Of a stretch of 64,000 bases of DNA, positions 1 to 64,000 are shown in pieces (position 1 is the stretch's first letter; each line of letters starts with the position of its first letter). The notes beneath the pieces are model-generated. The model did not search any database, was not told where the DNA came from, and saw nothing but the letters and a program-made list of their open reading frames with translations. The translations under genes and the position numbers were made by a program. Source of the DNA: Hymenobacter sp. YC55 (lineage in GTDB: Bacteria; Bacteroidota; Bacteroidia; Cytophagales; Hymenobacteraceae); assembly GCF_029433095.1 (NCBI RefSeq), contig NZ_JARNTX010000002.1, positions 744,001 through 808,000 of the forward strand, given 5' to 3'.

Positions 1-417
1 GCCATAACCGCCCGCACCGCGGGCAGTTTCGCTCAGGGCCTCGGTTGGCTGCCAAGCAATAGTTTCGTGGCGAGCTACTACTAGCTGCGCAATACGCTCC
101 CCATCCTGGACCACAAACTCGGTGTCGGACAGATTAACCAATAGCACCTTCAATTCGCCACGATAATCAGCGTCGATGGTGCCTGGGCTATTCACGATAC
201 CAATACCGTGCTTGTATGCCAAGCCGCTACGGGGCCGCACCTGCATCTCATAGCCAACTGGAATTTCCAGAAACAAGCCCGTTGGAATAAGGGCGCGTTG
301 CAATGGCTTCAACGTAATGGGCTCCGGGAGGTTGGCCCTAACGTCGAGGCCCGCGGCGTGGGCCGTCTGGTACTCGGGCAAGGGGTGGCGGGAGCGGTTG
401 ATAACAGGTATCTGCAT
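1..417 (-). CDS. dut: dUTP diphosphatase (3' end cut by window edge)
   Basis: Hydrolyses dUTP to dUMP and pyrophosphate, keeping uracil out of DNA and supplying dTMP synthesis. 139 codons are visible, from [16 protein letters not shown] to the last motif RGAGGYG at the window edge, so only a few C-terminal residues are missing. Trimeric dUTPase motifs are seen in order: AGLDVRA, RPRSGLA, the uracil-binding stretch [25 protein letters not shown], and the glycine-rich C-terminal motif V. A -7 box (TACCTTTG) ends only four bases before the ATG, so the message is probably leaderless. It lies downstream of the flippase gene on the same strand. Confidence 0.95.
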
Positions 418-421
418 GCGG

Positions 422-429
422 CAAAGGTA
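422..429 (-). promoter_or_regulatory. -7 promoter box of dut
   Basis: TACCTTTG on the minus strand fits the Bacteroidota -7 consensus TAnnTTTG. It is followed by CCGC and the dut ATG. No TTG is found 17-23 bp upstream. The spacing predicts a transcript starting at or within a few bases of the start codon. Confidence 0.7.
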
Positions 430-547
430 GTTTCTGGTTTCAATTATTCGGATCGCCAGTAATCCGGGGTGCATCACGAGTTGCCCACTGCTTTTCCGAA
501 GATATTCAGCATTGATAACCAGCAACTCCCGATGCACACTCAGTGTC

Positions 548-2053
548 TTAGCGGGCCAGCAAGCGTTGGGGTTTCTCAACCAGCACTACCAAGCCCAGGA
601 AGCCGGCGCACAGCACCAAGTGCCAGAGGTGACGTACCCAATAATTATCGAAAGAAACAAACCACCCCAGCGCCACCACCCCCGATGCTACCAGCAGCCA
701 CATGAGTAGGCGACCTACCGGGTAAGGTACGGGAAAGTGCCGCTCGCCTAGCCACCAACAGATAGCTGCCATCATAAAGTAGCAAGCTAGCGTGGCCAGG
801 GCGCAGCCCATGTAGCCTAGCACCGGAATCAGCAGGATGTTAAGCACGATGGTGAGTACGGCGCCGGCCCCGCCAATGTACGTGCCGTAGTAGGTTTTGT
901 CGGTGAGCTTAAACCACACCGACAGGTTCCAGTACACGCCCAGAAACAAGTTGGCGAGCAGCAGCACGGGCACCACAGCTATGCCCTCGCGGTACTCGGC
1001 GCTGCGCAGAAACTGCTTGGCGAAGTCTTCGAGGTTGACGCTGATGAAGACGAAAATAAAAGCGCAGCAGAGCGTGAACCACTTCAACACCATGGCAAAC
1101 GTAGCCGGGGAGTTCTTTTCGGTACTCTGCGAGAAAAAGAACGGCTCGGCAGAGTATCGGAAGGCCTGGATAACGAGGCTCATGAAAATGCTCAACTTGT
1201 AGCAAGCGCCGTAGATGCCCGCCACAGTTTCGCTGCTCTTGCCCGGATAAAAGCCTTCTGGTAGCCAGGCCGGCAGCAAGATCCGGTCGAGCGTTTCGTT
1301 TACCATGCCAGCCAGTCCCATCAACATAATAGGATAGGCATACACCAGCATCGGCCGGATGCTTGCCACATCAATATGAAAGCGGAAGGTGGCCAACTCG
1401 CGCGCCAAGAGCAGCAGCGTGAAAGCACTAGCGGCCAGGTTCGACAAGAATACGTAGCCCACCCCGATACTAGGATCATAAACGCGCGCTATCAGGGGCT
1501 GAAGCACCGTCAGGTACTTACCCGTCATAATATCAGGGCACACAATGATAAAGAACAGGTTCAGCGCCACGTTCAGCACAATGTTGGCCATGCGGATAGC
1601 CGCAAACTTTCGGGCCTTGTTCTCTAACCGCAGCCGCGCAAATGGAATAGCTGCTACTGCATCAAGACCCAGAATAAGTGCTAGCCAAACCGCATACCGC
1701 TCCTGTCCTGACGACAACTTGAGCAGCCGCAGCAAGGTGCCTGCCTGCCACGCCAGTACCCCCGAAAACACAACGCTGCTCACGATCAGCAAGCTGAGCA
1801 CCCGGTTGTATAGCAATTGTCGGTCGGTACCAGGCCGCGAGGCAAAGCGGAAAAAGGTGGTTTCGAGCCCGTACGTGAAGAGCACATTCAGAAACGAAAC
1901 GCAGGCATACAGGGCCGTGACAATGCCGTACTCGGCCGCGGCGAACCGCCCAGTGTACACTGGCACCAGCAAGTAAGTCAGCACGCGCCCTACAATGCTG
2001 CTGATGCCGTACACGGCCGTCTGCGAAGCAAGACGCTTGGCAATTGAACTCAT
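548..2053 (-). CDS. Lipopolysaccharide/oligosaccharide flippase (Wzx/MOP family)
   Basis: 501-residue polytopic inner-membrane protein that begins [19 protein letters not shown], typical of polysaccharide-biosynthesis (Wzx-like, MOP superfamily) flippases. Hydrophobic helices run along the whole length (about 12-14). The expected role is moving lipid-linked sugars across the inner membrane for cell-surface polysaccharide. It sits between an enoyl-CoA hydratase gene and dut, all on the minus strand, with a 130-bp gap before dut. The substrate cannot be told from sequence, and no glycosyltransferase cluster is next to it. Confidence 0.85.
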
Positions 2054-2069
2054 AGTAGCTGTCAGTGTC

Positions 2070-2127
2070 TTCCTGCTTAAGCAGGAATATCTTGAGCGGT
2101 AGTAGGTAAAAGAAGGGGCCTACTACC
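2070..2127 (-). repeat. Two small palindromes between flippase and crotonase genes
   Basis: An 18-bp perfect palindrome (TTCCTGCTTAAGCAGGAA, 2070-2087) is followed by a 9-bp stem (GGTAGTAGG / CCTACTACC, 2099-2107 and 2119-2127). Neither has a clear T-run on the minus side. They may end the enoyl-CoA hydratase transcript or shape the flippase leader. Confidence 0.5.
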
Positions 2128-2159
2128 TTGAAAGGAGAATTGCTCCTGTAAAGCGAATA

Positions 2160-2948
2160 TTATTTACCGATAAAAGCAGCTGGGCGCTTCTCCAAAAATG
2201 CCTGCGTGCCTTCCTTGAAATCTTGCGACACAAAGCAGCGGGCAAAGGCATTAGCCTCGGTTTGGTAGCCGTGCCGGTCGTCGGCGAAATAGGCATTCAC
2301 ACTGTCGATAACGAGCCCTATGGCTAGGGGTGCTTTCGTCAGGATGCGGCCAAGAAGTTCACGCGTAAACGTAAGCAGGTCGGCGGCGGGCACCACGTGG
2401 TTGACCAAGCCGAGGCGCAAGGCTTCGTCGGCCTTCACCATGTCCGCTGTCATCATCAGCTCCAGCGCTTTGCCTTTGCCAATCAACTGCGTCAGGCGTT
2501 GCGTGCCACCGTAACCCGGAATCAATCCCAAATTCACCTCGGGCTGACCGAAGCGGGCGTTGTCGGCGGCAATGCGCATGTGGCAGGCCATAGCTAGCTC
2601 GCAGCCACCGCCTAGCGCGAAGCCATTCACGGCGGCTATCACAGGCTTAGGACTTTCCTCTATTATGCAAAATACCTCTTGCCCATGTTCGGAAGCCCGA
2701 CGAGCGAGCGGCTCGCTCAAGGCTGCTAGCTCGGCAATATCGGCACCGGCCACGAAGGCTTTTTCGCCGCTACCCGTTAAAATAATACCCCGTACCTGCT
2801 GGTCGTCGAGGGCCTGCTGCATGGCCTTCCCGATTTCGGTGATGGTGGCACTGTTGAGGGCGTTGAGCTTGGTTGGCCGATTCAGCGTGATGGTCAGAAT
2901 GCCGCTTTCGGCATCAAGGTCATAGAGCAAATTTTCGAAAGAAGCCAT
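2160..2948 (-). CDS. Enoyl-CoA hydratase (crotonase family)
   Basis: 262 residues from MASFENLLYDLD. Hydrates trans-2-enoyl-CoA to 3-hydroxyacyl-CoA, as in fatty-acid or amino-acid beta-oxidation, in the cytoplasm. The crotonase oxyanion-hole segments AFVAGADI and ALGGGCELAMAC are present. Both catalytic glutamates of true hydratases are there (FGQPEVNLGLIPG and KALELMMTAD), so this is likely a hydratase and not an isomerase or decarboxylase. A longer frame begins at 2984, but a -7 box at 2982-2989 overlaps that start and fixes translation at 2948. The physiological substrate is unknown. Confidence 0.93.
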   Translation of the reverse strand: MASFENLLYDLDAESGILTITLNRPTKLNALNSATITEIGKAMQQALDDQQVRGIILTGSGEKAFVAGADIAELAALSEPLARRASEHGQEVFCIIEESPKPVIAAVNGFALGGGCELAMACHMRIAADNARFGQPEVNLGLIPGYGGTQRLTQLIGKGKALELMMTADMVKADEALRLGLVNHVVPAADLLTFTRELLGRILTKAPLAIGLVIDSVNAYFADDRHGYQTEANAFARCFVSQDFKEGTQAFLEKRPAAFIGK

Positions 2949-2981
2949 GCAGAAAGTGAGGTGGCGGTAGCAGGATGCCAG

Positions 2982-2989
2982 CAAAGATA
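2982..2989 (-). promoter_or_regulatory. -7 promoter box of enoyl-CoA hydratase gene
   Basis: TATCTTTG on the minus strand, about 34 bp before the chosen ATG. No good -33 TTG. It places transcription start inside the extended frame, which supports the shorter protein. Confidence 0.6.
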
Positions 2990-3096
2990 GCCTAAATCGG
3001 GAGGCTGAAGCAGGTATTCAGCTAGCTCGAATGAGGTGTTAAGCGGGAAGAAAGTCTGATCCGGCGAAAAGCAAATTTCGCTTTAAGCGAGTACGT

Positions 3097-3104
3097 TACC
3101 TTTG
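3097..3104 (+). promoter_or_regulatory. -7 promoter box of mscL
   Basis: TACCTTTG, 82 bp before the mscL ATG. The -33 position has only TTTC, so this is a partial match to the Bacteroidota promoter. Confidence 0.6.
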
Positions 3105-3186
3105 TATAAACTACGGCCGAGGTATTAAGAATAAAGTATATTAGCCCAAATCAGTTGTCTTGTCTCACCATAAAATTTACAAGCAC

Positions 3187-3609
3187 ATGGGGTTTGTTAC
3201 TGAATTCAAAGAGTTTATTTCAAAAGGAAATGTGCTCGATCTGGCAGTTGGTGTTATCATTGGAGCGTCATTCGGTAAGATTGTAACTTCTCTTACGGAC
3301 GACATCTTGATGCCAATATTAAGCTTCTTAACTGGCGGAAAAGATTTCACTGATTGGTTTATCGCCCTCGATGGCAGCAACTATAACACGCTGAAGGCGG
3401 CGAAGGATGCAGGTGCTGCTACCGTAAATTTTGGGTTGTTTTTGACAGCTGTCATTGATTTTCTTCTCATTGCATTTGCCATTTTTTGGCTGGTCAAACT
3501 TGCAAATCGATTCAAGAAGCCAGCAGTAGTGGTGGTAACGGAACCAGCGGCCACCAAAGACCAGGTACTGCTAATGGAAATCCGAGATGCGTTGCGTAGC
3601 CGTACCTAA
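3187..3609 (+). CDS. mscL: Large-conductance mechanosensitive channel MscL
   Basis: 140 residues. Homopentameric inner-membrane channel that opens under membrane tension and releases solutes on osmotic downshock. The N-terminal amphipathic helix and TM1 are canonical (EFKEFISKGNVLDLAVGVIIG, residues about 5-25). The periplasmic loop follows, then TM2 (FLTAVIDFLLIAFAIFWLV) and a charged C-terminal helix. The length is normal for the family. A nine-codon-longer TTG start exists, but the ATG matches the family's N-terminus. A strong terminator follows, so the gene is probably monocistronic. Confidence 0.97.
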   Translation: MGFVTEFKEFISKGNVLDLAVGVIIGASFGKIVTSLTDDILMPILSFLTGGKDFTDWFIALDGSNYNTLKAAKDAGAATVNFGLFLTAVIDFLLIAFAIFWLVKLANRFKKPAVVVVTEPAATKDQVLLMEIRDALRSRT

Positions 3610-3644
3610 TTGTTGTAGAGTTGATTTGTTGCCGTAAAGTCTGT

Positions 3645-3691
3645 AAAGCCGGTTTTTGCCCGCATGTAGTCTGGGCGAAAACCGGCTTTTT
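3645..3691 (+). terminator. Intrinsic terminator after mscL
   Basis: 17-bp stem (3645-3661 with 3673-3689) built on AAAGCCGG / CCGGCTTT, an 11-base loop, and T residues after it. Confidence 0.9.
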
Positions 3692-3725
3692 GTTCACCTT
3701 TTAGTTGTTTGGTTTTTCTCCTTTT

Positions 3726-4733
3726 ATGAGAACAACTATTCTCTCTGTCACCAGAAAGTTCTTATTAACTAGCTTGCTATTATGGCTTTATGGTGGTGCG
3801 CATGCGCAAAGTTACGCGCCCTACCGGGCTCCAGTTCCCCAAGCCGCTTTCCGAATTGCAGCCGATGAAGACACAATCCGTGGTTGGCGACGTGGGGGAG
3901 ATGGTACTCTTAATTTCAGTCAGGTAAGTTTAAGCAACTGGGCACCGGGCGGCCAAAGCTCCCTCTCGTTGCTGGCGTTAGGCAATGGCTACGTGTACTT
4001 CCGCGGCGAAAACCACACGTTTGCTTTGGCAACCAACTTGGTATACGGCTTGCTGAAAGCCGGTAAATCCAAAGTGCGCAAAAACGATGACCGGCTGGAG
4101 CTAAATGCCCGCTATGCCCGCAACTACGCCAATAAGTGGTCTTATGCTGCGCAGTTGAACCTGAAAACGCAGCTCACGCCCACCAACGATATCACGAAAC
4201 CAGATTCGTTGTTGTCGAAATTCTTCGCACCAGCTTACATTTTGGCTTCCATAGGCTTTGAATATAAACCCAGCGATGATTTTTCGCTGTTTTTGTCGCC
4301 AGCAACGGGCAAGTTCACGGTAGTAAACGACCAACGGTTGGCCGACGTAGGTGCATTCGGCGTGAAAGCAGCCCGGCTCGATGCCGACGGGCTACCAATA
4401 ATTGGCAGTGGCGAACGGATGCGTGAAGAGTTGGGTGCCTACCTGAACGTGCGCTATCGGCGGGGGCTTATGAGCAACATCACTTACCAGACGCGGCTAG
4501 AGCTATTCAGCAACTACTTTCATAACCCGCAGAACATAGATGTGAACTGGGAAAATTTGCTGGATTTCAAAGTCAACAAATTCTTTAGTGCCAGCGTTGC
4601 TACCGCATTGGTGTATGATGATGACGTCTTGGTTCCACTCAACGCCGACAAGCAAAACAAAGACTTCAATGCCCAGGGCCGACGAATTCAGTTCAAAGAA
4701 ACACTAGGTATCGGGCTGACTTACAAGTTTTAA
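3726..4733 (+). CDS. DUF3078 outer-membrane protein
   Basis: 335 residues with a Sec signal peptide (hydrophobic stretch ending GGAHAQ, residues about 10-28), then alternating beta-strand sequence ending in the aromatic residue F (LGIGLTYKF), as in outer-membrane barrels. WRRGGDGTLNFSQVSLSNWAPGG is the hallmark of DUF3078, a Bacteroidota-specific family without known function. The TTG seven codons upstream is a worse start than ATG 3726, which leads straight into the signal peptide. It lies 95 bp ahead of a small exported protein gene on the same strand, with no terminator visible between them, so co-transcription is possible. Confidence 0.85.
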   Translation: MRTTILSVTRKFLLTSLLLWLYGGAHAQSYAPYRAPVPQAAFRIAADEDTIRGWRRGGDGTLNFSQVSLSNWAPGGQSSLSLLALGNGYVYFRGENHTFALATNLVYGLLKAGKSKVRKNDDRLELNARYARNYANKWSYAAQLNLKTQLTPTNDITKPDSLLSKFFAPAYILASIGFEYKPSDDFSLFLSPATGKFTVVNDQRLADVGAFGVKAARLDADGLPIIGSGERMREELGAYLNVRYRRGLMSNITYQTRLELFSNYFHNPQNIDVNWENLLDFKVNKFFSASVATALVYDDDVLVPLNADKQNKDFNAQGRRIQFKETLGIGLTYKF

Positions 4734-4828
4734 AGAATTTGAACTAACTTAGCATGCCACCCGTTGCCGCGCCAGAACCCCACTCTACCTGCCGCAGGCA
4801 GCAGTTGCTTATCTACCCTTTCCTGAGC

Positions 4829-5275
4829 ATGAAAAAAATTATAGCTGCCGCGCTTCTGGTTGCCGCAAGCTTCCTAAGCCGCCCTGTACACGCCCAGTCT
4901 TCCATTATCGGTCCCGCCGAGCCGGGTAGCCAAACCAGTGAGCAAGGCCCGCGCAAGCGTAAGGCTACCTCTTCGGATATTGCCAACATGCAGCGCCGCA
5001 TGAACATGAACCCCGAGGATGCCAAGCGCGACCAGCAAATGGAATTGTTGCAGGCTCGGGCCGGCGGCAGCTCTAACACCAGCTTTGGCCGTGCGTCGGG
5101 GCCTGCCCGGCAGTATGAGAAAGGATCAGGCGGCTTTACGGTGCGCAAGTTCAAAGCTAGCAAGCATGCCAGAAACGCCATGATGAAGAAAGGCCAAAGC
5201 CGTCCAGCCATGGGCATCGATCCGAAAGGCAAGCCTTTAAAGCACAAAAAGAAAAAACACTTCCTGTCGTTTTAA
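4829..5275 (+). CDS. Small basic exported protein, unknown function
   Basis: 148 residues from MKKIIAAALLVAASFLS, a clear signal peptide cleaved near VHAQS. The mature part is strongly basic and rich in Gln, Arg, Lys and Met (MQRRMNMNPEDAKRDQQME) and ends in a lysine cluster (KHKKKKHFLSF). I recognise no domain. The longer frame from 4754 would put 25 non-hydrophobic residues before the signal, so 4829 is preferred. It is followed by a good terminator and is probably co-transcribed with the DUF3078 gene. The charge suggests it binds an acidic partner such as LPS or nucleic acid, but that is a guess. Confidence 0.75.
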   Translation: MKKIIAAALLVAASFLSRPVHAQSSIIGPAEPGSQTSEQGPRKRKATSSDIANMQRRMNMNPEDAKRDQQMELLQARAGGSSNTSFGRASGPARQYEKGSGGFTVRKFKASKHARNAMMKKGQSRPAMGIDPKGKPLKHKKKKHFLSF

Positions 5276-5332
5276 AGTAGCGCTTAGCTATACGTAACGC
5301 CTACTTACCAACGTTTTACAATACAATAAAGG

Positions 5333-5365
5333 AAAAAGCCCCACTGCACAGCAGCGGGGCTTTTT
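5333..5365 (+). terminator. Intrinsic terminator after small exported protein gene
   Basis: AAAAAGCCCC / GGGGCTTTTT stem with an inner CTGC / GCAG pair. The run of T at the 3' side makes a strong terminator. Confidence 0.9.
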
Positions 5366-5830
5366 GCGTCTTTAGTGAAATCGAGGCCACCGTTCGCCCC
5401 CGGCCCAGCTAAAGAAGACGCAGATGATAGCTTAGTTGAAACCAAAAGCTACCCCATATTCTTGTTTGCCATAGTTAGCGTCATCTACCCATCCATTGTG
5501 GGGCATGTGCTCATCATGGCTTCGTACTACCGCGATAGTGCTTTTATCGGGTACCAACAATGGACTACTGAGCGACAAATAACACACAGGAGCTGGCATG
5601 CAGCTATTGTAAAAGGCAGTTTGATTCTTAGCTGTGGAAGCAGTTGCGCGAGCCATGGGTCACAGGCGTTACTAGTGGAAGGACGTGACGCTTAACGGAC
5701 AGAAAGTGGAAAGCTTGCAGTGCCCGTTGGTTTTTAAGAAGGAGAGTAGCCGATGGCTACTTCATAAGTAAGCGTGTATAGGTGCTATTGTATCAAATAA
5801 CTAGTCTAGTAGGTCGAGTAAAGACCAGTG
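5366..5830. other. 465-bp stretch without a supported gene
   Basis: Both strands carry reading frames of 74-106 codons, but none has recognisable domain content or a promoter box placed for it. The minus-strand frame at 5432-5656 ends in YGVAFGFN, vaguely like the last strand of a beta-barrel protein, so a decayed gene end is possible. I do not call it. Confidence 0.4.
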
Positions 5831-6655
5831 TTAGAACTTCGCAGTGACACCCAACTTCATGTAACTCATATCATAACCTAGCTCAGTGAATACTCCAACC
5901 TTGTCGGTTAGTAGGTAGCGCCCTCCCGCAAAAATTCCTACTTCTAGATCGGCTCCGCCGTAAGAATCTTTCAGCGCATCGTCGTCATAGTCGGTGGAGT
6001 AATTCTCGATGCGAGCTGCCAAACTCAAACCTGCGTAGGTATCAAATTTGGGGTTAGCCGTGAAATTGTAGTGATAAGCTCCGCGGGCTGCTACATATAT
6101 GTTGGTCCACTTGGTTTTGTAAGAAGACCATTCGTAGGAGTACGACTTGTAACCAAGCAAACCACCTACGCTGATAACGCCAGGGCCAATTCCATCAACG
6201 AGACCCTTTTCTACAGACAAGCTAAGTGCCGGTGAAGACTTAGAGCTTCCGCCAAAATTTAAGGCGTTGGTGTAGCCATAGCCTATACCTAACCCTAAGC
6301 CTAAGTTTACTGCTACTGATCCTTTGTTGAATGAAGGAGCTTTTTGGGGCTCAACTCCTGGTATTTCTAGCTTCACTGGATTAGTGGAATTAGACGAAGT
6401 TGACGATTCTGTAGTAGCCGGAGATGGAGTAGCTGGCTGTGTAGCAGGCTTCGAAGCCGGACGAGCTGTGGTGGAGCTAGTGCGTGTTGTAGGCTTGGCC
6501 GTGCTAGATGTCGTAGTAGCAGGCTTAGTAGCAGTGGCCTTTGACGAAGTTGTAGTGGATTTAGTAGTTGTCTTGGTAGGAGTCTTGCTTTGAGCTAGGG
6601 CTGTGGTGGTAGCCAGCCCTGTGGTTAGAAGCAGAAGTGTCAAGGTTTTTCGCAT
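5831..6655 (-). CDS. Outer-membrane beta-barrel protein with Ser/Thr/Ala/Pro-rich linker
   Basis: 274 residues. A signal peptide (MRKTLTLLLLTTGLATTTALAQ) is followed by about 70 residues made almost only of T, S, A, K and P (residues 23-92), then a barrel-like domain from about residue 108 to the final KLGVTAKF. Strands such as GLGLGIGYGYTNALNFGG and VGIFAGGRYLLTDKVGVFTELGYD fit the small OMP_b-brl family. The linker may be a flexible or O-glycosylated spacer, since Bacteroidota glycosylate D-S/T motifs. A complete promoter (6699-6729) precedes it, and it is monocistronic. Function unknown. Confidence 0.8.
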   Translation of the reverse strand: MRKTLTLLLLTTGLATTTALAQSKTPTKTTTKSTTTSSKATATKPATTTSSTAKPTTRTSSTTARPASKPATQPATPSPATTESSTSSNSTNPVKLEIPGVEPQKAPSFNKGSVAVNLGLGLGIGYGYTNALNFGGSSKSSPALSLSVEKGLVDGIGPGVISVGGLLGYKSYSYEWSSYKTKWTNIYVAARGAYHYNFTANPKFDTYAGLSLAARIENYSTDYDDDALKDSYGGADLEVGIFAGGRYLLTDKVGVFTELGYDMSYMKLGVTAKF

Positions 6656-6698
6656 GCAGAGCCGGGAGAATTTTATTCTACTATTTCTTAAAGTGATA

Positions 6699-6729
6699 CA
6701 AAACTAGCCGTGTGCTCGACTGGTGTCAA
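6699..6729 (-). promoter_or_regulatory. Complete Bacteroidota promoter (-33 TTG, -7 TAGTTTTG)
   Basis: On the minus strand TTG (6729-6727), a 20-bp spacer and TAGTTTTG (6706-6699) match the TTG-N17-23-TAnnTTTG consensus. They lead to a leader of about 40 nt before the outer-membrane barrel gene. Confidence 0.75.
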
Positions 6730-6870
6730 TAACATGATGATGTGACAACGTTCATAGCATGGGTAGGAGTACATAGTCCGCTAGCTAATTACTGGCAAAA
6801 GCTCAAGTGTAATGACTAGGTATGATAAGCAGTCAGCTTAACTATGCACCTTAAGAATCATTTACAAACG

Positions 6871-6904
6871 AAAAACGCCTCAACTGCTGACAGTTGAGGC
6901 GTTT
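6871..6904 (-). terminator. Intrinsic terminator of infB operon
   Basis: Perfect 14-bp stem (6873-6886 with 6891-6904, AAACGCCTCAACTG on plus) with a 4-base loop. On the minus strand it ends in TTTTT, 29 bp after the infB stop codon. Confidence 0.92.
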
Positions 6905-6933
6905 GACAAAGTTATCTATACTTGAAGTCTGCG

Positions 6934-9900
6934 TTATAGAGTACGCTTCACTTCTTTTTCTTCGAAGCCTTCGATGTTGTCTCCCTCTTGCAGGTCGTTG
7001 AAGCCTTTCAAAGAGATACCGCACTCGTAGCCTTGGCGTACTTCCGACACATCGTCTTTGTAGCGCTTGAGGTCTTGAATTTCGCCTGAGTACACCACAA
7101 TACCGTCGCGTACGAGCCGCACTTTGGTTTTGCGAGTAAAGGTACCCTCCGTCACCATGCAGCCACCGATAGAGCCTACTTTGGTGATGTTGAACACTTG
7201 ACGAACTTCGGCGTTGGCCACTACCACTTCCTGCACCGTTGGGGCAAGCATGCCTTCCATAGCATCCTTCACCTCATTGATAGCGTTGTAAATGATAGAG
7301 TAGAGGCGGATGTCAATCTGCTCTTGCTCGGCCAGCTTCCGGGCGCTTTGTGAAGGACGAACCTGGAAACCAATGATGATGGCGTCGGAAGCCGAAGCCA
7401 GCAGTACATCGGATTCGGAAATGGCACCCACACCTTTGCTGAGGATGTTCACCGAAACTTCCGGTGTGCTCAGTTTGAGCAGCGAGTCGGCCAGTGCTTC
7501 CACCGAACCGTCCACGTCACCTTTCACAATGATGTTAAGCTCTTTGAACGAAGCCAGTGCCAAACGACGACCAATCTCATCGAGCGTGATGTGCTTCTTG
7601 GTGCGCATCGTTTGCTCACGCGACAGTTGCTGACGCTGGGTGGCTAGTTCCCGCGCTTCACGCTCGGTTTCCATCACCTGAATCTTGTCACCTGCCTGAG
7701 GAGCGCCCGTCAAACCAAGCACCTGTACCGGGGTAGCCGGACCGGCCTGCTTCATTTTCTTACCGCGGTGGTCAGTCATGGCCTTTACGCGGCCGTAGTG
7801 CGGACCTGCCAGTACCACGTCACCCACTTTCATGGTACCAGTCTGCACCAGAATGGTAGTTACGTAGCCACGGCCTTTGTCCAGCGAGGCTTCAATGACG
7901 GCACCCACTGCGCTACGATCCGGGTTAGCCTTCAGCTCCAGTAATTCAGCTTCCAGCAAAACCTTTTCCAGCAGGTCATCAATGCCAAGACCTGTCTTAG
8001 CCGATACTTCCTGCGACTGGTACTTACCACCCCATTCCTCTACAAGAACGTTGATAGCTGACAGCTCCTCGCGGACTTTGTCGGGGTTAGCGCCCGGCTT
8101 ATCGATCTTGTTCAGAGCAATAACAATCGGTACACCAGCAGCCTGCGCGTGGTTGATAGCTTCCTTCGTCTGCGGCATAACCGAGTCGTCGGCCGCTACC
8201 ACAATGATAGCAATGTCGGTAATCTTGGCACCACGGGCGCGCATGGCGGTAAACGCTTCGTGACCTGGTGTATCAAGGAAGGTAACCCGCTTGCCTGATT
8301 TGGTCATTACATCGTAGGCACCGATGTGCTGCGTGATACCGCCGGCTTCACCTTTAGCCACGCTGGCACTGCGGATGTAGTCAAGCAACGATGTTTTACC
8401 GTGGTCAACGTGACCCATGATGGTAACGATAGGAGCACGGGGCTGCAGATCTTCGTCGTTGTCTTCGATTTCGATAGCCGTGTCCTCTTCCTCGGCGCTC
8501 AGGAACTCTACGTCGTATCCAAACTCGTCGGCAATGACCGTAATAGCTTCCGCATCGAGGCGCTGGTTGATGGACACGAACATGCCCATGTTCAAGCACA
8601 CCTTGATAACCTCGTTCACCGACACGTCCATCAGCGAAGCCAAGTCGTTGGCCGAGATGAACTCGGTTACTTTCAGCGTCTTGGCATCGAGTTCGTTTTG
8701 GGCGCGTTGCGCTTCGCGGTCTTCTGCTACGCCAGCACGCTTGTCGCGCCGATACTTAGCCCGATTGTTCTGGTTGCCACCACGGCCGCCGCTGAGCTTA
8801 GCCAGCGTAGCCTTGATCTGCTCCTGAATCTGCTTTTCGTTTTGCTCGGGAGTGAGTGGTACAGCTGGAGCTTGACGCTGTGCTGCTTGGCCCGTACCCG
8901 TAACCCGCGGCGCAGTGTTAGGTGGCCGCTGATTGGAAGTGTTGCTGTTGTTGCCACGTGGACCAGTGCCCGTAGGCCGGTTGCCTTGGTAGCCGGGATT
9001 TTGCCCTTGTTCCGGACGTTGGCCGCCTTGTCCCTGACCTTGGCCCTGTCCTTGACCGGTTTGCGGAGCACCAGTCTGACCCGGAATACGCTGGCGCTGA
9101 CGCTTCTTCGCATCGGCGTTCAGCCCACTCTTACGCACGTCGGATGAGGCAACAGGCCGTGGTCCACGACCAGCATTGCCACCGCCCCGACGTGAAGAGT
9201 CAACAGGCAGCTCAATTTTACCTAAAACAGTCAGACCTTTCAACTGATCAGCTCTGGCCGTGATAGTACCTGCTTCCTCAGCCGGAGCTGGAGTAGCGGA
9301 CGTTTCGGGAGCTGCAGGTGGAGCAGGTGCTGGCGTAGCAGCCACTACGGGTGCTACTGGAGCAGGAGCAGGAGCAGGAGCAGGTCTAGGCGCGGGAGCA
9401 GGCGGTGGAGTTGGGGTCGGAGCCTGTGCAACTGCCGGAGCTGGCTCAACCGGACGGCTTGGTGCTGGCACTGGCGCTACAGGGGCGGGAGCAGCAGGCG
9501 CTACTGGTGCCGAAGCTACAGGTGTGGCAGGGGCCGGAGTGGGAGCGGGAGCAGGAGTTGGTGCAGGCGCTGGCTTGCTTTCTACAACGGGTGCTGGCGG
9601 CGTTTTCACTTCTGCCACTGGCGCCGCAACGGGTGCTGGTGCGGGTGAAGGAGTAGGGGCTGGTGCCGGAGCCGGAGTGGGCCGGGGTGGAACGGGCCGA
9701 CCTTTTGAGTCCAACTCAATTTTGCCCAATACTTTCAAGCCGGGCACCTTAGGTGCTTCCTCTACTGGAGTTGGTCTGCTTGGAGCAGGCGCAACAACAG
9801 GAGCCGTAGCTACCGGAGCGGCTACGGGGGCAGGAGCAGGCTTGGGAGCCTCAACTGGCTTGGGAGCAGGAGCAGGAGCAGGAGCCACCGGTGCCTTAGG

Positions 9901-10167
9901 CGCTACCGGCTCGGCAGGCCGGGCAAGAGCAGCAGCATCTAGCTCGCTCTGGCGCTTGGCCTGGCTGAGCTTGAAGGCTTCGGCTTTGTCTTGGGCTGAA
10001 GACGCGAATTCCTTGTCCAGCAACGCAACCTGATCTGAGCTCAGCTTGGTCGTAGGCTTATTTTCTATTTGAAATCCTTTTTTCGCTAGGGTTTCCACCA
10101 AGGTGTTCATCCCAACGTTCAGGTCTTTGGCTGCCTGACTAAGCCGTTTGGTTGCTGCTTCCGCCAT
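6934..10167 (-). CDS. infB: Translation initiation factor IF-2
   Basis: 1077 residues. GTPase that places initiator tRNA on the 30S subunit and promotes subunit joining. The IF-2 N-terminal helix domain is seen at about residues 3-50 ([21 protein letters not shown]). It is followed by a very long Pro/Ala linker (about 80-310) and a Gln/Gly/Asn/Arg-rich stretch (about 350-450). The second N-domain is at about 500-560. The G domain carries GHVDHGKT (about 583), DTPGHE (about 632) and NKID (about 684), then domains II-IV. The frame extends 12 codons upstream, but those overlap the -7 box at 10201-10208, so MAEAATKRL is the start. It is the last gene of rimP-nusA-infB and also has its own promoter. 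Confidence 0.98.
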
Positions 10168-10200
10168 TCTATGCTCGCGAACGATACTCTTATCTGATTG

Positions 10201-10208
10201 CAAAGGTA
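10201..10208 (-). promoter_or_regulatory. Internal -7 promoter box for infB
   Basis: TACCTTTG on the minus strand in the nusA-infB gap, about 33 bp before the infB ATG. It suggests infB can be transcribed independently of rimP-nusA. No -33 TTG at the usual distance. Confidence 0.6.
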
Positions 10209-10234
10209 CTACTTTAAATGGTGCCAGCCGGCGT

Positions 10235-10260
10235 TAAATCCGGCCGACCGGCCCGATTTA
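10235..10260. repeat. Inverted repeat in nusA-infB gap
   Basis: TAAATC-C-GGCC, a GACC loop, then GGCC-C-GATTTA pairs with one C/C mismatch. It has no T-run, so it is more likely an mRNA stabiliser or pause site than a terminator. Confidence 0.45.
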
Positions 10261-10289
10261 ATGCCTTTGCCGGGCCGAAGCCCGCGCGC

Positions 10290-11585
10290 TCATTGCGCGT
10301 CGTCGCTGGCGGTGGGAGTATGTGCTTGGTCGTTTTCTTCCTCTTCCTCGTTAAATTCCTGTTTGATAACGCGGAAAAGCTCATCTACGTGTTCTTCTTC
10401 TAATTCGGTACGGCGCACGATATCTTCTTTACTTACAGCTAATACGGCCCGACCAGTATCCAGGCCGATTTTCTTGAGCTCGGCGATAATCCAGGATTCA
10501 ATTTCGTCAGAGAATTCGTCAAGTGCAATATCCTCGTCGTAATCACCGGCATCCCGGAATACGTCGATTTCCATGCCCACCAGCCGGCTTGCTAATTTGA
10601 TGTTAGCACCACCGCGTCCGATAGCCAATGAAACTTGGTCGGGTTTTAAGAACACCGATACCCGGCCAGTTTGTTCGTTTATTTTCATCGAAGTCAATTT
10701 AGCTGGCGACAAGGCCCGAGCGATGTATAGCTCTAGGTTGTCGGTGTAGTTGATGACGTCGATGTTTTCGTTTTCCAATTCGCGCACTACGGCGTGAATG
10801 CGGGAGCCTTTCATACCCACGCAAGCACCTACCGGGTCGATACGGTCATCGTAGCTTTCTACGGCTACCTTGGCCCGCTCACCGGGTTCGCGCACGATGT
10901 TTTTGATGGTAATCAAGCCATCGTAAATTTCCGGCACTTCCTGCTCAAACAAGCGCTCCAAGAAAGCGGGTGCCGCGCGCGAGAGAATGATTTTGGGCGT
11001 ACCATTAATGATTTCAACGCGGTGAACTACGGCACGCACGGTGTCACCTTTGCGGTAACGGTCCTTTGGGATTTGCTCGGCTTTCGGTAGTACCAGCTCG
11101 TTTTCCTCTTTATCAAGGATCAGGGCTTCGCGGCTCCACACCTGGTATACTTCACCGGTAATAACTTCACCTACCTGGTCTTTATAGGTTTGGTAAAGGT
11201 TGTCGCGCTCTAGGTCTTTCACCCGCTGAATCAGCGTTTGACGAGCCATAAGCACAGCGCGGCGGCCAAAATCTTCCAGCTTGATTTCTTCGGTTACTTG
11301 TTCGCCAACCTCGAAATCAGGCTCGATCTTTTGGGCCTCTGCCAGCGGAATTTTGTCGTTGTCCCAGATATCCTCGGAGTTGTCGTCCACAATCTCACGG
11401 TTGCGGTAGATTTCCAAGTCGCCCTTATCCACGTTCAGGATGACGTCGAAGTTGGCGTCGTCCGTGTATTTCTTGCGAATCATGGTGCGGAACACGTCCT
11501 CCAAGATGCTCATCATCGTGGGACGGTCGATGTTCTTGCTCCGGGCAAACTCGGCGAACGATTCAATCAGAACGTTGCTGTTCAT
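10290..11585 (-). CDS. nusA: Transcription termination/antitermination factor NusA
   Basis: 431 residues. Binds RNA polymerase and nascent RNA, controlling pausing, termination and antitermination. The NusA N-terminal domain covers residues 1-125 (ESFAEFARSKNIDRPTMMSILEDVF). The S1 domain is at about 135-200 (GEVITGEVYQVWSREALIL), then two KH domains with VGMKGSRIHAV and AIGRGGANIKLASRL. A short acidic C-terminal tail ends the protein (EEEEENDQAHTP). The frame extends 30 codons upstream through low-complexity sequence, and MNSNVLIESFAEF is the family-like start. It lies between rimP (112-bp gap) and infB (122-bp gap). Confidence 0.97.
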   Translation of the reverse strand: MNSNVLIESFAEFARSKNIDRPTMMSILEDVFRTMIRKKYTDDANFDVILNVDKGDLEIYRNREIVDDNSEDIWDNDKIPLAEAQKIEPDFEVGEQVTEEIKLEDFGRRAVLMARQTLIQRVKDLERDNLYQTYKDQVGEVITGEVYQVWSREALILDKEENELVLPKAEQIPKDRYRKGDTVRAVVHRVEIINGTPKIILSRAAPAFLERLFEQEVPEIYDGLITIKNIVREPGERAKVAVESYDDRIDPVGACVGMKGSRIHAVVRELENENIDVINYTDNLELYIARALSPAKLTSMKINEQTGRVSVFLKPDQVSLAIGRGGANIKLASRLVGMEIDVFRDAGDYDEDIALDEFSDEIESWIIAELKKIGLDTGRAVLAVSKEDIVRRTELEEEHVDELFRVIKQEFNEEEEENDQAHTPTASDDAQ

Positions 11586-11589
11586 CTGA

Positions 11590-11697
11590 TTACTTGTTGA
11601 ATTGTTAGTTGTTGACGGTTGATTGTTAACTGATAATTGTTGAAAACCAGCGGTCTGGTAATCAGCAAGTAACACTCAGCAATCAACCATCGACTAT
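11590..11697 (-). repeat. Low-complexity CAAC/TAAC-type repeats between rimP and nusA
   Basis: On the minus strand the gap is made of degenerate 7-8-nt units such as CAACAACTAACAATT and CAGTTAACAATCAACC. No terminator or promoter box is visible. Similar short-period spacers occur elsewhere in this window between co-transcribed genes. Confidence 0.55.
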
Positions 11698-12168
11698 TTA
11701 CTTAAACGAAATAACTACTCGCGCTTCCTGAATATCGGTGAACGGTACCAGCACGGCGGGTAGTGTTTTCTGCTTGCTTTTTTCCTTGACTACTTCCGCC
11801 AGCTGTATGCCCTCGGCTTCGGTGGCTTCCAGTTTGCCAGTTTTCTCGGTGCCGTCGGTTAGCTTCAAGCTTAAGCTCCGGCCCACGTGACGCGTGTACT
11901 GGCGCGGATCAATAAGAGGCTGGTCGGCGCCGGGTGAGGTTACTTCCAGTGAGTAGGTAGCATCCTCCCCGTAGGCCTCATCGATGCGGCGGGCCAGTCG
12001 ACGGCTCACCTGCGCGCATTCTTCGATACCGAGGCCTTCTTCACTGTCGAGCGTGACGGTGATCTTAGGACGAACGGCGTCGGACACACTTAGGTTCACC
12101 ACAAACAGCTTGTTGCCGGTGAGGCTATCCTGGAGCATTTCCGCAATGCGGGTTTGATCGAAATTCAT
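11698..12168 (-). CDS. rimP: Ribosome maturation factor RimP
   Basis: 156 residues, the normal length. RimP helps assemble the 30S subunit in the cytoplasm. The N-terminal domain has EEGLGIEECAQVSRRLARRID and the conserved YSLEVTSPGADQPL (residues about 80-95). The C-terminal SH3-like domain ends in ILF-like beta strands (VPFTDIQEARVVISFK). First gene of rimP-nusA-infB, preceded by a complete promoter and a strong leader hairpin that could act as an attenuator. Confidence 0.96.
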   Translation of the reverse strand: MNFDQTRIAEMLQDSLTGNKLFVVNLSVSDAVRPKITVTLDSEEGLGIEECAQVSRRLARRIDEAYGEDATYSLEVTSPGADQPLIDPRQYTRHVGRSLSLKLTDGTEKTGKLEATEAEGIQLAEVVKEKSKQKTLPAVLVPFTDIQEARVVISFK

Positions 12169-12194
12169 TTAGGCTTGGACCGGGTGATAAAAGA

Positions 12195-12219
12195 AAGAGG
12201 GGACGCTACGTCCCCTCTT
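12195..12219 (-). terminator. Terminator-like hairpin in the rimP leader
   Basis: 11-bp perfect stem (12195-12205 with 12209-12219, core GAGGGGACG / CGTCCCCTC) and a 3-base loop. On the minus strand TTCTTTT follows. It lies between the rimP promoter (12238-12268) and the rimP ATG, so it is inside the operon's own leader. Possible attenuator of the rimP-nusA-infB operon. Confidence 0.65.
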
Positions 12220-12237
12220 CACAATCAGAATACTGTG

Positions 12238-12268
12238 CAAATATACGGCGATAAACCGCCGAAAGCAA
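12238..12268 (-). promoter_or_regulatory. Complete promoter of rimP-nusA-infB
   Basis: Minus strand: TTG (12268-12266), 20-bp spacer, TATATTTG (12245-12238). The spacer contains a small palindrome, CGGCG-N6-CGCCG. Predicted transcription start is near 12231, about 63 nt before the rimP ATG. Confidence 0.78.
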
Positions 12269-12409
12269 GTTGGCTAGCTAGCAGGGGTGGAGCTGTGGCC
12301 AGCGCGGCTACTGAGAGGCTAAGTTCCTGGGTTGAGTATATGGCCGCAAAGCCTGCAACAAGTAGATGTATCTATTTATAAAGGGTGCTGCGAGTCCAAT
12401 GAATCTACT

Positions 12410-15400
12410 TTATCTACTGATTTCCACCCAGCCTTTAACAGATTCTCCCTTGGCTGGTTGGATGAGGTAGTAATACACGCCATTGGGAAGTTTGCCACCA
12501 TTCCAGTCGTTGCGATAATAAGGTGTCTCGTACACTTTACTGCCCCAACGCGAGAAAACCTGCAGGCGAGCCGGACAGCCATTGGTGGCTACAAAGTATT
12601 CGTTTTTGCCGTCGTCGTTGGGCGTGATAATATTGGGAATCTCGTGTGGCTTCGTGACTTCGATTACCGGTAGATCAAGCTGCACGGTACACCGGCCGTT
12701 GTTGTAGGTCCTGGTAATGCGGGGCGTGTAGCGGCCAGGCTGCGCATACACGTGCGTGGTTGTATTGCCTGTGCCCTGGGTACCGTCGCCGAAGTCCCAG
12801 CGCACAGTAACCGAGTTGTTGACCGGATCTGAGAAACGCACACTTAGCGGGGCCTGACGCGTTTCGGCGCACAATTCGGCGTCCCAACGAGCCGCGTAGG
12901 TGGGCACTTCCGCTACACTTACTCGCCGAGTAGCCGTGTTGGTGCAAGCACCCGTTGCAACTGTATAGGTGAGGGTAGTAGAGCCACTGAAACCCGCTGG
13001 GGGAGTGAAAATGCCTGCACTAGTTACGTTAGTGCCCGACCAAGTGCCGCCGGTCGGAATAGCCCTGAGCTTAAAGGGCTGCGTAGTGCCTGGACACAAA
13101 ACCGTATCTGGCGGCATGCTAACGGCAACCGGGCTGCTTACGGTGACAGGAACGGTGCCCGATATGTCGCAAAGGCCAAAGCCGGTAGTGTAGCTTAGGG
13201 TGAAAGAGCCAGGCCCAGCCAAGGAGGGCGTAAACGTGAAGCCAGTGCTGGATGGCCCGCGCACTCCCCGGCCACTCCACAACACGCCGTTTGGTAACGG
13301 TATAGGCGTGGAGCTGGCAGTGCAGTAAGCGGGTAAAGTTGGGGGCGTGAAAGTAGGATATGGTTGGACAGTAGCCGTGAGGGTAGCCGTGCTGGTGCAG
13401 CCCCCGTTTCCGGTAACCGTGTACGTCAGCACGCGCGAGCCAACCAGTGCTGATGTAGGCGTGAACACAAAACCCGCCGCTACAGAGCCTGATACGCCCG
13501 GCCCACTCCAAGTGCCGCCCACCGGCGACCCTACGAGTGGCGTAGCCCCGCCGTTCGAACACACGGTGAAGGACGGGCCGGTACTAGCTTGGATAACCGT
13601 CATGGTTTGCGTGGTTTGAAGGAGGCAGCCGCCAGCATTCACGTTGTAAATGAGGGTGTGGGAGCCAGGGCCAGCTATGTTGGGGTTAAACACGTTGCCC
13701 GTTACGCCCGGTCCCGAGAAGGTGCCGCCGAGTGGGGTAGCCATTAGCGTTATGGTAGGAGCTGGCGCCGCTGAGCCCAGGCAAAAAGTGGTTTGGGCGG
13801 GAGCCGCAAAGGCTGGCACGGGCGAAGGCACCACCCTCAGCCGCAGCGTGGAGACACCCCCGCAAGGACCAAACCCAGTAACTGTGTACGTGAGAGTCTG
13901 CTGGCCAAGCAGCGCAGACGTCGGCGTGAACACAAAGCCGGCCGCCACCGAGCCCGACACGCCGGGCCCCGTCCAGACGCCCCCGGCCGGAGACCCAATT
14001 AAAGGCTGCGGAGCCGAGGCCACGCATATGTCGCGGTCAATACCAGCCACCACATTTACGGTCTCGAAGTTGAATTTAAAGGCCGCATTGTTGCAGTTAG
14101 AGTAACCCGAAGTGCTGGAATAGGTACCTGCCCCAGGTGGTACCGGAAAGCCTCCAGTTCTTCCGCAGGCGCAGACCGCTTGGTACACAAAGCCCCGCGG
14201 ATCGAAGCGCGAAGTGCCGCCGTCGACATGGTCGCCGCTGCCACCCGACTGCCCGAAATACGTGGCGTAGTCAAGGCGGGTAGCATCGGGGGACAACTGC
14301 ATCAAGTAAAAGTCGCTGCCGTCAGTAACGCTTTGCACGGCGTTAGAGCTGACGGGCATGTTGAACGTGTTGCCGTTGCCGAAGGGCAGACTCTGGTTGT
14401 TGCTGCCGCCCCAGCCACTCACGTAGATGCGGTTGCATTGATCGACCAGAAAAGCGGTGGGCGAAATGTCGATAGTAGGGCGTCCGCTCCCAAACACAGT
14501 CGAGAATTCCGTGGTGCTGAGGTCGGGAGTAAGCTTGTGGATGAACTGCTTGCCGCCCGCATTCTGATACCGTCCGCTCGTAACGGGGTAGCTGCCTAAA
14601 GTTTGGCCTAACACATACACCGCGCCACTGCCATCGAGCTGCAGGAAATAGCTTTGGTCGTAGGAACTGGTGCCGAGATACGTAGCGTGTTGTATGGAAT
14701 TGCCAGTGCTGCTGATTCGCGCCACGAACCCATCCACGCCGCCGCGGGTCGTAGGATTGAGCGCGCCGACGGTAGTGGGGAAGTTGGTGCTAGTGGTTCC
14801 TCCGCTTACATAGAGGCCACCAGCAGCATCAAGCTGCAAAGAATAAGCCGCATCGGTGCCGGCGCCGCCTACAAAGCTGCTCCAGAGCAAGGTGCTAGCC
14901 GTGGGGTCGAGTTTGCATACTACGGCATCGTAAGTACCGCCCCTGTGTGCGCCGCCCAGGCCATTGGCAACAGGGAAGTTGGTGGAAGTGGTGCTAGAAG
15001 CCAGGTACATATTGTCGTTGGCATCGAGTAGAATGTCTCCCCGAAAAGAGTCGCCATAATTGCGTACCAGCGGAGTAAGCGCAATATCCAGCAACCCATC
15101 ATTGCCAGCGCCGCCCAGGTAGGTGGAGCCTCGCAGGGTGCTGCCATCGGCACTGAGGCGCGTCACCACCAAGTCGGAGCCGCCCAAAATAGTGCCGAAC
15201 CCCGACGGAGAAACAGGTGAGCCCCCATTGAAATTCCGGTCGTAGGCCGTGGTGGAGGTAGGGTAGTCGGCAGAGGCTGTGGTGCCCAGTATAGCTACTT
15301 CGCCCTGGCTACTCACGACTAGGCTGTGTGGGAAGTCGGCTTGCGCGCCACCCAAATACGTGGCCCACACCCGGGCAGTGGGGCCGGTAGTAGCGGTGTT

Positions 15401-16315
15401 GTACTTGATAATGCCAATGTCGATGATGCCGCTGAACGTAGTGCGGAAGGCACCTATCGTGGTTGGATAGCCTGCCCCGAATACAATGCCGCCCGAGTAC
15501 ATATTGCCTTGTGCGTCATAAGTAGCCGTGAAACCCCAGTTGTCGGAGGTGGCGCCGGTATACGTGGAGAATACCACGGTGGGGTCGATGGTGAGCGGCC
15601 GGTGCCGGTTGTAGGCGCCTAGCCGGAAGCGCACTGTGTGGCCTTCTAGTACATAGGCGCAGGCTACGGGCTGGCGCTGGCCAGCGGCATCGGTCTGCCA
15701 CGCTTTGGGGGCTAGCTCGCGTAGCACACCCACCGACGTGCGGATTTCGAGGTTGCCTTCGGCAGTGAGGGCGAGGGCCTCGGCGCCATCGTAGCGCAAT
15801 TGAATGGCGTGAGGATCAGCGTTGGCAGCTAGCTCGAAGTCGTATTCCAGCTGTTGCTGGTGGTTCTCGTAGAAGTGACTCCCAATGCCGGGCCATATTT
15901 CGGCGTAGCGCAACTCCCGAAAGCCCGGTACGTTGTGCGCCCAGTGTTTGGGGTCGTTGCCGCGTAGGTAGTTGCGAACTTCACTGGTTTGGTTTTCAGT
16001 TCGCAAGGCCGGATTTGGTGCGCCTCCTTCAAATGTTACCCGTATGGCATGCGCCTTAATGTCGGCGTTTGCGGTGGTATGCTCAAGATCCTCGTGGGGG
16101 TGCGGCACACCTGCTAGCAACGAATACGTCAAGCCTTGGGACTCCAAAAACAGCCGTCCGCCCGGAACATCAGCTGTGTAGCGGACCGGATCAGGCCATT
16201 GACCTCGGTTTTCTATGAACTCTAAGCTTAAGGAAGCGGACCTTTGGGATTGGGCTTGAACTGAAGAAGTAAAAAAGCAGCTGAAGGCCGCCAGAAACAG
16301 TAGCGTTTTCCGCAT
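12410..16315 (-). CDS. Giant secreted DUF7948/SBBP-repeat protein with T9SS type B tail
   Basis: 1301 residues from MRKTLLFLAAFSCFFTS (signal peptide, cleaved near VQAQS). Order: a DUF7948-like region (LEFIENRGQWPDPVRYTADV, residues about 30-250), and SBBP beta-propeller repeats with GSTYLGGAGNDG-type motifs (about 260-740). Then come several Ig-like modules, two nearly identical (SGPGVSGSVAAGFVFTPTSA, near residues 790 and 945), a PKD domain (VRWDFGDGTQGTGN, about 1175), and a gliding-motility C-terminal domain (PNIITPNDDGKNEYF to VKGWVEISR). The tail marks export by the type IX system and anchoring at the cell surface. Adhesion is likely but unproven. It is the second of a tandem paralogous pair. 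Confidence 0.88.
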   Translation of the reverse strand: MRKTLLFLAAFSCFFTSSVQAQSQRSASLSLEFIENRGQWPDPVRYTADVPGGRLFLESQGLTYSLLAGVPHPHEDLEHTTANADIKAHAIRVTFEGGAPNPALRTENQTSEVRNYLRGNDPKHWAHNVPGFRELRYAEIWPGIGSHFYENHQQQLEYDFELAANADPHAIQLRYDGAEALALTAEGNLEIRTSVGVLRELAPKAWQTDAAGQRQPVACAYVLEGHTVRFRLGAYNRHRPLTIDPTVVFSTYTGATSDNWGFTATYDAQGNMYSGGIVFGAGYPTTIGAFRTTFSGIIDIGIIKYNTATTGPTARVWATYLGGAQADFPHSLVVSSQGEVAILGTTASADYPTSTTAYDRNFNGGSPVSPSGFGTILGGSDLVVTRLSADGSTLRGSTYLGGAGNDGLLDIALTPLVRNYGDSFRGDILLDANDNMYLASSTTSTNFPVANGLGGAHRGGTYDAVVCKLDPTASTLLWSSFVGGAGTDAAYSLQLDAAGGLYVSGGTTSTNFPTTVGALNPTTRGGVDGFVARISSTGNSIQHATYLGTSSYDQSYFLQLDGSGAVYVLGQTLGSYPVTSGRYQNAGGKQFIHKLTPDLSTTEFSTVFGSGRPTIDISPTAFLVDQCNRIYVSGWGGSNNQSLPFGNGNTFNMPVSSNAVQSVTDGSDFYLMQLSPDATRLDYATYFGQSGGSGDHVDGGTSRFDPRGFVYQAVCACGRTGGFPVPPGAGTYSSTSGYSNCNNAAFKFNFETVNVVAGIDRDICVASAPQPLIGSPAGGVWTGPGVSGSVAAGFVFTPTSALLGQQTLTYTVTGFGPCGGVSTLRLRVVPSPVPAFAAPAQTTFCLGSAAPAPTITLMATPLGGTFSGPGVTGNVFNPNIAGPGSHTLIYNVNAGGCLLQTTQTMTVIQASTGPSFTVCSNGGATPLVGSPVGGTWSGPGVSGSVAAGFVFTPTSALVGSRVLTYTVTGNGGCTSTATLTATVQPYPTFTPPTLPAYCTASSTPIPLPNGVLWSGRGVRGPSSTGFTFTPSLAGPGSFTLSYTTGFGLCDISGTVPVTVSSPVAVSMPPDTVLCPGTTQPFKLRAIPTGGTWSGTNVTSAGIFTPPAGFSGSTTLTYTVATGACTNTATRRVSVAEVPTYAARWDAELCAETRQAPLSVRFSDPVNNSVTVRWDFGDGTQGTGNTTTHVYAQPGRYTPRITRTYNNGRCTVQLDLPVIEVTKPHEIPNIITPNDDGKNEYFVATNGCPARLQVFSRWGSKVYETPYYRNDWNGGKLPNGVYYYLIQPAKGESVKGWVEISR

Positions 16316-16385
16316 ACACAATAAGATAGTTGATAGGAATAAGCACGCAAGATAGGATAAACACAAGGCGCTTGGGCAAAACAAA

Positions 16386-16421
16386 AGCGCCCCGCTCCTG
16401 AAATACTTGGAGCGGGGCGCT
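16386..16421 (-). terminator. Intrinsic terminator between the tandem giant-protein genes
   Basis: 13-bp perfect GC-rich stem (AGCGCCCCGCTCC, 16386-16398, with 16409-16421), followed on the minus strand by TTTTGTTTTG. It ends the upstream paralogue and suggests separate transcription of the two. Confidence 0.9.
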
Positions 16422-16435
16422 AACTGAGAAACCTG

Positions 16436-19400
16436 CTAACGTTTTATTTCCAGCCAACCTTTGGCTCGCCGCTCGTCGGTGTCGCGCAGCAGATAGTAAT
16501 ACACCCCGTCGGGTAGGCTTTTGCCGCTCCAGTCGTTGTGGTAGTCTTTCGTTTCGAAGACGAGGGTACCCCAACGGTTGAATACCTGCAAGAGCGTTGG
16601 CTTGCAGCTGAAGCGGGGCTTGAAAGCGTCGTTGAGAGAGTCGCCGTTGGGGGTAATGATATTAGGGACTTTCATGTCGCCAACTTCCACCGGCGCAAAA
16701 GCCGTTTCCACTACGCAGCCTGCGTAGCGCGCTACTAGTTTCACCCGGTAGGAGCCAGGGTTGGCGTACACGTGAGTTGGACTGGCTTCTTTGGAAATCT
16801 CGCTGCCGTCACCAAAGTCCCATTCGTAAGTGCCGCCAGCTAATACGGGCTCGAACTGGCAAGTAAAGGGGGCCAAGCCTGTGAATTGCGGATTGGCGGA
16901 GCACTCCGGCAGATTAAGCGCAACGTTGACCGCCGAAGCGGGTGATACGACCACAGTGCGGGTGGCCGTAGTAGAGCAGCCGTTTAAAGTATAGGTGTAG
17001 CTCAGTTGATAAATGCCCCCCCGGTTGTTGGTGTTGGGCGGGGTGAACATACCATTCGACGTAACACCCGTGCCGCTCCAAGTGCCCCCAGCCGGTGACA
17101 TGCCCCGCATTTGAAACGCCTGAATCTGGTCGGCGCAAATAGTAGTATCGCGGCCGGCTCGTACCGTTGGTGCTACAGTGAGCCGTACCGTCTGGACAGC
17201 AGAGCCGCAGCCCAGGCTGTCGGCCAGGGTGTACGTAATAGTGTGCGTGCCCGGACCAGCGGTGGTGGGGCTGAAAGTACTGCCCGATACGCCAGGACCG
17301 CTAAATGTGCCCCCGGCCGGAGTTGCCGTCAGGGTTACGTTGCCGGCCGGCAGGCAAGTGGCCGCTACAGGCGCGAAAGTTATCGGCCTTTCCGGCGTCA
17401 CGGTCATGCGTAGGGGCCTGGAACTGACGCAGGTGCCGGTGGCATTCACCGAATACGTAAGAATATTAGCTCCGAGACGGGCCTGCGAAGGGGTGAACTG
17501 ATAGCCGCCGCCGGGCAGTGCCGACACGCCTGGCCCAGACCACATACCACCAGCTGGAGAGCCGCCTAGTTGAATAGGGCCATTGTTGATACACACATAA
17601 CGACTCGGGCCTGGGTCGGCGGTGATGATGCCAAAGTCTATCTTGAACGCGGCATTATTGCAGTTGTCACTGCGGTTGGTGGTGGAATACGTGTTAGCGC
17701 CGGGTGGCACGGGAAAGCCAGAAGTGCGTCCGCAGCCACCGCACACCGCCTGATACACCACTCCTTTCTTATCGAAGCGCGACGTGCCACCGTCTACATG
17801 TTCGCCGCTGCGCCCGCCCTGCTCACCGTAGAAGGTACCGTATTCCAAGGATTGCATGCCGGGCCGAAACTGAGCCAGATAGAAGTCGGAGCCGTCGGTA
17901 GCCGACTGGATGGCATTGGCCGTGATAGGCAAGCCCCGGGTGCTACTGCCGTTGCGAGGCAGGCCTCGGTCGTTCACTTGGCCACCCCAGCCGCTGATAT
18001 AGATTCGCTCACAATCATCGACGAGGAAGGCCGTAAGGGAAATATCGGGGAAGAGCGTGTTGCCACTCCCAATGCGAGTGCCGTAGAAACGAGTGCTGAG
18101 CGTAGGGTTCAGCTTCTGAATGAATTGCCGTCCATTTGCCACGCCGTAGCACCCCGCGCTAATCGGCATTTGACCTTGCGTTTGGCCCAGCAAGTACACG
18201 TTGCTGGCCGCATCAAGCTGCACGAAAAAAGCTTGATCGTAAGCTGAAGTGCCAATAAAGGATGATTCTAAAAGCGCGCTGCCCGTGTTGCTTAAGTGGG
18301 AAATAAAACCATCTACAGCACCCTGGAAGGTGGCTTGCAAGCTGCCGGAAGTGGTAGGGAAGTTGTTGCTTAGCGTGCCCCCCGCCACGTAGATGCCCCG
18401 CGTAGCATCTACCTGCAAAGAATAGGCAGCCTCCGCATTACTGCCACCCAAATACGTAGACCACAGCAGGGTGCGCAGGTCAGCGGATAACTTTAAAACG
18501 ACTGCATCGAAGGGGCCACCCTGAAACCTAGTGCGGAAGCCATTGGGCGTGGGGAAGTTGGTGCTGTTGGTGACGGATGCTATGTATATGTTACCGTCCC
18601 CATCGGTTACCACGTCGCCGCGAAACTGGTCACCGTAATTGATAACGGGGGAGCCGGGCAGGCCATCGAATGTGGTGGGAGCCCCGTTGCTGTCAACGCC
18701 GAGCCGGGCCACTACGCCGTCGGTGCCGGAGCCGCCTACGAGCGTGCTACCCGTGAGCGTACTGCCGTTGGCCGAGAGTTTGGCAATAAATATGTCGGCG
18801 CCATTATCATAGAGAAAAGGGTCGAAGCCATCATCGGGCGTGATACGGGGGCCGCCGTTGTGCGACGTATCGTACGCTCCGTTGGTGGTAGGAAAGTTGT
18901 TTGAGCCAGTAGAGCCCATTATCACCAGCTCACCCTGCGGATTCACGACCATGCTGTGCGGTGCCTCCATGCTCCGGCCCCCTAGGTACGTGGCATACAA
19001 CCGGGCCGCTGAGCCCGTTACGGCCGTATTGTACTTGATAATACCGACGTCGGTGGTGCCATTGAACGAGGTATCGAACGCGCCGGGGCTGGTCGGATAG
19101 CCTACGTCGAGCACGATGCCGCCCGAGTACATATTGCCTTGCGCATCGTAGGTGGCCGTAAAGCCCCAGTTGTCGGCCACCGAACCCGTAAACGACGAGA
19201 AGATAACCGTCGGGTCGATAGTGAGAGCGTACCGCTGGTCGTATTTGCCGGGCCGGAAGCCAACCGTGTTGCCTTTCAGTTCGAAAGCACAGGGTACTGC
19301 TACGCGCATGCCTCTGATGTCTTGCCAGGCTTTAGGAGCTTGTTCGATGACCTTTCCCACCGAAGTTTCAATCAGTAGGTTGCCATCCGGTGTGAGGGTA

Positions 19401-19984
19401 AGACGGTTGGGGCCGGCGTAGCGAAGCTGAATAGCCGCTGGCTTGGCCCCCGGGCTCACCTGAAAGTCGTATTCTAGGTGCTGGCCGGCGTTTTCGTAAA
19501 GAACCGCGCCGATACCCGGGTACAGGTTGGTGTAACGCAAGCGCCGGAAGCTGCGCGCATTACTCGCCCAGCGCTTAGGGTTATTGCCACGAAAGTAGTT
19601 GTAAGGCGCGGGGGTTATTTCTTCCCCAGCCAACACCGGGGAGCGGTTGGCTCCCTCGAACGTAACCGAATACGAATGGCCGTGCAATACTTCGGAAGCA
19701 GGCGCTTTAGGTGCATCGTCGCTGCCTTGGTGCGAGTGGCTGCGTAACGCTACCGGGTCGAGGAAGCTGTAGGTGAAACCTGTTGTGCCAACAAACAACC
19801 GCCCGGCCGGCAAGGCCGCCGCGTAGCGCACTGGATTATCCCATTGGCCCTTGTTTTCAATAAACTCCAGCGAGGCACCCTCGCGCGGCGCTTCGTTTAG
19901 AGCAGGAAGGGCTGCCGCTATCAGGCGCGGAGCCAGGAGCAGCAGGAAGCCGGAAAAGAAAAATCGTACTGTAAAAAGGGGCAT
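16436..19984 (-). CDS. Giant secreted DUF7948/SBBP-repeat protein with T9SS type B tail (paralogue)
   Basis: 1182 residues from MPLFTVRFFFSGFLLLLAP (signal peptide). Same plan as its downstream neighbour: LEFIENKGQWDNPVRYAAAL near the N-terminus, SBBP propeller repeats (GSTLVGGSGTDG, STYLGGSNAEAAYSLQVD), Ig-like modules with GGxWSGPGVS, a PKD domain (YEWDFGDGSEISKEASPTHVY) and the CHU/gliding C-terminal domain (PNIITPNGDSLNDAFKP to RAKGWLEIKR). It has fewer Ig-like modules than the neighbour. Long stretches such as DNWGFTATYDAQGNMYSGGI are identical in both, so the pair arose by tandem duplication. Likely exported by T9SS and surface-attached. Confidence 0.88.
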   Translation of the reverse strand: MPLFTVRFFFSGFLLLLAPRLIAAALPALNEAPREGASLEFIENKGQWDNPVRYAAALPAGRLFVGTTGFTYSFLDPVALRSHSHQGSDDAPKAPASEVLHGHSYSVTFEGANRSPVLAGEEITPAPYNYFRGNNPKRWASNARSFRRLRYTNLYPGIGAVLYENAGQHLEYDFQVSPGAKPAAIQLRYAGPNRLTLTPDGNLLIETSVGKVIEQAPKAWQDIRGMRVAVPCAFELKGNTVGFRPGKYDQRYALTIDPTVIFSSFTGSVADNWGFTATYDAQGNMYSGGIVLDVGYPTSPGAFDTSFNGTTDVGIIKYNTAVTGSAARLYATYLGGRSMEAPHSMVVNPQGELVIMGSTGSNNFPTTNGAYDTSHNGGPRITPDDGFDPFLYDNGADIFIAKLSANGSTLTGSTLVGGSGTDGVVARLGVDSNGAPTTFDGLPGSPVINYGDQFRGDVVTDGDGNIYIASVTNSTNFPTPNGFRTRFQGGPFDAVVLKLSADLRTLLWSTYLGGSNAEAAYSLQVDATRGIYVAGGTLSNNFPTTSGSLQATFQGAVDGFISHLSNTGSALLESSFIGTSAYDQAFFVQLDAASNVYLLGQTQGQMPISAGCYGVANGRQFIQKLNPTLSTRFYGTRIGSGNTLFPDISLTAFLVDDCERIYISGWGGQVNDRGLPRNGSSTRGLPITANAIQSATDGSDFYLAQFRPGMQSLEYGTFYGEQGGRSGEHVDGGTSRFDKKGVVYQAVCGGCGRTSGFPVPPGANTYSTTNRSDNCNNAAFKIDFGIITADPGPSRYVCINNGPIQLGGSPAGGMWSGPGVSALPGGGYQFTPSQARLGANILTYSVNATGTCVSSRPLRMTVTPERPITFAPVAATCLPAGNVTLTATPAGGTFSGPGVSGSTFSPTTAGPGTHTITYTLADSLGCGSAVQTVRLTVAPTVRAGRDTTICADQIQAFQMRGMSPAGGTWSGTGVTSNGMFTPPNTNNRGGIYQLSYTYTLNGCSTTATRTVVVSPASAVNVALNLPECSANPQFTGLAPFTCQFEPVLAGGTYEWDFGDGSEISKEASPTHVYANPGSYRVKLVARYAGCVVETAFAPVEVGDMKVPNIITPNGDSLNDAFKPRFSCKPTLLQVFNRWGTLVFETKDYHNDWSGKSLPDGVYYYLLRDTDERRAKGWLEIKR

Positions 19985-20177
19985 AGGATGTAAACTAAGA
20001 CAACGTAGCAAGCTGTAAGGGCAGGGTAATACTATCTGTAGGTCAGAGAATTAGATATAAATACAAGTCCAACCTCACTTTTTGCTACCTAAAGAAAAAA
20101 CGGACCTGAAAGTACAACGAAATTCGGGCTTACTTCTTGCGCACTAAGCAAGTCCGGTGCCTTGGGTGGTTACCTCT

Positions 20178-20185
20178 TACCTTTG
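20178..20185 (+). promoter_or_regulatory. -7 promoter box of EEP-fold gene
   Basis: TACCTTTG inside the extended reading frame. It implies that translation starts downstream, at GTG 20222. Confidence 0.6.
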
Positions 20186-20221
20186 CTCGTCATCTGCGGC
20201 TTGGAGCCGTGTTTTTCTGCT

Positions 20222-21337
20222 GTGCGTCGTTCGTTTGCTTTCACCTGCACCTTGCTCGTTATTGGGTGGCTACTCGCAGCCATTGCCTGCGTGCAGGTGC
20301 CCGCCTACACGTTTTGGCCCGCGGCTTTTGCGGCTCTCACGCTGCCCGTTGCGCTAACGCTGAACTTGCTGGCTGTGCCCTACTGGCTGCTCCGCAACTG
20401 GCGGGTGGCAGCAGTGCCGCTACTAGTAGCCGTGCTGACGTGGCCGCATTTTCAACGCGGCGTGGCGTTGCACCCGTTGCGCGTGGCCCCCGCGGCCGAT
20501 GCGCCTGGGCTACGGGTACGAGTGCTTTCGGCTAACGTGCGCATCTTCAACGTGTATCCGCAGCTGCGCGACCCGGACCTGGCATCGTCGAAAAAACTGA
20601 TTCAGTGGGTAGCCGATAATCCGGCCGAAATCATCTGCCTGCAAGAGTTCTACAACGAGCCACGGAGTTCTACCAGCAAGGAGAAGGATGTTTTCAACAG
20701 CGTGGAGCGGATTGGGGAGCGTAGCGGACGACAAAGCTTCGTGTCTCGCAGCCTCACCAACCGCGTAGGGGCCGAATTCGGAATGGCCATTTTTTCGCGT
20801 TATCCTATCCTGCGCCGCGGAACCGTCAACTTCGGTAAGCTCACCCAAAACCACGCCATGTGGGCCGACCTGCGCCTGCCAAACAAGGACACCATTCGGG
20901 TGTTCAATTTCCACTTGCAGAGCATGAGCCTCGATGAGCGCGACATCGTGGACAGCTACTCCAGCAAAGCCGGCTTCCGCAACAAAGCCCTGGGCCTGAT
21001 GCGTCGCTTCAAGCGGGGCATGGTGTCGCGCAGTTGGCAGGTCGATACGCTCACGCGCCGCTTCGAGCGTAGCCCGTATCCGTTGCTGCTTTGCGCTGAC
21101 CTCAACGACCTGCCTTACAGCTACAGCTACGATCAGATAGCCGACCATTTTCAGAATGCCTGGGCTACCGTAGGCAATGGCGTCGGTCCGACTTATCACG
21201 GCCAGCTGCCCTTCATCCGCATCGACAACCAATTCGCCAGCCCCGAATGGCTAGTTGATGACTTCTGGGTCCACTACGAGATTCCGTATTCCGATCATTA
21301 CCCCACCACGGCCACCTACCGCTTGCTGCCTAAGTGA
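20222..21337 (+). CDS. Membrane-anchored endonuclease/exonuclease/phosphatase family protein
   Basis: 371 residues from GTG 20222. Three hydrophobic helices at the N-terminus (about 8-75) anchor it, followed by an EEP-fold catalytic domain: VRVLSANVRIFN, the metal-binding glutamate in IICLQEFYN, FNFHLQSMS, CADLNDLPYSYSYD, and the catalytic pair IPYSDHYPTTA near the C-terminus. Such Bacteroidota proteins are annotated as EEP hydrolases. The substrate may be nucleic acid, phosphoinositide-like lipid or another phosphodiester. A longer frame from TTG 20162 overlaps the -7 box, so the start is inferred from the promoter. No operon partner. Confidence 0.82.
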   Translation: MRRSFAFTCTLLVIGWLLAAIACVQVPAYTFWPAAFAALTLPVALTLNLLAVPYWLLRNWRVAAVPLLVAVLTWPHFQRGVALHPLRVAPAADAPGLRVRVLSANVRIFNVYPQLRDPDLASSKKLIQWVADNPAEIICLQEFYNEPRSSTSKEKDVFNSVERIGERSGRQSFVSRSLTNRVGAEFGMAIFSRYPILRRGTVNFGKLTQNHAMWADLRLPNKDTIRVFNFHLQSMSLDERDIVDSYSSKAGFRNKALGLMRRFKRGMVSRSWQVDTLTRRFERSPYPLLLCADLNDLPYSYSYDQIADHFQNAWATVGNGVGPTYHGQLPFIRIDNQFASPEWLVDDFWVHYEIPYSDHYPTTATYRLLPK

Positions 21338-21559
21338 TGTATTTACCATCCAATCCTGCCTAACATTTTATACTGCAATGCGCGCTTCTTAAACTGTGAA
21401 ATGAACTTTATATACTCTCGTCAAAGAGTTTTGTGCTTTATAGGATGGGTTATAGACTTAGTTGTGTGTGAAAACAGGTATTTCCTTTCTAATTCGGGCT
21501 GTTGGAGCCCTTTTCAAGCTTGGGCTGTTAAAGCCAACGATGTATGCGGAAGCGCACGA

Positions 21560-21593
21560 AATCCGCATAATCCGATAAATCCGTTTAAATCCG
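21560..21593 (+). repeat. Four spaced AATCCG repeats upstream of cysS
   Basis: AATCCG begins at 21560, 21569, 21578 and 21588, close to one DNA turn apart, and ends four bases before the cysS -7 box. Could be a regulator array or a simple-sequence relic. Confidence 0.6.
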
Positions 21594-21596
21594 TGA

Positions 21597-21604
21597 TACT
21601 TTTG
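21597..21604 (+). promoter_or_regulatory. -7 promoter box of cysS
   Basis: TACTTTTG ends four bases before the cysS ATG, as in dut. It implies a leaderless transcript. No -33 TTG at the usual spacing. Confidence 0.65.
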
Positions 21605-21608
21605 CCGA

Positions 21609-23126
21609 ATGCTGCCTTCACTCTCGCTTTATAACACGCTTACTCGTCGCAAAGCCACTTTCGAACCCCTGCACGCACCTTTCGTGGGCGTCTACCTCTG
21701 CGGCCCAACGGTGTATAGTGAGGCGCACGTGGGGAATGCCCGTGGCCCGGTGGTGTTCGATGTACTAACGCGCTACCTACGCCACCTAGGCTACACGGTG
21801 CGCTACGTCCGCAACATCACCGATGTGGGGCACCTTGAAAACGACGCCGACGAAGGCGAAGATAAAATCTCGAGAAGAGCCCGCGCCCAGAAGCTGGAGC
21901 CTATGCAGGTGGCCGAGCAATATGCCAACCTTTATCACCGCCACATGGAGGTGCTTGGCTGCTTGCCGCCCGACATCGAGCCTCGCGCTAGCGGCCACAT
22001 CACCGAGCAAATCCAGATGATTCAGGAAATCCTGGCCAACGGGTTTGCGTACGAGGTGAACGGGTCGGTGTACTTTGATGTGCCCGCCTACAACGCCGCC
22101 GGCCGCGGCTACGGCAAGCTTTCCAACCGCGTGGTGGAAGAGCTGCTAGCTGGCTCGCGCGACAACCTGGCCGGGCAGCAAGAAAAGCGCAGCCCCCTAG
22201 ATTTTGCCCTCTGGAAGCGCGCCGATGAGCGCCACCTGATGCGCTGGCCTTCCCCGTTCGGCGAAGCACCCGGCGAAGGATTTCCAGGCTGGCACCTGGA
22301 GTGCTCGGCCATGAGCCGCAAGTACCTCGGCGCCGAGTTCGACATTCATGGCGGTGGACTGGATTTGATGTTTCCGCACCACGAGTGCGAAATAGCCCAA
22401 AGCCAGGCGTGCGCCCATCCTACCAACGAGGCCCAGGTGTGGATGCACAACAACATGATTACGGTGAACGGAGCCAAGATGAGTAAGTCGCTCGGCAACT
22501 TCATCACCATCACCGATTTGTTTGAGGGGCGCAATCCCACGTTGCCGCAAGCCTACTCACCCATGACGGTGCGCTTCTTTCTGCTGCAAGCGCACTACCG
22601 CAGCACCATCGACATCACCGACGAGGCACTGCAGGCAGCCCGCAAAGGCTACCGTAAGCTCATGAACGGGCTGCGTCAACTGGAAAAGCTGACGCTACCC
22701 GAAGGCACCGAACGCGCCCCCGATACCGAGAAGGCCGATGCGGAACTGCGGAAAATCGTTACCGATACATTCATCGGCTTGAACGACGACCTGAACACGG
22801 CCCGCGCCATTGCTGGTTTGTTCAATCTGTTGCGCAAGTTCAATGGCTATACCGCCAACCTAGCTACGCTGGCCCAGGTGAGTGAAGCCGCGTTAAACGA
22901 AGCCACTACTGCCTACCGCACGCTGGTTATTGATGTGCTAGGCCTCGTAGATGAGCCCCGCGCCAACGCCGAGCAACTCCTAAACCTGACCTTGAACTTC
23001 TATTCCGAAGCCAAAGCCGCTAAGGCCTACGACAAGGTAGACGAAATCCGGGCGGCCTTGAAGGGGCAGGGCATCGTCATCAAGGATACCAAGGCTGGCG
23101 TCGAGTGGGCGTACAGTGAAGAGTAA
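21609..23126 (+). CDS. cysS: Cysteinyl-tRNA synthetase
   Basis: 505 residues, class I aminoacyl-tRNA synthetase charging tRNA-Cys. The HIGH-type signature is HVGNARG (about residue 40) and the KMSKS loop is [10 protein letters not shown] (about 295). Zinc-site residues are visible in [16 protein letters not shown] and PHHECE. The C-terminal helical (DALR-like) domain follows. The ATG is fixed by the promoter box directly before it. It is followed by a REPIN-like inverted repeat and then an M28 peptidase gene. Relevant to the poly-cysteine leader peptide at 35.2 kb, although no regulation linking them is shown. Confidence 0.98.
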
Positions 23127-23135
23127 AGCGTTAGA

Positions 23136-23242
23136 GCAGTAGCGCGAAGCTCCAGCTTCGCGCATCGTTGAACGTCTTCGTTGCAACGATGCAAACCGGA
23201 TTCGTTCAACAAAGGCGCGAAGCTGGAGCTTCGCGCTACTGC
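23136..23242. repeat. REPIN-like 107-bp inverted repeat
   Basis: Two 28-bp arms (23136-23163 and 23215-23242) are exact inverted copies. Each arm itself contains a palindrome (GCGCGAAGCT-CC-AGCTTCGCGC). Inside, GTTGAACG (23167) pairs with CGTTCAAC (23203), and CGTTGCAACG (23179-23188) is a further palindrome. This is the structure of a REP doublet. It lies between cysS and the M28 gene, and no transposase is nearby. Confidence 0.85.
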
Positions 23243-23262
23243 CTTACCCGTCTTTCCTTCTC

Positions 23263-24291
23263 ATGAAACTATTCCGATTTGCTCCCGTCATGCTGGCGGC
23301 CTTTCTGCTAACCGGCTGCTTCGACAACAAGAAAAGCACCACCGAAACGGCCTCCCCGGAGCAGCAGAAACTACCCGCGGCGCCCACCTTCAACGCCGAT
23401 TCGGCGTATGCCTACGTGGCCAAGCAAGTGGCGTTCGGGCCGCGGGTGCCGAATACGCCAGCCCACGTCAAGACCGGTGATTGGGTTATCGGGAAGTTCA
23501 AGAGCTATGGCCTGACGGTGCGCGAGCAGCCTTTCGAGGCTATGGCGTTTGACGGTAAAATGCTGCGCAGCCGCAACATCATTGCGCAGTTTCAGCCCCA
23601 GGCCGCCCGCCGCGTCACGATTTTCACGCACTGGGATACCCGCCCCTTTGCCGATAAAGACAAGGAAAAAAAGAACGCTCCTTTTGACGGTGCTTCCGAC
23701 GGGGCCAGCGGCGTGGGTATTGCCTTGGAAATGGCCCGTATCCTGGCTGCCCAGCCCGATAGCCTCACGCCGGCCGTGGGCGTAGATTTCGTCTTGTTTG
23801 ACTCCGAAGACTACGGCTACGATTCCAGCACCCAGAGTGAGCTCACCAACAAGCTAGCCAACCAAGAAGCGCAAGGCGGTTCTAGCTGGTGCCTAGGCTC
23901 ACAGTATTGGGCCAAAAACCTGATGCCTGCCAACTACAAATCTGAGTACGGCATTCTGCTGGACATGGTAGGGGCCAAAAACGGTAAGTTCAGCCGCGAA
24001 GACACTTCCCGCCAAAAGGCCCGCGACGTAGTAGACAAAGTCTGGAATATTGCCGCGCAAATTGGCTACTCCGACTACTTCCTGTTCCAGGATAGCCCCG
24101 GCATCACCGACGACCACGTCTTCACCAACCAAGCCGGCGTGCGCACCATCGACATCATCGACCACCTGCCCGTCGGCGACGACTACTTCCCCGCCTACCA
24201 CCACACCACGCAGGACAACCTAGCCAACATCGACAAGCGCACATTGAAGGCCGTGGGCCAAGTGGTGTTGCAGACCCTCTACGGCGAGTAG
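23263..24291 (+). CDS. M28 family zinc peptidase / glutaminyl-cyclase-like lipoprotein
   Basis: 342 residues. A lipoprotein signal with lipobox LLTGC (Cys19) puts it in the outer or inner membrane facing the periplasm. The M28 metal ligands appear in order: His in FTHWDTRP, Asp in GASDGASGVG, Glu in FDSEDYG, Asp in LLDMVGAKN and His in YHHTTQDN. The WCLGSQYW and DYFLFQDSPGITDDH regions resemble bacterial glutaminyl-peptide cyclotransferases, so it may cyclise N-terminal Gln (frequent after signal cleavage in Bacteroidota) and not cut peptides. Starts 21 bp after the REPIN-like element and ends at a strong terminator. Confidence 0.9.
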   Translation: MKLFRFAPVMLAAFLLTGCFDNKKSTTETASPEQQKLPAAPTFNADSAYAYVAKQVAFGPRVPNTPAHVKTGDWVIGKFKSYGLTVREQPFEAMAFDGKMLRSRNIIAQFQPQAARRVTIFTHWDTRPFADKDKEKKNAPFDGASDGASGVGIALEMARILAAQPDSLTPAVGVDFVLFDSEDYGYDSSTQSELTNKLANQEAQGGSSWCLGSQYWAKNLMPANYKSEYGILLDMVGAKNGKFSREDTSRQKARDVVDKVWNIAAQIGYSDYFLFQDSPGITDDHVFTNQAGVRTIDIIDHLPVGDDYFPAYHHTTQDNLANIDKRTLKAVGQVVLQTLYGE

Positions 24292-24310
24292 TTGCTTCTA
24301 GCTCTTGAAA

Positions 24311-24352
24311 CGCAAAAAGCCCCGGCCACGCAAGTTGCCGGGGCTTTTTGCG
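24311..24352 (+). terminator. Bidirectional terminator after M28 gene
   Basis: 15-bp perfect stem (CGCAAAAAGCCCCGG, 24311-24325, with 24338-24352), with T5 within the 3' arm and A5 within the 5' arm. Confidence 0.9.
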
Positions 24353-24380
24353 TTCTAGCATTTCGCTAGGCTACCTGCTT

Positions 24381-25670
24381 ATGTTACACGTCGAAGATTT
24401 ACAAGTGGAGGCAGAGCTACTGCCGCTGTTCAACTTCACCCACAACGCAGAAGCGGAGGCAGTTTTGCTGAATCTGCTGCAAGAGCTGCCACCCACTCTA
24501 GAGCAGGTGCTTCAGAAGCAGGCCATACTGCAAGGCTTTTTAGCAAGCTGGTCGGTGCTGGAAAGCTTTTCCTATCAAAAGTTTCAGTTTCAGGAAGTGC
24601 GGGCATTTCTGACAGATGTGAGCAGCCGTCGGCTGGCACTGGAAGTCAACCAACTTAAGGCATCCGTGAAGCTGCTGTTTTCCGAGGAAGCCCGCTACCA
24701 AAGTCGCTCCCGGTACGTGCAGGTAATTCAGTTTCTGCACCGGCTTCAGCAGCACTACCTACACCGCCTCGACTTGCAAGGTTTTCCGGTTGGCTACCGC
24801 GCGCAACTACTGACGCTGGTGCGGTTTATGGAGCGTTTCAGTTTAGTTAGCAACAGCCAAGCCATCCAAGAAGACCAGTTTTCTGTGGGTCGTATGGTGC
24901 ACTTTGCCCAACAGCTTCAAGTTCTTACGGAAGAAGAGGTAGCAGCCTTTCTCAGCGCTTTCTATTTGTTTGAAGCGTATTGGTCGATAGCCAAAGGCAT
25001 GCAAAACCAAGCGTTGGTGTTTCCCACTTTTCAAGAAGAAGGCCTGCGCTTAGAAAAGTTTTATCATCCTTTACTGAAGCAGCCGGTTACTAATACCTTG
25101 GTAATGGGACCAGCCGAAAACGTGGTAGTGCTAACCGGACCGAATATGTCTGGCAAATCCACCTTGTTGAAGGCCGTAGGCGTTTGCGTATACCTGGCTC
25201 ACGCCGGAATAGGTGTACCAGCGGCGCGGTGCGAACTGCCTTATTTTCAGTCCATCCTGATTGCCATCAATCTGCGCGACAGTCTGCGGGACGGGTACAG
25301 CCACTTCATGGCGGAAATTCAGAACCTGAAATCAGTTCTGCATGCTGCCCACGGCGCCGGCCGTACGTTCGCCATTTTCGACGAGTTGTTTCGGGGTACC
25401 AACGTAGACGACGCCTTGGAAATCACGCATGCCACGGTACAGGGGCTGACGAGCTTTCGACGCTCCTCGTTTCTGGTATCCACGCACCTGCTTGAGCTGA
25501 AAAACCAGCTTCCCAAAGAATCCGGCATCAGTACGTATTGTATTGAATGCGTACTGCGCGATGGTCTCCCCGTATTCTCTTACCGACTGAAACGAGGATG
25601 GTCGAGCTTGAAGATAGGAAAGCTACTCTTCGAGAAGGAGGGCTTGAATGCCTTGCTACAGCCGCAATGA
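24381..25670 (+). CDS. Short MutS-like ATPase
   Basis: 429 residues from ATG 24381. The core/lever helices occupy the N-terminal half, and the MutS ATPase domain the C-terminal half: Walker A GPNMSGKST (about residue 258), Walker B TFAIFDELFRGTN (about 340) and the conserved STHLLEL. It lacks the MutS mismatch-recognition and connector domains and has no Smr domain. It is therefore not the mismatch-repair MutS but one of the shortened MutS-related proteins common in Bacteroidota, whose role is unknown. The first 11 codons of the longer frame lie in the preceding terminator, so ATG 24381 is chosen. Confidence 0.85.
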   Translation: MLHVEDLQVEAELLPLFNFTHNAEAEAVLLNLLQELPPTLEQVLQKQAILQGFLASWSVLESFSYQKFQFQEVRAFLTDVSSRRLALEVNQLKASVKLLFSEEARYQSRSRYVQVIQFLHRLQQHYLHRLDLQGFPVGYRAQLLTLVRFMERFSLVSNSQAIQEDQFSVGRMVHFAQQLQVLTEEEVAAFLSAFYLFEAYWSIAKGMQNQALVFPTFQEEGLRLEKFYHPLLKQPVTNTLVMGPAENVVVLTGPNMSGKSTLLKAVGVCVYLAHAGIGVPAARCELPYFQSILIAINLRDSLRDGYSHFMAEIQNLKSVLHAAHGAGRTFAIFDELFRGTNVDDALEITHATVQGLTSFRRSSFLVSTHLLELKNQLPKESGISTYCIECVLRDGLPVFSYRLKRGWSSLKIGKLLFEKEGLNALLQPQ

Positions 25671-25736
25671 GGCGTTGCCAATGCCTTATGCTGAAGCATT
25701 CGGCAAAAGCGCTAGTAGACGAATAGCTTACCGCGC

Positions 25737-26642
25737 CTACACATATTCCACTCGTGCCCCTGTTTCATTTACCGTCATTCTGGCTTCTCGCCCACAGATC
25801 AGCGCCATGTTCTGGGCTTCGTGGCCAACGGGGAAATTGTACGCTACCGGAAAATCGTACTTGCTGGCGTAGTGCTGAATGATTTCGTTGGGTGTCTGGC
25901 CGTAGGGTACTGTGTTATCCTGTGGATTAGTGAAATGGCCGACCAGCAAGCCGGCCAAGTGACGCAATTTGCCGGTGCGGTCCAGGTGCACCATCATCCG
26001 GTCGATAGCATACAGGTATTCGTCAATGTCCTCGATAAAGAGGATACGGCCAGCGGTTGGTACGTCGGAAGCGGTGCCGGTAAGGGTTTGCAACAAGCTT
26101 AAATTGCCACCTACTAGCTCGCCGGTGGCAGTGCCGGGGCGGTTGAGTGGGTGCGGGGCCGTGGTATAGACAGCAGGCTCTCCGAACAGCGCCCGGCGCA
26201 AACTTTCCAACGACTCTTCCCCGCCCGGCTGGTTGAAAAGCAGTGGCATGACGCCATGAATACTCTGGTGGCCAAGCGCTAGCAGATGGCAGTTGAGAGC
26301 CGTAATGTCGGAAAAGCCGGCCACCCACTTCGGTTGCTGCGCAAAGCGAGAGAAATCCAGCGAGTCGATGATGCGGGTAGTGCCGTAGCCGCCGCGGGCG
26401 CTCAGGATGGCGCGTATGTCAGGGTTATCGAGTTGCTGCTGCACGTCGCGGCGACGCACTTCATCGTTGCCCCCGAACTGGTGGTACTCCACGTTGGTGC
26501 TCTCACCTAGCACTACGCGCAAGCCCCAGCTTTCGAGTACCGCTACGGCGGCGGCGAGTTCTTCGTGCGAGGCTTTGCGGGCAGGGCATACAATGGCAAC
26601 TTGGTCGCCAGGACGAAGCGGAGCGGGAGCAGTGGTTGGCAT
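25737..26642 (-). CDS. LD-carboxypeptidase (peptidase S66, LdcA-like)
   Basis: 301 residues. Trims the terminal D-Ala from muropeptide tetrapeptides in peptidoglycan recycling, or acts on related LD bonds. The S66 features are ARGGYGTTRI, the nucleophile serine in VAGFSDITALN, the glutamate in ILFIEDIDEYLYAIDRM and the histidine in NFPVGHEAQNMAL. No signal peptide, consistent with a cytoplasmic recycling enzyme. The frame extends 43 codons upstream, but the -7 box at 26666-26673 lies within that stretch, so MPTTAPAPLRPGD is the start. Confidence 0.93.
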   Translation of the reverse strand: MPTTAPAPLRPGDQVAIVCPARKASHEELAAAVAVLESWGLRVVLGESTNVEYHQFGGNDEVRRRDVQQQLDNPDIRAILSARGGYGTTRIIDSLDFSRFAQQPKWVAGFSDITALNCHLLALGHQSIHGVMPLLFNQPGGEESLESLRRALFGEPAVYTTAPHPLNRPGTATGELVGGNLSLLQTLTGTASDVPTAGRILFIEDIDEYLYAIDRMMVHLDRTGKLRHLAGLLVGHFTNPQDNTVPYGQTPNEIIQHYASKYDFPVAYNFPVGHEAQNMALICGREARMTVNETGARVEYV

Positions 26643-26665
26643 ACAACAGTTGGTTCGAGAGGCCG

Positions 26666-26673
26666 CAAACTTA
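26666..26673 (-). promoter_or_regulatory. -7 promoter box of LD-carboxypeptidase gene
   Basis: TAAGTTTG on the minus strand, 23 bp before the ATG. No -33 TTG at consensus distance. Confidence 0.55.
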
Positions 26674-26748
26674 AGCGGTAGCAGCAATATGTGCTTTTCG
26701 CATCGTGCGCGGCAAGCAACAAGCAGTACGATGTAGATTGGGTGGGTA

Positions 26749-26790
26749 CTGAAACCGCCATTCCAGCGCAACTAAGAATGGCGGTTTCAG
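26749..26790 (-). terminator. 15-bp hairpin after NTF2-like gene
   Basis: Perfect stem (CTGAAACCGCCATTC, 26749-26763, with 26776-26790). The T residues are inside the stem and not after it, so termination would be weak. It separates the NTF2-like gene from the LD-carboxypeptidase gene. Confidence 0.6.
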
Positions 26791-26824
26791 GAGTGAATTG
26801 AGCTTTGAAAAACCAGCCTTGGTT

Positions 26825-27712
26825 TTACTTCAGCTTGGCTGCCAGCAGTTCTAGTGCCAGTTTCCACTGTTGCCCTTCGCGCTGCCACACGCGCAAGTAG
26901 TGCCCCCGCTGCTGCTGAAAGTCCAAGTATCCCAACGTGTAGCCAAGCTCACCGGAAGGAGCAACAGACGTCTGGAAAGGGCGGAAGAGTACTGCCTGTC
27001 TTGATTCGGATGCTAAGCGTTGCGCCGCGGCCCCCACATACGGAACAGCCTCTTCGCGCAACAACCGCAACTCACTGCCTGCCTTGGGTAGCACCGGCAC
27101 GTACGCCTGCTGCAAGCTGGTTTGTGCCCGTGTTGCAAAAGCGGCTTCAGCTTCTTGCAGGCTGTTGCGTAGCGCAACCGTATCGGCCGCGGCCTGGAGC
27201 TTAGCGGGGAAAGTTTTTGGATGTACAATTTCCACGGCTACAGCCGGGGTAGTATAGCTGATTCCCCCGTCATACGTTGCTTGCCAAGTGCCCGCTGTGG
27301 TCTTTTGCCACAGCGTCACGAAGTTGCCATAACCCACTGGTGGCTCGGCGGCAGAGTTGGGATGAAATTCGACGGGGCCTGTGGTAATACCCCAGCTGCC
27401 GCTAGCCGCTATGCGGGCGTAGGTTGGCCGCCAGGTCAGGCGACCGGGCCGTTCAGATTGGGCTGCGTAAAATGGGCCGCCTAGCACGAACTTGTCGTCG
27501 CGAAACAGGTACGCAGCCGCTAGGTACTTGCTGAAAGATTCTTTGACGCTGTGCTTGCCGCCATATGCAGCAAAAATGCGTTGCGCTTCTATAAGAGCGT
27601 GATAATCGGTTGCTACGGTTTCCTTATCAACAGTTTGGGAGCCGGCCAGCGGCAGTATGCCACAAGCAGCCGACAACCACGACACGAGCGAAAACCGTGA
27701 AAAAGACAACAT
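26825..27712 (-). CDS. Exported protein with NTF2-like domains, unknown function
   Basis: 295 residues. The N-terminus SWLSAACGILPLAGS is a signal peptide and possibly a lipobox (Cys17), though the residue at -3 is not ideal. Two similar halves follow, each with the SnoaL/DUF4440-like pattern of an alpha helix plus a curved sheet (SWGITTGPVEF..YGNFVTLWQKTTAGTWQATYDGG in the first, LGYTLGYLDF..GHYLRVWQREGQQWKLALELL in the second). The two W-x-W-type strands suggest a tandem NTF2-like fold. No catalytic residues can be assigned. Monocistronic. Confidence 0.72.
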   Translation of the reverse strand: MLSFSRFSLVSWLSAACGILPLAGSQTVDKETVATDYHALIEAQRIFAAYGGKHSVKESFSKYLAAAYLFRDDKFVLGGPFYAAQSERPGRLTWRPTYARIAASGSWGITTGPVEFHPNSAAEPPVGYGNFVTLWQKTTAGTWQATYDGGISYTTPAVAVEIVHPKTFPAKLQAAADTVALRNSLQEAEAAFATRAQTSLQQAYVPVLPKAGSELRLLREEAVPYVGAAAQRLASESRQAVLFRPFQTSVAPSGELGYTLGYLDFQQQRGHYLRVWQREGQQWKLALELLAAKLK

Positions 27713-27904
27713 GGTTAAATGTGAAAATAGAAAGTCGATTGAATATTACTTAAAAAGCAGGTGGCATAAAAGGATAGCCGTACGATTCAACTGTGAATCC
27801 CTTTTCGGCTTGCTTAAAGAATATATTCAAGTTGTTGCGAGCTTCCAGGCCCGGGGTTACTGGCTTTCTGCCATAGAGTACATCTCGCACTGAGTAAAAC
27901 AGCA

Positions 27905-27971
27905 GAAGCACTACAAGTAAGCCGTTGGAACGATGCTCTATCGTCCCAACGGCTTACTTGTAGTGCTTCTA
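27905..27971 (-). terminator. Very long hairpin downstream of hom
   Basis: 25-bp perfect arms (27905-27929 and 27947-27971), with an inner ACGAT / ATCGT pair closing a 5-base loop. The total paired length is about 30 bp. On the minus strand CTGTTTTAC follows. It probably ends the metY-metX-ssu-hom transcript but is much longer than other terminators here. Confidence 0.7.
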
Positions 27972-28007
27972 TTGATGAGCTCTTGGCTATTGTGCAGCCA
28001 AGAGGTG

Positions 28008-29246
28008 TTACAAACTAACTTCTTGCGTCAGGGTAGCGGGAGTGGAAGTCAAAGGGCGCACCACGCCGGTTCGTACTACAAAGGCTCCGAATTTGCGGAT
28101 CAGTTCCTTTACCCGCAGCAAGTTGGAAAGGGCCACGAAACCCACTACGTAGCCATCTTCATCGGCTTCTTCCGAAATTTCACTGAAGTCAAGCGCATCA
28201 ATCAGTCGGTCCTCATCGGTACGCAAGTAGATTTCCAGCTCTAGGTCGGTGGCGTAGGTAGGGGAGGAAGCAGTAAGCTTAGGATACTGATAGGAGTAGC
28301 CCTGCCGGATAGCAGCCAAATCGGCTAGAACTGCCGAGCCGGTAGGGTGCCCACCCGCGCCCCGGCCCCGGAGGAACTGCTCACCCGCAAAATCAGCTTC
28401 AATCAGGACGCCGTTGAATTCGTGGTCGACCGAGTAAAGAGGAGATGACGGAGCAACCAGCAGCGGCGTCACCAGGGCCGTCACGCGGCCATCGGGTAGG
28501 CGCTGCAAACCGGCTACCACCTTGATTTTGCGGCCTAATGTTGCGGCAAAGGCAATATCAACGGCGTTTATATCTTCGATGCCTAGGTTCAGTACTTCAT
28601 CTGGTTGAAGGAAAGTCCCGTAGGCGTGCGCTGCCAGAATCACTGCTTTAGAGCGTGGGTCGAAAGCGCCCATATCCAAGGTGGGGTCGGTTTCGGCAAA
28701 GCCTTTGGCCTGCGCTTCCGCCAGAGCAGGGGCATAGTCGGAGCCTTCTTCGCCCATGCGCGTCAGCACGTAGTTCGACGACCCGTTCAGGATGCCCGTC
28801 ACGCTTCGTAGTGGCTCCTCACCGAAATAGGCATCCAGCGTCCGGATGACTGGAATGCTACCGCACACGGCTGCTTCGTACAGCAGCTTTCCGCCCGCCT
28901 CCTGCTGCAACTGCACCAATTCCGGCAAGTGGCGGGCCAGCATGGCCTTGTTGGCCGTCACGACGCGCCGGCCTTGGCGCAACGCCTCACTTACCAACCG
29001 AAACGCCTCGGCAGCATCATCAATCACTTCTACCAGCACATCAAGCGTAGGGTCTTGCAACAACTCGTCGGCGTTGAAGTCGAACCGGCTCAAGGGGAGG
29101 CTACGGGACTTCGTGGGGTTTTTCACGGCAATGCGCGCCACCTCGAAGCCCGTTTCGGGCCGCTGTTCAAGAATATCGTAGAGGCCTTGCCCCACGCAGC
29201 CAAAACCAATGAGGCCAATGCGCAAGGTTTGTTTGTCAGCTACCAT
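28008..29246 (-). CDS. hom: Homoserine dehydrogenase
   Basis: 412 residues. Reduces aspartate semialdehyde to homoserine, the branch point to threonine and methionine. The Rossmann motif GFGCVGQG is at residues 14-21 of MVADKQTLRIGLIGFG. The catalytic-domain signature is VCGSIPVIRTLDAYFGEE..GILNGSSNYVLTRM, then FAETDPTLDMGAFDPRSKAVILA. A C-terminal ACT-like region follows (VVGFVALSNLLRVKELIRKFG). Not fused to aspartokinase. The longer frame to 29342 would overlap the ATPase gene, while MVADKQ starts 35 bp after it. Last gene of the methionine block, supplying homoserine for metX. Confidence 0.96.
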   Translation of the reverse strand: MVADKQTLRIGLIGFGCVGQGLYDILEQRPETGFEVARIAVKNPTKSRSLPLSRFDFNADELLQDPTLDVLVEVIDDAAEAFRLVSEALRQGRRVVTANKAMLARHLPELVQLQQEAGGKLLYEAAVCGSIPVIRTLDAYFGEEPLRSVTGILNGSSNYVLTRMGEEGSDYAPALAEAQAKGFAETDPTLDMGAFDPRSKAVILAAHAYGTFLQPDEVLNLGIEDINAVDIAFAATLGRKIKVVAGLQRLPDGRVTALVTPLLVAPSSPLYSVDHEFNGVLIEADFAGEQFLRGRGAGGHPTGSAVLADLAAIRQGYSYQYPKLTASSPTYATDLELEIYLRTDEDRLIDALDFSEISEEADEDGYVVGFVALSNLLRVKELIRKFGAFVVRTGVVRPLTSTPATLTQEVSL

Positions 29247-29281
29247 TTGAGAGAGGATTTCAAGAGAAGAAAGAGGTACAA

Positions 29282-30025
29282 TCAAGCCAGCAGAGGCTCG
29301 TCGGTAGTTACATCGAGGGCGTCCAGCACGCGTTGTTTCCATAACTGAAAATCGGGGTCGGTGCGACGCCGGGGCCGGGGCAGATCCACGGTCAGCGTTT
29401 GGTGAATGCGGCCGGGGTGCCCGCGTAGCACCACCACCCGGTCGGAAAGCACGAGGGCTTCCTCGATGTCGTGCGTAACCAGCAGCAACGTAGGTTTATC
29501 GTACGACCAGATTTCGAGCAGATGATCCTGAAGCTTCATTTTGGTGAAGGGGTCGAGGGCGCTAAACGGCTCGTCGAGTAGCAGCAACGACGGCTGCGCC
29601 ACCAAGGCCCGTGCAATAGCCACCCGCTGCGCCATGCCCCCGGAAAGTTGGCGGGGCAGCGCCTCGGCAAACGCCGTAAGGCCTACCCGTTCCAGCACCG
29701 CCGAAGTGCGTTGTGCCTGCTCGGCCGCTGACAACCCGGCAATACCGAACTGCACGTTTTGGCGCACCGTCAGCCAAGGCATCAGGCGTGGCTCTTGGAA
29801 AATGACCCCCACCGCAGGATGCGGAGCCGTAATTGGTTCTTCATCAATAAGTACCCGGCCCTTAGTAGGCGTATCGAGCCCAGCCACAATGCGCAGCAGC
29901 GTGCTCTTGCCGCAGCCACTCGTTCCTACAAGCGTCACGATTTCACCCGAACGCACGTGCACATCGATGTCGTCGAGCGCCACTACGGGCCCAAACTGCT
30001 TGCTGATGTGGTTGATGCGGAGCAT
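29282..30025 (-). CDS. ABC transporter ATP-binding protein, sulfonate/nitrate/taurine type
   Basis: 247 residues. Cytoplasmic ATPase of a SsuB/TauB/NrtD-like importer. Walker A GTSGCGKST at 34-42, the Q-loop in VIFQEPRLMPWLTV, signature LSGGMAQRVAIARAL, Walker B LLLLDEPFSALDP and H-loop LLVTHDIEEAL. The phrase EPRLMPWLTV is typical of the aliphatic-sulfonate subfamily. It lies between its permease gene (112-bp gap) and hom (35-bp gap), inside the SAM-riboswitch-controlled unit, which supports a sulfur compound as substrate. Confidence 0.93.
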   Translation of the reverse strand: MLRINHISKQFGPVVALDDIDVHVRSGEIVTLVGTSGCGKSTLLRIVAGLDTPTKGRVLIDEEPITAPHPAVGVIFQEPRLMPWLTVRQNVQFGIAGLSAAEQAQRTSAVLERVGLTAFAEALPRQLSGGMAQRVAIARALVAQPSLLLLDEPFSALDPFTKMKLQDHLLEIWSYDKPTLLLVTHDIEEALVLSDRVVVLRGHPGRIHQTLTVDLPRPRRRTDPDFQLWKQRVLDALDVTTDEPLLA

Positions 30026-30026
30026 A

Positions 30027-30131
30027 GAGTAACTGAGTAACTAAGTAGCTGAGTATGGACTAGGGAGTACTGATGGGGTAGAGCAGCAGAGTGAGATGTT
30101 CTGGTAGAGTCATTGAATCACTCAGTTACTC
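30027..30131. repeat. Octamer repeats and inverted repeat between permease and ATPase genes
   Basis: Three degenerate octamers (TAACTGAG, TAACTAAG, TAGCTGAG) start at 30030. GAGTAACTGAGT (30027-30038) is the exact inverse of ACTCAGTTACTC (30120-30131). The gap is therefore a simple-sequence spacer able to fold. Confidence 0.6.
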
Positions 30132-30137
30132 CGCCGC

Positions 30138-31001
30138 TCAGTTGCTCACCCGATGCGTGTCTTGCCAGCGGAGCAGGCGGCGGCTGAGTTGGGAAAGCAG
30201 GGCGTCGGTGAGCTGGCCGAGCACGGCGAAGAGCAAGATGCTAGCTAGAATGGTCTGGGGGCGGCCGGTCATTTGGCCATCAACCAGTAGAAAGCCCAAG
30301 CCCTTGTTGGCACCCATGATTTCGGCGGCTACCACAAACATCCACCCGAGGCCCAATCCGCTCCGAAGACCAACAAAGTAGGCGGGTAGCGTGGCCGGCA
30401 TGAAAATGCGCCGAACCAGCTGAAACCCCGACAGCCGATACACCCGGCCCACTTCCACCAGCTTGCGGTCCACGCCCTGAATACCATTCATCAAGTTGAG
30501 GTACACCGGGAAAAACACACCCACCGCAATTAGCACCACTTTCGAGGTTTCGTAAATGCCCATCCACAGAATGAACAGCGGCACCCACGCCAACGACGGA
30601 ATGTTGCGAATACCTTGTAGCAGCGGATCAAGCAATTGATTCAGCGTGCGGGAATATCCCGTTAGTGCCCCAAATACAGTGGCCAAGGCGCTGCCCAACA
30701 AGAACCCGAGTGCCACGCGCCACAGCGTAATGGCCAGATGCTCCCACAGTTCGCCGGTTAAGGCCATCTGCCAAATCGTAGCTAGTACGCGCGAAGGGGC
30801 GGGCAACAGGTTGGGTGGCAAAACCCCCACGCGGGCCAGCACTTCCCACACCACGAGCAGTAGCGCCGGTAACACAGCTCCGCGTAGCCAGCCCCATCGG
30901 CCCGGCGTGCGCAATACAACTTGCTCTGCCGCCGGCGTGCTAGCCGCAACCGGTGCGGTAGCAGGAGCAGGCGAAACGTATAGAGATGAAGATTCGGACA
31001 T
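30138..31001 (-). CDS. ABC transporter permease, sulfonate/nitrate/taurine type
   Basis: 287 residues with six predicted membrane helices. The N-terminus is Ala/Pro-rich and cytoplasmic. The SsuC/TauC-type BPD_transp_1 domain includes LWRVALGFLLGSALATVFGALTGYSRTLNQLLDPLLQGIRNIP, SLAWVPLFILWMGI and the EAA-like loop GVDRKLVEVGRVYRLSGFQ..PATLPAYFVGLRSGLGLGWMFVVAAEI. Forms the membrane channel with the neighbouring ATPase and binding protein. A 78-bp inverted-repeat element lies between this gene and the binding-protein gene. Confidence 0.93.
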   Translation of the reverse strand: MSESSSLYVSPAPATAPVAASTPAAEQVVLRTPGRWGWLRGAVLPALLLVVWEVLARVGVLPPNLLPAPSRVLATIWQMALTGELWEHLAITLWRVALGFLLGSALATVFGALTGYSRTLNQLLDPLLQGIRNIPSLAWVPLFILWMGIYETSKVVLIAVGVFFPVYLNLMNGIQGVDRKLVEVGRVYRLSGFQLVRRIFMPATLPAYFVGLRSGLGLGWMFVVAAEIMGANKGLGFLLVDGQMTGRPQTILASILLFAVLGQLTDALLSQLSRRLLRWQDTHRVSN

Positions 31002-31017
31002 GAACAGTGGTTAGGCA

Positions 31018-31095
31018 CTGTCATTGCGACGCCGGAGGAATCTGGATAAACGGTTCAGCGTCTTCACTCAGATTCCTCTTGCGCCGCAGTGACAG
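31018..31095. repeat. 78-bp inverted-repeat element, copy A
   Basis: Arms CTGTCATTGCGACGC.. (31018-31044) and its inverse ending GCAGTGACAG (31069-31095) pair over 27 bp with four mismatches. Same family as the copy at 53236-53312 (shared TGTCAT, CGACGC and AGGAATCTG). It lies in the 100-bp gap between the binding-protein and permease genes, inside the operon. Confidence 0.8.
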
Positions 31096-31101
31096 GAAGG
31101 C

Positions 31102-32145
31102 TTACTTGGCCGCGGTGGCTTTCACCTTGGCCGGCGTGATTTTTTCGGCGAACTGCGTGTCAATCAGGTTGCTGACGGTTTGGTTGATGTCCACATTCTG
31201 GTCGATGGTGCCACTTTTCTTGAGCACGTCGCCGGCTGCGGAAATGGTGCTGCGCTGCTGCGGGCCAAAGGTGATGTTGGATAAGTCGGTGCGCTCTAGC
31301 TGCTTGGCCGCTACGGCTTCGTTTAGCTTCGCCTCAGTAGCTAGTGTCTTTTTTAGTTCTTCGGGGTGCTCAACAGCCCACTGACGAGCTTTTTCATAAC
31401 CAGCCAATACTTGGTCGACCAAGGCCGGATTCTGCTTGGCAAACTCTTCGCGCACATTCAGTACGCCGTAGCTATTGAAGTCGGCGTTGCGGTAAAACAG
31501 TCGGGCGCCCGATTCCAGTTCGGCTTTGGCCATGTGCGGATCTAGGCCAGCCCACGCATCGACGTCGCCTTTTTCGAGGGCGGCGCGGCCGTCGGGGTGT
31601 TGCAACGGAATTAGCTCGATGTCTTTCTCGCTCAGACCAGCTTGGTCGAGGGCGCGCAGCAAAAAGATGTAGGGGTCAGTGCCACGGGTAGCCGCCACGC
31701 GCTTGCCCTTCAGGTCGGCCACCGTTTTGATGGTGGATTTCGGACCAGTGCACAGCGCCGTCCACTCCGGCTTCGAGTAGATGTAAATAGATTTCAAAGG
31801 GTTGCCGTTGGCTTTGCCAATCAGGGCCGCGGCGCCAGCCGTAGAGCCGAAATCAATGCTGCTGCCATTTAGGAATTCCAAGGCCTTGTTGCTGCCCTGG
31901 CTGAGCACCCATTCCACCTTGATATTTTGCTTGGCTAAATCTTTCTCCAGCCAGCCCTGCTGCTTTAGCACCAAGCTCAGCGGATTGTAGTAGGCATAAT
32001 CCAGACGCACAACCTCTGGCTGCGTGCCTTTGGTAGCAGTGCCAGCCCCTCCACATCCGGCCAGCAGCAAAAGTGTCATCAGCAGGGCCCCCATAAAAGA
32101 GAACTGCCGGTCAGATATAGCTGGATGTGAAGTGGTTGAGTTCAT
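31102..32145 (-). CDS. Substrate-binding lipoprotein of sulfonate-type ABC importer
   Basis: 347 residues from MNSTTSHPAISD. Lipobox LLLAGC (Cys31) anchors it to the membrane. The SsuA/NMT1-type periplasmic binding fold is visible: RLDYAYYNPLSLVLKQQGWLEKDL, FLNGSSIDFGSTAGAAALIGKANG, TVADLKGKRVAATRGTDPYIFLLRALDQAGL, and DAWAGLDPHMAKAE. It captures aliphatic sulfonates or a similar small anion in family members. The exact ligand is not known here. The longer frame (to 32262) would overlap metX, and the chosen ATG is 55 bp after metX. Encoded within the methionine operon. Confidence 0.93.
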   Translation of the reverse strand: MNSTTSHPAISDRQFSFMGALLMTLLLLAGCGGAGTATKGTQPEVVRLDYAYYNPLSLVLKQQGWLEKDLAKQNIKVEWVLSQGSNKALEFLNGSSIDFGSTAGAAALIGKANGNPLKSIYIYSKPEWTALCTGPKSTIKTVADLKGKRVAATRGTDPYIFLLRALDQAGLSEKDIELIPLQHPDGRAALEKGDVDAWAGLDPHMAKAELESGARLFYRNADFNSYGVLNVREEFAKQNPALVDQVLAGYEKARQWAVEHPEELKKTLATEAKLNEAVAAKQLERTDLSNITFGPQQRSTISAAGDVLKKSGTIDQNVDINQTVSNLIDTQFAEKITPAKVKATAAK

Positions 32146-32200
32146 GAGAATCGGATGAAAGGTTATTGGGGCCGTTACTCGCCTCCGTACCGGAGCGAGA

Positions 32201-33232
32201 TTAATGAGCGAAAACCTGGGCGTGAAAGCGTTCCAGGAAGTGCGTGATGTGTGCTGTTTCAATCAGAAAGCCGTCGTGGCCGAAGCGGGAATCCATTTCG
32301 GCATACATGGCGCCCGGAATGTGGCGAGCCAACAGTTGCTGCTCGGTCGGCGGAAACAGCACATCGGAGGTGATACCTATTATAAGGGTCCGCGCCTGCA
32401 CCCGCCGCAAAGCCGCCGCTACGCCCCCGCGTCCGCGGCCAACGTTGTGCGAGTCCATGGCTCTTGATAGCGCCACGTACGTGTGCGCGTTGAAGCGGGC
32501 CACCAGCTTGTCGCCCTGATATTGTTGATAAGCGCTGGCTCGGAAATCGTCTATCTTTTCGTCGGTAGCTTCTGCCTGGGTTTCGCTGTAAGCTCCGTAG
32601 CTGCGGTAGCTCAGCAGCGCCACGGCCCGGGCGGCCCGCAAACCGGCTGCGCCACCTTCAGGCGTTGCTTGGTGGTAAGTGGAATCGGCGAAAATGGCTA
32701 GTCGTTGCGCTTCGTTGAAGGCAATGCCCCACGGCGAATGTTGGGCATTGGTAGCCAACAAGATCAGGTTTTCAAACACAGTTGGCTGCTGAACAGCCCA
32801 TTCCAACGCCTGTTGGCCGCCCAGAGAGCCGCCAATCAGCGTGTGAATCTGCGTTAACCCGAGGTGCTGGCGTAGCGCTTCATGCGCCGCCACTAGGTCA
32901 CGGATGGTAAGCAAAGGAAACTGCTGATACCGCGGAGCGCCCGTTTCCGGGGCCGGCGAAAGCGGATTGGTAGAGCCATAGCAAGAGCCCAGCACATTGG
33001 CGCATACTATAAACCAGTCAGCCGGATCGAAGTAGCAGTCTGACCCAAACAGGCCCGGCCACCAACCAAGCACATCGGCGTTGGCGGTGAGGGCATGGCA
33101 CACCCACACTACGTTGTCGGCGGCGGCATTCAGGGTGCCAAAGGTGCTGTAAGCCACTTCCACACCAGTAAGCACCTCGCCGCTTTCCAGGGCTAAAGGT
33201 TTGGGTAGCAAGAAGCTTTGATTCTCAGGCAT
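32201..33232 (-). CDS. metX: Homoserine O-acetyltransferase
   Basis: 343 residues. Transfers acetyl from acetyl-CoA to homoserine, the first committed step of methionine synthesis by direct sulfhydrylation. Alpha/beta-hydrolase fold: VCHALTANADVLGWWPGLFG, NVLGSCYGSTNPLSP, the nucleophile serine in LIGGSLGGQQALEWA (about residue 135), the aspartate in GITSDVLFPPTEQ and the histidine in SRFGHDGFLIE. START: the longer frame adds 20 residues, but MPENQSFLLP fits the family. Follows metY with a 276-bp gap holding hairpins but no promoter box that I can see. A succinyl-transferase activity cannot be excluded from sequence alone. Confidence 0.95.
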   Translation of the reverse strand: MPENQSFLLPKPLALESGEVLTGVEVAYSTFGTLNAAADNVVWVCHALTANADVLGWWPGLFGSDCYFDPADWFIVCANVLGSCYGSTNPLSPAPETGAPRYQQFPLLTIRDLVAAHEALRQHLGLTQIHTLIGGSLGGQQALEWAVQQPTVFENLILLATNAQHSPWGIAFNEAQRLAIFADSTYHQATPEGGAAGLRAARAVALLSYRSYGAYSETQAEATDEKIDDFRASAYQQYQGDKLVARFNAHTYVALSRAMDSHNVGRGRGGVAAALRRVQARTLIIGITSDVLFPPTEQQLLARHIPGAMYAEMDSRFGHDGFLIETAHITHFLERFHAQVFAH

Positions 33233-33464
33233 TTCGTTTGGGTAATGATTGATAAAGGAGAGAAGGAAACCGAGACGCCTGGGGTAGCACAACGGTTTTT
33301 AAGGCACTTACTCTGGGTTCTGTATTTGGTGGCTGCGTCACAAACAGCCAACGGGCTGAGCCAGCGAACCAGCCCAACCCGTGCTAGTTGTGGGATGGGA
33401 AAAGCGGCTCCCTCTCTCACAAAAAAACCGCCTTCCCACCCACGTGCTGCACTTGCTGAAAGTA

Positions 33465-33496
33465 GCCCGGCCGCCCCTCTCACCGACCGGCCGGGC
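33465..33496. repeat. Hairpin in the metY-metX gap
   Basis: GCCCGGCCG (33465-33473) pairs with CGGCCGGGC (33488-33496), 12 bp after the metY stop on the minus strand. No T-run follows, so it may act as a partial terminator or mRNA-end stabiliser. The rest of this 276-bp gap contains only imperfect inverted repeats. Confidence 0.55.
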
Positions 33497-33508
33497 CAGA
33501 CCCTCTCC

Positions 33509-34906
<1,398 letters not shown>

Positions 34907-34964
34907 TCAGCTGAGTTAAGGAATGTATGTAGGAAGAAAGAGAGTGTATTTCACTGTAAGCGAG

Positions 34965-35027
34965 GCCACAAGAAGCTGTGGCAGGTTGCCTTTGGCCACC
35001 CAAAACGCAGCGGCGCAGGTGTGGCAG
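34965..35027 (-). promoter_or_regulatory. Alternative-hairpin region ahead of metY
   Basis: On the minus strand four short segments occur in order: GCCAC (near 35025), GTGGC (near 34999), GCCACA (34982-34977) and TGTGGC (34970-34965). Segments 1:2, 2:3 and 3:4 can each pair, the layout of classical attenuators. No T-run follows the last hairpin, so any effect would be on translation of metY or on Rho, not intrinsic termination. Confidence 0.4.
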
Positions 35028-35114
35028 AACTCAACGCCGGAGCCTAGGGCGTAGCGATGCTGGTTAAGAAGGCAATAAAAAGGGGAGGGGGAAGTGTGCC
35101 GGAGCCGTCAGGGG

Positions 35115-35273
35115 CTAACAACACCAACAACAGGCGCTACAACAGCAGCGCATTCGCATTCGAGTGGCCGGAGCAACCACAGGCGACAAGCGAAAACCCA
35201 TCGGCAAACCAGTGCGCAGCGAAGCGACTAGAGCGGACAGGAGAAGTAAAGCGGAATTTAGGCTATTTTTCAT
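35115..35273 (-). CDS. Poly-cysteine leader peptide (52 aa) in the metY leader
   Basis: ATG 35273-35271 to TAG 35117-35115. The peptide starts MKNSLNSALLLLSALVAS and ends MRMRCCCSACCWCC, so seven of the last ten residues are Cys and one is Trp, directly before the stop. The ATG is 8 nt after the last base of the SAM-I riboswitch on the same strand, and metY starts 211 nt after the stop. Too short for ordinary ORF finding. The layout is that of a ribosome-stalling leader peptide sensing charged tRNA-Cys. Bacterial poly-Cys leader ORFs with cysteine-dependent attenuation are known in mycobacteria. Downstream is a C-rich, G-poor tract that could be a Rho-loading site. Translation of the frame is unproven. 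A chance product of a TGT/TGG-rich stretch is the alternative. Confidence 0.65.
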   Translation of the reverse strand: MKNSLNSALLLLSALVASLRTGLPMGFRLSPVVAPATRMRMRCCCSACCWCC

Positions 35274-35280
35274 GGTACTC

Positions 35281-35394
35281 AACTTATCTCTCCCGCCGAT
35301 GAATGTCGGAGCGGGCAGGAATTGGCACCTTTCGTGTCAACGAAGGTTGCCAGTGGGTCACGGAGCCTGTTCTCTCGCCACTTCTGTATAAATC
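35281..35394 (-). promoter_or_regulatory. SAM-I (S-box) riboswitch
   Basis: On the minus strand the conserved S-box core is present in order. P1 5' side is ATTTAT (35393-35388), then GTGGCGAGAG and CTGGCAACC (end of P2 and kink-turn/pseudoknot region). GAAAGGTGCCAATTCC forms P3 and the SAM-binding core, a P4 stem is formed by GCCCGC / GGCGGG, and the closing GAGAGATAAG gives the 3' side of P1. Length about 114 nt, as in the family. S-adenosylmethionine binding normally lowers expression of downstream methionine genes, here metY-metX-ABC transporter-hom. No terminator stem follows P1 directly. The Cys-rich reading frame starts instead, so control may act on its translation. Confidence 0.93.
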
Positions 35395-35441
35395 TGTAAA
35401 AACTGTCCCACCGTAAGCGGGGAGTACCGTGCTAGGTGTTG

Positions 35442-35471
35442 CAAATGTAAAGCCGGATTTGATATACGCAA
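35442..35471 (-). promoter_or_regulatory. Complete promoter of the metY operon
   Basis: Minus strand TTG (35471-35469), 19-bp spacer, TACATTTG (35449-35442). Predicted start near 35436, about 40 nt before the SAM riboswitch and 530 nt before metY. Confidence 0.8.
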
Positions 35472-35666
35472 TACAAGCAAGAAATATTTTTTGTTTTTCT
35501 ATTGCCTCAATTCAACTGTCCGAATTGTAAGATGAGGATGCTAAATGTGGCTGTATATCAGCTAGGTAACAAACAGTAAGAGGTGTGTGTATTAGTAGTT
35601 GCAACGGCTGTGCTATCTGCTAAGCGACTATTTTGTTGACCCAGCGCCAAAGAATTAGCGCATAAA

Positions 35667-35695
35667 AAAAGCCGCTCTGAAACAGAGTGGCTTTT
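35667..35695 (-). terminator. Intrinsic terminator of LysM gene
   Basis: 13-bp stem (AAAAGCCGCTCTG, 35667-35679, with 35683-35695, one G-T pair), 3-base loop. On the minus strand it ends in a run of seven T. Confidence 0.9.
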
Positions 35696-35720
35696 ATAAA
35701 ATTTCCTAGAAGAAATCTTT

Positions 35721-36023
35721 TTACAGTGTCGGCAAAGTCAGGACCTGACCTACTTCGATATGATCGGGGTTTGAACCGATAGTGGCTTTGTTGGCATCAT
35801 AAATCTGGTGCCACTTGGAGGCGTCGCCGTAGTGATTCTTGGCAATTTTGGACAGCGAATCGCCACTCACCACTGTGTAGCTCTGGCCTTGTGCGGCCGC
35901 GGGCTGCGTTGGTTGAGCAGGATTGCCGAAAAAGTCGGTAGCTCCGCCGGCAGCAGCAGGCTTAGCGGCAGGTTGTACTGGCTTTTTTTCGCCTTCGTTC
36001 GAGAGAAAATCAAATAGTCCCAT
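35721..36023 (-). CDS. Small LysM-domain protein
   Basis: 100 residues from MGLFDFLSNEGEKKP. A short Ala/Pro/Gln linker (about 14-46) is followed by one C-terminal LysM domain (YTVVSGDSLSKIAKNHYGDASKWHQIYDANK..IEVGQVLTLPTL). No signal peptide, which resembles the cytoplasmic YgaU/Kbp-like LysM proteins rather than exported wall hydrolases. Kbp binds potassium in E. coli, but the BON domain of that protein is absent here. The frame extends 45 codons upstream without family support, so the MGLFDFLS start, typical of this group, is used. Confidence 0.85.
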   Translation of the reverse strand: MGLFDFLSNEGEKKPVQPAAKPAAAGGATDFFGNPAQPTQPAAAQGQSYTVVSGDSLSKIAKNHYGDASKWHQIYDANKATIGSNPDHIEVGQVLTLPTL

Positions 36024-36253
36024 GGTCGTGCGTTGGTTTAAGGTGAAAGCAGAACGCAGCTCATCTTCATGCGGTTGATGGCCACGGTGTTTGGCATCAT
36101 ACGCTGACACAGGTAAGAAGTTCGGGTTGTGTAAGTCAACAGTAGGTGAGCTGAACATCTTGCGGAAGCCCGTCGTAAGAGGCGCAATACCACTTGGGCT
36201 TACTAGTTCGTGGTAACGTACTCTCTCCCACTTTCAACCAATCTGCACATCGT

Positions 36254-36670
36254 ATGAAAACCATGTCCTCTCCCTTTCGCTATGTAGCCAGCCTGCTGAT
36301 GTTGCTGGTATTATTCACTGCTGCGTGTGGCAGCAAAGAAGGCAAAGTAGAAGGTGTCAATATGCTGTACGGCGCTCAAAGCAAGGTCTGGAAGACAGAC
36401 AAAGAGCTAAGCTCCACCGGCGACAAAGTGAAGCAGACCGACGCGCAAGAAGATGAGCGCATTACTTTCTTTGCCAACGGGCAGTACAACATGACGGCCG
36501 CCGCTGGTGCCGTAAACGGTAAATACACCTTCGACCAAGCCGGCAAAAAAATCACGATGACCCCCGACGGTGCTCCCCAAAGCAACACCTTCGACGTGGT
36601 AACCCTGACCGATGATAAGCTGACGCTGAAGAGCCCCGAGGGTGCTGAGCTGCGCCTCGAAAAAGAATAA
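36254..36670 (+). CDS. Lipocalin-like lipoprotein
   Basis: 138 residues. Signal peptide with lipobox FTAAC (Cys25). The mature part is a small beta-rich domain: VWKTDKELSSTGD, ERITFFANGQYNMTAAAGAVNGKYTFDQAGKKITMTPDG, VVTLTDDKLTLKSPEGAELRLEKE. The pattern of increasing-value strands fits the lipocalin-like (DUF4923/DUF5004-type) lipoproteins of Bacteroidota, whose role is unknown. The start at ATG 36254 gives a proper signal peptide. A terminator follows 30 bp after the stop. Confidence 0.8.
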   Translation: MKTMSSPFRYVASLLMLLVLFTAACGSKEGKVEGVNMLYGAQSKVWKTDKELSSTGDKVKQTDAQEDERITFFANGQYNMTAAAGAVNGKYTFDQAGKKITMTPDGAPQSNTFDVVTLTDDKLTLKSPEGAELRLEKE

Positions 36671-36700
36671 CACTGAGCACACCTCTTTTTTAGAAAAATA

Positions 36701-36735
36701 AAAAAGCCTTTCCACTGCGGTGGAAGGGCTTTTTT
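36701..36735 (+). terminator. Intrinsic terminator after lipocalin-like lipoprotein gene
   Basis: AAAAAGCC..TTCCAC / GTGGAA..GGCTTTTT stem (one G-T pair) with TGCG loop and a T-run. Confidence 0.9.
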
Positions 36736-36860
36736 GATGTCCGAACAGCTCCGCAGGAAGGGAAGATTTGCAACAAAACCGGTTGTAAAACGAAGCCATA
36801 CTTCCACCTATAAGCAGTTAGCGCGCTACTGTTCTGCTGCTCTTGACACCCTCCCCAACC

Positions 36861-38318
36861 ATGACACCCTACCAAGACCTCGACAAACAATACATCAACG
36901 GCCGCTGGCAAGACGGCCGCGAAGACGACACTATTCAGGACATCAACCCGTTCGATAATTCGGTGCTGCTCGACATCAAGTGCGGCGGCTTAGCCGAGTT
37001 GAACGAGGCGTATGCTGCTGCGCAACAAGCCGCTAAAACCTGGGGCACCACGCTTCCCCAAGAACGCCGGGACATTTTGCTGAAAGCGGCCGCTCTGCTG
37101 CTGGAGCGCAAAGACGAATTTGCCGAGTGGATTGCCAAAGAAGCCGGCGGCGCCCACGCCAAAGGAGAAGTGGAAGTGATGCTGGCCCACGAAGTGCTGC
37201 TGGAAGCCTCCTCTTTTCCTAACCGGCTACACGGCAGCATCCTCAATTCCAGCACGCCGGGCAAAGAAAGCCGCGTGTACCGCAAGCCCTTGGGTGTTAT
37301 CGGGATAATCAGCCCCTGGAATTTTCCGGTGCACCTTTCTATGCGCTCCATAGCGCCGGCCCTGGCGTGCGGCAACACCATTGTGGTGAAGCCTGCCTCG
37401 CAAACGCCCGCAACCGGCGGCACGCTGCTCGCCAAGCTATTCGAGGAAGCAGGGCTACCGGCCGGCGTGTTCAACATAGTTATCGGCAAGTCTTCGGTGA
37501 TTGGGGATGCTTTCGTGAGCCACCCCGTTCCGAAGATGATTTCCTTCACGGGTTCCACGCCAGTGGGCAAAGGCATTGGAAAACTAGCCGGTGAAAACCT
37601 GAAAAAGGTGGCGTTGGAGCTAGGCGGCAACAACGTGTTTATCGTGATGGAAGACGCCGATATCGACCGCGCCGTGGCCGCTGGCATGATGGGCAAGTTT
37701 ATGCACCAGGGCCAGATTTGCATGGCCATCAACCGGTTTCTGGTGCACGAAAAGGTGTACGACGAGTTTTGCGGCAAGCTGGTAGAGCGCACCAAGGCCC
37801 TGAAAGTTGGCAACCCGCTCGACCGGGAAACCGACATCGGCCCGCTCATCGATGAAAAACAGGTGAAACGCATCCAGAAAGACATCGAAGAAAGCGTAGC
37901 CCAAGGCGCCAAAATCGAGTTTGGTGGTCAGGCAGATGGCGCCGTGCTCTACCCCACGGTAATGACCAATGTGCGCAACAGCATGCCCATTGCTCACAAC
38001 GAAATCTTCGGGCCGGTGGCTTGTCTGGTGCCCTTCAAGGACGATGCGGAAATGCTGCAACTCGCCAATGAACTGGATTTCGGCCTCAGCGGCGCCCTCC
38101 ACACCCGTAATGTGGAGCGGGGTGTGCAGCTGGCCCGCGAAGTGGAAACCGGCATGATTCACGTAAACGACCAAAGCGTAAACGACGAGCCCAACGCGCC
38201 CTTCGGCGGCGAAAAAGAGTCGGGCATGGGCCGCTTCGGGGGCGAGTGGGTGATGGAGGAAATGACCCGCGTGCAATGGGTGAGCGTGCAGCACACCCCA
38301 CGCGAATACCCAATTTAA
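36861..38318 (+). CDS. Aldehyde dehydrogenase family protein
   Basis: 485 residues. NAD(P)-dependent oxidation of an aldehyde to the acid. GIISPWNFPVHLSMRSIAPALACGNTIVVKPASQTP is the cofactor-binding region, FTGSTPVGKGIGKLAG the Rossmann turn, LELGGNN carries the general-base glutamate and HQGQICMAINRFLV the catalytic cysteine (about residue 288). The C-terminal PFGGEKESGMGRFGGEW is canonical. The sequence resembles benzaldehyde/vanillin-type dehydrogenases, but the substrate cannot be fixed. ATG 36861 is chosen over an upstream TTG. Stands alone between a lipoprotein gene and a convergent membrane-protein gene. Confidence 0.93.
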   Translation: MTPYQDLDKQYINGRWQDGREDDTIQDINPFDNSVLLDIKCGGLAELNEAYAAAQQAAKTWGTTLPQERRDILLKAAALLLERKDEFAEWIAKEAGGAHAKGEVEVMLAHEVLLEASSFPNRLHGSILNSSTPGKESRVYRKPLGVIGIISPWNFPVHLSMRSIAPALACGNTIVVKPASQTPATGGTLLAKLFEEAGLPAGVFNIVIGKSSVIGDAFVSHPVPKMISFTGSTPVGKGIGKLAGENLKKVALELGGNNVFIVMEDADIDRAVAAGMMGKFMHQGQICMAINRFLVHEKVYDEFCGKLVERTKALKVGNPLDRETDIGPLIDEKQVKRIQKDIEESVAQGAKIEFGGQADGAVLYPTVMTNVRNSMPIAHNEIFGPVACLVPFKDDAEMLQLANELDFGLSGALHTRNVERGVQLAREVETGMIHVNDQSVNDEPNAPFGGEKESGMGRFGGEWVMEEMTRVQWVSVQHTPREYPI

Positions 38319-38438
38319 TGCACGTCACGTCCCCTTCGGTAGATAGGTGCCAGACGTTAGCGCACGATAGACGCACCCCTCTCTTAGAGAATGTCGCGCA
38401 TCAAGCGAGGTAAGCCGGGTATAAAGAAGGGAAGTTCA

Positions 38439-39527
38439 CTACGAAGCCATAACTTCTTTGGGCCGGCGCGGGCCGAAAATCCGGGCTATCCAGCGGGGCA
38501 GGAATACGGCCCCTAGCACCAAGTACAGGTAGTACGTGACGAGGCGGTAAAGCAGTACCATGAAGTTGGTCATGGTAGGAGTGCCAATGAATTTGCCGAA
38601 GAAGGTCGGGAAAGCGCCTTCCGCAATGCCGGCGCCACCAGGTGTAATGGCAATCAGCAAGATGACCTTATAGGTCAGGTTGCGGCCGAAAATCAGCCAG
38701 AATTCCGGCCACGTCACGTCGATGAAAGCCGAAATTAAGCAGCCGATAACCAAGTAGCGGGCCGTCCAGACGAAGGCGGTGCTGAGCGAGGCGCGCAGCC
38801 AGTAGCCCCAACCGTTGCCACGCAGCTCGGCGGAAGCTAGCACCATTTCATTGCCCATCTTGTAGGCTTTGCCCCGCAGGCGCCGCAGTCCACGCATCGA
38901 GAAAAGCCGCACCAGGAGCCGCTTCACCGACCGGGGGTTGATGAAAATGGCGTAGAGCATAAGCAGCGCGTAGATGGTCACGAACACATAGCTAGCAATA
39001 AAGCCGATGCGCAACGTAGCTACCAGGCCGCCTTGCAGTGCTTCGTGCGGATACAGCGCATCACCCCCAATTAGAACTACCAGCGGTACCGCCAACACAT
39101 AGTACAGGTTGTCGAGCATGGCGGTAGCCATAATGTACGCCACTGATTTGCCAAGCGGAATTCCCTCTTTGTGCAAGAGCACCGGCGCTACCGCCGTACC
39201 GCCAACCGCCGAGGGCAACACGCACGACGAAAACTCCCAAATCATGATGACATCGAGTGAAGCGCGCCAAGTAAGCACCTTTTGGGTGAGGTAGCGGATG
39301 CGGTACACGTAGCCAGCGTCGCGGGCGAGTAGTACGGCCACCATCACGAAAAGCCAGATCGGCTTGGCGTTGGCTAGGGGGGCTAGGTCGCCGGGTTTGT
39401 AGCTGCGCCAAAACATAAAACCGACCACACTCAGCCCAATCAGCACTGGCAAGACAATGCGCGAGGGGCGGAGCTTGTCCAGCAGTTGCTGGTCTTCAGT
39501 TTGTTGATCGGCTGAGGTGTGAGGCAT
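38439..39527 (-). CDS. Flippase-like/lysylphosphatidylglycerol synthase TM family membrane protein (UPF0104)
   Basis: 362 residues with about eight membrane helices. The pattern WEFSSCVLPSAVGGTAVAPVLLHKEGIPLGKSVAYIMATAMLDNLYY and LLIAITPGGAGIAEGAFPTFF is the signature of the UPF0104 family (the membrane part of MprF without the aminoacyl-transferase domain). Some relatives move or modify lipids at the inner membrane. The role here is unknown. The frame extends ten codons upstream past the -7 box (39552-39559), so MPHTSADQQ is the start. Confidence 0.87.
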   Translation of the reverse strand: MPHTSADQQTEDQQLLDKLRPSRIVLPVLIGLSVVGFMFWRSYKPGDLAPLANAKPIWLFVMVAVLLARDAGYVYRIRYLTQKVLTWRASLDVIMIWEFSSCVLPSAVGGTAVAPVLLHKEGIPLGKSVAYIMATAMLDNLYYVLAVPLVVLIGGDALYPHEALQGGLVATLRIGFIASYVFVTIYALLMLYAIFINPRSVKRLLVRLFSMRGLRRLRGKAYKMGNEMVLASAELRGNGWGYWLRASLSTAFVWTARYLVIGCLISAFIDVTWPEFWLIFGRNLTYKVILLIAITPGGAGIAEGAFPTFFGKFIGTPTMTNFMVLLYRLVTYYLYLVLGAVFLPRWIARIFGPRRPKEVMAS

Positions 39528-39551
39528 GAGGGATGCGCAGGTAACGTAAAT

Positions 39552-39559
39552 CAAAAGTA
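39552..39559 (-). promoter_or_regulatory. -7 promoter box of UPF0104 gene
   Basis: TACTTTTG on the minus strand, 24 bp before the chosen ATG. No clear -33 box. Confidence 0.55.
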
Positions 39560-39723
39560 GGCATTCTGGCAGGGCAGGTAGTTAAAGAAGCGTTAATTAA
39601 GAACGATTTAAGTCTCATGCTTTCGTCGTCCACGCCAGTATAACTGTTGTTTTGGCTTGCTAATTGTGGAGAGGCGCCAGCTCATAAACCGCTTCCGGCT
39701 GAACCGCCCGAACAGAAAACCCG

Positions 39724-39731
39724 TAACTTTG
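39724..39731 (+). promoter_or_regulatory. -7 promoter box of dxs
   Basis: TAACTTTG, 86 bp before the dxs ATG. No TTG at -33. Confidence 0.55.
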
Positions 39732-39817
39732 GGTGTCGTACGCAGCAGGCGGCCAGAAGTCTATTAACCTTTTGGGCACGTCGGCTGTTGCCTTATCCCC
39801 ATCTGCCTCTATTATAC

Positions 39818-41761
39818 ATGATTGTCGAACCCGGTGAATTGCTGGCGGCCATAGACTCGCCCGACGACCTGAAAAAGCTCAGCCAAGACCAGTTGGTTCA
39901 ACTGAGCCAGGAACTACGTCAGTTCATTATTGATACGGTTTCGATATACGGGGGGCACTTTGGGGCTTCGCTAGGCGTAGTGGAACTGACGGTGGCCTTG
40001 CACTATGTGTTCAACACACCCTACGACCAGTTGGTATGGGATGTGGGCCACCAAGCCTACGGCCACAAAATCCTGACTGGCCGCCGCGACCGGTTCCCGA
40101 CTAACCGCCGCTACAATGGCATGTCGGGCTTTCCGAAGCGCAAGGAAAGTGAGTATGATGCCTTTGGGGTAGGTCACAGCAGCACCAGCATTGGCGCTGC
40201 GCTCGGCATGGCCGTGGCCTCGGACTACAAAGGCGAATTCGACCGGCAGCACATTGCGGTCATCGGCGATGGTGCCATGACGGCCGGTATGGCTTTCGAG
40301 GCGTTGAATCACGCCGGCGTTACCAATTCCAATTTGCTGGTTGTTCTCAACGATAACTGCATGAGCATTGACCCCAATGTGGGCGCGCTCAAGGAATACC
40401 TCACCGACATTACCACCTCCCGCACCTACAACAAAGTGCGCGACGAGTTATGGAACGTGTTGGGCAAGCTCTCGAAATTCGGCCCCAACCCGCAGCAGAT
40501 TGCTCGCAAAGTAGAGTCGGCCATGAAGGCGACGCTGCTCAAGCAAAGCAACCTGTTTGAGGCGTTGAAATTCCGTTATTTCGGACCTGTGGATGGGCAC
40601 GATGTGCAGCACCTTGCCACCATCCTCAACGACCTGAAAAGCATTCCGGGCCCGAAAATCCTGCACTGCGTAACGGTTAAAGGCAAAGGCTATGCGCTGG
40701 CCGAAAAAGACCAGACGCTGTGGCACGCCCCAGGCCTGTTCGACAAGGTAACCGGCGAAATCAGCAAGAAAACTTACTCGACGCCGCAGCCGCCCAAGTA
40801 TCAAGATGTGTTTGGCCACACCATGATTGAGCTGGCCGAGCAGAACGATAAAATCATGGGCGTGACGCCGGCCATGCCTTCTGGTTCGTCGCTGAACCTG
40901 ATGATGGCTGCCATGCCCAAGCGTGCCTTCGACGTAGGCATTGCCGAGCAGCATGCCGTAACGTTCTCGGCCGGCATGGCTACGCAGGGTCTTATCCCGT
41001 TCTGCAATATCTACTCGTCGTTTATGCAGCGCGCCTACGACCAGGTGCTGCACGACGTGGCCTTGCAAAATTTGCACGTAGTCTTCTGCCTCGACCGGGC
41101 CGGTTTTGCTGGTGCTGACGGCCCTACCCACCACGGATGCTACGATATAGCCTATATGCGTTGCGTCCCGAACATGGTAGTGTCGGCCCCCATGAACGAG
41201 GAGGAATTGCGCAACCTGATGTACACGGCCACCCTGCCCGAAAATGCTGGCCCGTTCAGCATTCGCTACCCACGGGGCGAGGGTGTGATGCCGGAATGGC
41301 GTAAGCCGCTCAAGAAAATCACGGTGGGTAAGGGCCGCGTAGTGCGTACAGGTGAAGGCGTGGCGGTGCTCAGCATTGGCCATATCGGCAACTATGCCAC
41401 CAAGGCCACTCAAAAGTTAGTTGCCGAAGGCCTCAACCCCGGCCACTACGACATGCGCTTCTGCAAGCCGCTGGATGAGGACCTGCTCCATACCATCTGC
41501 CAGCAATACCAAGCTCTTGTAACCGTAGAAGATGGCTGCCTGCAAGGCGGTTTCGGCTCGGCGGTGCTGGAGTTCATGGCCGACCATGGCTACCACCTCC
41601 CAGTCCGCCGCCTCGGCATCCCCGACCGGGTAGTAGAGCACGGCACCCAAGACGAACTCTACAAAGAGTGCGGCTTCGACGCTGACGGTATTGCCGCCGC
41701 CATGCGTGAATTAAGCGGTAAAGTAGTAGCCAAAGCTGCTATCGAAACGGTGTTGCTGTAG
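39818..41761 (+). CDS. dxs: 1-deoxy-D-xylulose-5-phosphate synthase
   Basis: 647 residues. Thiamine-diphosphate enzyme condensing pyruvate and glyceraldehyde 3-phosphate, the first step of the MEP isoprenoid pathway (quinones, carotenoids, undecaprenol). Substrate-channel histidines in GGHFGASLGVVELTVALHY and VWDVGHQAYGHKILTGR, TPP/Mg motif GDGAMTAGMAFEALN..VLNDNCMSI, the central-domain glutamate in FDVGIAEQHAVTFSAGMA, and transketolase C domain ending VPRRLGIPD-like. The reading frame is open 57 codons further up, but MIVEPGELL matches family starts and lies after the -7 box. Confidence 0.97.
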   Translation: MIVEPGELLAAIDSPDDLKKLSQDQLVQLSQELRQFIIDTVSIYGGHFGASLGVVELTVALHYVFNTPYDQLVWDVGHQAYGHKILTGRRDRFPTNRRYNGMSGFPKRKESEYDAFGVGHSSTSIGAALGMAVASDYKGEFDRQHIAVIGDGAMTAGMAFEALNHAGVTNSNLLVVLNDNCMSIDPNVGALKEYLTDITTSRTYNKVRDELWNVLGKLSKFGPNPQQIARKVESAMKATLLKQSNLFEALKFRYFGPVDGHDVQHLATILNDLKSIPGPKILHCVTVKGKGYALAEKDQTLWHAPGLFDKVTGEISKKTYSTPQPPKYQDVFGHTMIELAEQNDKIMGVTPAMPSGSSLNLMMAAMPKRAFDVGIAEQHAVTFSAGMATQGLIPFCNIYSSFMQRAYDQVLHDVALQNLHVVFCLDRAGFAGADGPTHHGCYDIAYMRCVPNMVVSAPMNEEELRNLMYTATLPENAGPFSIRYPRGEGVMPEWRKPLKKITVGKGRVVRTGEGVAVLSIGHIGNYATKATQKLVAEGLNPGHYDMRFCKPLDEDLLHTICQQYQALVTVEDGCLQGGFGSAVLEFMADHGYHLPVRRLGIPDRVVEHGTQDELYKECGFDADGIAAAMRELSGKVVAKAAIETVLL

Positions 41762-41795
41762 ACTTAACTCACGGCAGCAAAGCGTATTTTATTGA

Positions 41796-41826
41796 AAGCC
41801 GAGGTAGCATCAGCTGCTTCGGTTTT
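41796..41826 (+). terminator. Probable terminator after dxs
   Basis: Imperfect stem AAAGCCGAGGTAGC / GCTGCTTCGGTTTTT with an ATCA loop and a T-run. Confidence 0.7.
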
Positions 41827-41879
41827 TGTGTTTCTAATAGTTTTCGGGGGACTAATATTCAATCAAAAAATATTTATTA

Positions 41880-41914
41880 ATGTATGTACATCAATTAAAA
41901 TAATGTACATACAT
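41880..41914. promoter_or_regulatory. 12-bp inverted-repeat operator over the yceI promoter
   Basis: ATGTATGTACAT (41880-41891) and ATGTACATACAT (41903-41914) are exact inverse copies with an 11-bp AT-only-like spacer. The right half overlaps the -7 box TACATTTG. Two half sites 23 bp apart on the same DNA face fit a dimeric repressor. No regulator gene is in the window. Confidence 0.75.
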
Positions 41915-41917
41915 TTG
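41910..41917 (+). promoter_or_regulatory. -7 promoter box of yceI
   Basis: TACATTTG, 68 bp before the ATG and overlapped by the right operator half. No -33 TTG. Confidence 0.65.
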
Positions 41918-41985
41918 TGACGTCATCTGAGAGGGCAGGAAGCCCATAAGATGTTTTATAACTTATCCTCGCAACGCCTACACTC

Positions 41986-42531
41986 ATGGCAGCTACTAAG
42001 TGGGTCCTCGACCCCATGCACTCCGAAGTACAGTTCAAGATCAAGCACCTCGTTATCTCGACGGTAACTGGTTCTTTCAAGAAGTTTGAAGGCCAGGCCG
42101 TAACAGAAAACGACACCTTCGAAAATGCTCAGGTAACTTTTTCGCTGGATGTAGCCAGCATCGATACCAACCAGGAGCAGCGTGACGAGCACCTGCGCAA
42201 CAACGACTTCTTCGACGCTACTACGTACCCACAAATCACCTTCACCTCAACTTCGCTCACCAAAAACGGCGACGAGTATAAGTTGGCTGGCAACCTGACC
42301 GTGAAGGACGTAACCAAGCCCGTAACGCTGGACGTAGAATTCGGCGGCACCGCCACCGACTTCTATGGCAACGAAAAAGCGGGTTTTGAAGTAACCGGCA
42401 AAATCAACCGCAAAGAGTTCGGCTTGACTTTCCACGCCGTAACCGAAGCTGGCTCTATCGTACTCGGCGACGACGTGAAGCTATTCGCCAACGTGCAGTT
42501 CGTTAAGCAAAAAGAAGAAGTACTCGCCTAA
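41986..42531 (+). CDS. YceI family lipid-binding-fold protein
   Basis: 181 residues, no signal peptide. The YceI lipocalin-like barrel that binds isoprenoid or fatty-acid-like molecules: WVLDPMHSEVQFKIKHLVISTVTGSFKKFEG, VTFSLDVASIDTNQEQRDEHLRNNDFFDATTYPQITFTST, GNLTVKDVTKPVTLDVEFGG and NRKEFGLTFHAV are all family motifs. Cytoplasmic YceI proteins in Bacteroidota have no settled role. The gene has its own operator-covered promoter and ends at a shared terminator. It follows dxs (isoprenoid synthesis) but is probably transcribed separately. Confidence 0.95.
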   Translation: MAATKWVLDPMHSEVQFKIKHLVISTVTGSFKKFEGQAVTENDTFENAQVTFSLDVASIDTNQEQRDEHLRNNDFFDATTYPQITFTSTSLTKNGDEYKLAGNLTVKDVTKPVTLDVEFGGTATDFYGNEKAGFEVTGKINRKEFGLTFHAVTEAGSIVLGDDVKLFANVQFVKQKEEVLA

Positions 42532-42557
42532 TCGAGTTTCAAAATAGTATCGCAGTG

Positions 42558-42592
42558 AAAAGAGCAGGCTACCTAAAGTGGCCTGCTCTTTT
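42558..42592. terminator. Bidirectional terminator between yceI and SRPBCC gene
   Basis: 12-bp stem AAAAGAGCAGGC (42558-42569) with GCCTGCTCTTTT (42581-42592). It overlaps the last codons of the convergent SRPBCC gene. Confidence 0.88.
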
Positions 42593-43594
42593 CTGTTTGT
42601 GGCTGTTAATACTGACCTTACTACCTTCAGCTTCGCAGCGTTTCTGAATAACGGTCAGGATGCGGCGTTGAATTTCGCTCATCACATAATCGGTCCAGAG
42701 TCCGGCGTAGGGGTTGAGGCGAGTGCTCAGGCGCTGTTGGCTATATAGAATGAGCTGTGTGTGGCCGGCTCCGGCAGCTTCTAATTCGTAGGTGCCGCGT
42801 AGCACATCAAAGAATCGTCCGCCTACCGTTACGTGTTCATCAAAGGTGGTGGGAGGGATGGTGGCAGTGTTGGGTACGATGCTAAACGACAAGCGGCGTT
42901 GCGGCTCCCAAACGTCGACCGTCTCGATGAATTCGACGCCGCGCTCAAAGGTAGCGTGACGGACACCGCCAATGCCTTCGTGCGTGAGGGTGGCTTCGAC
43001 GGGCCGCGGAAAGCCGATGTTGTCTATTACACTCGGGCCTAAGTCGGTTGCTGGAATAGGTGGCACACGAATAATATTTTGCCATACTACATCGATAGGC
43101 GCGGCAATGAGTACTGTGTTTTCGACGCGTCGCAAATCGTCGGGTGCAGCGAACTGGCTTTCGACTGGGGCCATCAGGAAGGGCAGGAGGGCAAAAGCAG
43201 TAAGCGTATAAGTCTTCTTTCTATCAGGTCTGTTCTCGGTGAAACGTATGTAAAGGTTGGCACCCACGCAGGCGGTAACTAGAAATAGCGGCGAAATAAT
43301 CAGCACGCAAATCATGCCTTCTAAATGCAGTAGCAAGGACATGAATAAGAATAGCACAACTGTTAGGAACGGGCTCCACACCGTGCGCCACATCCATTTG
43401 GCTGTAGGAGGTGTGAAATGCGCCGTAGTAGCGCCAAGAGCCATGGGAATAAGCACCAGAAAGCACAGCATGAGCAGCCCGCCCGCATCATTTAACAAAC
43501 GGCTGGCGAAGGCAAAACGGCCAACCAAGGCAACGAGTAAACCAGCTGCAAAAGCAATGACATACTGAAGATTATGGCGTTCGATAGAAGGCAT
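42569..43594 (-). CDS. Membrane protein with C-terminal SRPBCC domain
   Basis: 341 residues. Four hydrophobic helices in the N-terminal half (about 8-145: FAAGLLVALVGRFAF, LLMLCFLVLIPMALG, FLTVVLFLFMSLLLHL, ISPLFLVTACVGANLYI). A SRPBCC (START-like) domain follows from about 165 (RRVENTVLIAAPIDVVWQNIIRVPPI..EGIGGVRHATFERGVEFIETVDVWEPQRRLSFSI..GGRFFDVLRGTYELEAAG). The ligand is unknown. ATG 43594 is preferred over the longer frame. Its 3' end runs into the terminator shared with yceI, so the C-terminal basic tail (KVSINSHKQKRAGHFR) may be only weakly constrained. Confidence 0.78.
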   Translation of the reverse strand: MPSIERHNLQYVIAFAAGLLVALVGRFAFASRLLNDAGGLLMLCFLVLIPMALGATTAHFTPPTAKWMWRTVWSPFLTVVLFLFMSLLLHLEGMICVLIISPLFLVTACVGANLYIRFTENRPDRKKTYTLTAFALLPFLMAPVESQFAAPDDLRRVENTVLIAAPIDVVWQNIIRVPPIPATDLGPSVIDNIGFPRPVEATLTHEGIGGVRHATFERGVEFIETVDVWEPQRRLSFSIVPNTATIPPTTFDEHVTVGGRFFDVLRGTYELEAAGAGHTQLILYSQQRLSTRLNPYAGLWTDYVMSEIQRRILTVIQKRCEAEGSKVSINSHKQKRAGHFR

Positions 43595-43685
43595 GTGGAT
43601 AGCATAGTGTGATAACAAGCAAAGCAAATGTGCGTAATTGTGGCGGTTCATCAGCGCGGCCGTTTGCGTGGCGGCATCATTTTTT

Positions 43686-44465
43686 ATGGCTTCTCAACAC
43701 CCCACTATCCTTTTCCTGCATGGCTTTGCCGAAAGCCGAGAGATATGGACTGACTTCACCCGCGAGTTTCCAGCTGGGTATCGGCTGCTTACACTCAATC
43801 TGCTCGGGCATGGCACCAATGTACACGATGTGCGCGACTATAGCATGGAAGCACAAGCGCGCTACGTGGCCGAGCAGTTGCGCCAGAAAGGGGTAGAAAA
43901 TGCATTGCTAGTCTGCCATAGTATGGGCGGCTATGTGGCGCTGGCCTTTGCCGAGCGTTACCCCGAGAAAGTGGCGGGCCTGGTGCTGTTCCACTCCACG
44001 GCCCTGCCCGACACCGACGAGAAAAAAGCCAACCGCGACAAGAACATGGATTTCGTGCGCCGCCACGGCGTCGAGAAGTTTATGGAGTCGTTTATCAGGC
44101 CACTGTTTGCGCCAGCCAACCGGGAGCAGATGCGCGAGCAGCGCGAGTTTTTGGAAGAAATAGGCCGGTCCACCCCCGAAGCCACCGTACTCGGTGCGCT
44201 GGAAGCCATGCGCAACCGCCCCGACCGTACCAAGGTGCTAAAGGAAGCCGAATTTCCAGTTCTCTTTATCGGGGGCAAAGACGACGTAGCCGTAACCGTG
44301 GAAAGCCTGCTACCGCAACTGGCCCTGCCCACCGAAAGCCATGCCCTACTCCTCAGTGACGTCGGCCACCTTGGCTATTTCGAGGAGGCAGAGTTGACCC
44401 GGCGAAGCGTGGTAGACTTTGCGGGTAGAGTGTTCCAGACAGCCATTGAAGTACCTCGGCGTTAA
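43686..44465 (+). CDS. Alpha/beta-fold hydrolase (first of a tandem pair)
   Basis: 259 residues, cytoplasmic. LFLHGFAESREIWTDF is the oxyanion-hole loop, CHSMGGYVALAFAERYP the nucleophile elbow (Ser near residue 82), GGKDDVAV the acid loop and LSDVGHLGYFEEAE the catalytic histidine. The MhpC-like family covers esterases, lactonases and haloperoxidase-type enzymes, and the substrate is not predictable. The upstream GTG start would add 16 residues not found in the paralogue next door, so MASQHPTILFLHG is used. Separated from the paralogue by a terminator. Confidence 0.85.
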   Translation: MASQHPTILFLHGFAESREIWTDFTREFPAGYRLLTLNLLGHGTNVHDVRDYSMEAQARYVAEQLRQKGVENALLVCHSMGGYVALAFAERYPEKVAGLVLFHSTALPDTDEKKANRDKNMDFVRRHGVEKFMESFIRPLFAPANREQMREQREFLEEIGRSTPEATVLGALEAMRNRPDRTKVLKEAEFPVLFIGGKDDVAVTVESLLPQLALPTESHALLLSDVGHLGYFEEAELTRRSVVDFAGRVFQTAIEVPRR

Positions 44466-44492
44466 CACCGAACAGGTGTTGTGCGTACGCCC

Positions 44493-44528
44493 AAGCGGCC
44501 ACTCAGCTAGCTGAGTGGCCGCTTTTTT
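44493..44528 (+). terminator. Intrinsic terminator between the two hydrolase genes
   Basis: A perfect 32-bp palindrome (AAGCGGCCACTCAGCT and its inverse, 44493-44524) ends in a run of T. Confidence 0.9.
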
Positions 44529-44545
44529 TACCGACCCTGCTCTGT

Positions 44546-45304
44546 ATGGCTGATCTTAAACCCACCGTTGTTTTTTTGCATGGCTTCCTGGAAAGCAGCG
44601 AAATCTGGAACGACTTTCTGCGCGACTTTCCTGCCGAGTACCGAACCCTTTGCCCTGACCTGCCTGGCTACGGCCCCAATGCCACTCCACCCACCGACTA
44701 TTCGCTGGAAGCAGCGGCGGAGTACGTGCAACACTATTTGGCAGATAGAGAAGCGCACCGTGTGCTGTTGGTAGGGCACAGCATGGGTGGCTTTGTAGCT
44801 TTGGCCTTTGCCGAGAAGTACCCGGGGCAGGTGGCCGGACTGTGCTTGTTTCACTCGTCAGCCTCAGCCGAGAAAGAAGAAGACCACGAGCGGCACCAGC
44901 GCAACCGCGACTTTCTGGAGCAACACGGGGTGGTGGCGTACGCCGAAGAGTTTTTGAAGCCGCAGTTCTCGCCGAGCCACCGTGAATCAATGACCAACCA
45001 AGTAGCCCTGCTGCAGCACATAGCCGCTGCCGTACCTCTCGAAATAGCCTTAGGCAGCCTTGATGCCCTGTCACGGCGCCCTGAGCGGTATGATGTGCTG
45101 CGCAAGGCTACGTACCCCGTCCTCTTCATTGCTGGCAAAGACGACAAAGCGGTTCCCCTGGAGAAGACGCACGAAGAAAGCTTGCTGGCTGACCACAGCA
45201 CAGTAGTATGGCTGGCCAATGTGGGACACGTCGGATTTTTGGAGCGCCCCGCCGACACCCGGCGAGCTATAGAGGGCTTTGCGAAGCTGATCTTTCAGCT
45301 ATAG
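44546..45304 (+). CDS. Alpha/beta-fold hydrolase (second of a tandem pair)
   Basis: 252 residues, cytoplasmic. Same architecture as the preceding gene: VFLHGFLESSEIWNDFLRDFPAEYR, GHSMGGFVALAFAEKYPGQVAGLCLFHSSA, AGKDDKAVPLE and LANVGHVGFLE. The two align over their whole length, with long near-identical segments, so they arose by tandem duplication. The intervening terminator implies separate transcription or leaky read-through. No promoter box is visible in the 80-bp gap. The substrate is unknown. Confidence 0.85.
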   Translation: MADLKPTVVFLHGFLESSEIWNDFLRDFPAEYRTLCPDLPGYGPNATPPTDYSLEAAAEYVQHYLADREAHRVLLVGHSMGGFVALAFAEKYPGQVAGLCLFHSSASAEKEEDHERHQRNRDFLEQHGVVAYAEEFLKPQFSPSHRESMTNQVALLQHIAAAVPLEIALGSLDALSRRPERYDVLRKATYPVLFIAGKDDKAVPLEKTHEESLLADHSTVVWLANVGHVGFLERPADTRRAIEGFAKLIFQL

Positions 45305-45349
45305 CAATAAGATAAAACGTGCAACTTAAGATAGTTAACAGGGCGCACT

Positions 45350-46480
45350 CTACTTGATTCTGAACGTAAAAGGTATCACGGAGAATACCTTCACTGGCTT
45401 GCCTTTCAATTGGGCTGGCGTTAGGGCAGCTGGTTGGGCGAGGGCGGCATCCAAAACGGCTTGGTTCAGCTCCGAGCCAGCTGACCTGACCACTTGAGCT
45501 TGTTCGAGTGCGCCCGCTTCATTGACTACAAAGTACAGATAAACAGTGCCCTCCTGGCGGTTGCGCAAGGCCTGAGCCGGGTATTTCAAGGAACGCTGAA
45601 TTCTGGTTTGAATGTCATATTTGTCGGCCGGTGTGTTGAACGTTGGCATTTGGTCGGCGTAGGGATAAACCTTTTCTTTTGGAGCAGTTGATGGGGCAGG
45701 ATTGAAGATGAGCGGCAGTACAAACACGTCGCTTTCCACGGGCTCACCTTTCAGGGTGGCCGGAGTCCAAGCGGGCATGGCTTGTATCCACTGCGTTGCG
45801 GTTTTCTCTAGTACCAACTTTGCAGCATCGATAACTTCCCGTGGTGGCGGAGTCTGTTGCGGCTTGCGCATGAGGGGCCCTATGGGCTTCGCCTCTAGTA
45901 CCTTACCTTCTTTGCTGATCTTGAATTGAATGAACACCCGCGCATCCAGTGCCGCGGCCTGAGCAGCCTCCGGATACGGAATAGACTGCAAGTAGGCAAG
46001 CAATGCTTCCGGACCGCCCGGATATTTGGCATCTACATATGCCGTAGGATCTAAGGCCGGCTGCTGAATAGCAAAGCTGATGGGCACCGTCATGGCCACG
46101 GCCACCGGTTTGCCTTGCTGCTGCCCCGGCTGCCAGGTCGACATAGCCGTTACCACGCGTAAAGCTTCCTGGTCTAGCGCTGGATGAACAGACCTCACTA
46201 CCCGCGCCTGCTCTACTTGCCCTTGCGCATTAACCACAAAGGTGACGAACACCTTGCCGCTGGCACCCGCCTGAACCGCCTCAGCAGGATAATGGGTGTT
46301 GCGCCGCAAATACGCCACAATCGAATCGTTGCCGCCCCCATTGTACTTGGGCATTTGCTCTGCAAACGTGTAGACCTGCGTGGCAGGTGGCAAAGTGGTT
46401 TGAGCAAACAAGTGGGTAGCAATAACGAGCAGTAGCCCTGTCAGCGCACTGCAATAGCGGGCTTTCTTGGTGAGGTTCAT
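45350..46480 (-). CDS. Exported protein with three TonB C-terminal-like domains
   Basis: 376 residues. A signal peptide (ARYCSALTGLLLVIATHLFAQ) is followed by repeated TonB_C modules. The first has AYLRRNTHYPAEAVQAGASGKVFVTFVVNAQGQVEQARVVRSVHPALDQEALRVV. The second is more divergent (YPEAAQAAALDARVFIQFKISKEGKVLEAKPIG). The third has RIQRSLKYPAQALRNRQEGTVYLYFVVNEAGALEQAQVVRS. The proline-rich linker and uncleaved membrane anchor of a true TonB are missing, so energy transduction is doubtful. More likely a periplasmic protein using the TonB fold for binding. Single gene, with a weak promoter (TACCTTGA) upstream. Confidence 0.8.
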   Translation of the reverse strand: MNLTKKARYCSALTGLLLVIATHLFAQTTLPPATQVYTFAEQMPKYNGGGNDSIVAYLRRNTHYPAEAVQAGASGKVFVTFVVNAQGQVEQARVVRSVHPALDQEALRVVTAMSTWQPGQQQGKPVAVAMTVPISFAIQQPALDPTAYVDAKYPGGPEALLAYLQSIPYPEAAQAAALDARVFIQFKISKEGKVLEAKPIGPLMRKPQQTPPPREVIDAAKLVLEKTATQWIQAMPAWTPATLKGEPVESDVFVLPLIFNPAPSTAPKEKVYPYADQMPTFNTPADKYDIQTRIQRSLKYPAQALRNRQEGTVYLYFVVNEAGALEQAQVVRSAGSELNQAVLDAALAQPAALTPAQLKGKPVKVFSVIPFTFRIK

Positions 46481-46596
46481 TGGGGATATGAACGGGTGGG
46501 AAGTTGAATGGTCAAGGTAGGGCGTTTTCACCTAGTATGTTCCGGTTGTTGTGGGTCTGGGCCGGAGGTATAGAGCTGGTGAGAAGTACAAAGCAA

Positions 46597-46627
46597 AAAG
46601 CCTCCCAAACATAGTTTGAGAGGCTTT
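46597..46627 (-). terminator. Intrinsic terminator of asd
   Basis: AAAGCCTC-C-CAAAC / GTTTG-A-GAGGCTTT stem with a 3-base loop. The minus strand ends TTTTTGCTT. Confidence 0.85.
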
Positions 46628-46652
46628 GAGTAGCTATAAACAGCAGTTGAAA

Positions 46653-47666
46653 TTATACGGCAGCCGCAACTTCCTGAAGCAAACCCATCTTCATCATGGC
46701 CTCGGCAATTTGCACGGCATTTGTAGCGGCGCCCTTGCGCAGGTTGTCAGCTACCACCCACATGTTGAGGGTGCGCGGCTGCGTTTCGTCGCGGCGCAAA
46801 CGGCCGACGAGCACGGCGTCGCGGCCGTGGGCATCCTTGGGCATGGGGTAGCGGTTGTTGGCTACGTCGTCCACTACTTCCACGCCTTCGGTGTTGCGCA
46901 GGATGCGGTACACGTCTTCCAACTCAAACTCTTGCTCGAACTCCACGTTCACGGATTCGGAGTGGCCGCCCATCACCGGGATGCGCACGGTGGTAGCCGT
47001 TACGCGGATGTTGTCGTCGCCCATGATTTTCTTGGTCTCCTTCACCATCTTCATTTCCTCTTTGGTGTAGCCATTGTCCTCGAACACGTCGATGTGAGGC
47101 AGCACGTTCAAGTCGATGGGGTGGGGGTAGGCGGGGTTGCTGGCGGCTTGGCCAGCGCGCTCTTGCATGAGCTGGTCCACAGCTTTTTTGCCGGTGCCCG
47201 TTACGCTCTGATAGGTGCTCACTACAATGCGCTGCACTTTGTAGGCCTCGTGTAACTTATTGAGGGCTACCACCATCTGAATGGTCGAGCAGTTGGGGTT
47301 GGCAATAATCTTGTCGTCGGCCGTTATTTCCTTGGCGTTGATTTCGGGCACTACCAATTTCTTGGTAGGGTCCATGCGCCAGGCCGAGGAGTTGTCGATA
47401 ACGACGGTGCCGACTTCAGCGAAACGCGGAGCCTGCTCTTTCGATACCGAACCACCAGCCGAGAAAATGGCTACCGCCGGACGGGCCGCAATAGCGTCGT
47501 CCATGCTTACCACTTTGTACTTTTTGCCTTGGTACTCGATTTCCTGACCCACCGATTTTTCGGAGGCAACGGGCAGGAGTTCTGTGACCGGGAAGTTACG
47601 TTCGGCCAACACTTTGAGCATCTCACCACCGACCAAACCGGTGGCACCTACTACGGCTACTTTCAT
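46653..47666 (-). CDS. asd: Aspartate-semialdehyde dehydrogenase
   Basis: 337 residues. NADPH-dependent reduction of aspartyl phosphate to aspartate semialdehyde, feeding lysine/diaminopimelate, threonine and methionine. The N-terminal Rossmann motif VGATGLVGGEML, the SAGGSVSKEQAPRFAEVGTVVIDNSSAWRMD segment, the catalytic cysteine in NPNCSTIQMVVAL and the histidine region RIPVMGGHSESVNVEFE are canonical. Start at MKVAVVGATG. The 29-codon extension lies across a near-consensus -7 box (TACCTTTA). It supplies hom, 17 kb away, but is not linked to that operon. Confidence 0.97.
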   Translation of the reverse strand: MKVAVVGATGLVGGEMLKVLAERNFPVTELLPVASEKSVGQEIEYQGKKYKVVSMDDAIAARPAVAIFSAGGSVSKEQAPRFAEVGTVVIDNSSAWRMDPTKKLVVPEINAKEITADDKIIANPNCSTIQMVVALNKLHEAYKVQRIVVSTYQSVTGTGKKAVDQLMQERAGQAASNPAYPHPIDLNVLPHIDVFEDNGYTKEEMKMVKETKKIMGDDNIRVTATTVRIPVMGGHSESVNVEFEQEFELEDVYRILRNTEGVEVVDDVANNRYPMPKDAHGRDAVLVGRLRRDETQPRTLNMWVVADNLRKGAATNAVQIAEAMMKMGLLQEVAAAV

Positions 47667-47835
47667 GGTTGTTAAGGTTTGGATTCCGTAAAGGTAAGGC
47701 CAGTTATTTCTTTTATCTTTCTGGCCGTGCTTTATAGGGAAAAAGTGCAGCAAGTCCCGGGTTTGTTCAATAAATTAGAAGGCTATTTGCTGCAACTATT
47801 TCCGGCCTGCTTGGCGTGCAATTATATCTGTATTC

Positions 47836-50442
47836 GTGAAAAAACTATTACTCGTATTGCTACTGGCGCCACTGACGGCGGCGGCTCAGCTACTCGATAC
47901 TTTTGCCGACGGCAACTTAACACAAAACCCCGCTTGGACAGGTGATGCAGCTAGTTTCCAAGTAGTAAACCAGCAGCTCCAAAGCAACGGCCCCGCTGTC
48001 ACCGGCACCAGTTTGCAACTCATAACGCCCGTGCAGGTGGCTGGTGCCACCACGTGGGAGTTCTGGGCGAACCTGCGACTGGCTACCAGCAGCGGCAACT
48101 ATGCCGATGTATGGCTGCTTTCCGAACAAGCCGACTTGAAAGCCACCGGCAACCGCGGCTACTTCGTGCGCCTCGGCGGCACCACCGACGAAGTATCCCT
48201 GTTTCGCAAAGATGCCACCGGAAGCCCGGTTAACGTGATAAATGGCGCAGACGCTACGCTCAACTCCGCAACCAACAACTTGGTGCGCGTTCGGGTAACC
48301 CGTTCGGCGCAAGATGTTTGGACCCTGGAACGAGACTTGACAGGTGGTACTGCTTACGTGAAAGAAGGCACTGCCACAGATGCCACGCTACGGCACGGGG
48401 CTTATGTGGGAGTAGCTCTGACGTATTCATCAGCCAACAGTCGGGCCTTCTACTTCGATGATTTTCGGGTGTCGGATACGGCACCACCCGCACCAATTTC
48501 CGTGGCCGTGGTAGCCGCTCGGCAGCTTAATGTAGCTTTCAACGAACCGGTGGCAGCTATGCAAGCAGCCGCCAATTACCGCTTGGCTGCTACCGGGGCA
48601 CCCGCCGTACTCACCGCGCAGCGCGATGCTGCTGATGCCGCCTTGGTGTACTTGACGATGGCCGCCGACTTAGCGCCCGGCGCCAACGCCTTAGAGGTCC
48701 GCAACGTTGCCGACTTGTATGGCAACACTGCCGCTGGGCCCCTTACCGTTAGCTTCCGGAGCAATGGGTTTGCGGTAGCACCAAGCCTGAATCAGGTGCT
48801 TATTACCGAAATATTTGCCGACGAAACTCCAGTCGTTGGGTTGCCCGCGTCAGAGTACCTAGAAATTCATAACCCTTCGGCTACTGCAGTAATAGATTTG
48901 GCTGGCGTTCGACTGCTTAAGTCAAGCAGTACTACCAGCACAGCAGTATTTCCGAGCGGCGCGGTCCTGCTGCCCGGTGAATATGCTGTAGTATGCAGCA
49001 GTACGCGCGCTACGCATTTCACTGCTTTCGGAAAAGTATTTGGCCTAACCAACTTCCCTAGCCTAACCAACGCTGGCGACGAGCTTTTACTACGCGGCCG
49101 CAACGGTCAGACGCTGTTTGAAATCAACTATTCCGATACCTGGTACAAGGACAGCCGCAAGAAAGACGGGGGGTGGAGCCTAGAAATGGTAGATGCCAGC
49201 AACCCTTGCGCCGCTATCGAAAACTGGACAGCCAGCACCGATGCCAGCGGTGGCACGCCAGGCCGGGCTAACGCTGTGCGCGCCGCCAATGCCGACCGCA
49301 CGGCACCTGTCTTGCTGCGTGCCCTGGCCTTAAACTCAACTACAGTTCGGTTGCTCTTTGGAGAAAAGCTAGACAGTACCACCGCTGCTAACCCCGCGCT
49401 GTATACGCTTGCGCCCGCTATGGCTATTACGCGAGTAGCGCCCGTAGCCCCCGATTTTCGGGCCGTGGACCTACTAGTAGGTGCTTCCCTACAGCCCAAT
49501 CAGCCCTTATCCATAACTGTACAGCGCGCCACCGACTGCGTAGGTAATGCGGCCGGTCCGGCCACGTCGGCCACCTTTGCACTGCCCGCAGCTGTAGCCG
49601 CTGGTGATGTAGTGATAAATGAAATCCTATTCAACCCGCGCACTAATGCGGTAGACTTCGTGGAGCTTTTCAACCGCTCGGCCAAGTACCTCGATGTGCA
49701 AGGCTGGCAGTTAGGCCTCGAAAAAGCAGATGGCACTATCGATCAGGAGCCCGTGAGCGGCAGTGCCTACGTGCTGGCACCCGGTCAGTTCCTGCTACTC
49801 ACCACGCGCCCCGACGTCGTCCAGAGCCAGTACCCAACCAGTGCCGAGCCGGCCGCCTTTCTACAAATGGCTGGCTTCCCGACGTACCCCGATGATGCGG
49901 GTATTGTGGTGGTTCGGGATGCTCAAAACCATATCCTGGACCGCTACGCCTATAGCACCGAGCAGCACCTCAAGCTTCTGGACGATGTAAACGGTGTATC
50001 GTTGGAGCGCATTCGGGCGGATGCCCCGAGCGTAGCAAGCAATTTTCACTCGGCGGCTAGTGCTGTAGGCTACGCCACGCCCGGCCGCCGCAACTCCCAA
50101 CTGCAAGCCGACCCGAGCGGAGGGCAGCAATTCAGTTTAGCGCCCGAAGTATTCACGCCCGACGAAGACGGCCAGCAGGACTTTACCACTCTCAACTACA
50201 CCCTCGACAGCCCCGGCTACGCCGCCAGCGTGACCATCTACGATGCCCAAGGCCGTTTAACGCGCCGTTTGGTGCGTAATGAAACCCTGGCAACCACTGG
50301 CTTTTTCCAGTGGGATGGACTCAATGACCGAGGCCAGAAAGCGGCAATTGGCTACTATGTATTGCAGATTGAGTTGCTGAAACCGAACAGTGGCGAAAAG
50401 CGGGACTACCGGAAAACGGTAGTGCTAGGGGCGCGCTTCTAA
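47836..50442 (+). CDS. Secreted lamin-tail-domain protein with T9SS-type C-terminus
   Basis: 868 residues from GTG 47836 (MKKLLLVLLLAPLTAAAQL, signal peptide). N-terminal concanavalin-like region (LLDTFADGNLTQNPAWTGDAASF), then Ig-like SbsA-type domains alternating with lamin-tail domains (QVLITEIFADETPVVGLPASEYLEIHNPS near 315; GDVVINEILFNPRTNAVDFVELFNRSAKYLDVQGW near 595). The C-terminus has a CHU/FlgD-like domain (PEVFTPDEDGQQDFTTLNYTL..GFFQWDGLNDRGQKAAIGYYVLQIEL) typical of type IX secretion cargo. Lamin-tail proteins in Bacteroidota are often surface nucleases or adhesins. No nuclease motif is seen here. Confidence 0.85.
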   Translation: MKKLLLVLLLAPLTAAAQLLDTFADGNLTQNPAWTGDAASFQVVNQQLQSNGPAVTGTSLQLITPVQVAGATTWEFWANLRLATSSGNYADVWLLSEQADLKATGNRGYFVRLGGTTDEVSLFRKDATGSPVNVINGADATLNSATNNLVRVRVTRSAQDVWTLERDLTGGTAYVKEGTATDATLRHGAYVGVALTYSSANSRAFYFDDFRVSDTAPPAPISVAVVAARQLNVAFNEPVAAMQAAANYRLAATGAPAVLTAQRDAADAALVYLTMAADLAPGANALEVRNVADLYGNTAAGPLTVSFRSNGFAVAPSLNQVLITEIFADETPVVGLPASEYLEIHNPSATAVIDLAGVRLLKSSSTTSTAVFPSGAVLLPGEYAVVCSSTRATHFTAFGKVFGLTNFPSLTNAGDELLLRGRNGQTLFEINYSDTWYKDSRKKDGGWSLEMVDASNPCAAIENWTASTDASGGTPGRANAVRAANADRTAPVLLRALALNSTTVRLLFGEKLDSTTAANPALYTLAPAMAITRVAPVAPDFRAVDLLVGASLQPNQPLSITVQRATDCVGNAAGPATSATFALPAAVAAGDVVINEILFNPRTNAVDFVELFNRSAKYLDVQGWQLGLEKADGTIDQEPVSGSAYVLAPGQFLLLTTRPDVVQSQYPTSAEPAAFLQMAGFPTYPDDAGIVVVRDAQNHILDRYAYSTEQHLKLLDDVNGVSLERIRADAPSVASNFHSAASAVGYATPGRRNSQLQADPSGGQQFSLAPEVFTPDEDGQQDFTTLNYTLDSPGYAASVTIYDAQGRLTRRLVRNETLATTGFFQWDGLNDRGQKAAIGYYVLQIELLKPNSGEKRDYRKTVVLGARF

Positions 50443-50468
50443 ACGGCGGAAGAGGTTGGCGTAAAACC

Positions 50469-50509
50469 AGCGGCGTAGCACGAAGCTCAGGGCCTCATGC
50501 TACGCCGCT
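50469..50509. terminator. Hairpin between convergent genes at 50.5 kb
   Basis: 12-bp stem AGCGGCGTAGCA (50469-50480) with TGCTACGCCGCT (50498-50509), followed by AGTTTTA on plus. The loop start CGAAGCTC resembles part of the REPIN-like element at 23.1 kb. Confidence 0.7.
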
Positions 50510-50524
50510 AGTTTTATTGCCGCC

Positions 50525-51304
50525 TTAAACGCTGTAGCCGAACTGCCGGATGCTGGGCTTCCAGAATTCCGGGTGGAACTGAATCCAGCCGTGGACACCG
50601 AAGGGAAGACTGCTGAGGTTTTGGTTGCTGAATGGCAGATCTTGCTCTTCCCACTCCACATACTCGGCCCCGAACTTCTGGGCCAGTTCCTTAGCCGGCA
50701 CCTTGAACTTGGAAAGCTTAGGGAAGTGCTGCATAACGAAAAGATCTTCCAGCAACTGCTTCTTACGCTTCCTCCTGATCCAGTTGTAAAGCTTGATATA
50801 GAACTTATACTTCGAGGTGATGCGGTAGAAAGTGTCGATTTTCTTGAGGGCAAAACCGCCGTTGCCGAAGTACTCTGGGGCCCCAAACCCGATGGCCTTC
50901 CGGAAAGGCTGATCCACAATGGCCGTCCATTGAGGATGGAAAATAACCGCACTCAGGAAGTCGTAGCCCATGCGACACCACTTCTCTAACTCATCCCGGA
51001 ATACAAAGGAGTCCATGTGGTGCACCAGCATGTACTCGTACTTAGCGAAGCGCTGGTAATACTCGGGGCTGAGCAATAGCTCACCGTACGCTTCGTGGCC
51101 TTTCCAATTGAACCTTTCAAAATGAACGTCGGCTTTGCCTCGGCAGAAGTCTTCGTACCACGTCGTATCAAGGTCGGTAGGTACCATGAACGTGATAGGA
51201 TGCTTGTGCAGAACAGCCAGAATCTGCGTAAGTGAAACCTTCTCTAATTCAGTTGGTTCCGTCAGATAAGCCGGTATTACAACAGTCACAAGTTGTCTGT
51301 TCAT
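50525..51304 (-). CDS. DUF5672 family protein (glycosyltransferase-like)
   Basis: 259 residues, no signal peptide. VVIPAYLTEPTELEKVSLTQIL resembles the start of GT-A folds. LVHHMDSFVFRDELEKWCRMGYDFLSAVIFHP carries a possible metal-binding D-x-D-like site, and FGNGGFALKKIDTFYRI is the conserved acceptor-side motif of DUF5672. Family members sit in capsule or LPS loci and are thought to be glycosyltransferases. No other sugar genes are adjacent here. Starts at ATG 51304 with an AT-rich upstream region. Confidence 0.85.
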   Translation of the reverse strand: MNRQLVTVVIPAYLTEPTELEKVSLTQILAVLHKHPITFMVPTDLDTTWYEDFCRGKADVHFERFNWKGHEAYGELLLSPEYYQRFAKYEYMLVHHMDSFVFRDELEKWCRMGYDFLSAVIFHPQWTAIVDQPFRKAIGFGAPEYFGNGGFALKKIDTFYRITSKYKFYIKLYNWIRRKRKKQLLEDLFVMQHFPKLSKFKVPAKELAQKFGAEYVEWEEQDLPFSNQNLSSLPFGVHGWIQFHPEFWKPSIRQFGYSV

Positions 51305-51662
51305 ATAAGAAATCCTGGATTGATTTGTAAAAATGCACTATAAATCTATTTATAGCAACATCCTTTAATTCAATTTTAATGTGGTGCCCTGTTTATGTTC
51401 CAGTCAAAGAGTGAATGATAATCACTGCCGAGGCATGTAGCAGTATGCATTATAGGACTGACCTAAGACGTAATGCAGCGAAAAGTGTTCAGCTTTTCCA
51501 GGTAAAAATTTGCTGCTGCTAAGGGAGTCAAATAGAGGCAACGGGGCAACAACGTCGTTGTTAAGTATTTTGCAGCTTTCATCGTTTAGCATGGTTGCAC
51601 TTGCGAGTCTGCGGAGTAGGCTACTCCATTAAACTCCCACCTGTTGCAGGCGTCCAAGCGCC
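51305..51662. other. 358-bp divergent intergenic region
   Basis: AT-rich region between the DUF5672 gene (minus) and DUF1800 gene (plus). It contains a partial -7 match (TATTTTG near 51567), but I find no complete promoter, terminator or small gene. Confidence 0.5.
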
Positions 51663-53228
51663 ATGACGACGCAACAGCAACTTCAGCATTTGTATTGGCG
51701 CGCTGGTTTTGGGCCGCGGCCCGAAGACGTGGCCAGCGGCTTGAGTCCGCGCAAAGCGTTGCGTCAGCTGCTGCGCGACTCCGAGCAAGTGGAGTTGCTC
51801 GATAGCCCTGAAATGCACTACCGAGAGCCTTTCACTTCGTTCATGACCGTGTCGCCGGGCGCGGGTACTCCCCAAACTACCATGGTGACGACGCCCGATC
51901 AGACAGCGAAAAGTTCGGGTACGGAGCAGCCAGCTCCCGTGGCGGCATTAGCGGATAGGTCGGCGGTGCGGCGCGGCAAGAATCAACCGCCCCTGCTGCG
52001 CAGGCAGGACATGACGGCTCAGCAGCGCAAAATGCAGAACGATGGCATCCGGCAGTCGTTTTACGCTATGAACACGGGTTGGATAAACCAGATGGCTACT
52101 TCGGCGGCGCAGCTGCGGGAGAAGATGACTTTCTTTTGGCACGGCCACTTTGCGTGCCGCGTGCGCCGACCCGATGCGGCGCTGCACCTCAACAACACCA
52201 TCCGGCAGTTGGCGCTTGGCAAGTTCGGTGATTTGCTGCTGGCCGTGAGCAAGGAACCCGCCATGCTGCAATTCCTTAACAACCAGCAAAACCGCAAACA
52301 GCGCCCCAACGAAAACTTCGCCCGCGAAGTGATGGAGCTGTTTACCATGGGCCGCGGCAACTACACCGAAACGGACGTGAAGGAAGCGGCCCGCGCCTTT
52401 ACCGGGTGGGGATATAATGCCCGCGGCGAATTTGTGTTTCGGGAAAATCAGCACGACGAAGGCGCTAAAACTTTTCTTGGGCGCACCGGCAACTTCAACG
52501 GCGAACAAGTGCTGAGCATCATACTGGAGCAGTCCCGCACCGCCGAGTTCATTGCCACCAAGATGTACCGCTTCTTCGTGAACGACACGCCCAACCTAGC
52601 CCACATTCAGCCGCTGGCGCAGGCGTTTTTCAAGAGCAACTACGACATCAGCGCTTTGGTGGAGCAGATGTTTTCGGCCGATTGGTTTTTCGCGGCAGCT
52701 AACGTTGGTACACGCATCAAGTCACCTATTGAATTGCTGGCTGGTATCAAGCGGACGATGGGGTTGCAACTAGTAGATAGCAAGCCGCTTGTTGTATTTC
52801 AAAAGGCTTTGGGCCAGACCTTGTTTGAGCCGCCGAATGTGGCAGGTTGGGCGGGTGGCCGCAACTGGATAGATTCGTCGTCGTTGCTGTACCGGCTGCA
52901 ACTGCCCTCGGTGCTGCTCCGCAATGCCGAGTTTAATGTGGCGCTGAAAGAAGACGAAAACGACATTGCGCCGCAGGTTTCCAAGCTAGACCGCACGTTT
53001 CGGCAACAAGTGAAAGCCACCGTGCAGCTAGCCCCGGTGCAAGCCCTGCTAGCCAAGACAACTCCCGCTCAGCATGCCGCCAAGCTTAGCGAGTTTATGC
53101 TGCAAGCGCCCATCCGCCCCGATAATCTAGTCCTGATTCAGAAAGCGGCTGATACTGCGCCCGCCGAAGGACGCTTGCGGGCTATGATTACCAGCCTGCT
53201 GAGTTTGCCTGAGTATCAGTTGATGTAA
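51663..53228 (+). CDS. DUF1800 domain-containing protein
   Basis: 521 residues. The N-terminal helical LYWRAGFGPRPEDV is followed by the DUF1800 core: MATSAAQLREKMTFFWHGHFAC, LRQLALGKFGDLLLAVSKEPAMLQFLNNQQNRKQRPNENFAREVMELFTMG, YTETDVKEAARAFTGWGY and FEPPNVAGWAGGRNWIDSSSLLYRL. Function unknown. In many bacteria this gene is paired with a DUF1501 gene, as here. No obvious signal peptide. A 77-bp inverted repeat element lies between it and the DUF1501 gene. Confidence 0.93.
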   Translation: MTTQQQLQHLYWRAGFGPRPEDVASGLSPRKALRQLLRDSEQVELLDSPEMHYREPFTSFMTVSPGAGTPQTTMVTTPDQTAKSSGTEQPAPVAALADRSAVRRGKNQPPLLRRQDMTAQQRKMQNDGIRQSFYAMNTGWINQMATSAAQLREKMTFFWHGHFACRVRRPDAALHLNNTIRQLALGKFGDLLLAVSKEPAMLQFLNNQQNRKQRPNENFAREVMELFTMGRGNYTETDVKEAARAFTGWGYNARGEFVFRENQHDEGAKTFLGRTGNFNGEQVLSIILEQSRTAEFIATKMYRFFVNDTPNLAHIQPLAQAFFKSNYDISALVEQMFSADWFFAAANVGTRIKSPIELLAGIKRTMGLQLVDSKPLVVFQKALGQTLFEPPNVAGWAGGRNWIDSSSLLYRLQLPSVLLRNAEFNVALKEDENDIAPQVSKLDRTFRQQVKATVQLAPVQALLAKTTPAQHAAKLSEFMLQAPIRPDNLVLIQKAADTAPAEGRLRAMITSLLSLPEYQLM

Positions 53229-53235
53229 ACCAACG

Positions 53236-53312
53236 TGTCATCCCGACGCAGAAGGAATCTGAATAAAACAGTTGAACCAGCTAATTCAGCTTCCTCCTGC
53301 GTCGGAATGACA
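53236..53312. repeat. 77-bp inverted-repeat element, copy B
   Basis: Arms starting TGTCATCCCGACGCAG (53236-53264) and ending CTGCGTCGGAATGACA (53284-53312) pair over 29 bp with three mismatches. Matches copy A at 31018-31095. Ends 14 bp before the DUF1501 start codon. Confidence 0.82.
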
Positions 53313-53326
53313 AGACAAACTACTTT

Positions 53327-54538
53327 ATGCTTACCTCCCGCCGCGACTTTCTAAAGACTTCCGTGCTGGCCAGCAGCTTGCTGTTCGTGCCGAAATTTCT
53401 GCACGCACTGGACCGCCAGGGCCTGCAGAAACTGGCCGATGCCAATGGCCGCCGGCTGGTAGTAGTGCAGCTCGGCGGCGGCAATGATGGCCTGAACACC
53501 ATTGTCCCGTACCGCAACGACCTGTACTACAAAGCCCGCCCCACGCTTGGCATCCGGGAGCAGAGTGGAGTGCTGGCTTTGGACAGAGACCTTGGGTTGA
53601 ACCCCAGCATGACGCGCCTGAAGAGCCTTTACGACCAGGGCCACGTAGCTGTGCTGAATTCCGTGGGCTACCCCAACCCTGACCGGTCGCACTTCCGCTC
53701 CATGGACATCTGGCAGAGCGGTTCGGCCTCCGACCAGTACCTGAGCACCGGCTGGCTCGGCCGCTACCTCGACTCGAACTGCTCGGCTTGCCAGGTGCCA
53801 TACAACGGCCTGGAAGTAGACGACACCCTCAGCTTGGCTATGAAAGGCGAGCTACGCAAAGGATTGGCGCTAAAGAACCCCGAAAAATTTCATCAGATAA
53901 CGCAGAACCGATTTATTGCGCAGCTGAGCGGCGAAAAGCCCGTCGGGGCCTTGTCAGAACTAGACTACTTGTACAAGACGCTGGCCGAAACTGCGTCCTC
54001 GGCCGATTATCTGTACCAGACCGCCAAGGTGTATAAGTCCAGCGTTGCGTACCCTACTACCGAGTTTGGCCGCAACCTGAAAACCACGGCGGAGCTAATC
54101 AACTCGGGCATTGACACGCGCGTGTTTTATGTGTCACTGACCGGCTTCGATACGCACGTGCGGCAGCGGGAACAGCAAGGTAAACTGCTCGGCGACTTGT
54201 CGGATGGGTTGGCTTCATTTGCCGAAGACCTACAAAAGGCTGGTAATTTCGACGACACGCTGGTACTGGTATTTTCGGAATTCGGTCGGCGCGTAACCCA
54301 AAACGCCAGCAACGGCACCGACCACGGCACCGCCAACAACGTGCTGCTGCTCGGTGGAGGCTTGCAGCAAAAAGGTGTCCTCAACAATGCCCCCGACCTA
54401 GAGAACCTACTCGACGGCGACCTGCGCCACCAACTCGACTTCCGCAGCCTCTACGCTACCATTTTGCACGACTGGCTGCAAGCCGACGACAAAGCAATTT
54501 TGGGCCAGGAATTTCAGCGGCTGCAAGGCTTGGTGTAA
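53327..54538 (+). CDS. DUF1501 domain-containing protein (Tat substrate)
   Basis: 403 residues. N-terminal twin-arginine signal SRRDFLKTSVLASSLLFVP. The DUF1501 (sulfatase-like/alkaline-phosphatase superfamily) core: VVVQLGGGNDGLNTIVPY, DLGLNPSMTRLKSLYDQGHVAVLNSVGYPNPDRSHFRSMDIWQSG, VFYVSLTGFDTHVRQREQQGKLL, VLVFSEFGRRVTQNASNGTDHGTANNVLLLGGGL. D, H and N residues at those sites could bind metal. Paired with DUF1800, and probably exported folded. Substrate unknown. Confidence 0.93.
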   Translation: MLTSRRDFLKTSVLASSLLFVPKFLHALDRQGLQKLADANGRRLVVVQLGGGNDGLNTIVPYRNDLYYKARPTLGIREQSGVLALDRDLGLNPSMTRLKSLYDQGHVAVLNSVGYPNPDRSHFRSMDIWQSGSASDQYLSTGWLGRYLDSNCSACQVPYNGLEVDDTLSLAMKGELRKGLALKNPEKFHQITQNRFIAQLSGEKPVGALSELDYLYKTLAETASSADYLYQTAKVYKSSVAYPTTEFGRNLKTTAELINSGIDTRVFYVSLTGFDTHVRQREQQGKLLGDLSDGLASFAEDLQKAGNFDDTLVLVFSEFGRRVTQNASNGTDHGTANNVLLLGGGLQQKGVLNNAPDLENLLDGDLRHQLDFRSLYATILHDWLQADDKAILGQEFQRLQGLV

Positions 54539-54677
54539 GCAGAACGGTAGGCAAAGGTTTCACTTAAAAACCATAAAATTAAACCTAAATATCAGTAGCT
54601 CAACAATATCCTTTGTGTAAGACGGGCGTAGAAAGGGCATAACATTTCCTTCCCCACTTTAACTTTAAAACTACGCC

Positions 54678-55067
54678 ATGAAAGTAATATCACCCCGCAT
54701 GCACGGCATGCTCGACTACGGTACCATTGCCTTGTTTGCCCTGGCCCCCACCATCTTCAACTTCGACGGAACCTACGCCACCGTCTGTTACATCTTGGCC
54801 GCTGGCTACTTGGTAATCACGCTGCTGACCGACTTCCCAATGGGCGTGGCCCGCATGATTCCGTTCCCAATCCACGGCGGCCTAGAGCTAGTAAGCGGCC
54901 TGATGTTGCTGGCCGCACCTTTCCTGTTTGGCTTCAGCGACGATAGCCAAGTGGCTCGCAACTTCTTTATGGGTATGGGCATCCTGTTCCTAGGTTCGTG
55001 GATGCTTACCGACTGGCGGGCTAACACGCATGCTAGCGCGCACAACTCGATGATGCCGAACCACTAG
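54678..55067 (+). CDS. Small four-helix membrane protein (SPW-repeat-like), first of pair
   Basis: 129 residues, four membrane helices (about 12-30, 34-50, 66-86, 93-110). ISPRMHGMLDYGTIALFALAPTIFNF, CYILAAGYLVITLLTDFPMGVARMIPFPIHGGLELVSGLMLLAAPFLFGF: the two halves repeat an H-G-x-L-D/E and A-P-x-x-F pattern, as in SPW-repeat proteins. No known function. An imperfect promoter TATCCTTTG precedes it, and a terminator separates it from the paralogue. Confidence 0.75.
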   Translation: MKVISPRMHGMLDYGTIALFALAPTIFNFDGTYATVCYILAAGYLVITLLTDFPMGVARMIPFPIHGGLELVSGLMLLAAPFLFGFSDDSQVARNFFMGMGILFLGSWMLTDWRANTHASAHNSMMPNH

Positions 55068-55089
55068 TGCTAGAATAAGTAGCACACCC

Positions 55090-55124
55090 AAAAGCCTGGC
55101 GCTCATTAGCAGCCGGGCTTTTTT
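55090..55124 (+). terminator. Intrinsic terminator between the two small membrane protein genes
   Basis: AAAAGCC-T-GGC / GCC-G-GGCTTTT stem, with a T-run after it. Confidence 0.85.
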
Positions 55125-55214
55125 GTAGGCACTGTTTAGCGGAAGGTCGACAATATCCTTGCGCAGCGCATGCCGTACGAAATAGCATGGTTTTACCTTC
55201 CTACACTGTTCCCG

Positions 55215-55586
55215 ATGAAAATCCTATCACCTACCGCCCACGGCGTTGTGGATGTAATGTTTATTACTGTCCTGGCCATGGCGCCCATCGTCCTTGATTT
55301 AGAGCCCGCCATTGATACTGCCTGTTTTGTAATGGCGGGCGGCTACCTAGTTCTAACCTTACTAACCGATTTCAAGCTCGGCCTGATCCGGATAGTGCCG
55401 CTGCAAATTCATGGCTGGCTTGATTTAATGACGGGGGTACTCCTGCTGGCAGCGCCGTTCTTGTTCAAGTTTCCGCAGGCAGGTGCCGAACGTGGTCTGT
55501 TCTGGCTTTTGGGGGCTGTGTCGGTTATCACCTGGTTTATCACCGACTGGAAAGCTCATTCTCGCTCCCTGATGACAGACCGGTAG
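55215..55586 (+). CDS. Small four-helix membrane protein (SPW-repeat-like), second of pair
   Basis: 123 residues from MKILSPTAHGVVDV. Same helices and motifs as the preceding gene (GGYLVLTLLTDFKLGLIRIVPLQIHGWLDLMTGVLLLAAPFLFKF, FLTDWKAH-like tail). A tandem duplicate. The upstream sequences also match (CAATATCCTT before both), so the promoters were probably duplicated too. Fifteen extra codons upstream are not conserved in the paralogue and were dropped. Confidence 0.75.
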   Translation: MKILSPTAHGVVDVMFITVLAMAPIVLDLEPAIDTACFVMAGGYLVLTLLTDFKLGLIRIVPLQIHGWLDLMTGVLLLAAPFLFKFPQAGAERGLFWLLGAVSVITWFITDWKAHSRSLMTDR

Positions 55587-55607
55587 CCAAGCCTAACATA
55601 GATACAT

Positions 55608-55647
55608 AAAAAAAGCCCGCAGCTGCTAGCAACTGCGGGCTTTTTTT
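55608..55647. terminator. Bidirectional terminator at 55.6 kb
   Basis: 15-bp perfect stem AAAAAAAGCCCGCAG / CTGCGGGCTTTTTTT. Serves the small membrane protein gene and possibly the convergent transporter gene. Confidence 0.92.
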
Positions 55648-55700
55648 GGGCTATAAGCAAGTAGTAGCTACCTCAGCTAACCACTTGGTGGCACTTGACT

Positions 55701-56558
55701 TCAGCGACGAAACGAGAAGCCTATAAAGAATTCCCGGTCGGTTTCGCGTTTTAATGCGAAGTGCGCTCCGAAGTCGAGTTGAAGGTTTTCGTTGATGGTG
55801 AAGATGGGGGCCACGTTGACCGAAGTGCGCCAGCCGTCGTGCTTGGTATCCCACTGCGTTACGCCTTCCACCAGGAAAGAAAACACATCGGTGAATTCGT
55901 GGTCGAGGGCAATGGAAGGCATCAGCTGCACATAACGGCGGCTTATCTCCCGGTCGTATTCCAGGTCTGATTCCAACTGGAAGTCGAGGTTGAACTTGTG
56001 CGGCAGCTCGATATTGACGGGCACAATTAAGCCGTATTCTGCCGCGCCGCTTCCGGTTTGGCCACCGGTCGGAAAGCGCACGTAGCCTACTATCGACGTG
56101 GCAACTGGGCCGTCTTGGTCGTCGCCGAGAAAGTTGTGCTTCACGCGTAGCGCCATATCGCCAAAGCCGGTGTGGCGCTCCCAATCCGACTCGCCGACGG
56201 TGCGGTCCTTGCTTATTTTGTAGAGTGGCACTTCCAGTTGAATGTCTGTGCGACGGCTCAAGCCAAGCTTAAGATTGCTATAAGCCGCCTTGAATTCGCG
56301 GCTGCGCTGGTCGTCGTCGCGGCTGTTGATGAGCCGCAAGCCGTCCATTTCCACCTGAAAGTGGCCAGCATCTACGGTGAAGGGGCTTTCCGTAACGCCG
56401 GGTCGGTCGGGACGGAGGGGGCGCAGGCGGTTGCGCGGCACCGGATGAAACAGGTCGAAATGAGCCGAGTCGTAGGGGCTGGGCTTCTCGGGGTCTTCCT
56501 GCGCTTCGGCCCGAAAGCCCAAGAGCAGCAGCCCTAACAGTAAGTAACGGTAAGACAT
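55701..56558 (-). CDS. Outer-membrane transporter (phenol MetA pathway type)
   Basis: 285 residues. A signal peptide (YLLLGLLLLGFRAEAQ) is followed by LRPLRPDRPGVTESPFTVDAGHFQVEMDG, the standard opening of the Phenol_MetA_deg transporter family. Alternating beta strands end in the aromatic FFIGFSFRR. A beta-barrel in the outer membrane with a substrate not known in Bacteroidota. It starts 56 bp after the TonB receptor gene on the same strand, so the two form one transcript and may share the same cargo, presumably a metal complex. Confidence 0.85.
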   Translation of the reverse strand: MSYRYLLLGLLLLGFRAEAQEDPEKPSPYDSAHFDLFHPVPRNRLRPLRPDRPGVTESPFTVDAGHFQVEMDGLRLINSRDDDQRSREFKAAYSNLKLGLSRRTDIQLEVPLYKISKDRTVGESDWERHTGFGDMALRVKHNFLGDDQDGPVATSIVGYVRFPTGGQTGSGAAEYGLIVPVNIELPHKFNLDFQLESDLEYDREISRRYVQLMPSIALDHEFTDVFSFLVEGVTQWDTKHDGWRTSVNVAPIFTINENLQLDFGAHFALKRETDREFFIGFSFRR

Positions 56559-56614
56559 GGTTAAGTGTGGTAGGAGAGAGTAGTGCGCCTTCTACGAAGA
56601 ACCATTAAAACCGA

Positions 56615-59098
56615 TTAAAATGGGACAATTACTTTCAAGCTCAGGTTGCGCCCTTGGTTGTAGATGCCCCGCCGACCCGTGGGAGAAGCCGCATAGTACT
56701 CGAAGTATTTCAGTCGGTTAAGGTGCGACTGGTATACTTTATCGAACACGTTGTCGAGCTGCACAAACAGCTGCACAATTTCGCGCTTGGTGGGGCCACC
56801 CGTGAGGCTGGTGCCTGCACCTAGCCCCACCAAAGCATAGCCAGCCGTTCGGGTTTCGGTATTATCGACGGCGTAAAAGCGGTTTTGGGTGGCATTGTAA
56901 TCTAGCACTGCCCGCACGTAGGTATTCGTCAGGTGCCCCCACGCTTGCTGGCTGCTTAGGCGCACTTCAGAGCGGGTGCGCAGTGGCGGAATAAATGGCA
57001 GATACTTGGCCGCTGCGCCGTTGGTTTCCAGCAAGCTAGCTTCTTTGTTGAGCCCGGTTACATAAGCCAAGCTGTTGTTGAAAGCCAATGCAGGCAGCGC
57101 CTTCGGGTGCAGATTTACCGTTATTTCAGCTCCGTAGAGCCGGGCCCGACCTTGCTGATATTGGTAGGTAGCGTTGCCGGGTACAATAACCACCGGCTGC
57201 CCATCAGCGTCGTTGAGGCGGGCTTGGTAGATGTAGTTGTCGATGGCGTTATTGAACACGCTGGCGCTTACTTCCGCATCGGGTAGGTAAGCGCTTACGC
57301 CCAAATCTTGCTGCAAGCTAAACTCGGGTCCAAAGCTGCGGTTGCCCAGATACACAATGTGCGCGCCGGGGTCGAGGCCGTTGGAGCCCACTTCCGTGAT
57401 GTTGGGTGCCCGGTAGCCCCGCGCTACGTTGGCCCGCAGCAACACCCGCTCGGTGAGGGTATAAGTGGCGCCCACACTTGCCGAAATGCCTCGGTAACGC
57501 GTCCGAAAAGCGGAAAACTGCGGGTCGGTACCGTTGGCCTCGGCTGCGGGGAGTTGCCGGCTGAACCCAGTAACAGAGTCGGTGCCTACATAAAAGTCGG
57601 CCCACTTCAGCAGGCGGGTATCGTAACGAATACCACCGGAAAGGTCGAGCTTACCGAAGGTTTTCTTTACGTAGACGTAGCCACCGACATCAGCTAGCGA
57701 GTAGTCGGGAATAGGGAAGTCGGTGGCGGCGCGGTTGCGGTTGGTTTGGTACATGCCGTTTAAGCCCAAGGTTGTTTCCAGGCCCTGCCAGGCAGGAGCG
57801 GCGTAGCGCAAGTCGTAGTTGTAGGTGTTCAAGACTACGCCCAAACCCGCTTGTGTGGGCGCCGTTGGGTGGTTGTACTCGCGGCGCACGTTTTGCTGCG
57901 CGCCCAGCAGGGCCTGTAGTTCGCCGGCTCCTAGTTTCAGCCGCGTGCGGTTCAAGAGCCGATAGTGCTGAATGCGCTGGTGCAGCGCGTTGATGCGGTA
58001 AGTGTTTAGGTCGGCCGTGGGCACCAGGGGTCGGTTCTTGATGTCGTCTTGGTCGCCTTCTGCTACCTGCCGGGTAAATTGTCGGCTTAGCGAGTCACGG
58101 CTGCCATCCGGAATTTCCTGATGGTTGTCGTAGAGCGTGGCGTAGAGGTGCGTGGAGCCCCAGGTTTTTTCCACCCCGGCCATGGCCGTCAGGTTTAGCT
58201 CCCGGAAAGCGGTGCCATACACGCGTCCTTCCAGGGCGTTGCGGTAGGCTTTTGCCAAGCGGTAAGAACCCCGTGTTGCGTATTGCCAGCCGTCTTTGTT
58301 GTAGTTCAACCCCACGGAAGTACCCAGCAGGTTGTTGTTGGTTTGATACTCGGTTATGGCGTCGCCGTGCAGCTGGCCAGCCGAACCAGTGGGCAGACGC
58401 GGCAACATGTTGATGACGCCGGCCACTGCATCGGACCCATATATCAAGCTGGCCGGACCCTTTACCACCTCTATCCGGTCGATATCGTACTGGTCGATTT
58501 CGATGCCGTGTTCGTCGCCCCACTGCTGGCCTTCTTGGCGCAGACCATTGTAAAGGGTAAGCACCCGGTTGTAGCCTAAGCCCCGAATGAAAGGCTTGGA
58601 GATGTTGGGACCGGTTGTCACGGCGCTTAACCCAGGTACTCCTTTCACGGCCGCGTCAATCAGGTTGCCATTGCTGTTGAGGTTCACCTCGCGCTTGCTA
58701 AGCACCGCAATAGGCACCGGGCTTTTGCGGACTTCAGTAGCCCGGCTCACCCCCGTCACTACCACTTCCGCCAGCGCCGCAGGCACAGCTGTGAGTTCAA
58801 CTGTGGTCTCGGTGGCTTGTCCGGCCGTGATGGTTAGCTGCCGCCGCTGAAGCTGATAGCCTACGCTAGAAAAAACCACCGTATGCGTGCCGGCAGGCAC
58901 CTCCTGTAGCTCGTACCGGCCTTGCGCATCGGTAGAAGTGCCCAGGGTAGTGCCCGGAATAGCTACGGTGGCTAGCTCCAATCCTTTGCGGCCTGCCAAC
59001 ACTCTGCCCTGAATAGTGCCCGTAGCCGTTTGAGCCGAAGCAGCTTCGCTAAGTAGCAGCAAAGCAGCAAGAATCTGTGCGAAGTAAGCAAGCTTCAT
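56615..59098 (-). CDS. TonB-dependent outer-membrane receptor
   Basis: 827 residues. Signal peptide (residues 1-22, ending ASAQ). A carboxypeptidase-regulatory-like domain (GTIQGRVLAGRKGLELATVAIPGTTLGTSTDAQGRYELQEVPAGTHTVVFSSVGY, about 26-85). Plug domain with VVVTGVSRATEVRKSPVPIAVLSKREV, PFIRGLGYNRVLTLYNGLRQEGQQWGDEHGIEIDQYDIDRIEVVKGPASLIYGSDAVAGVINMLPRLPTG, then a 22-strand barrel ending in NLSLKVIVPF. Transports a bulky substrate using TonB energy. A TTTAG-N6-CTAAA site upstream suggests control by a metal-sensing DtxR/MntR-like repressor together with the Nramp gene. Confidence 0.93.
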   Translation of the reverse strand: MKLAYFAQILAALLLLSEAASAQTATGTIQGRVLAGRKGLELATVAIPGTTLGTSTDAQGRYELQEVPAGTHTVVFSSVGYQLQRRQLTITAGQATETTVELTAVPAALAEVVVTGVSRATEVRKSPVPIAVLSKREVNLNSNGNLIDAAVKGVPGLSAVTTGPNISKPFIRGLGYNRVLTLYNGLRQEGQQWGDEHGIEIDQYDIDRIEVVKGPASLIYGSDAVAGVINMLPRLPTGSAGQLHGDAITEYQTNNNLLGTSVGLNYNKDGWQYATRGSYRLAKAYRNALEGRVYGTAFRELNLTAMAGVEKTWGSTHLYATLYDNHQEIPDGSRDSLSRQFTRQVAEGDQDDIKNRPLVPTADLNTYRINALHQRIQHYRLLNRTRLKLGAGELQALLGAQQNVRREYNHPTAPTQAGLGVVLNTYNYDLRYAAPAWQGLETTLGLNGMYQTNRNRAATDFPIPDYSLADVGGYVYVKKTFGKLDLSGGIRYDTRLLKWADFYVGTDSVTGFSRQLPAAEANGTDPQFSAFRTRYRGISASVGATYTLTERVLLRANVARGYRAPNITEVGSNGLDPGAHIVYLGNRSFGPEFSLQQDLGVSAYLPDAEVSASVFNNAIDNYIYQARLNDADGQPVVIVPGNATYQYQQGRARLYGAEITVNLHPKALPALAFNNSLAYVTGLNKEASLLETNGAAAKYLPFIPPLRTRSEVRLSSQQAWGHLTNTYVRAVLDYNATQNRFYAVDNTETRTAGYALVGLGAGTSLTGGPTKREIVQLFVQLDNVFDKVYQSHLNRLKYFEYYAASPTGRRGIYNQGRNLSLKVIVPF

Positions 59099-59160
59099 AG
59101 CGAGGGAAGGGTGATAGCAAAACAGACGTATGCAGTCTTTGAGCTGGGTTGAAAAAAATA

Positions 59161-59176
59161 TTTAGACTAACCTAAA
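59161..59176. promoter_or_regulatory. DtxR/MntR-like operator upstream of the TonB receptor gene
   Basis: TTTAG-ACTAAC-CTAAA, an inverted repeat with 6-bp centre. The TAACCTAA part resembles the DtxR/IdeR consensus (TTAGGTTAGCCTAACCTAA). It lies 63 bp before the receptor ATG. The same TTTAG-N6-CTAAA layout occurs before the Nramp gene. Confidence 0.65.
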
Positions 59177-59190
59177 AGTAAAGTCAAAAA

Positions 59191-59222
59191 AATGCGTGGT
59201 AGCCGGTCAGGCTCCACGCATT
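59191..59222 (-). terminator. Intrinsic terminator of the Nramp gene
   Basis: AATGCGTGG (59191-59199) pairs with CCACGCATT (59214-59222), with an inner AGCC / GGCT pair and one bulge. Seven T follow on the minus strand. Confidence 0.85.
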
Positions 59223-59228
59223 GCAAGG

Positions 59229-60602
59229 TTATCCGAAGAACGTTTCGTACAGCAAGTATGCGTTCAGGGCAATGATGATACCCGATACAATCCATGCCGT
59301 AATCTGGACCCACGGCCGGTTTACGAAAACGCCCATTTTGTCTTTGCTGCCCGTGAATAGTACCAGCGGCACCACCGCGAAGCTTAACTGTAAACTCAAG
59401 ATTACTTGGCTGAGCACCAGCAACTGACCAGTACCTTTTTCGCCGTATTTCATGGTTACAATCAGGGCGGGCAGTACTGCAATACCGCGCGTAATGAGGC
59501 GGCGCAGCCAAGGCTTCAGCTTAAGGTTGAGGAAGCCTTCCATCACAATTTGGCCAGCCAGCGTGCCGGTCAGCGTTGAGTTTTGACCGGAGGCTAGCAG
59601 CGCTATTGCAAACACCGCACTAGCCGCTCCGGCACCGAGCACCGGGGCCAGAAGCTTATGCGCGTCGCTGATGTCGGCTACGTCGTGGTGGCCATTGCGG
59701 TGGAAGGCCGCCGCAGCCGTAATCAGAATAGCAGCGTTCACAAAGAAGGCCATGAACAGCGCCACCGTCGAGTCAATGGTAGCAAACTTGATGGCCATGC
59801 GCTTGCCACTCTCGGTCTGTTCAATGGCGCGCGTCTGCACGATGCTGGAGTGCAGATACAGGTTGTGCGGCATCACGGTAGCACCCAGAATGCCGATGGC
59901 AATGTAGAGCATCTTGGGGTTGGTGACCACCTGTGGCTGCGGCACGAGTCCGGCCGCAATACCAAACCAGTCGGGTCGCGACACAATGATTTCGTAGAGA
60001 AAACAGCCGAAAATCACCACAATCAAGCCGGCCACTATGCTTTCTAACACGCGGAACCCGCGGCTCTGAAATAGCAGCACCACAAACACATCGAGGATGG
60101 TAAGCACCACGCCCCAGGTAAGAGGCAGCCCAAACAGCAGGTTCAGGGCAATGGCCGAACCGATAACCTCAGCCAAGTCGCAGGCGGCAATGGCCACTTC
60201 GCACAGGAACCACAGCACCATAGCCACCGGCTTCGAGTAATGGTCGCGGCAAGCTTGTGCCAAGTCGCGCCCCGTCACAATGCCTAGCTTGGCCGCCAGG
60301 TGCTGGAGCAGCATGGCAAACAAATTGGAAACCAAGATGACGGATAGCAGCGTATAGCCGAATTGGGAACCACCAGCCAGGTCGGTGGCCCAGTTGCCGG
60401 GGTCCATGTAGCCTACCGCTACCATGAGGCCCGGCCCCCAGAAGGCTAATAGCTTACGCCAAAACGAGGCGTTTTGAGCGGGTACTCGGATGCTGGCGTA
60501 TACTTCGCTTAAGGAGTTGCCACTACGTGCCCGCCGCCATCCCGTTTCTGCTGCGGGTACTGCTAGTGGTGGCGCCGGTGGAGTTTCAGTAACAAGGGGC
60601 AT
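59229..60602 (-). CDS. mntH: Nramp family divalent metal:H+ symporter
   Basis: 457 residues, 11-12 membrane helices. The hallmark TM1 motif DPGN ([23 protein letters not shown]) and TM6 motif MPHNLYLHS, both metal-binding, are intact. A conserved transport signature is in [25 protein letters not shown]. Imports Mn(II), possibly Fe(II). A GTG start at 60626 is possible, but ATG 60602 is preferred: a -7-like box (TATATTGTG, 60632-60624) overlaps the GTG. A TTTAG-N6-CTAAA operator covers the promoter region. First gene of the metal cluster. Confidence 0.94.
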
Positions 60603-60636
60603 AGAATCAGGCACTAAAGAAGACACAATATAGCAG

Positions 60637-60654
60637 TTTTAGATGTGTCTAAAA
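60637..60654. promoter_or_regulatory. DtxR/MntR-like operator upstream of the Nramp gene
   Basis: TTTTAGA-TGTG-TCTAAAA, a perfect 7-bp inverted repeat with 4-bp centre. It contains TTTAG-N6-CTAAA (60638-60653), the same as the site before the TonB receptor. It lies just upstream of the -7-like box. Confidence 0.7.
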
Positions 60655-60882
60655 TTATTTTTAAGACAGTATAAATACTTGTTAGCTCGCAAAATAGTTT
60701 TCGTTTACGCGCCTCATTTAAGAGCTAACCCTTGAAATCTACTTTATTGGTTCTGCAGCAGGCTTCCAGCAACGCTATAAGCTTGAGTTAGACTGGAGCC
60801 ACAGGGCAATAGTGTTGCCTTGATACCAGATCAGCTTCGACCTTATCACGGCTTACCAATACACTGACGGCCTTACCTCACG

Positions 60883-60921
60883 CACGAAAAAGGGCCACGC
60901 TCAACGTGGCCCTTTTTCGTG
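60883..60921 (-). terminator. Intrinsic terminator of PQQ-type dehydrogenase gene
   Basis: 17-bp perfect stem CACGAAAAAGGGCCACG / CGTGGCCCTTTTTCGTG with 5-base loop. T-run inside the 3' arm on both strands. Confidence 0.9.
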
Positions 60922-60983
60922 GGGACTAGCAAGATTCGGTGCTAACAGGCCGGACAATCCTTACCCGAGTAGACAGGTCCTGC

Positions 60984-62393
60984 TTACTCTACAACTAAGC
61001 GGCGCGTGTACCGCGTATCGCCTAGTTGTGCTTGTACCATATAGATGCCGCTTCGCAGACCGTTCAAATCCAGGCTTACCTCTTGTTGACCGGTGGCCAG
61101 TTGGATACTACGCGTGGTACGGCCTAGCACGTCGCGCAATTGAATAGTGTTGGAAGCACGGGCAGCGGCCGGCAACCGCACCGCAACAGTTTGGGTAGCG
61201 GGATTAGGCCACAGTTGTAGCAGGCTTGACGCACCGTTTTTTACGGCTGCTGGTATATAGGCCCGGTTTTCTAGCACCAAAATTCGGTCGTCGGTGGCCG
61301 CTGGGGTGCCGCGGCCGTCACGGTTGCTGGTGCCCACGTACACCCGCCCTTGCGGCGACACGCACACGGCACGCAGCCGACCATAGGTGCCAACCCACAG
61401 GTCGTTTTGGCTGTCCACTCGGTCGCCAGCAGTATTAAGCTGTAACTGCTTGAAGGTGCCCGCTTTCAGGCTCAGCATCAGCAGGGAGTTGTTCCATCCC
61501 GGAATAGCCGGATGATTGTAGTAAGTGAGGCCACTTACCGCTAGGGTAGGCGTGTAGGTGGCAAGCGGCTCCCGCACGTTGTTGGCGGTGCAGAAAGTTT
61601 GCTCGGCAGGCGTGCTGCACAAGCCTTCCACGGTGGGCCAGCCATAGTTGCGGTTCACCTCTATTAAGTTCACCTCATCTTCGATGTTTTCGCCGTGCTC
61701 CGAGCTGTAGATGCGGCCCGAGGGTGCCCGCGTCAGGCCTTGGGGGTTGCGGTGACCGAGCGTATACAGCATGCTGCCGGCTATGGGGTTGTCGTTCGGG
61801 ACGGTGCCATCGAGGTTCATCCGTAAGATTTTGCCGTTCAGCGAAGCGGGCGTCTGCGCATCAGAACGCTGTTGTGCGTCGCCGGTGGTCATGAGCAGCG
61901 TGCGGTCGGGCAGAATAAGGAGGCGCGAACCGCTGTGCGTGGTAACGGCCGTGATGTTGCCGAGCAACACCAGTGGGCTGCTGAGCGTGTTGGCCGTGGC
62001 AGAATACGTGAAGCGCACCAGCTTTTCCTTGAGTGTACCCGCATCGGTGTAGTTGTACACCACATACACGTAGGGCGAAGTAGCAAAATCGGGGTGCAGC
62101 ACCATGCCAAGCAAGCCGCTCTCACCCGTCTCGGTTACGTCGGCCACGGTGTGCAGCGGAAGTAGCTGGCCGGAGTTGGGGTCGATGCGACTAATACGGC
62201 CGCCTCGCTCCGTCATCCACAGAAAATTATCGGGCCCCCAGAGTAGCTCCCAAGGCGTATCAAGATTGCTGGTGAGGGCGGAAGCTGAAACGGTGGTGCT
62301 GCCAACAGTATAGGTAGCCAGCACTGGGCCTTGCTGAGCGACGGCCGGAACCGCCAAAGTGCCAAGCAAAAGCAGAGTAGCGAAAGATTTCAT
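60984..62393 (-). CDS. Secreted PQQ-type sugar dehydrogenase with T9SS type A tail
   Basis: 469 residues. A signal peptide (ATLLLLGTLAVPAVAQQ) is followed by a soluble glucose/sorbosone dehydrogenase-like beta-propeller: LDTPWELLWGPDNFLWMTERGGRISRID, GESGLLGMVLHPDF, LLMTTGDAQQRSDAQ, NGKILRMNLDGTVPNDNP, HRNPQGLTR..YSSEHGENIEDEVNLIE and NYGWP. The C-terminal 80 residues are a T9SS type A sorting domain (LQLWPNPATQTVAVRLPAA..LRSGIYMVQAQLGDTRYTRRLVVE). Expected to oxidise a sugar at the cell surface using PQQ. Cofactor binding is inferred from the family. Confidence 0.92.
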   Translation of the reverse strand: MKSFATLLLLGTLAVPAVAQQGPVLATYTVGSTTVSASALTSNLDTPWELLWGPDNFLWMTERGGRISRIDPNSGQLLPLHTVADVTETGESGLLGMVLHPDFATSPYVYVVYNYTDAGTLKEKLVRFTYSATANTLSSPLVLLGNITAVTTHSGSRLLILPDRTLLMTTGDAQQRSDAQTPASLNGKILRMNLDGTVPNDNPIAGSMLYTLGHRNPQGLTRAPSGRIYSSEHGENIEDEVNLIEVNRNYGWPTVEGLCSTPAEQTFCTANNVREPLATYTPTLAVSGLTYYNHPAIPGWNNSLLMLSLKAGTFKQLQLNTAGDRVDSQNDLWVGTYGRLRAVCVSPQGRVYVGTSNRDGRGTPAATDDRILVLENRAYIPAAVKNGASSLLQLWPNPATQTVAVRLPAAARASNTIQLRDVLGRTTRSIQLATGQQEVSLDLNGLRSGIYMVQAQLGDTRYTRRLVVE

Positions 62394-62614
62394 AGGCAGT
62401 GAAATGACTAGAGTTGAATGGGATATAGAATAACCTGATCAACGCAAAAAAGTGTAGAATGGATGAGCTAATGCCCTGTAACACCTAAGAAATTATCCGC
62501 TAGTTATTCCGAGAATTGTACGCCCTAATGCTGCAAATATGTACGTGAAGTGTTTCGAGAATTTTGGCTAACTACCTGACGATTTCTTTTTCTGCGGATT
62601 TCCTGAAAAGTAGA

Positions 62615-63103
62615 ATGCCACACACCGAGCACCGTCGCGACGACCAATTTTCTATCAGCACCGATCCAGCCCGCTTAGAGATGGCCGTTATTCACCGATA
62701 CTTAACGGAAGAGTCGTACTGGGCTAAAAATATACCCCTCGAAACCGTAACGCGAGCCATAGCCAATTCCCTGAACTTCGGACTGTATGCACCCGACGGT
62801 CAGCTGGCTGGTTTTGCCCGCGTAGTGACGGACCGGGCCACCTTCGCCTGGCTCTGCGACGTGTTTGTGTTGCCTGCCTATCGGGGACAGAGCCTCTCAA
62901 AATGGCTGATGCAAGTGGTGTGGGCACACCCCGAGTTGCAGGGGCTGCGCCGCCAACTGCTGGCTACACGCGATGCGCACGGCCTCTATCAGCAGTTCAA
63001 CTTTCAGCCATTGGCCGCTCCCGAGCTTTACTTGGAAATAAAGCACCCAAACCCTTACGGCGCGGAAACAGCTAGCACAGAAAGTAGTAACGCTGTGAAT
63101 TAG
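62615..63103 (+). CDS. GNAT family N-acetyltransferase
   Basis: 162 residues, cytoplasmic. Transfers an acetyl group from acetyl-CoA. The acetyl-CoA-binding beta4-alpha3 region is LCDVFVLPAYRGQSLSKWLMQVV (about residues 88-110), and the C-terminal YQQFNFQPLAAPELYLEIKHP is the usual end of the fold. Resembles uncharacterised single-domain GNAT proteins of Bacteroidota (YitH-like type). Substrate unknown. The ATG at 62615 gives the family-like N-terminus, and the frame from TTG 62564 was rejected. Shares a 105-bp gap with the next gene and may be co-transcribed. Confidence 0.88.
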   Translation: MPHTEHRRDDQFSISTDPARLEMAVIHRYLTEESYWAKNIPLETVTRAIANSLNFGLYAPDGQLAGFARVVTDRATFAWLCDVFVLPAYRGQSLSKWLMQVVWAHPELQGLRRQLLATRDAHGLYQQFNFQPLAAPELYLEIKHPNPYGAETASTESSNAVN

Positions 63104-63207
63104 CAAACTAAGGTAAGCCAAGTAAGCCGCATGATTCTGAGCTGTGTTAGTGTACTCTAACCTCCTTAGCTAACTGATATCTTCTCCTCGTAAGTCAACT
63201 CTCTCGG

Positions 63208-63855
63208 ATGACCACTGCCCTCGCCACCCAATGGCACCAGCTAACGGCCCCATTACTCCCCAACGAAAAACAGCGGACAGTAACCTTCGAGCAGTTGGTT
63301 GCGGCCTACAGCGCCTCCGGTAGACACTACCACACGCTACGGCATGTGCAAATACTGCTTGATGCCGTGCAAGCCGAGGCTGCCGCGCTTCACGATAGTA
63401 CGGTGGTGCAGTTGGCCGTCTGGTTTCATGATGCCGTGTACGAGCCCTTGCGCGACGACAACGAAACCCGCAGTGCCGAACTGGCTGCCGAGTTTCTGGC
63501 CAACACTACGCTCTCCGAAAGCCGGCTGCAGCGCGTTGCCTATCTAATCGAGCGAACCAAAGACCACACCCAAACGCAACCCGATGATGATCTAGACTTG
63601 CAGCTGTTTCTCGACGCGGACCTCGGCATTTTGGGCGCACCCGAAACCGACTACTGGCAATACGCTCGGCAGGTGCGGCAAGAATATCAATCGGTGCCTG
63701 ACTCTTTGTACCAGCGGGGCCGCAGCAAGGTCCTAGAGAAGCTGCTTAACACGCCCGTGCTTTATCGGACCGCCGCGTACCGTACCCGCCTAGATGCCGT
63801 TGCGCGGCACAATCTGCAAGCTGAACTGCAAGCTTGGGAGCAGGGCGGCCTGTGA
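63208..63855 (+). CDS. HD-domain metal-dependent phosphohydrolase
   Basis: 215 residues. The metal-binding pattern of the predicted HD superfamily (COG4339) is visible: HYHTLRHVQILLDAV (histidine), LAVWFHDAVYEPLRDDNETRSAELAAEFL (HD pair) and LFLDADLGILG (aspartate), with YLIERTKDHTQTQPDDDL between. Members are annotated as nucleotide phosphohydrolases without known substrate. It sits close after the GNAT gene on the same strand. Start at ATG 63208, 105 bp after the previous stop. Confidence 0.9.
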   Translation: MTTALATQWHQLTAPLLPNEKQRTVTFEQLVAAYSASGRHYHTLRHVQILLDAVQAEAAALHDSTVVQLAVWFHDAVYEPLRDDNETRSAELAAEFLANTTLSESRLQRVAYLIERTKDHTQTQPDDDLDLQLFLDADLGILGAPETDYWQYARQVRQEYQSVPDSLYQRGRSKVLEKLLNTPVLYRTAAYRTRLDAVARHNLQAELQAWEQGGL

Positions 63856-63967
63856 CAAGTCTGCTGTTGCTGCAAGTAGTTCTGCTTTTTGCAACGGCCA
63901 CCTAGGTAGGGTGTCCTTGCTCGGTATTGCGTAGGTTGCGCTGCTTGTTTCGCTTATTACCACACTG

Positions 63968-64000
63968 ATGCGTTTTCTTTCCTGTCTTGGGCTACTGCTC
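63968..64000 (+). CDS. Start of an exported protein (cut by window edge)
   Basis: ATG 63968 followed by RFLSCLGLLL, a hydrophobic N-terminus typical of a signal peptide. Only 11 codons are visible, so neither the family nor the reading frame beyond the edge is known. Confidence 0.35.
   Translation, partial: MRFLSCLGLLL

Follow-up and report, generated by a model that had tools for sequence, protein, structure and literature searches.

As Canestrari reportedly described in 2020, polycysteine short open reading frames (ORFs) act in mycobacteria as cysteine-responsive attenuators, leaderless ones according to the title of that work. Cys-run leader peptides before cys operons of Mycobacterium and Propionibacterium acnes, and before cbs of Bifidobacterium longum, are named in a 2005 study of Actinobacteria, an excerpt of which suggests a role for Rho together with polyY motifs, calls this prediction weak and draws a parallel to tna (PMC1262725). 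Ribosome occupancy of a polycysteine short ORF in M. smegmatis is mentioned in the excerpt of a further paper (PMC4633059). The leader analyzed here resembles the actinobacterial ones in that a short ORF carries a Cys run near its stop codon and lies upstream of sulfur genes, and in that no terminator hairpin was found. It differs from them in that a SAM riboswitch precedes the ORF, that Met codons are enriched as well, and that it belongs to a different phylum.

Upstream ORFs (uORFs) controlled by riboswitches are described in Mycobacterium tuberculosis for Mbox/pe20 (PMC12810186) and B12/ppe2 (PMC11260477), where, according to the abstracts, the aptamer acts on the translation of a short ORF that precedes the main gene, and where Rho-dependent termination is reported in the Mbox/pe20 case; the ligands differ from that of our leader, and no amino-acid codon run is mentioned in these abstracts. 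The uORFC-8-2 motif before cysS of Rhodobacterales also contains a uORF with consecutive Cys codons, but these number two, as a rule at positions 14 and 15, and are combined with an intrinsic terminator, and the excerpt of that source does not mention a riboswitch (PMC8632094). Within the same phylum, operons of amino-acid biosynthesis in Flavobacterium psychrophilum have been suggested to be attenuated by leader peptides upstream, an idea akin to ours, although the excerpt names neither Cys codons nor a SAM riboswitch (PMC9723704). The SAM-I (S-box) riboswitch, RF00162, is itself known in Bacteroidetes/Chlorobi, as stated in the excerpt of PMC2211319.

We found no report of a Cys-codon ORF behind a SAM riboswitch in the literature searched, which consisted largely of titles and the beginnings of abstracts. 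The first-pass annotation of this locus had considered the combination new in Bacteroidota and the mycobacterial poly-Cys leader ORFs its closest parallel; the former statement is in line with our search, and the latter systems, with their short ORF and Cys run near the stop codon, are indeed among the nearest known. From its sequence and that of its relatives, the locus is a real and conserved compound leader joining these two known kinds, whose function we predict from comparison.

Anatomy of the metY leader

The minus strand of the window, by which we mean the whole stretch of 64,000 nucleotides analyzed, carries in this order a SAM-I aptamer, a 52-codon ORF, a 211-nt gap, metY, a metX-like gene and a gene for an SsuA-family protein (Table 1). 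The aptamer scores above the RF00162 gathering score of 44.4 bits, which supports its membership in the SAM-I family, and its expression platform would here be the start codon of the uORF, the first base of which follows the end of the aptamer at a distance of 8 nt. The uORF encodes the peptide MKNSLNSALLLLSALVASLRTGLPMGFRLSPVVAPATRMRMRCCCSACCWCC and finishes with CCCSACCWCC, i.e., with seven Cys in the last ten codons, before the gap to the metY ATG (34903). Frame, spacing on both sides and C-terminal end had been described in the same way by the first-pass annotation, and our coordinates and the Rfam score agree with it. Its view that riboswitch and uORF stand in series holds as far as both are present, but the aptamer is not merely upstream; it ends at the uORF start codon.

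Table 1. Features of the leader and the downstream genes in the window
Feature	Position	Strand	Evidence
SAM-I riboswitch aptamer (RF00162)	35281..35394	-	Rfam cmscan 72.4 bits, E 5.2e-15; P1 3' strand of GATAA type
Leader ORF (uORF), 52 codons	35115..35273	-	ATG 35273 to TAG 35115
Sulfur-amino-acid codon tract RMRMRCCCSACCWCC, 2 Met and 7 Cys, at the uORF end	35118..35162	-	Conserved Cys columns; in-frame Met enrichment
Predicted hairpin spanning the stop codon, with the final Cys/Trp codons before it and the bases after it	35095..35132	-	RNA fold -16.2 kcal/mol
G-free C/U-rich tract 3' of the hairpin, candidate Rho-loading site	35074..35094	-	Sequence
metY, O-acetylhomoserine sulfhydrylase	33509..34903	-	TIGR01326 686 bits, cut-off 495.1
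metX-like homoserine O-acetyltransferase, ATG start	32201..33232	-	TIGR01392 352.1 bits, under cut-off 500
SsuA-family sulfonate-binding protein, ATG start	31102..32145	-	TIGR01728 268.7 bits, cut-off 163.5

A Cys run of this kind had also been judged improbable by chance. Cys makes up only 0.72% of the 17,145 residues in 40 long ORFs of the window, and against this background the binomial chance of seven Cys in ten codons is 1e-13. The figure overstates the case, because the genome contains four TGY codons followed by TRR at 25 places, compared with a single one for the pattern in reverse, used as control; tails of four Cys codons and a stop make up 11 of the 25. We therefore regard conservation, and not the single sequence of the window, as the convincing evidence for the predicted uORF.

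Conservation of the frame, its start position and its codons

The comparison of related leaders that the first-pass annotation had proposed bears out its reading. The genus metY set comprises the loci of the 30 top MetY matches in 61 genomes. In 29 of them, metY is preceded by a short in-frame ORF that is rich in Cys at its end and begins at a preserved position; the thirtieth metY (L226) follows directly behind another open frame and has no such leader. An Rfam SAM aptamer is present in all 20 of these loci that were scanned (L201-L220). The P1 types of the genus set include GATAA and TATAA and a few TATGA. The length of the uORF varies from 48 to 59 codons while frame and tail stay. As point estimates, pN/pS is 0.24 in eight Cys columns versus 0.66 in the whole frame, and the Cys columns use both TGT and TGC. 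Frame and Cys codons thus appear to be kept by selection, as in a Cys-run leader attenuator. Gap lengths were considered as additional coding evidence and set aside, as they are not mainly multiples of three and the alignment is too noisy.

For the wider survey, a polyCys uORF was defined as an ORF of fewer than 90 codons with at least three Cys in its last 14 codons, two of these adjacent, and uORF classes were based on an ATG or GTG start 3-20 nt after the aptamer. Such uORFs follow 50 of 199 SAM aptamers, which are mostly best-scoring matches at several levels of relatedness, not a random sample, and include relatives that are not independent. They occur in 12 family-level groups (f1, f2, f4, f5, f9, f14, f15, f18, f19, f22, f23 and f27). 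One locus at a contig edge (L064) is left out of all counts, a ninth riboswitch of the window's own genome lies outside the 199, and L121-L200 are a selection from the best-scoring matches listed. The window locus itself appears twice, as L006 in the set of 50 and as L201 in the set of 29. PolyCys uORFs were found in 22/61 leaders of the window's genus and family (L001-L061), in 25/68 of other families of the order (L062-L090, L161-L200) and in 3/39 elsewhere in the class (L110, L111, L121-L157); outside the class (the rest of L091-L120, L158-L160), where the leaders are mostly of one family (f35), there were none in 31. Across lineages the uORFs range from 23 to 59 codons and contain up to eight consecutive Cys, e.g., MHTTHTTTFSQKSNFFLQLLSQSIQTDCCCCCCCC (L070), while the peptide bodies differ by eye.

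The type of the P1 3' strand separates these leaders: polyCys uORFs follow 45 of 68 TATAA-type aptamers versus 4/85 of the GATAA type, 0/41 of the GATGA type and 1/5 of the rest. The Fisher value of 9e-17 for TATAA versus GATAA is only a guide, because the sequences are related. The polyCys uORF hence accompanies an A-U-rich P1 helix, to which the window aptamer, one of the four GATAA cases, is an exception. Upon 100 shuffles of the 68 TATAA-type leaders with the first 24 nt kept, the 45 observed uORFs compare with a mean of 0.67 and a maximum of 3, and together with the conservation this rules out a chance origin of the frame. In the 50 uORFs, 283 Cys codons are in frame versus 84 and 72 out of frame, an excess that is partly expected because the set was chosen by Cys content. 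Another frame is open across the whole uORF in 25 of the 50, so openness of a frame alone is no proof. As judged from the sequences compared, a conserved short ORF with Cys codons near its stop recurs upstream of sulfur genes.

A pattern scan of named genomes, in which the SAM core motif was represented by a short regular expression, gave at least 119 loci, with some records repeated. An in-frame ORF is present in 75 of the 119 pattern matches listed, and 71 of these also have the SAM core motif. By subset, 49 of 80 named matches have the ORF in frame, 46 of them with an upstream SAM motif, while 30 have neither and one (Aliarcobacter) has the motif alone; a further 39 matches include 26 with the ORF, 25 of them with the motif. 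ORF and motif co-occur, among the matches listed, in Pontibacter, Mucilaginibacter, Rufibacter, Adhaeribacter, Fulvivirga, Cesiribacter, Nafulsella and Thermoflexibacter, and in Taibaiella the ORF is present with the SAM motif unmatched. The ORF is missing from 31 named loci, which are spread over Clostridia, Nocardia, Proteus and others, including some Bacteroidota.

Two features go beyond the earlier reading, namely the absence of an excess of intrinsic terminators after the uORF, discussed below, and an enrichment of Met codons. Codons -5 to -16 of the 50 uORFs contain 59 in-frame ATG per 600 versus 7 and 6 in the other frames, while codons -17 to -28 (540 codons) contain 2, 5 and 0 in the three frames. 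The named set agrees, with 39/588 versus 2/588. This suggests that the charging of tRNA with Met would be read as well as that with Cys; alternatively, the enriched ATG codons could be internal in-frame starts.

The gap between aptamer and start codon is 7-10 nt in 44 of the 50 polyCys uORFs and exactly 9 nt in 27, and by eye the P1 pairing extends beyond the Rfam boundary and stops about 5-6 nt short of the start codon. As the riboswitch ends at the uORF start codon, translation of the uORF is probably gated. In two leaders metX itself starts at this position (L196, +9; L154, +11), and in L153 a decarboxylase gene starts at +9 after the same kind of aptamer. We take this placement as the strongest indication from sequence that initiation at that start codon is under the control of the aptamer. 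The layout, with an aptamer helix beside the start codon that it would control, is that of a translational riboswitch. Two further arrangements were seen at this position. In L182, the stop of a short ORF without Cys tail overlaps the start of a MetX-like frame, which suggests direct translational coupling, and nine TATAA-type leaders before metY (L073, L075, L078, L086, L129, L167, L173, L184 and L187) contain ORFs at the same distance without a Cys tail that possibly read other signals.

Genes behind the leaders

Genes downstream of the surveyed aptamers were labelled by BLAST to one seed each, with seeds or representatives checked. PolyCys uORFs precede CysH (6/6), a permease (3/3), a protein without Pfam match (2/2), MetY (29/68), MetX (1/21), TonB-receptor-like genes (1/4) and the remaining genes (8/15), and they were absent before MetH (0/43), CGS/CGL-type genes (0/24), homoserine dehydrogenase (0/7) and cysteine-synthase-like genes (0/6). 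The interpretation of the first-pass annotation as a poly-Cys leader of sulfur genes is thereby supported and extended, since the layout recurs upstream of other sulfur genes. Still, 39 of the 68 MetY leaders have no polyCys uORF; nine of the MetY leaders are of the TATAA type with a short ORF free of a Cys tail. If every Cys-making gene had the sensor, polyCys uORFs would be expected before the six cysteine-synthase-like genes too, and their lack there speaks against such a rule; in four of these six leaders, a frame of 24 or 25 codons at +5 contains three or four Cys that are not terminal. Cysteine-synthase-like genes behind GATAA-type SAM riboswitches form a cluster (L021 with L001, L010, L014, L015 and L017), and in L021 the family match starts only at about residue 88. 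Single polyCys leaders precede a sulfite-reductase-domain protein (L193) and, by sequence only, a ferredoxin-like frame (L198). A protein of ~340 amino acids stands behind SAM/Cys-uORF leaders in L352 (608-1681) and L036 and has no Pfam match; in L352 it is also without NCBIfam match at E 1e-40 and is followed by a gene for a luciferase-like monooxygenase.

The window's own genome has nine SAM riboswitches. Five of them (L002, L003, L004, L006 and L008) are followed by a strict polyCys uORF, two further leaders, L007 and the ninth, VSTFTSFAVPSVTRAALQHGCCGFTRLSVCMQMMSMSC, have Cys codons spread through the uORF, and in L001 and L005 the only frames are nine residues long and free of Cys. L003 leads a sulfate-reduction island that encodes two PAPS-reductase-domain proteins (one of CysH type, one by our reading of CysD type), a translation-GTPase-domain protein (CysN type by our reading), a tetrapyrrole methylase, a flavodoxin-type reductase, a TonB receptor, a sulfite-reductase-domain protein and a siroheme-synthase/TauE protein. 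L008 opposes L003 across the island and lies before an amino-acid permease, identified by clustering with L050.

Seen as one region (L350; contig C1, 1632400-1647900), the island for sulfate assimilation lies between two facing SAM-riboswitch/Cys-uORF leaders, one for the permease and one for cysH, and opposed riboswitch pairs about 15-17 kb apart are also apparent from the coordinates in three other genomes (G009, G023 and G018). In addition, SAM riboswitches with a uORF of scattered Cys and Met codons precede TonB-receptor-like genes, labelled by clustering or sequence, at two places in the window's genome (L351 and L353, on contigs C2 and C12), which suggests that these leaders serve the uptake of a sulfur compound.

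Termination signals and possible modes of regulation

Terminator-like sites occur in the first 160 nt of uORF-free leaders of the GATAA type (42/81 versus 5.75 in shuffles) and the GATGA type (8/41 versus 2.25), and in 5 of 49 polyCys leaders (the fiftieth, of another P1 type, was left out), as scored with a crude detector. As terminators are thus a feature of GATAA leaders and not of polyCys leaders, we read the uORF as replacing the terminator as expression platform. Between the uORF end and the gene, a different stretch from that scored in the GATAA and GATGA leaders, polyCys leaders show no excess of terminator-like sites (9/50 versus 5.5 and 8/29 versus 8.1 in shuffles), and the pattern scan of the window found no minus-strand site between the uORF stop and metY. 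A classical attenuator with an intrinsic terminator was rejected on these grounds.

Other elements surround the stop codon. In the genus metY set, an anchored stem search places the stop codon in a short hairpin (mean score 6.77 versus 2.52 in shuffles), the pairs of which vary with pairing kept (TAGCC/GGCTA, CTAAGCTG/CAGCTTAG and AACCGC/GCGGTT). Outside this set the hairpin is hardly above chance (3.76 versus 3.29, z 1.6), that of the window does not stand out in stability (z -1.03, with 31 of 200 shuffles folding as stably), and RNAalifold found no consensus structure in a MAFFT alignment of the stop region. At +20 to +40 nt after the stop, leaders of the genus metY set have a C content of 0.51 and a G content of 0.07, and only in this set is the C-rich tract sharp. 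Because terminators are not in excess, a C-rich tract is present and the window's own genome encodes Rho, we favour Rho-dependent termination as the putative last step.

SAM gating, stalling, the sign of control and the Rho step are what we infer from this arrangement; the anatomy, the frame and its start position, the conserved Cys and Met codons and the association with sulfur genes are seen in the compared leaders themselves. The reading that we lean towards is a compound sulfur-sensing leader in which SAM would gate ribosome entry and stalling at Cys codons would then set read-through, probably via Rho. Briefly, with SAM plentiful, the P1 helix, which ends a few bases before the uORF start codon, would block ribosome entry; with SAM low, P1 would open and the uORF would be translated. 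The ribosome would then meet the Met and next the Cys codons that end at the stop codon. If charged tRNA-Cys, and perhaps tRNA-Met, is plentiful, it would finish and leave, and the freed stop hairpin and C-rich tract would lead to an early stop of transcription, most likely through Rho. Under a shortage of Cys, the ribosome would instead stall on the tract and cover these elements, including the 5' arm of the stop hairpin when halted on the Cys codons, and the operon (metY-metX, others) would be expressed. More tentatively, the leader may be a three-input integrator on one RNA, widespread in Bacteroidota, that reads SAM, Met-tRNA and Cys-tRNA and turns the genes for sulfur assimilation on only when these end products are short. 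If true, a riboswitch and a codon-reading leader peptide would be joined in a fixed order, with one controlling access to the other, which would help explain how many Bacteroidota set their sulfur assimilation; such short ORFs easily escape annotation.

A stalled ribosome could instead act on translation, by refolding the leader and freeing the main start or by coupling, with transcription unaffected. The Cys/stop region pairs with downstream sequence above shuffles, strongly in the genus set, with z of the mean between -4.0 and -6.7, and weakly in other leaders, between -1.7 and -3.7, while a control stretch of the uORF gave +1.6 and -1.6 (the latter outside the genus set), and the lack of an excess of intrinsic terminators fits this reading as well. 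It would gain further support from the report that Bacteroidia ribosomes fail to recognise Shine-Dalgarno sequences, as stated in the excerpt of PMC9976891, as initiation would then likely be sensitive to structure. However, the gene mostly lies more than 90 nt from the uORF stop, at a variable distance (92-402 nt, and 45-695 nt in the named set, where the gene is the first ORF of at least 110 codons), which argues against simple translational coupling, and the C-rich, G-poor tract after the stop in the genus metY set is a further point against translational attenuation, so that we consider it unlikely, though well worth weighing.

That the uORF does no more than load ribosomes for a translational SAM switch, with Cys and Met codons that are slow or neutral and sense nothing, would agree with the Cys-tail-free short ORFs found at the same position before metY in other lineages and with the main gene itself standing there in L196, L154 and L153. 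We hold this to be improbable, as the Cys tail recurs on differing peptide bodies in 12 family-level groups, exceeds shuffles and follows gene function (40/79 versus 0/80). The same divergence of bodies and lengths between lineages, with only the start position and the Cys tail shared, makes it very hard to believe that a Cys-rich peptide, secreted or binding metal, is the functional product of the uORF. The window peptide is hydrophobic towards its N-terminus (MKNSLNSALLLLSALVA), as such a product might be, but it has no NCBIfam or Pfam match at E up to 1.

The pattern scan also marked two terminator-like stems elsewhere in the window. One of them lies before the aptamer (35421..35407), and the other, GCGCTGCTGTTGTAGCGC, lies on the minus strand inside the Cys tract (35151..35134), has a poor tail and could be part of an alternative pairing.
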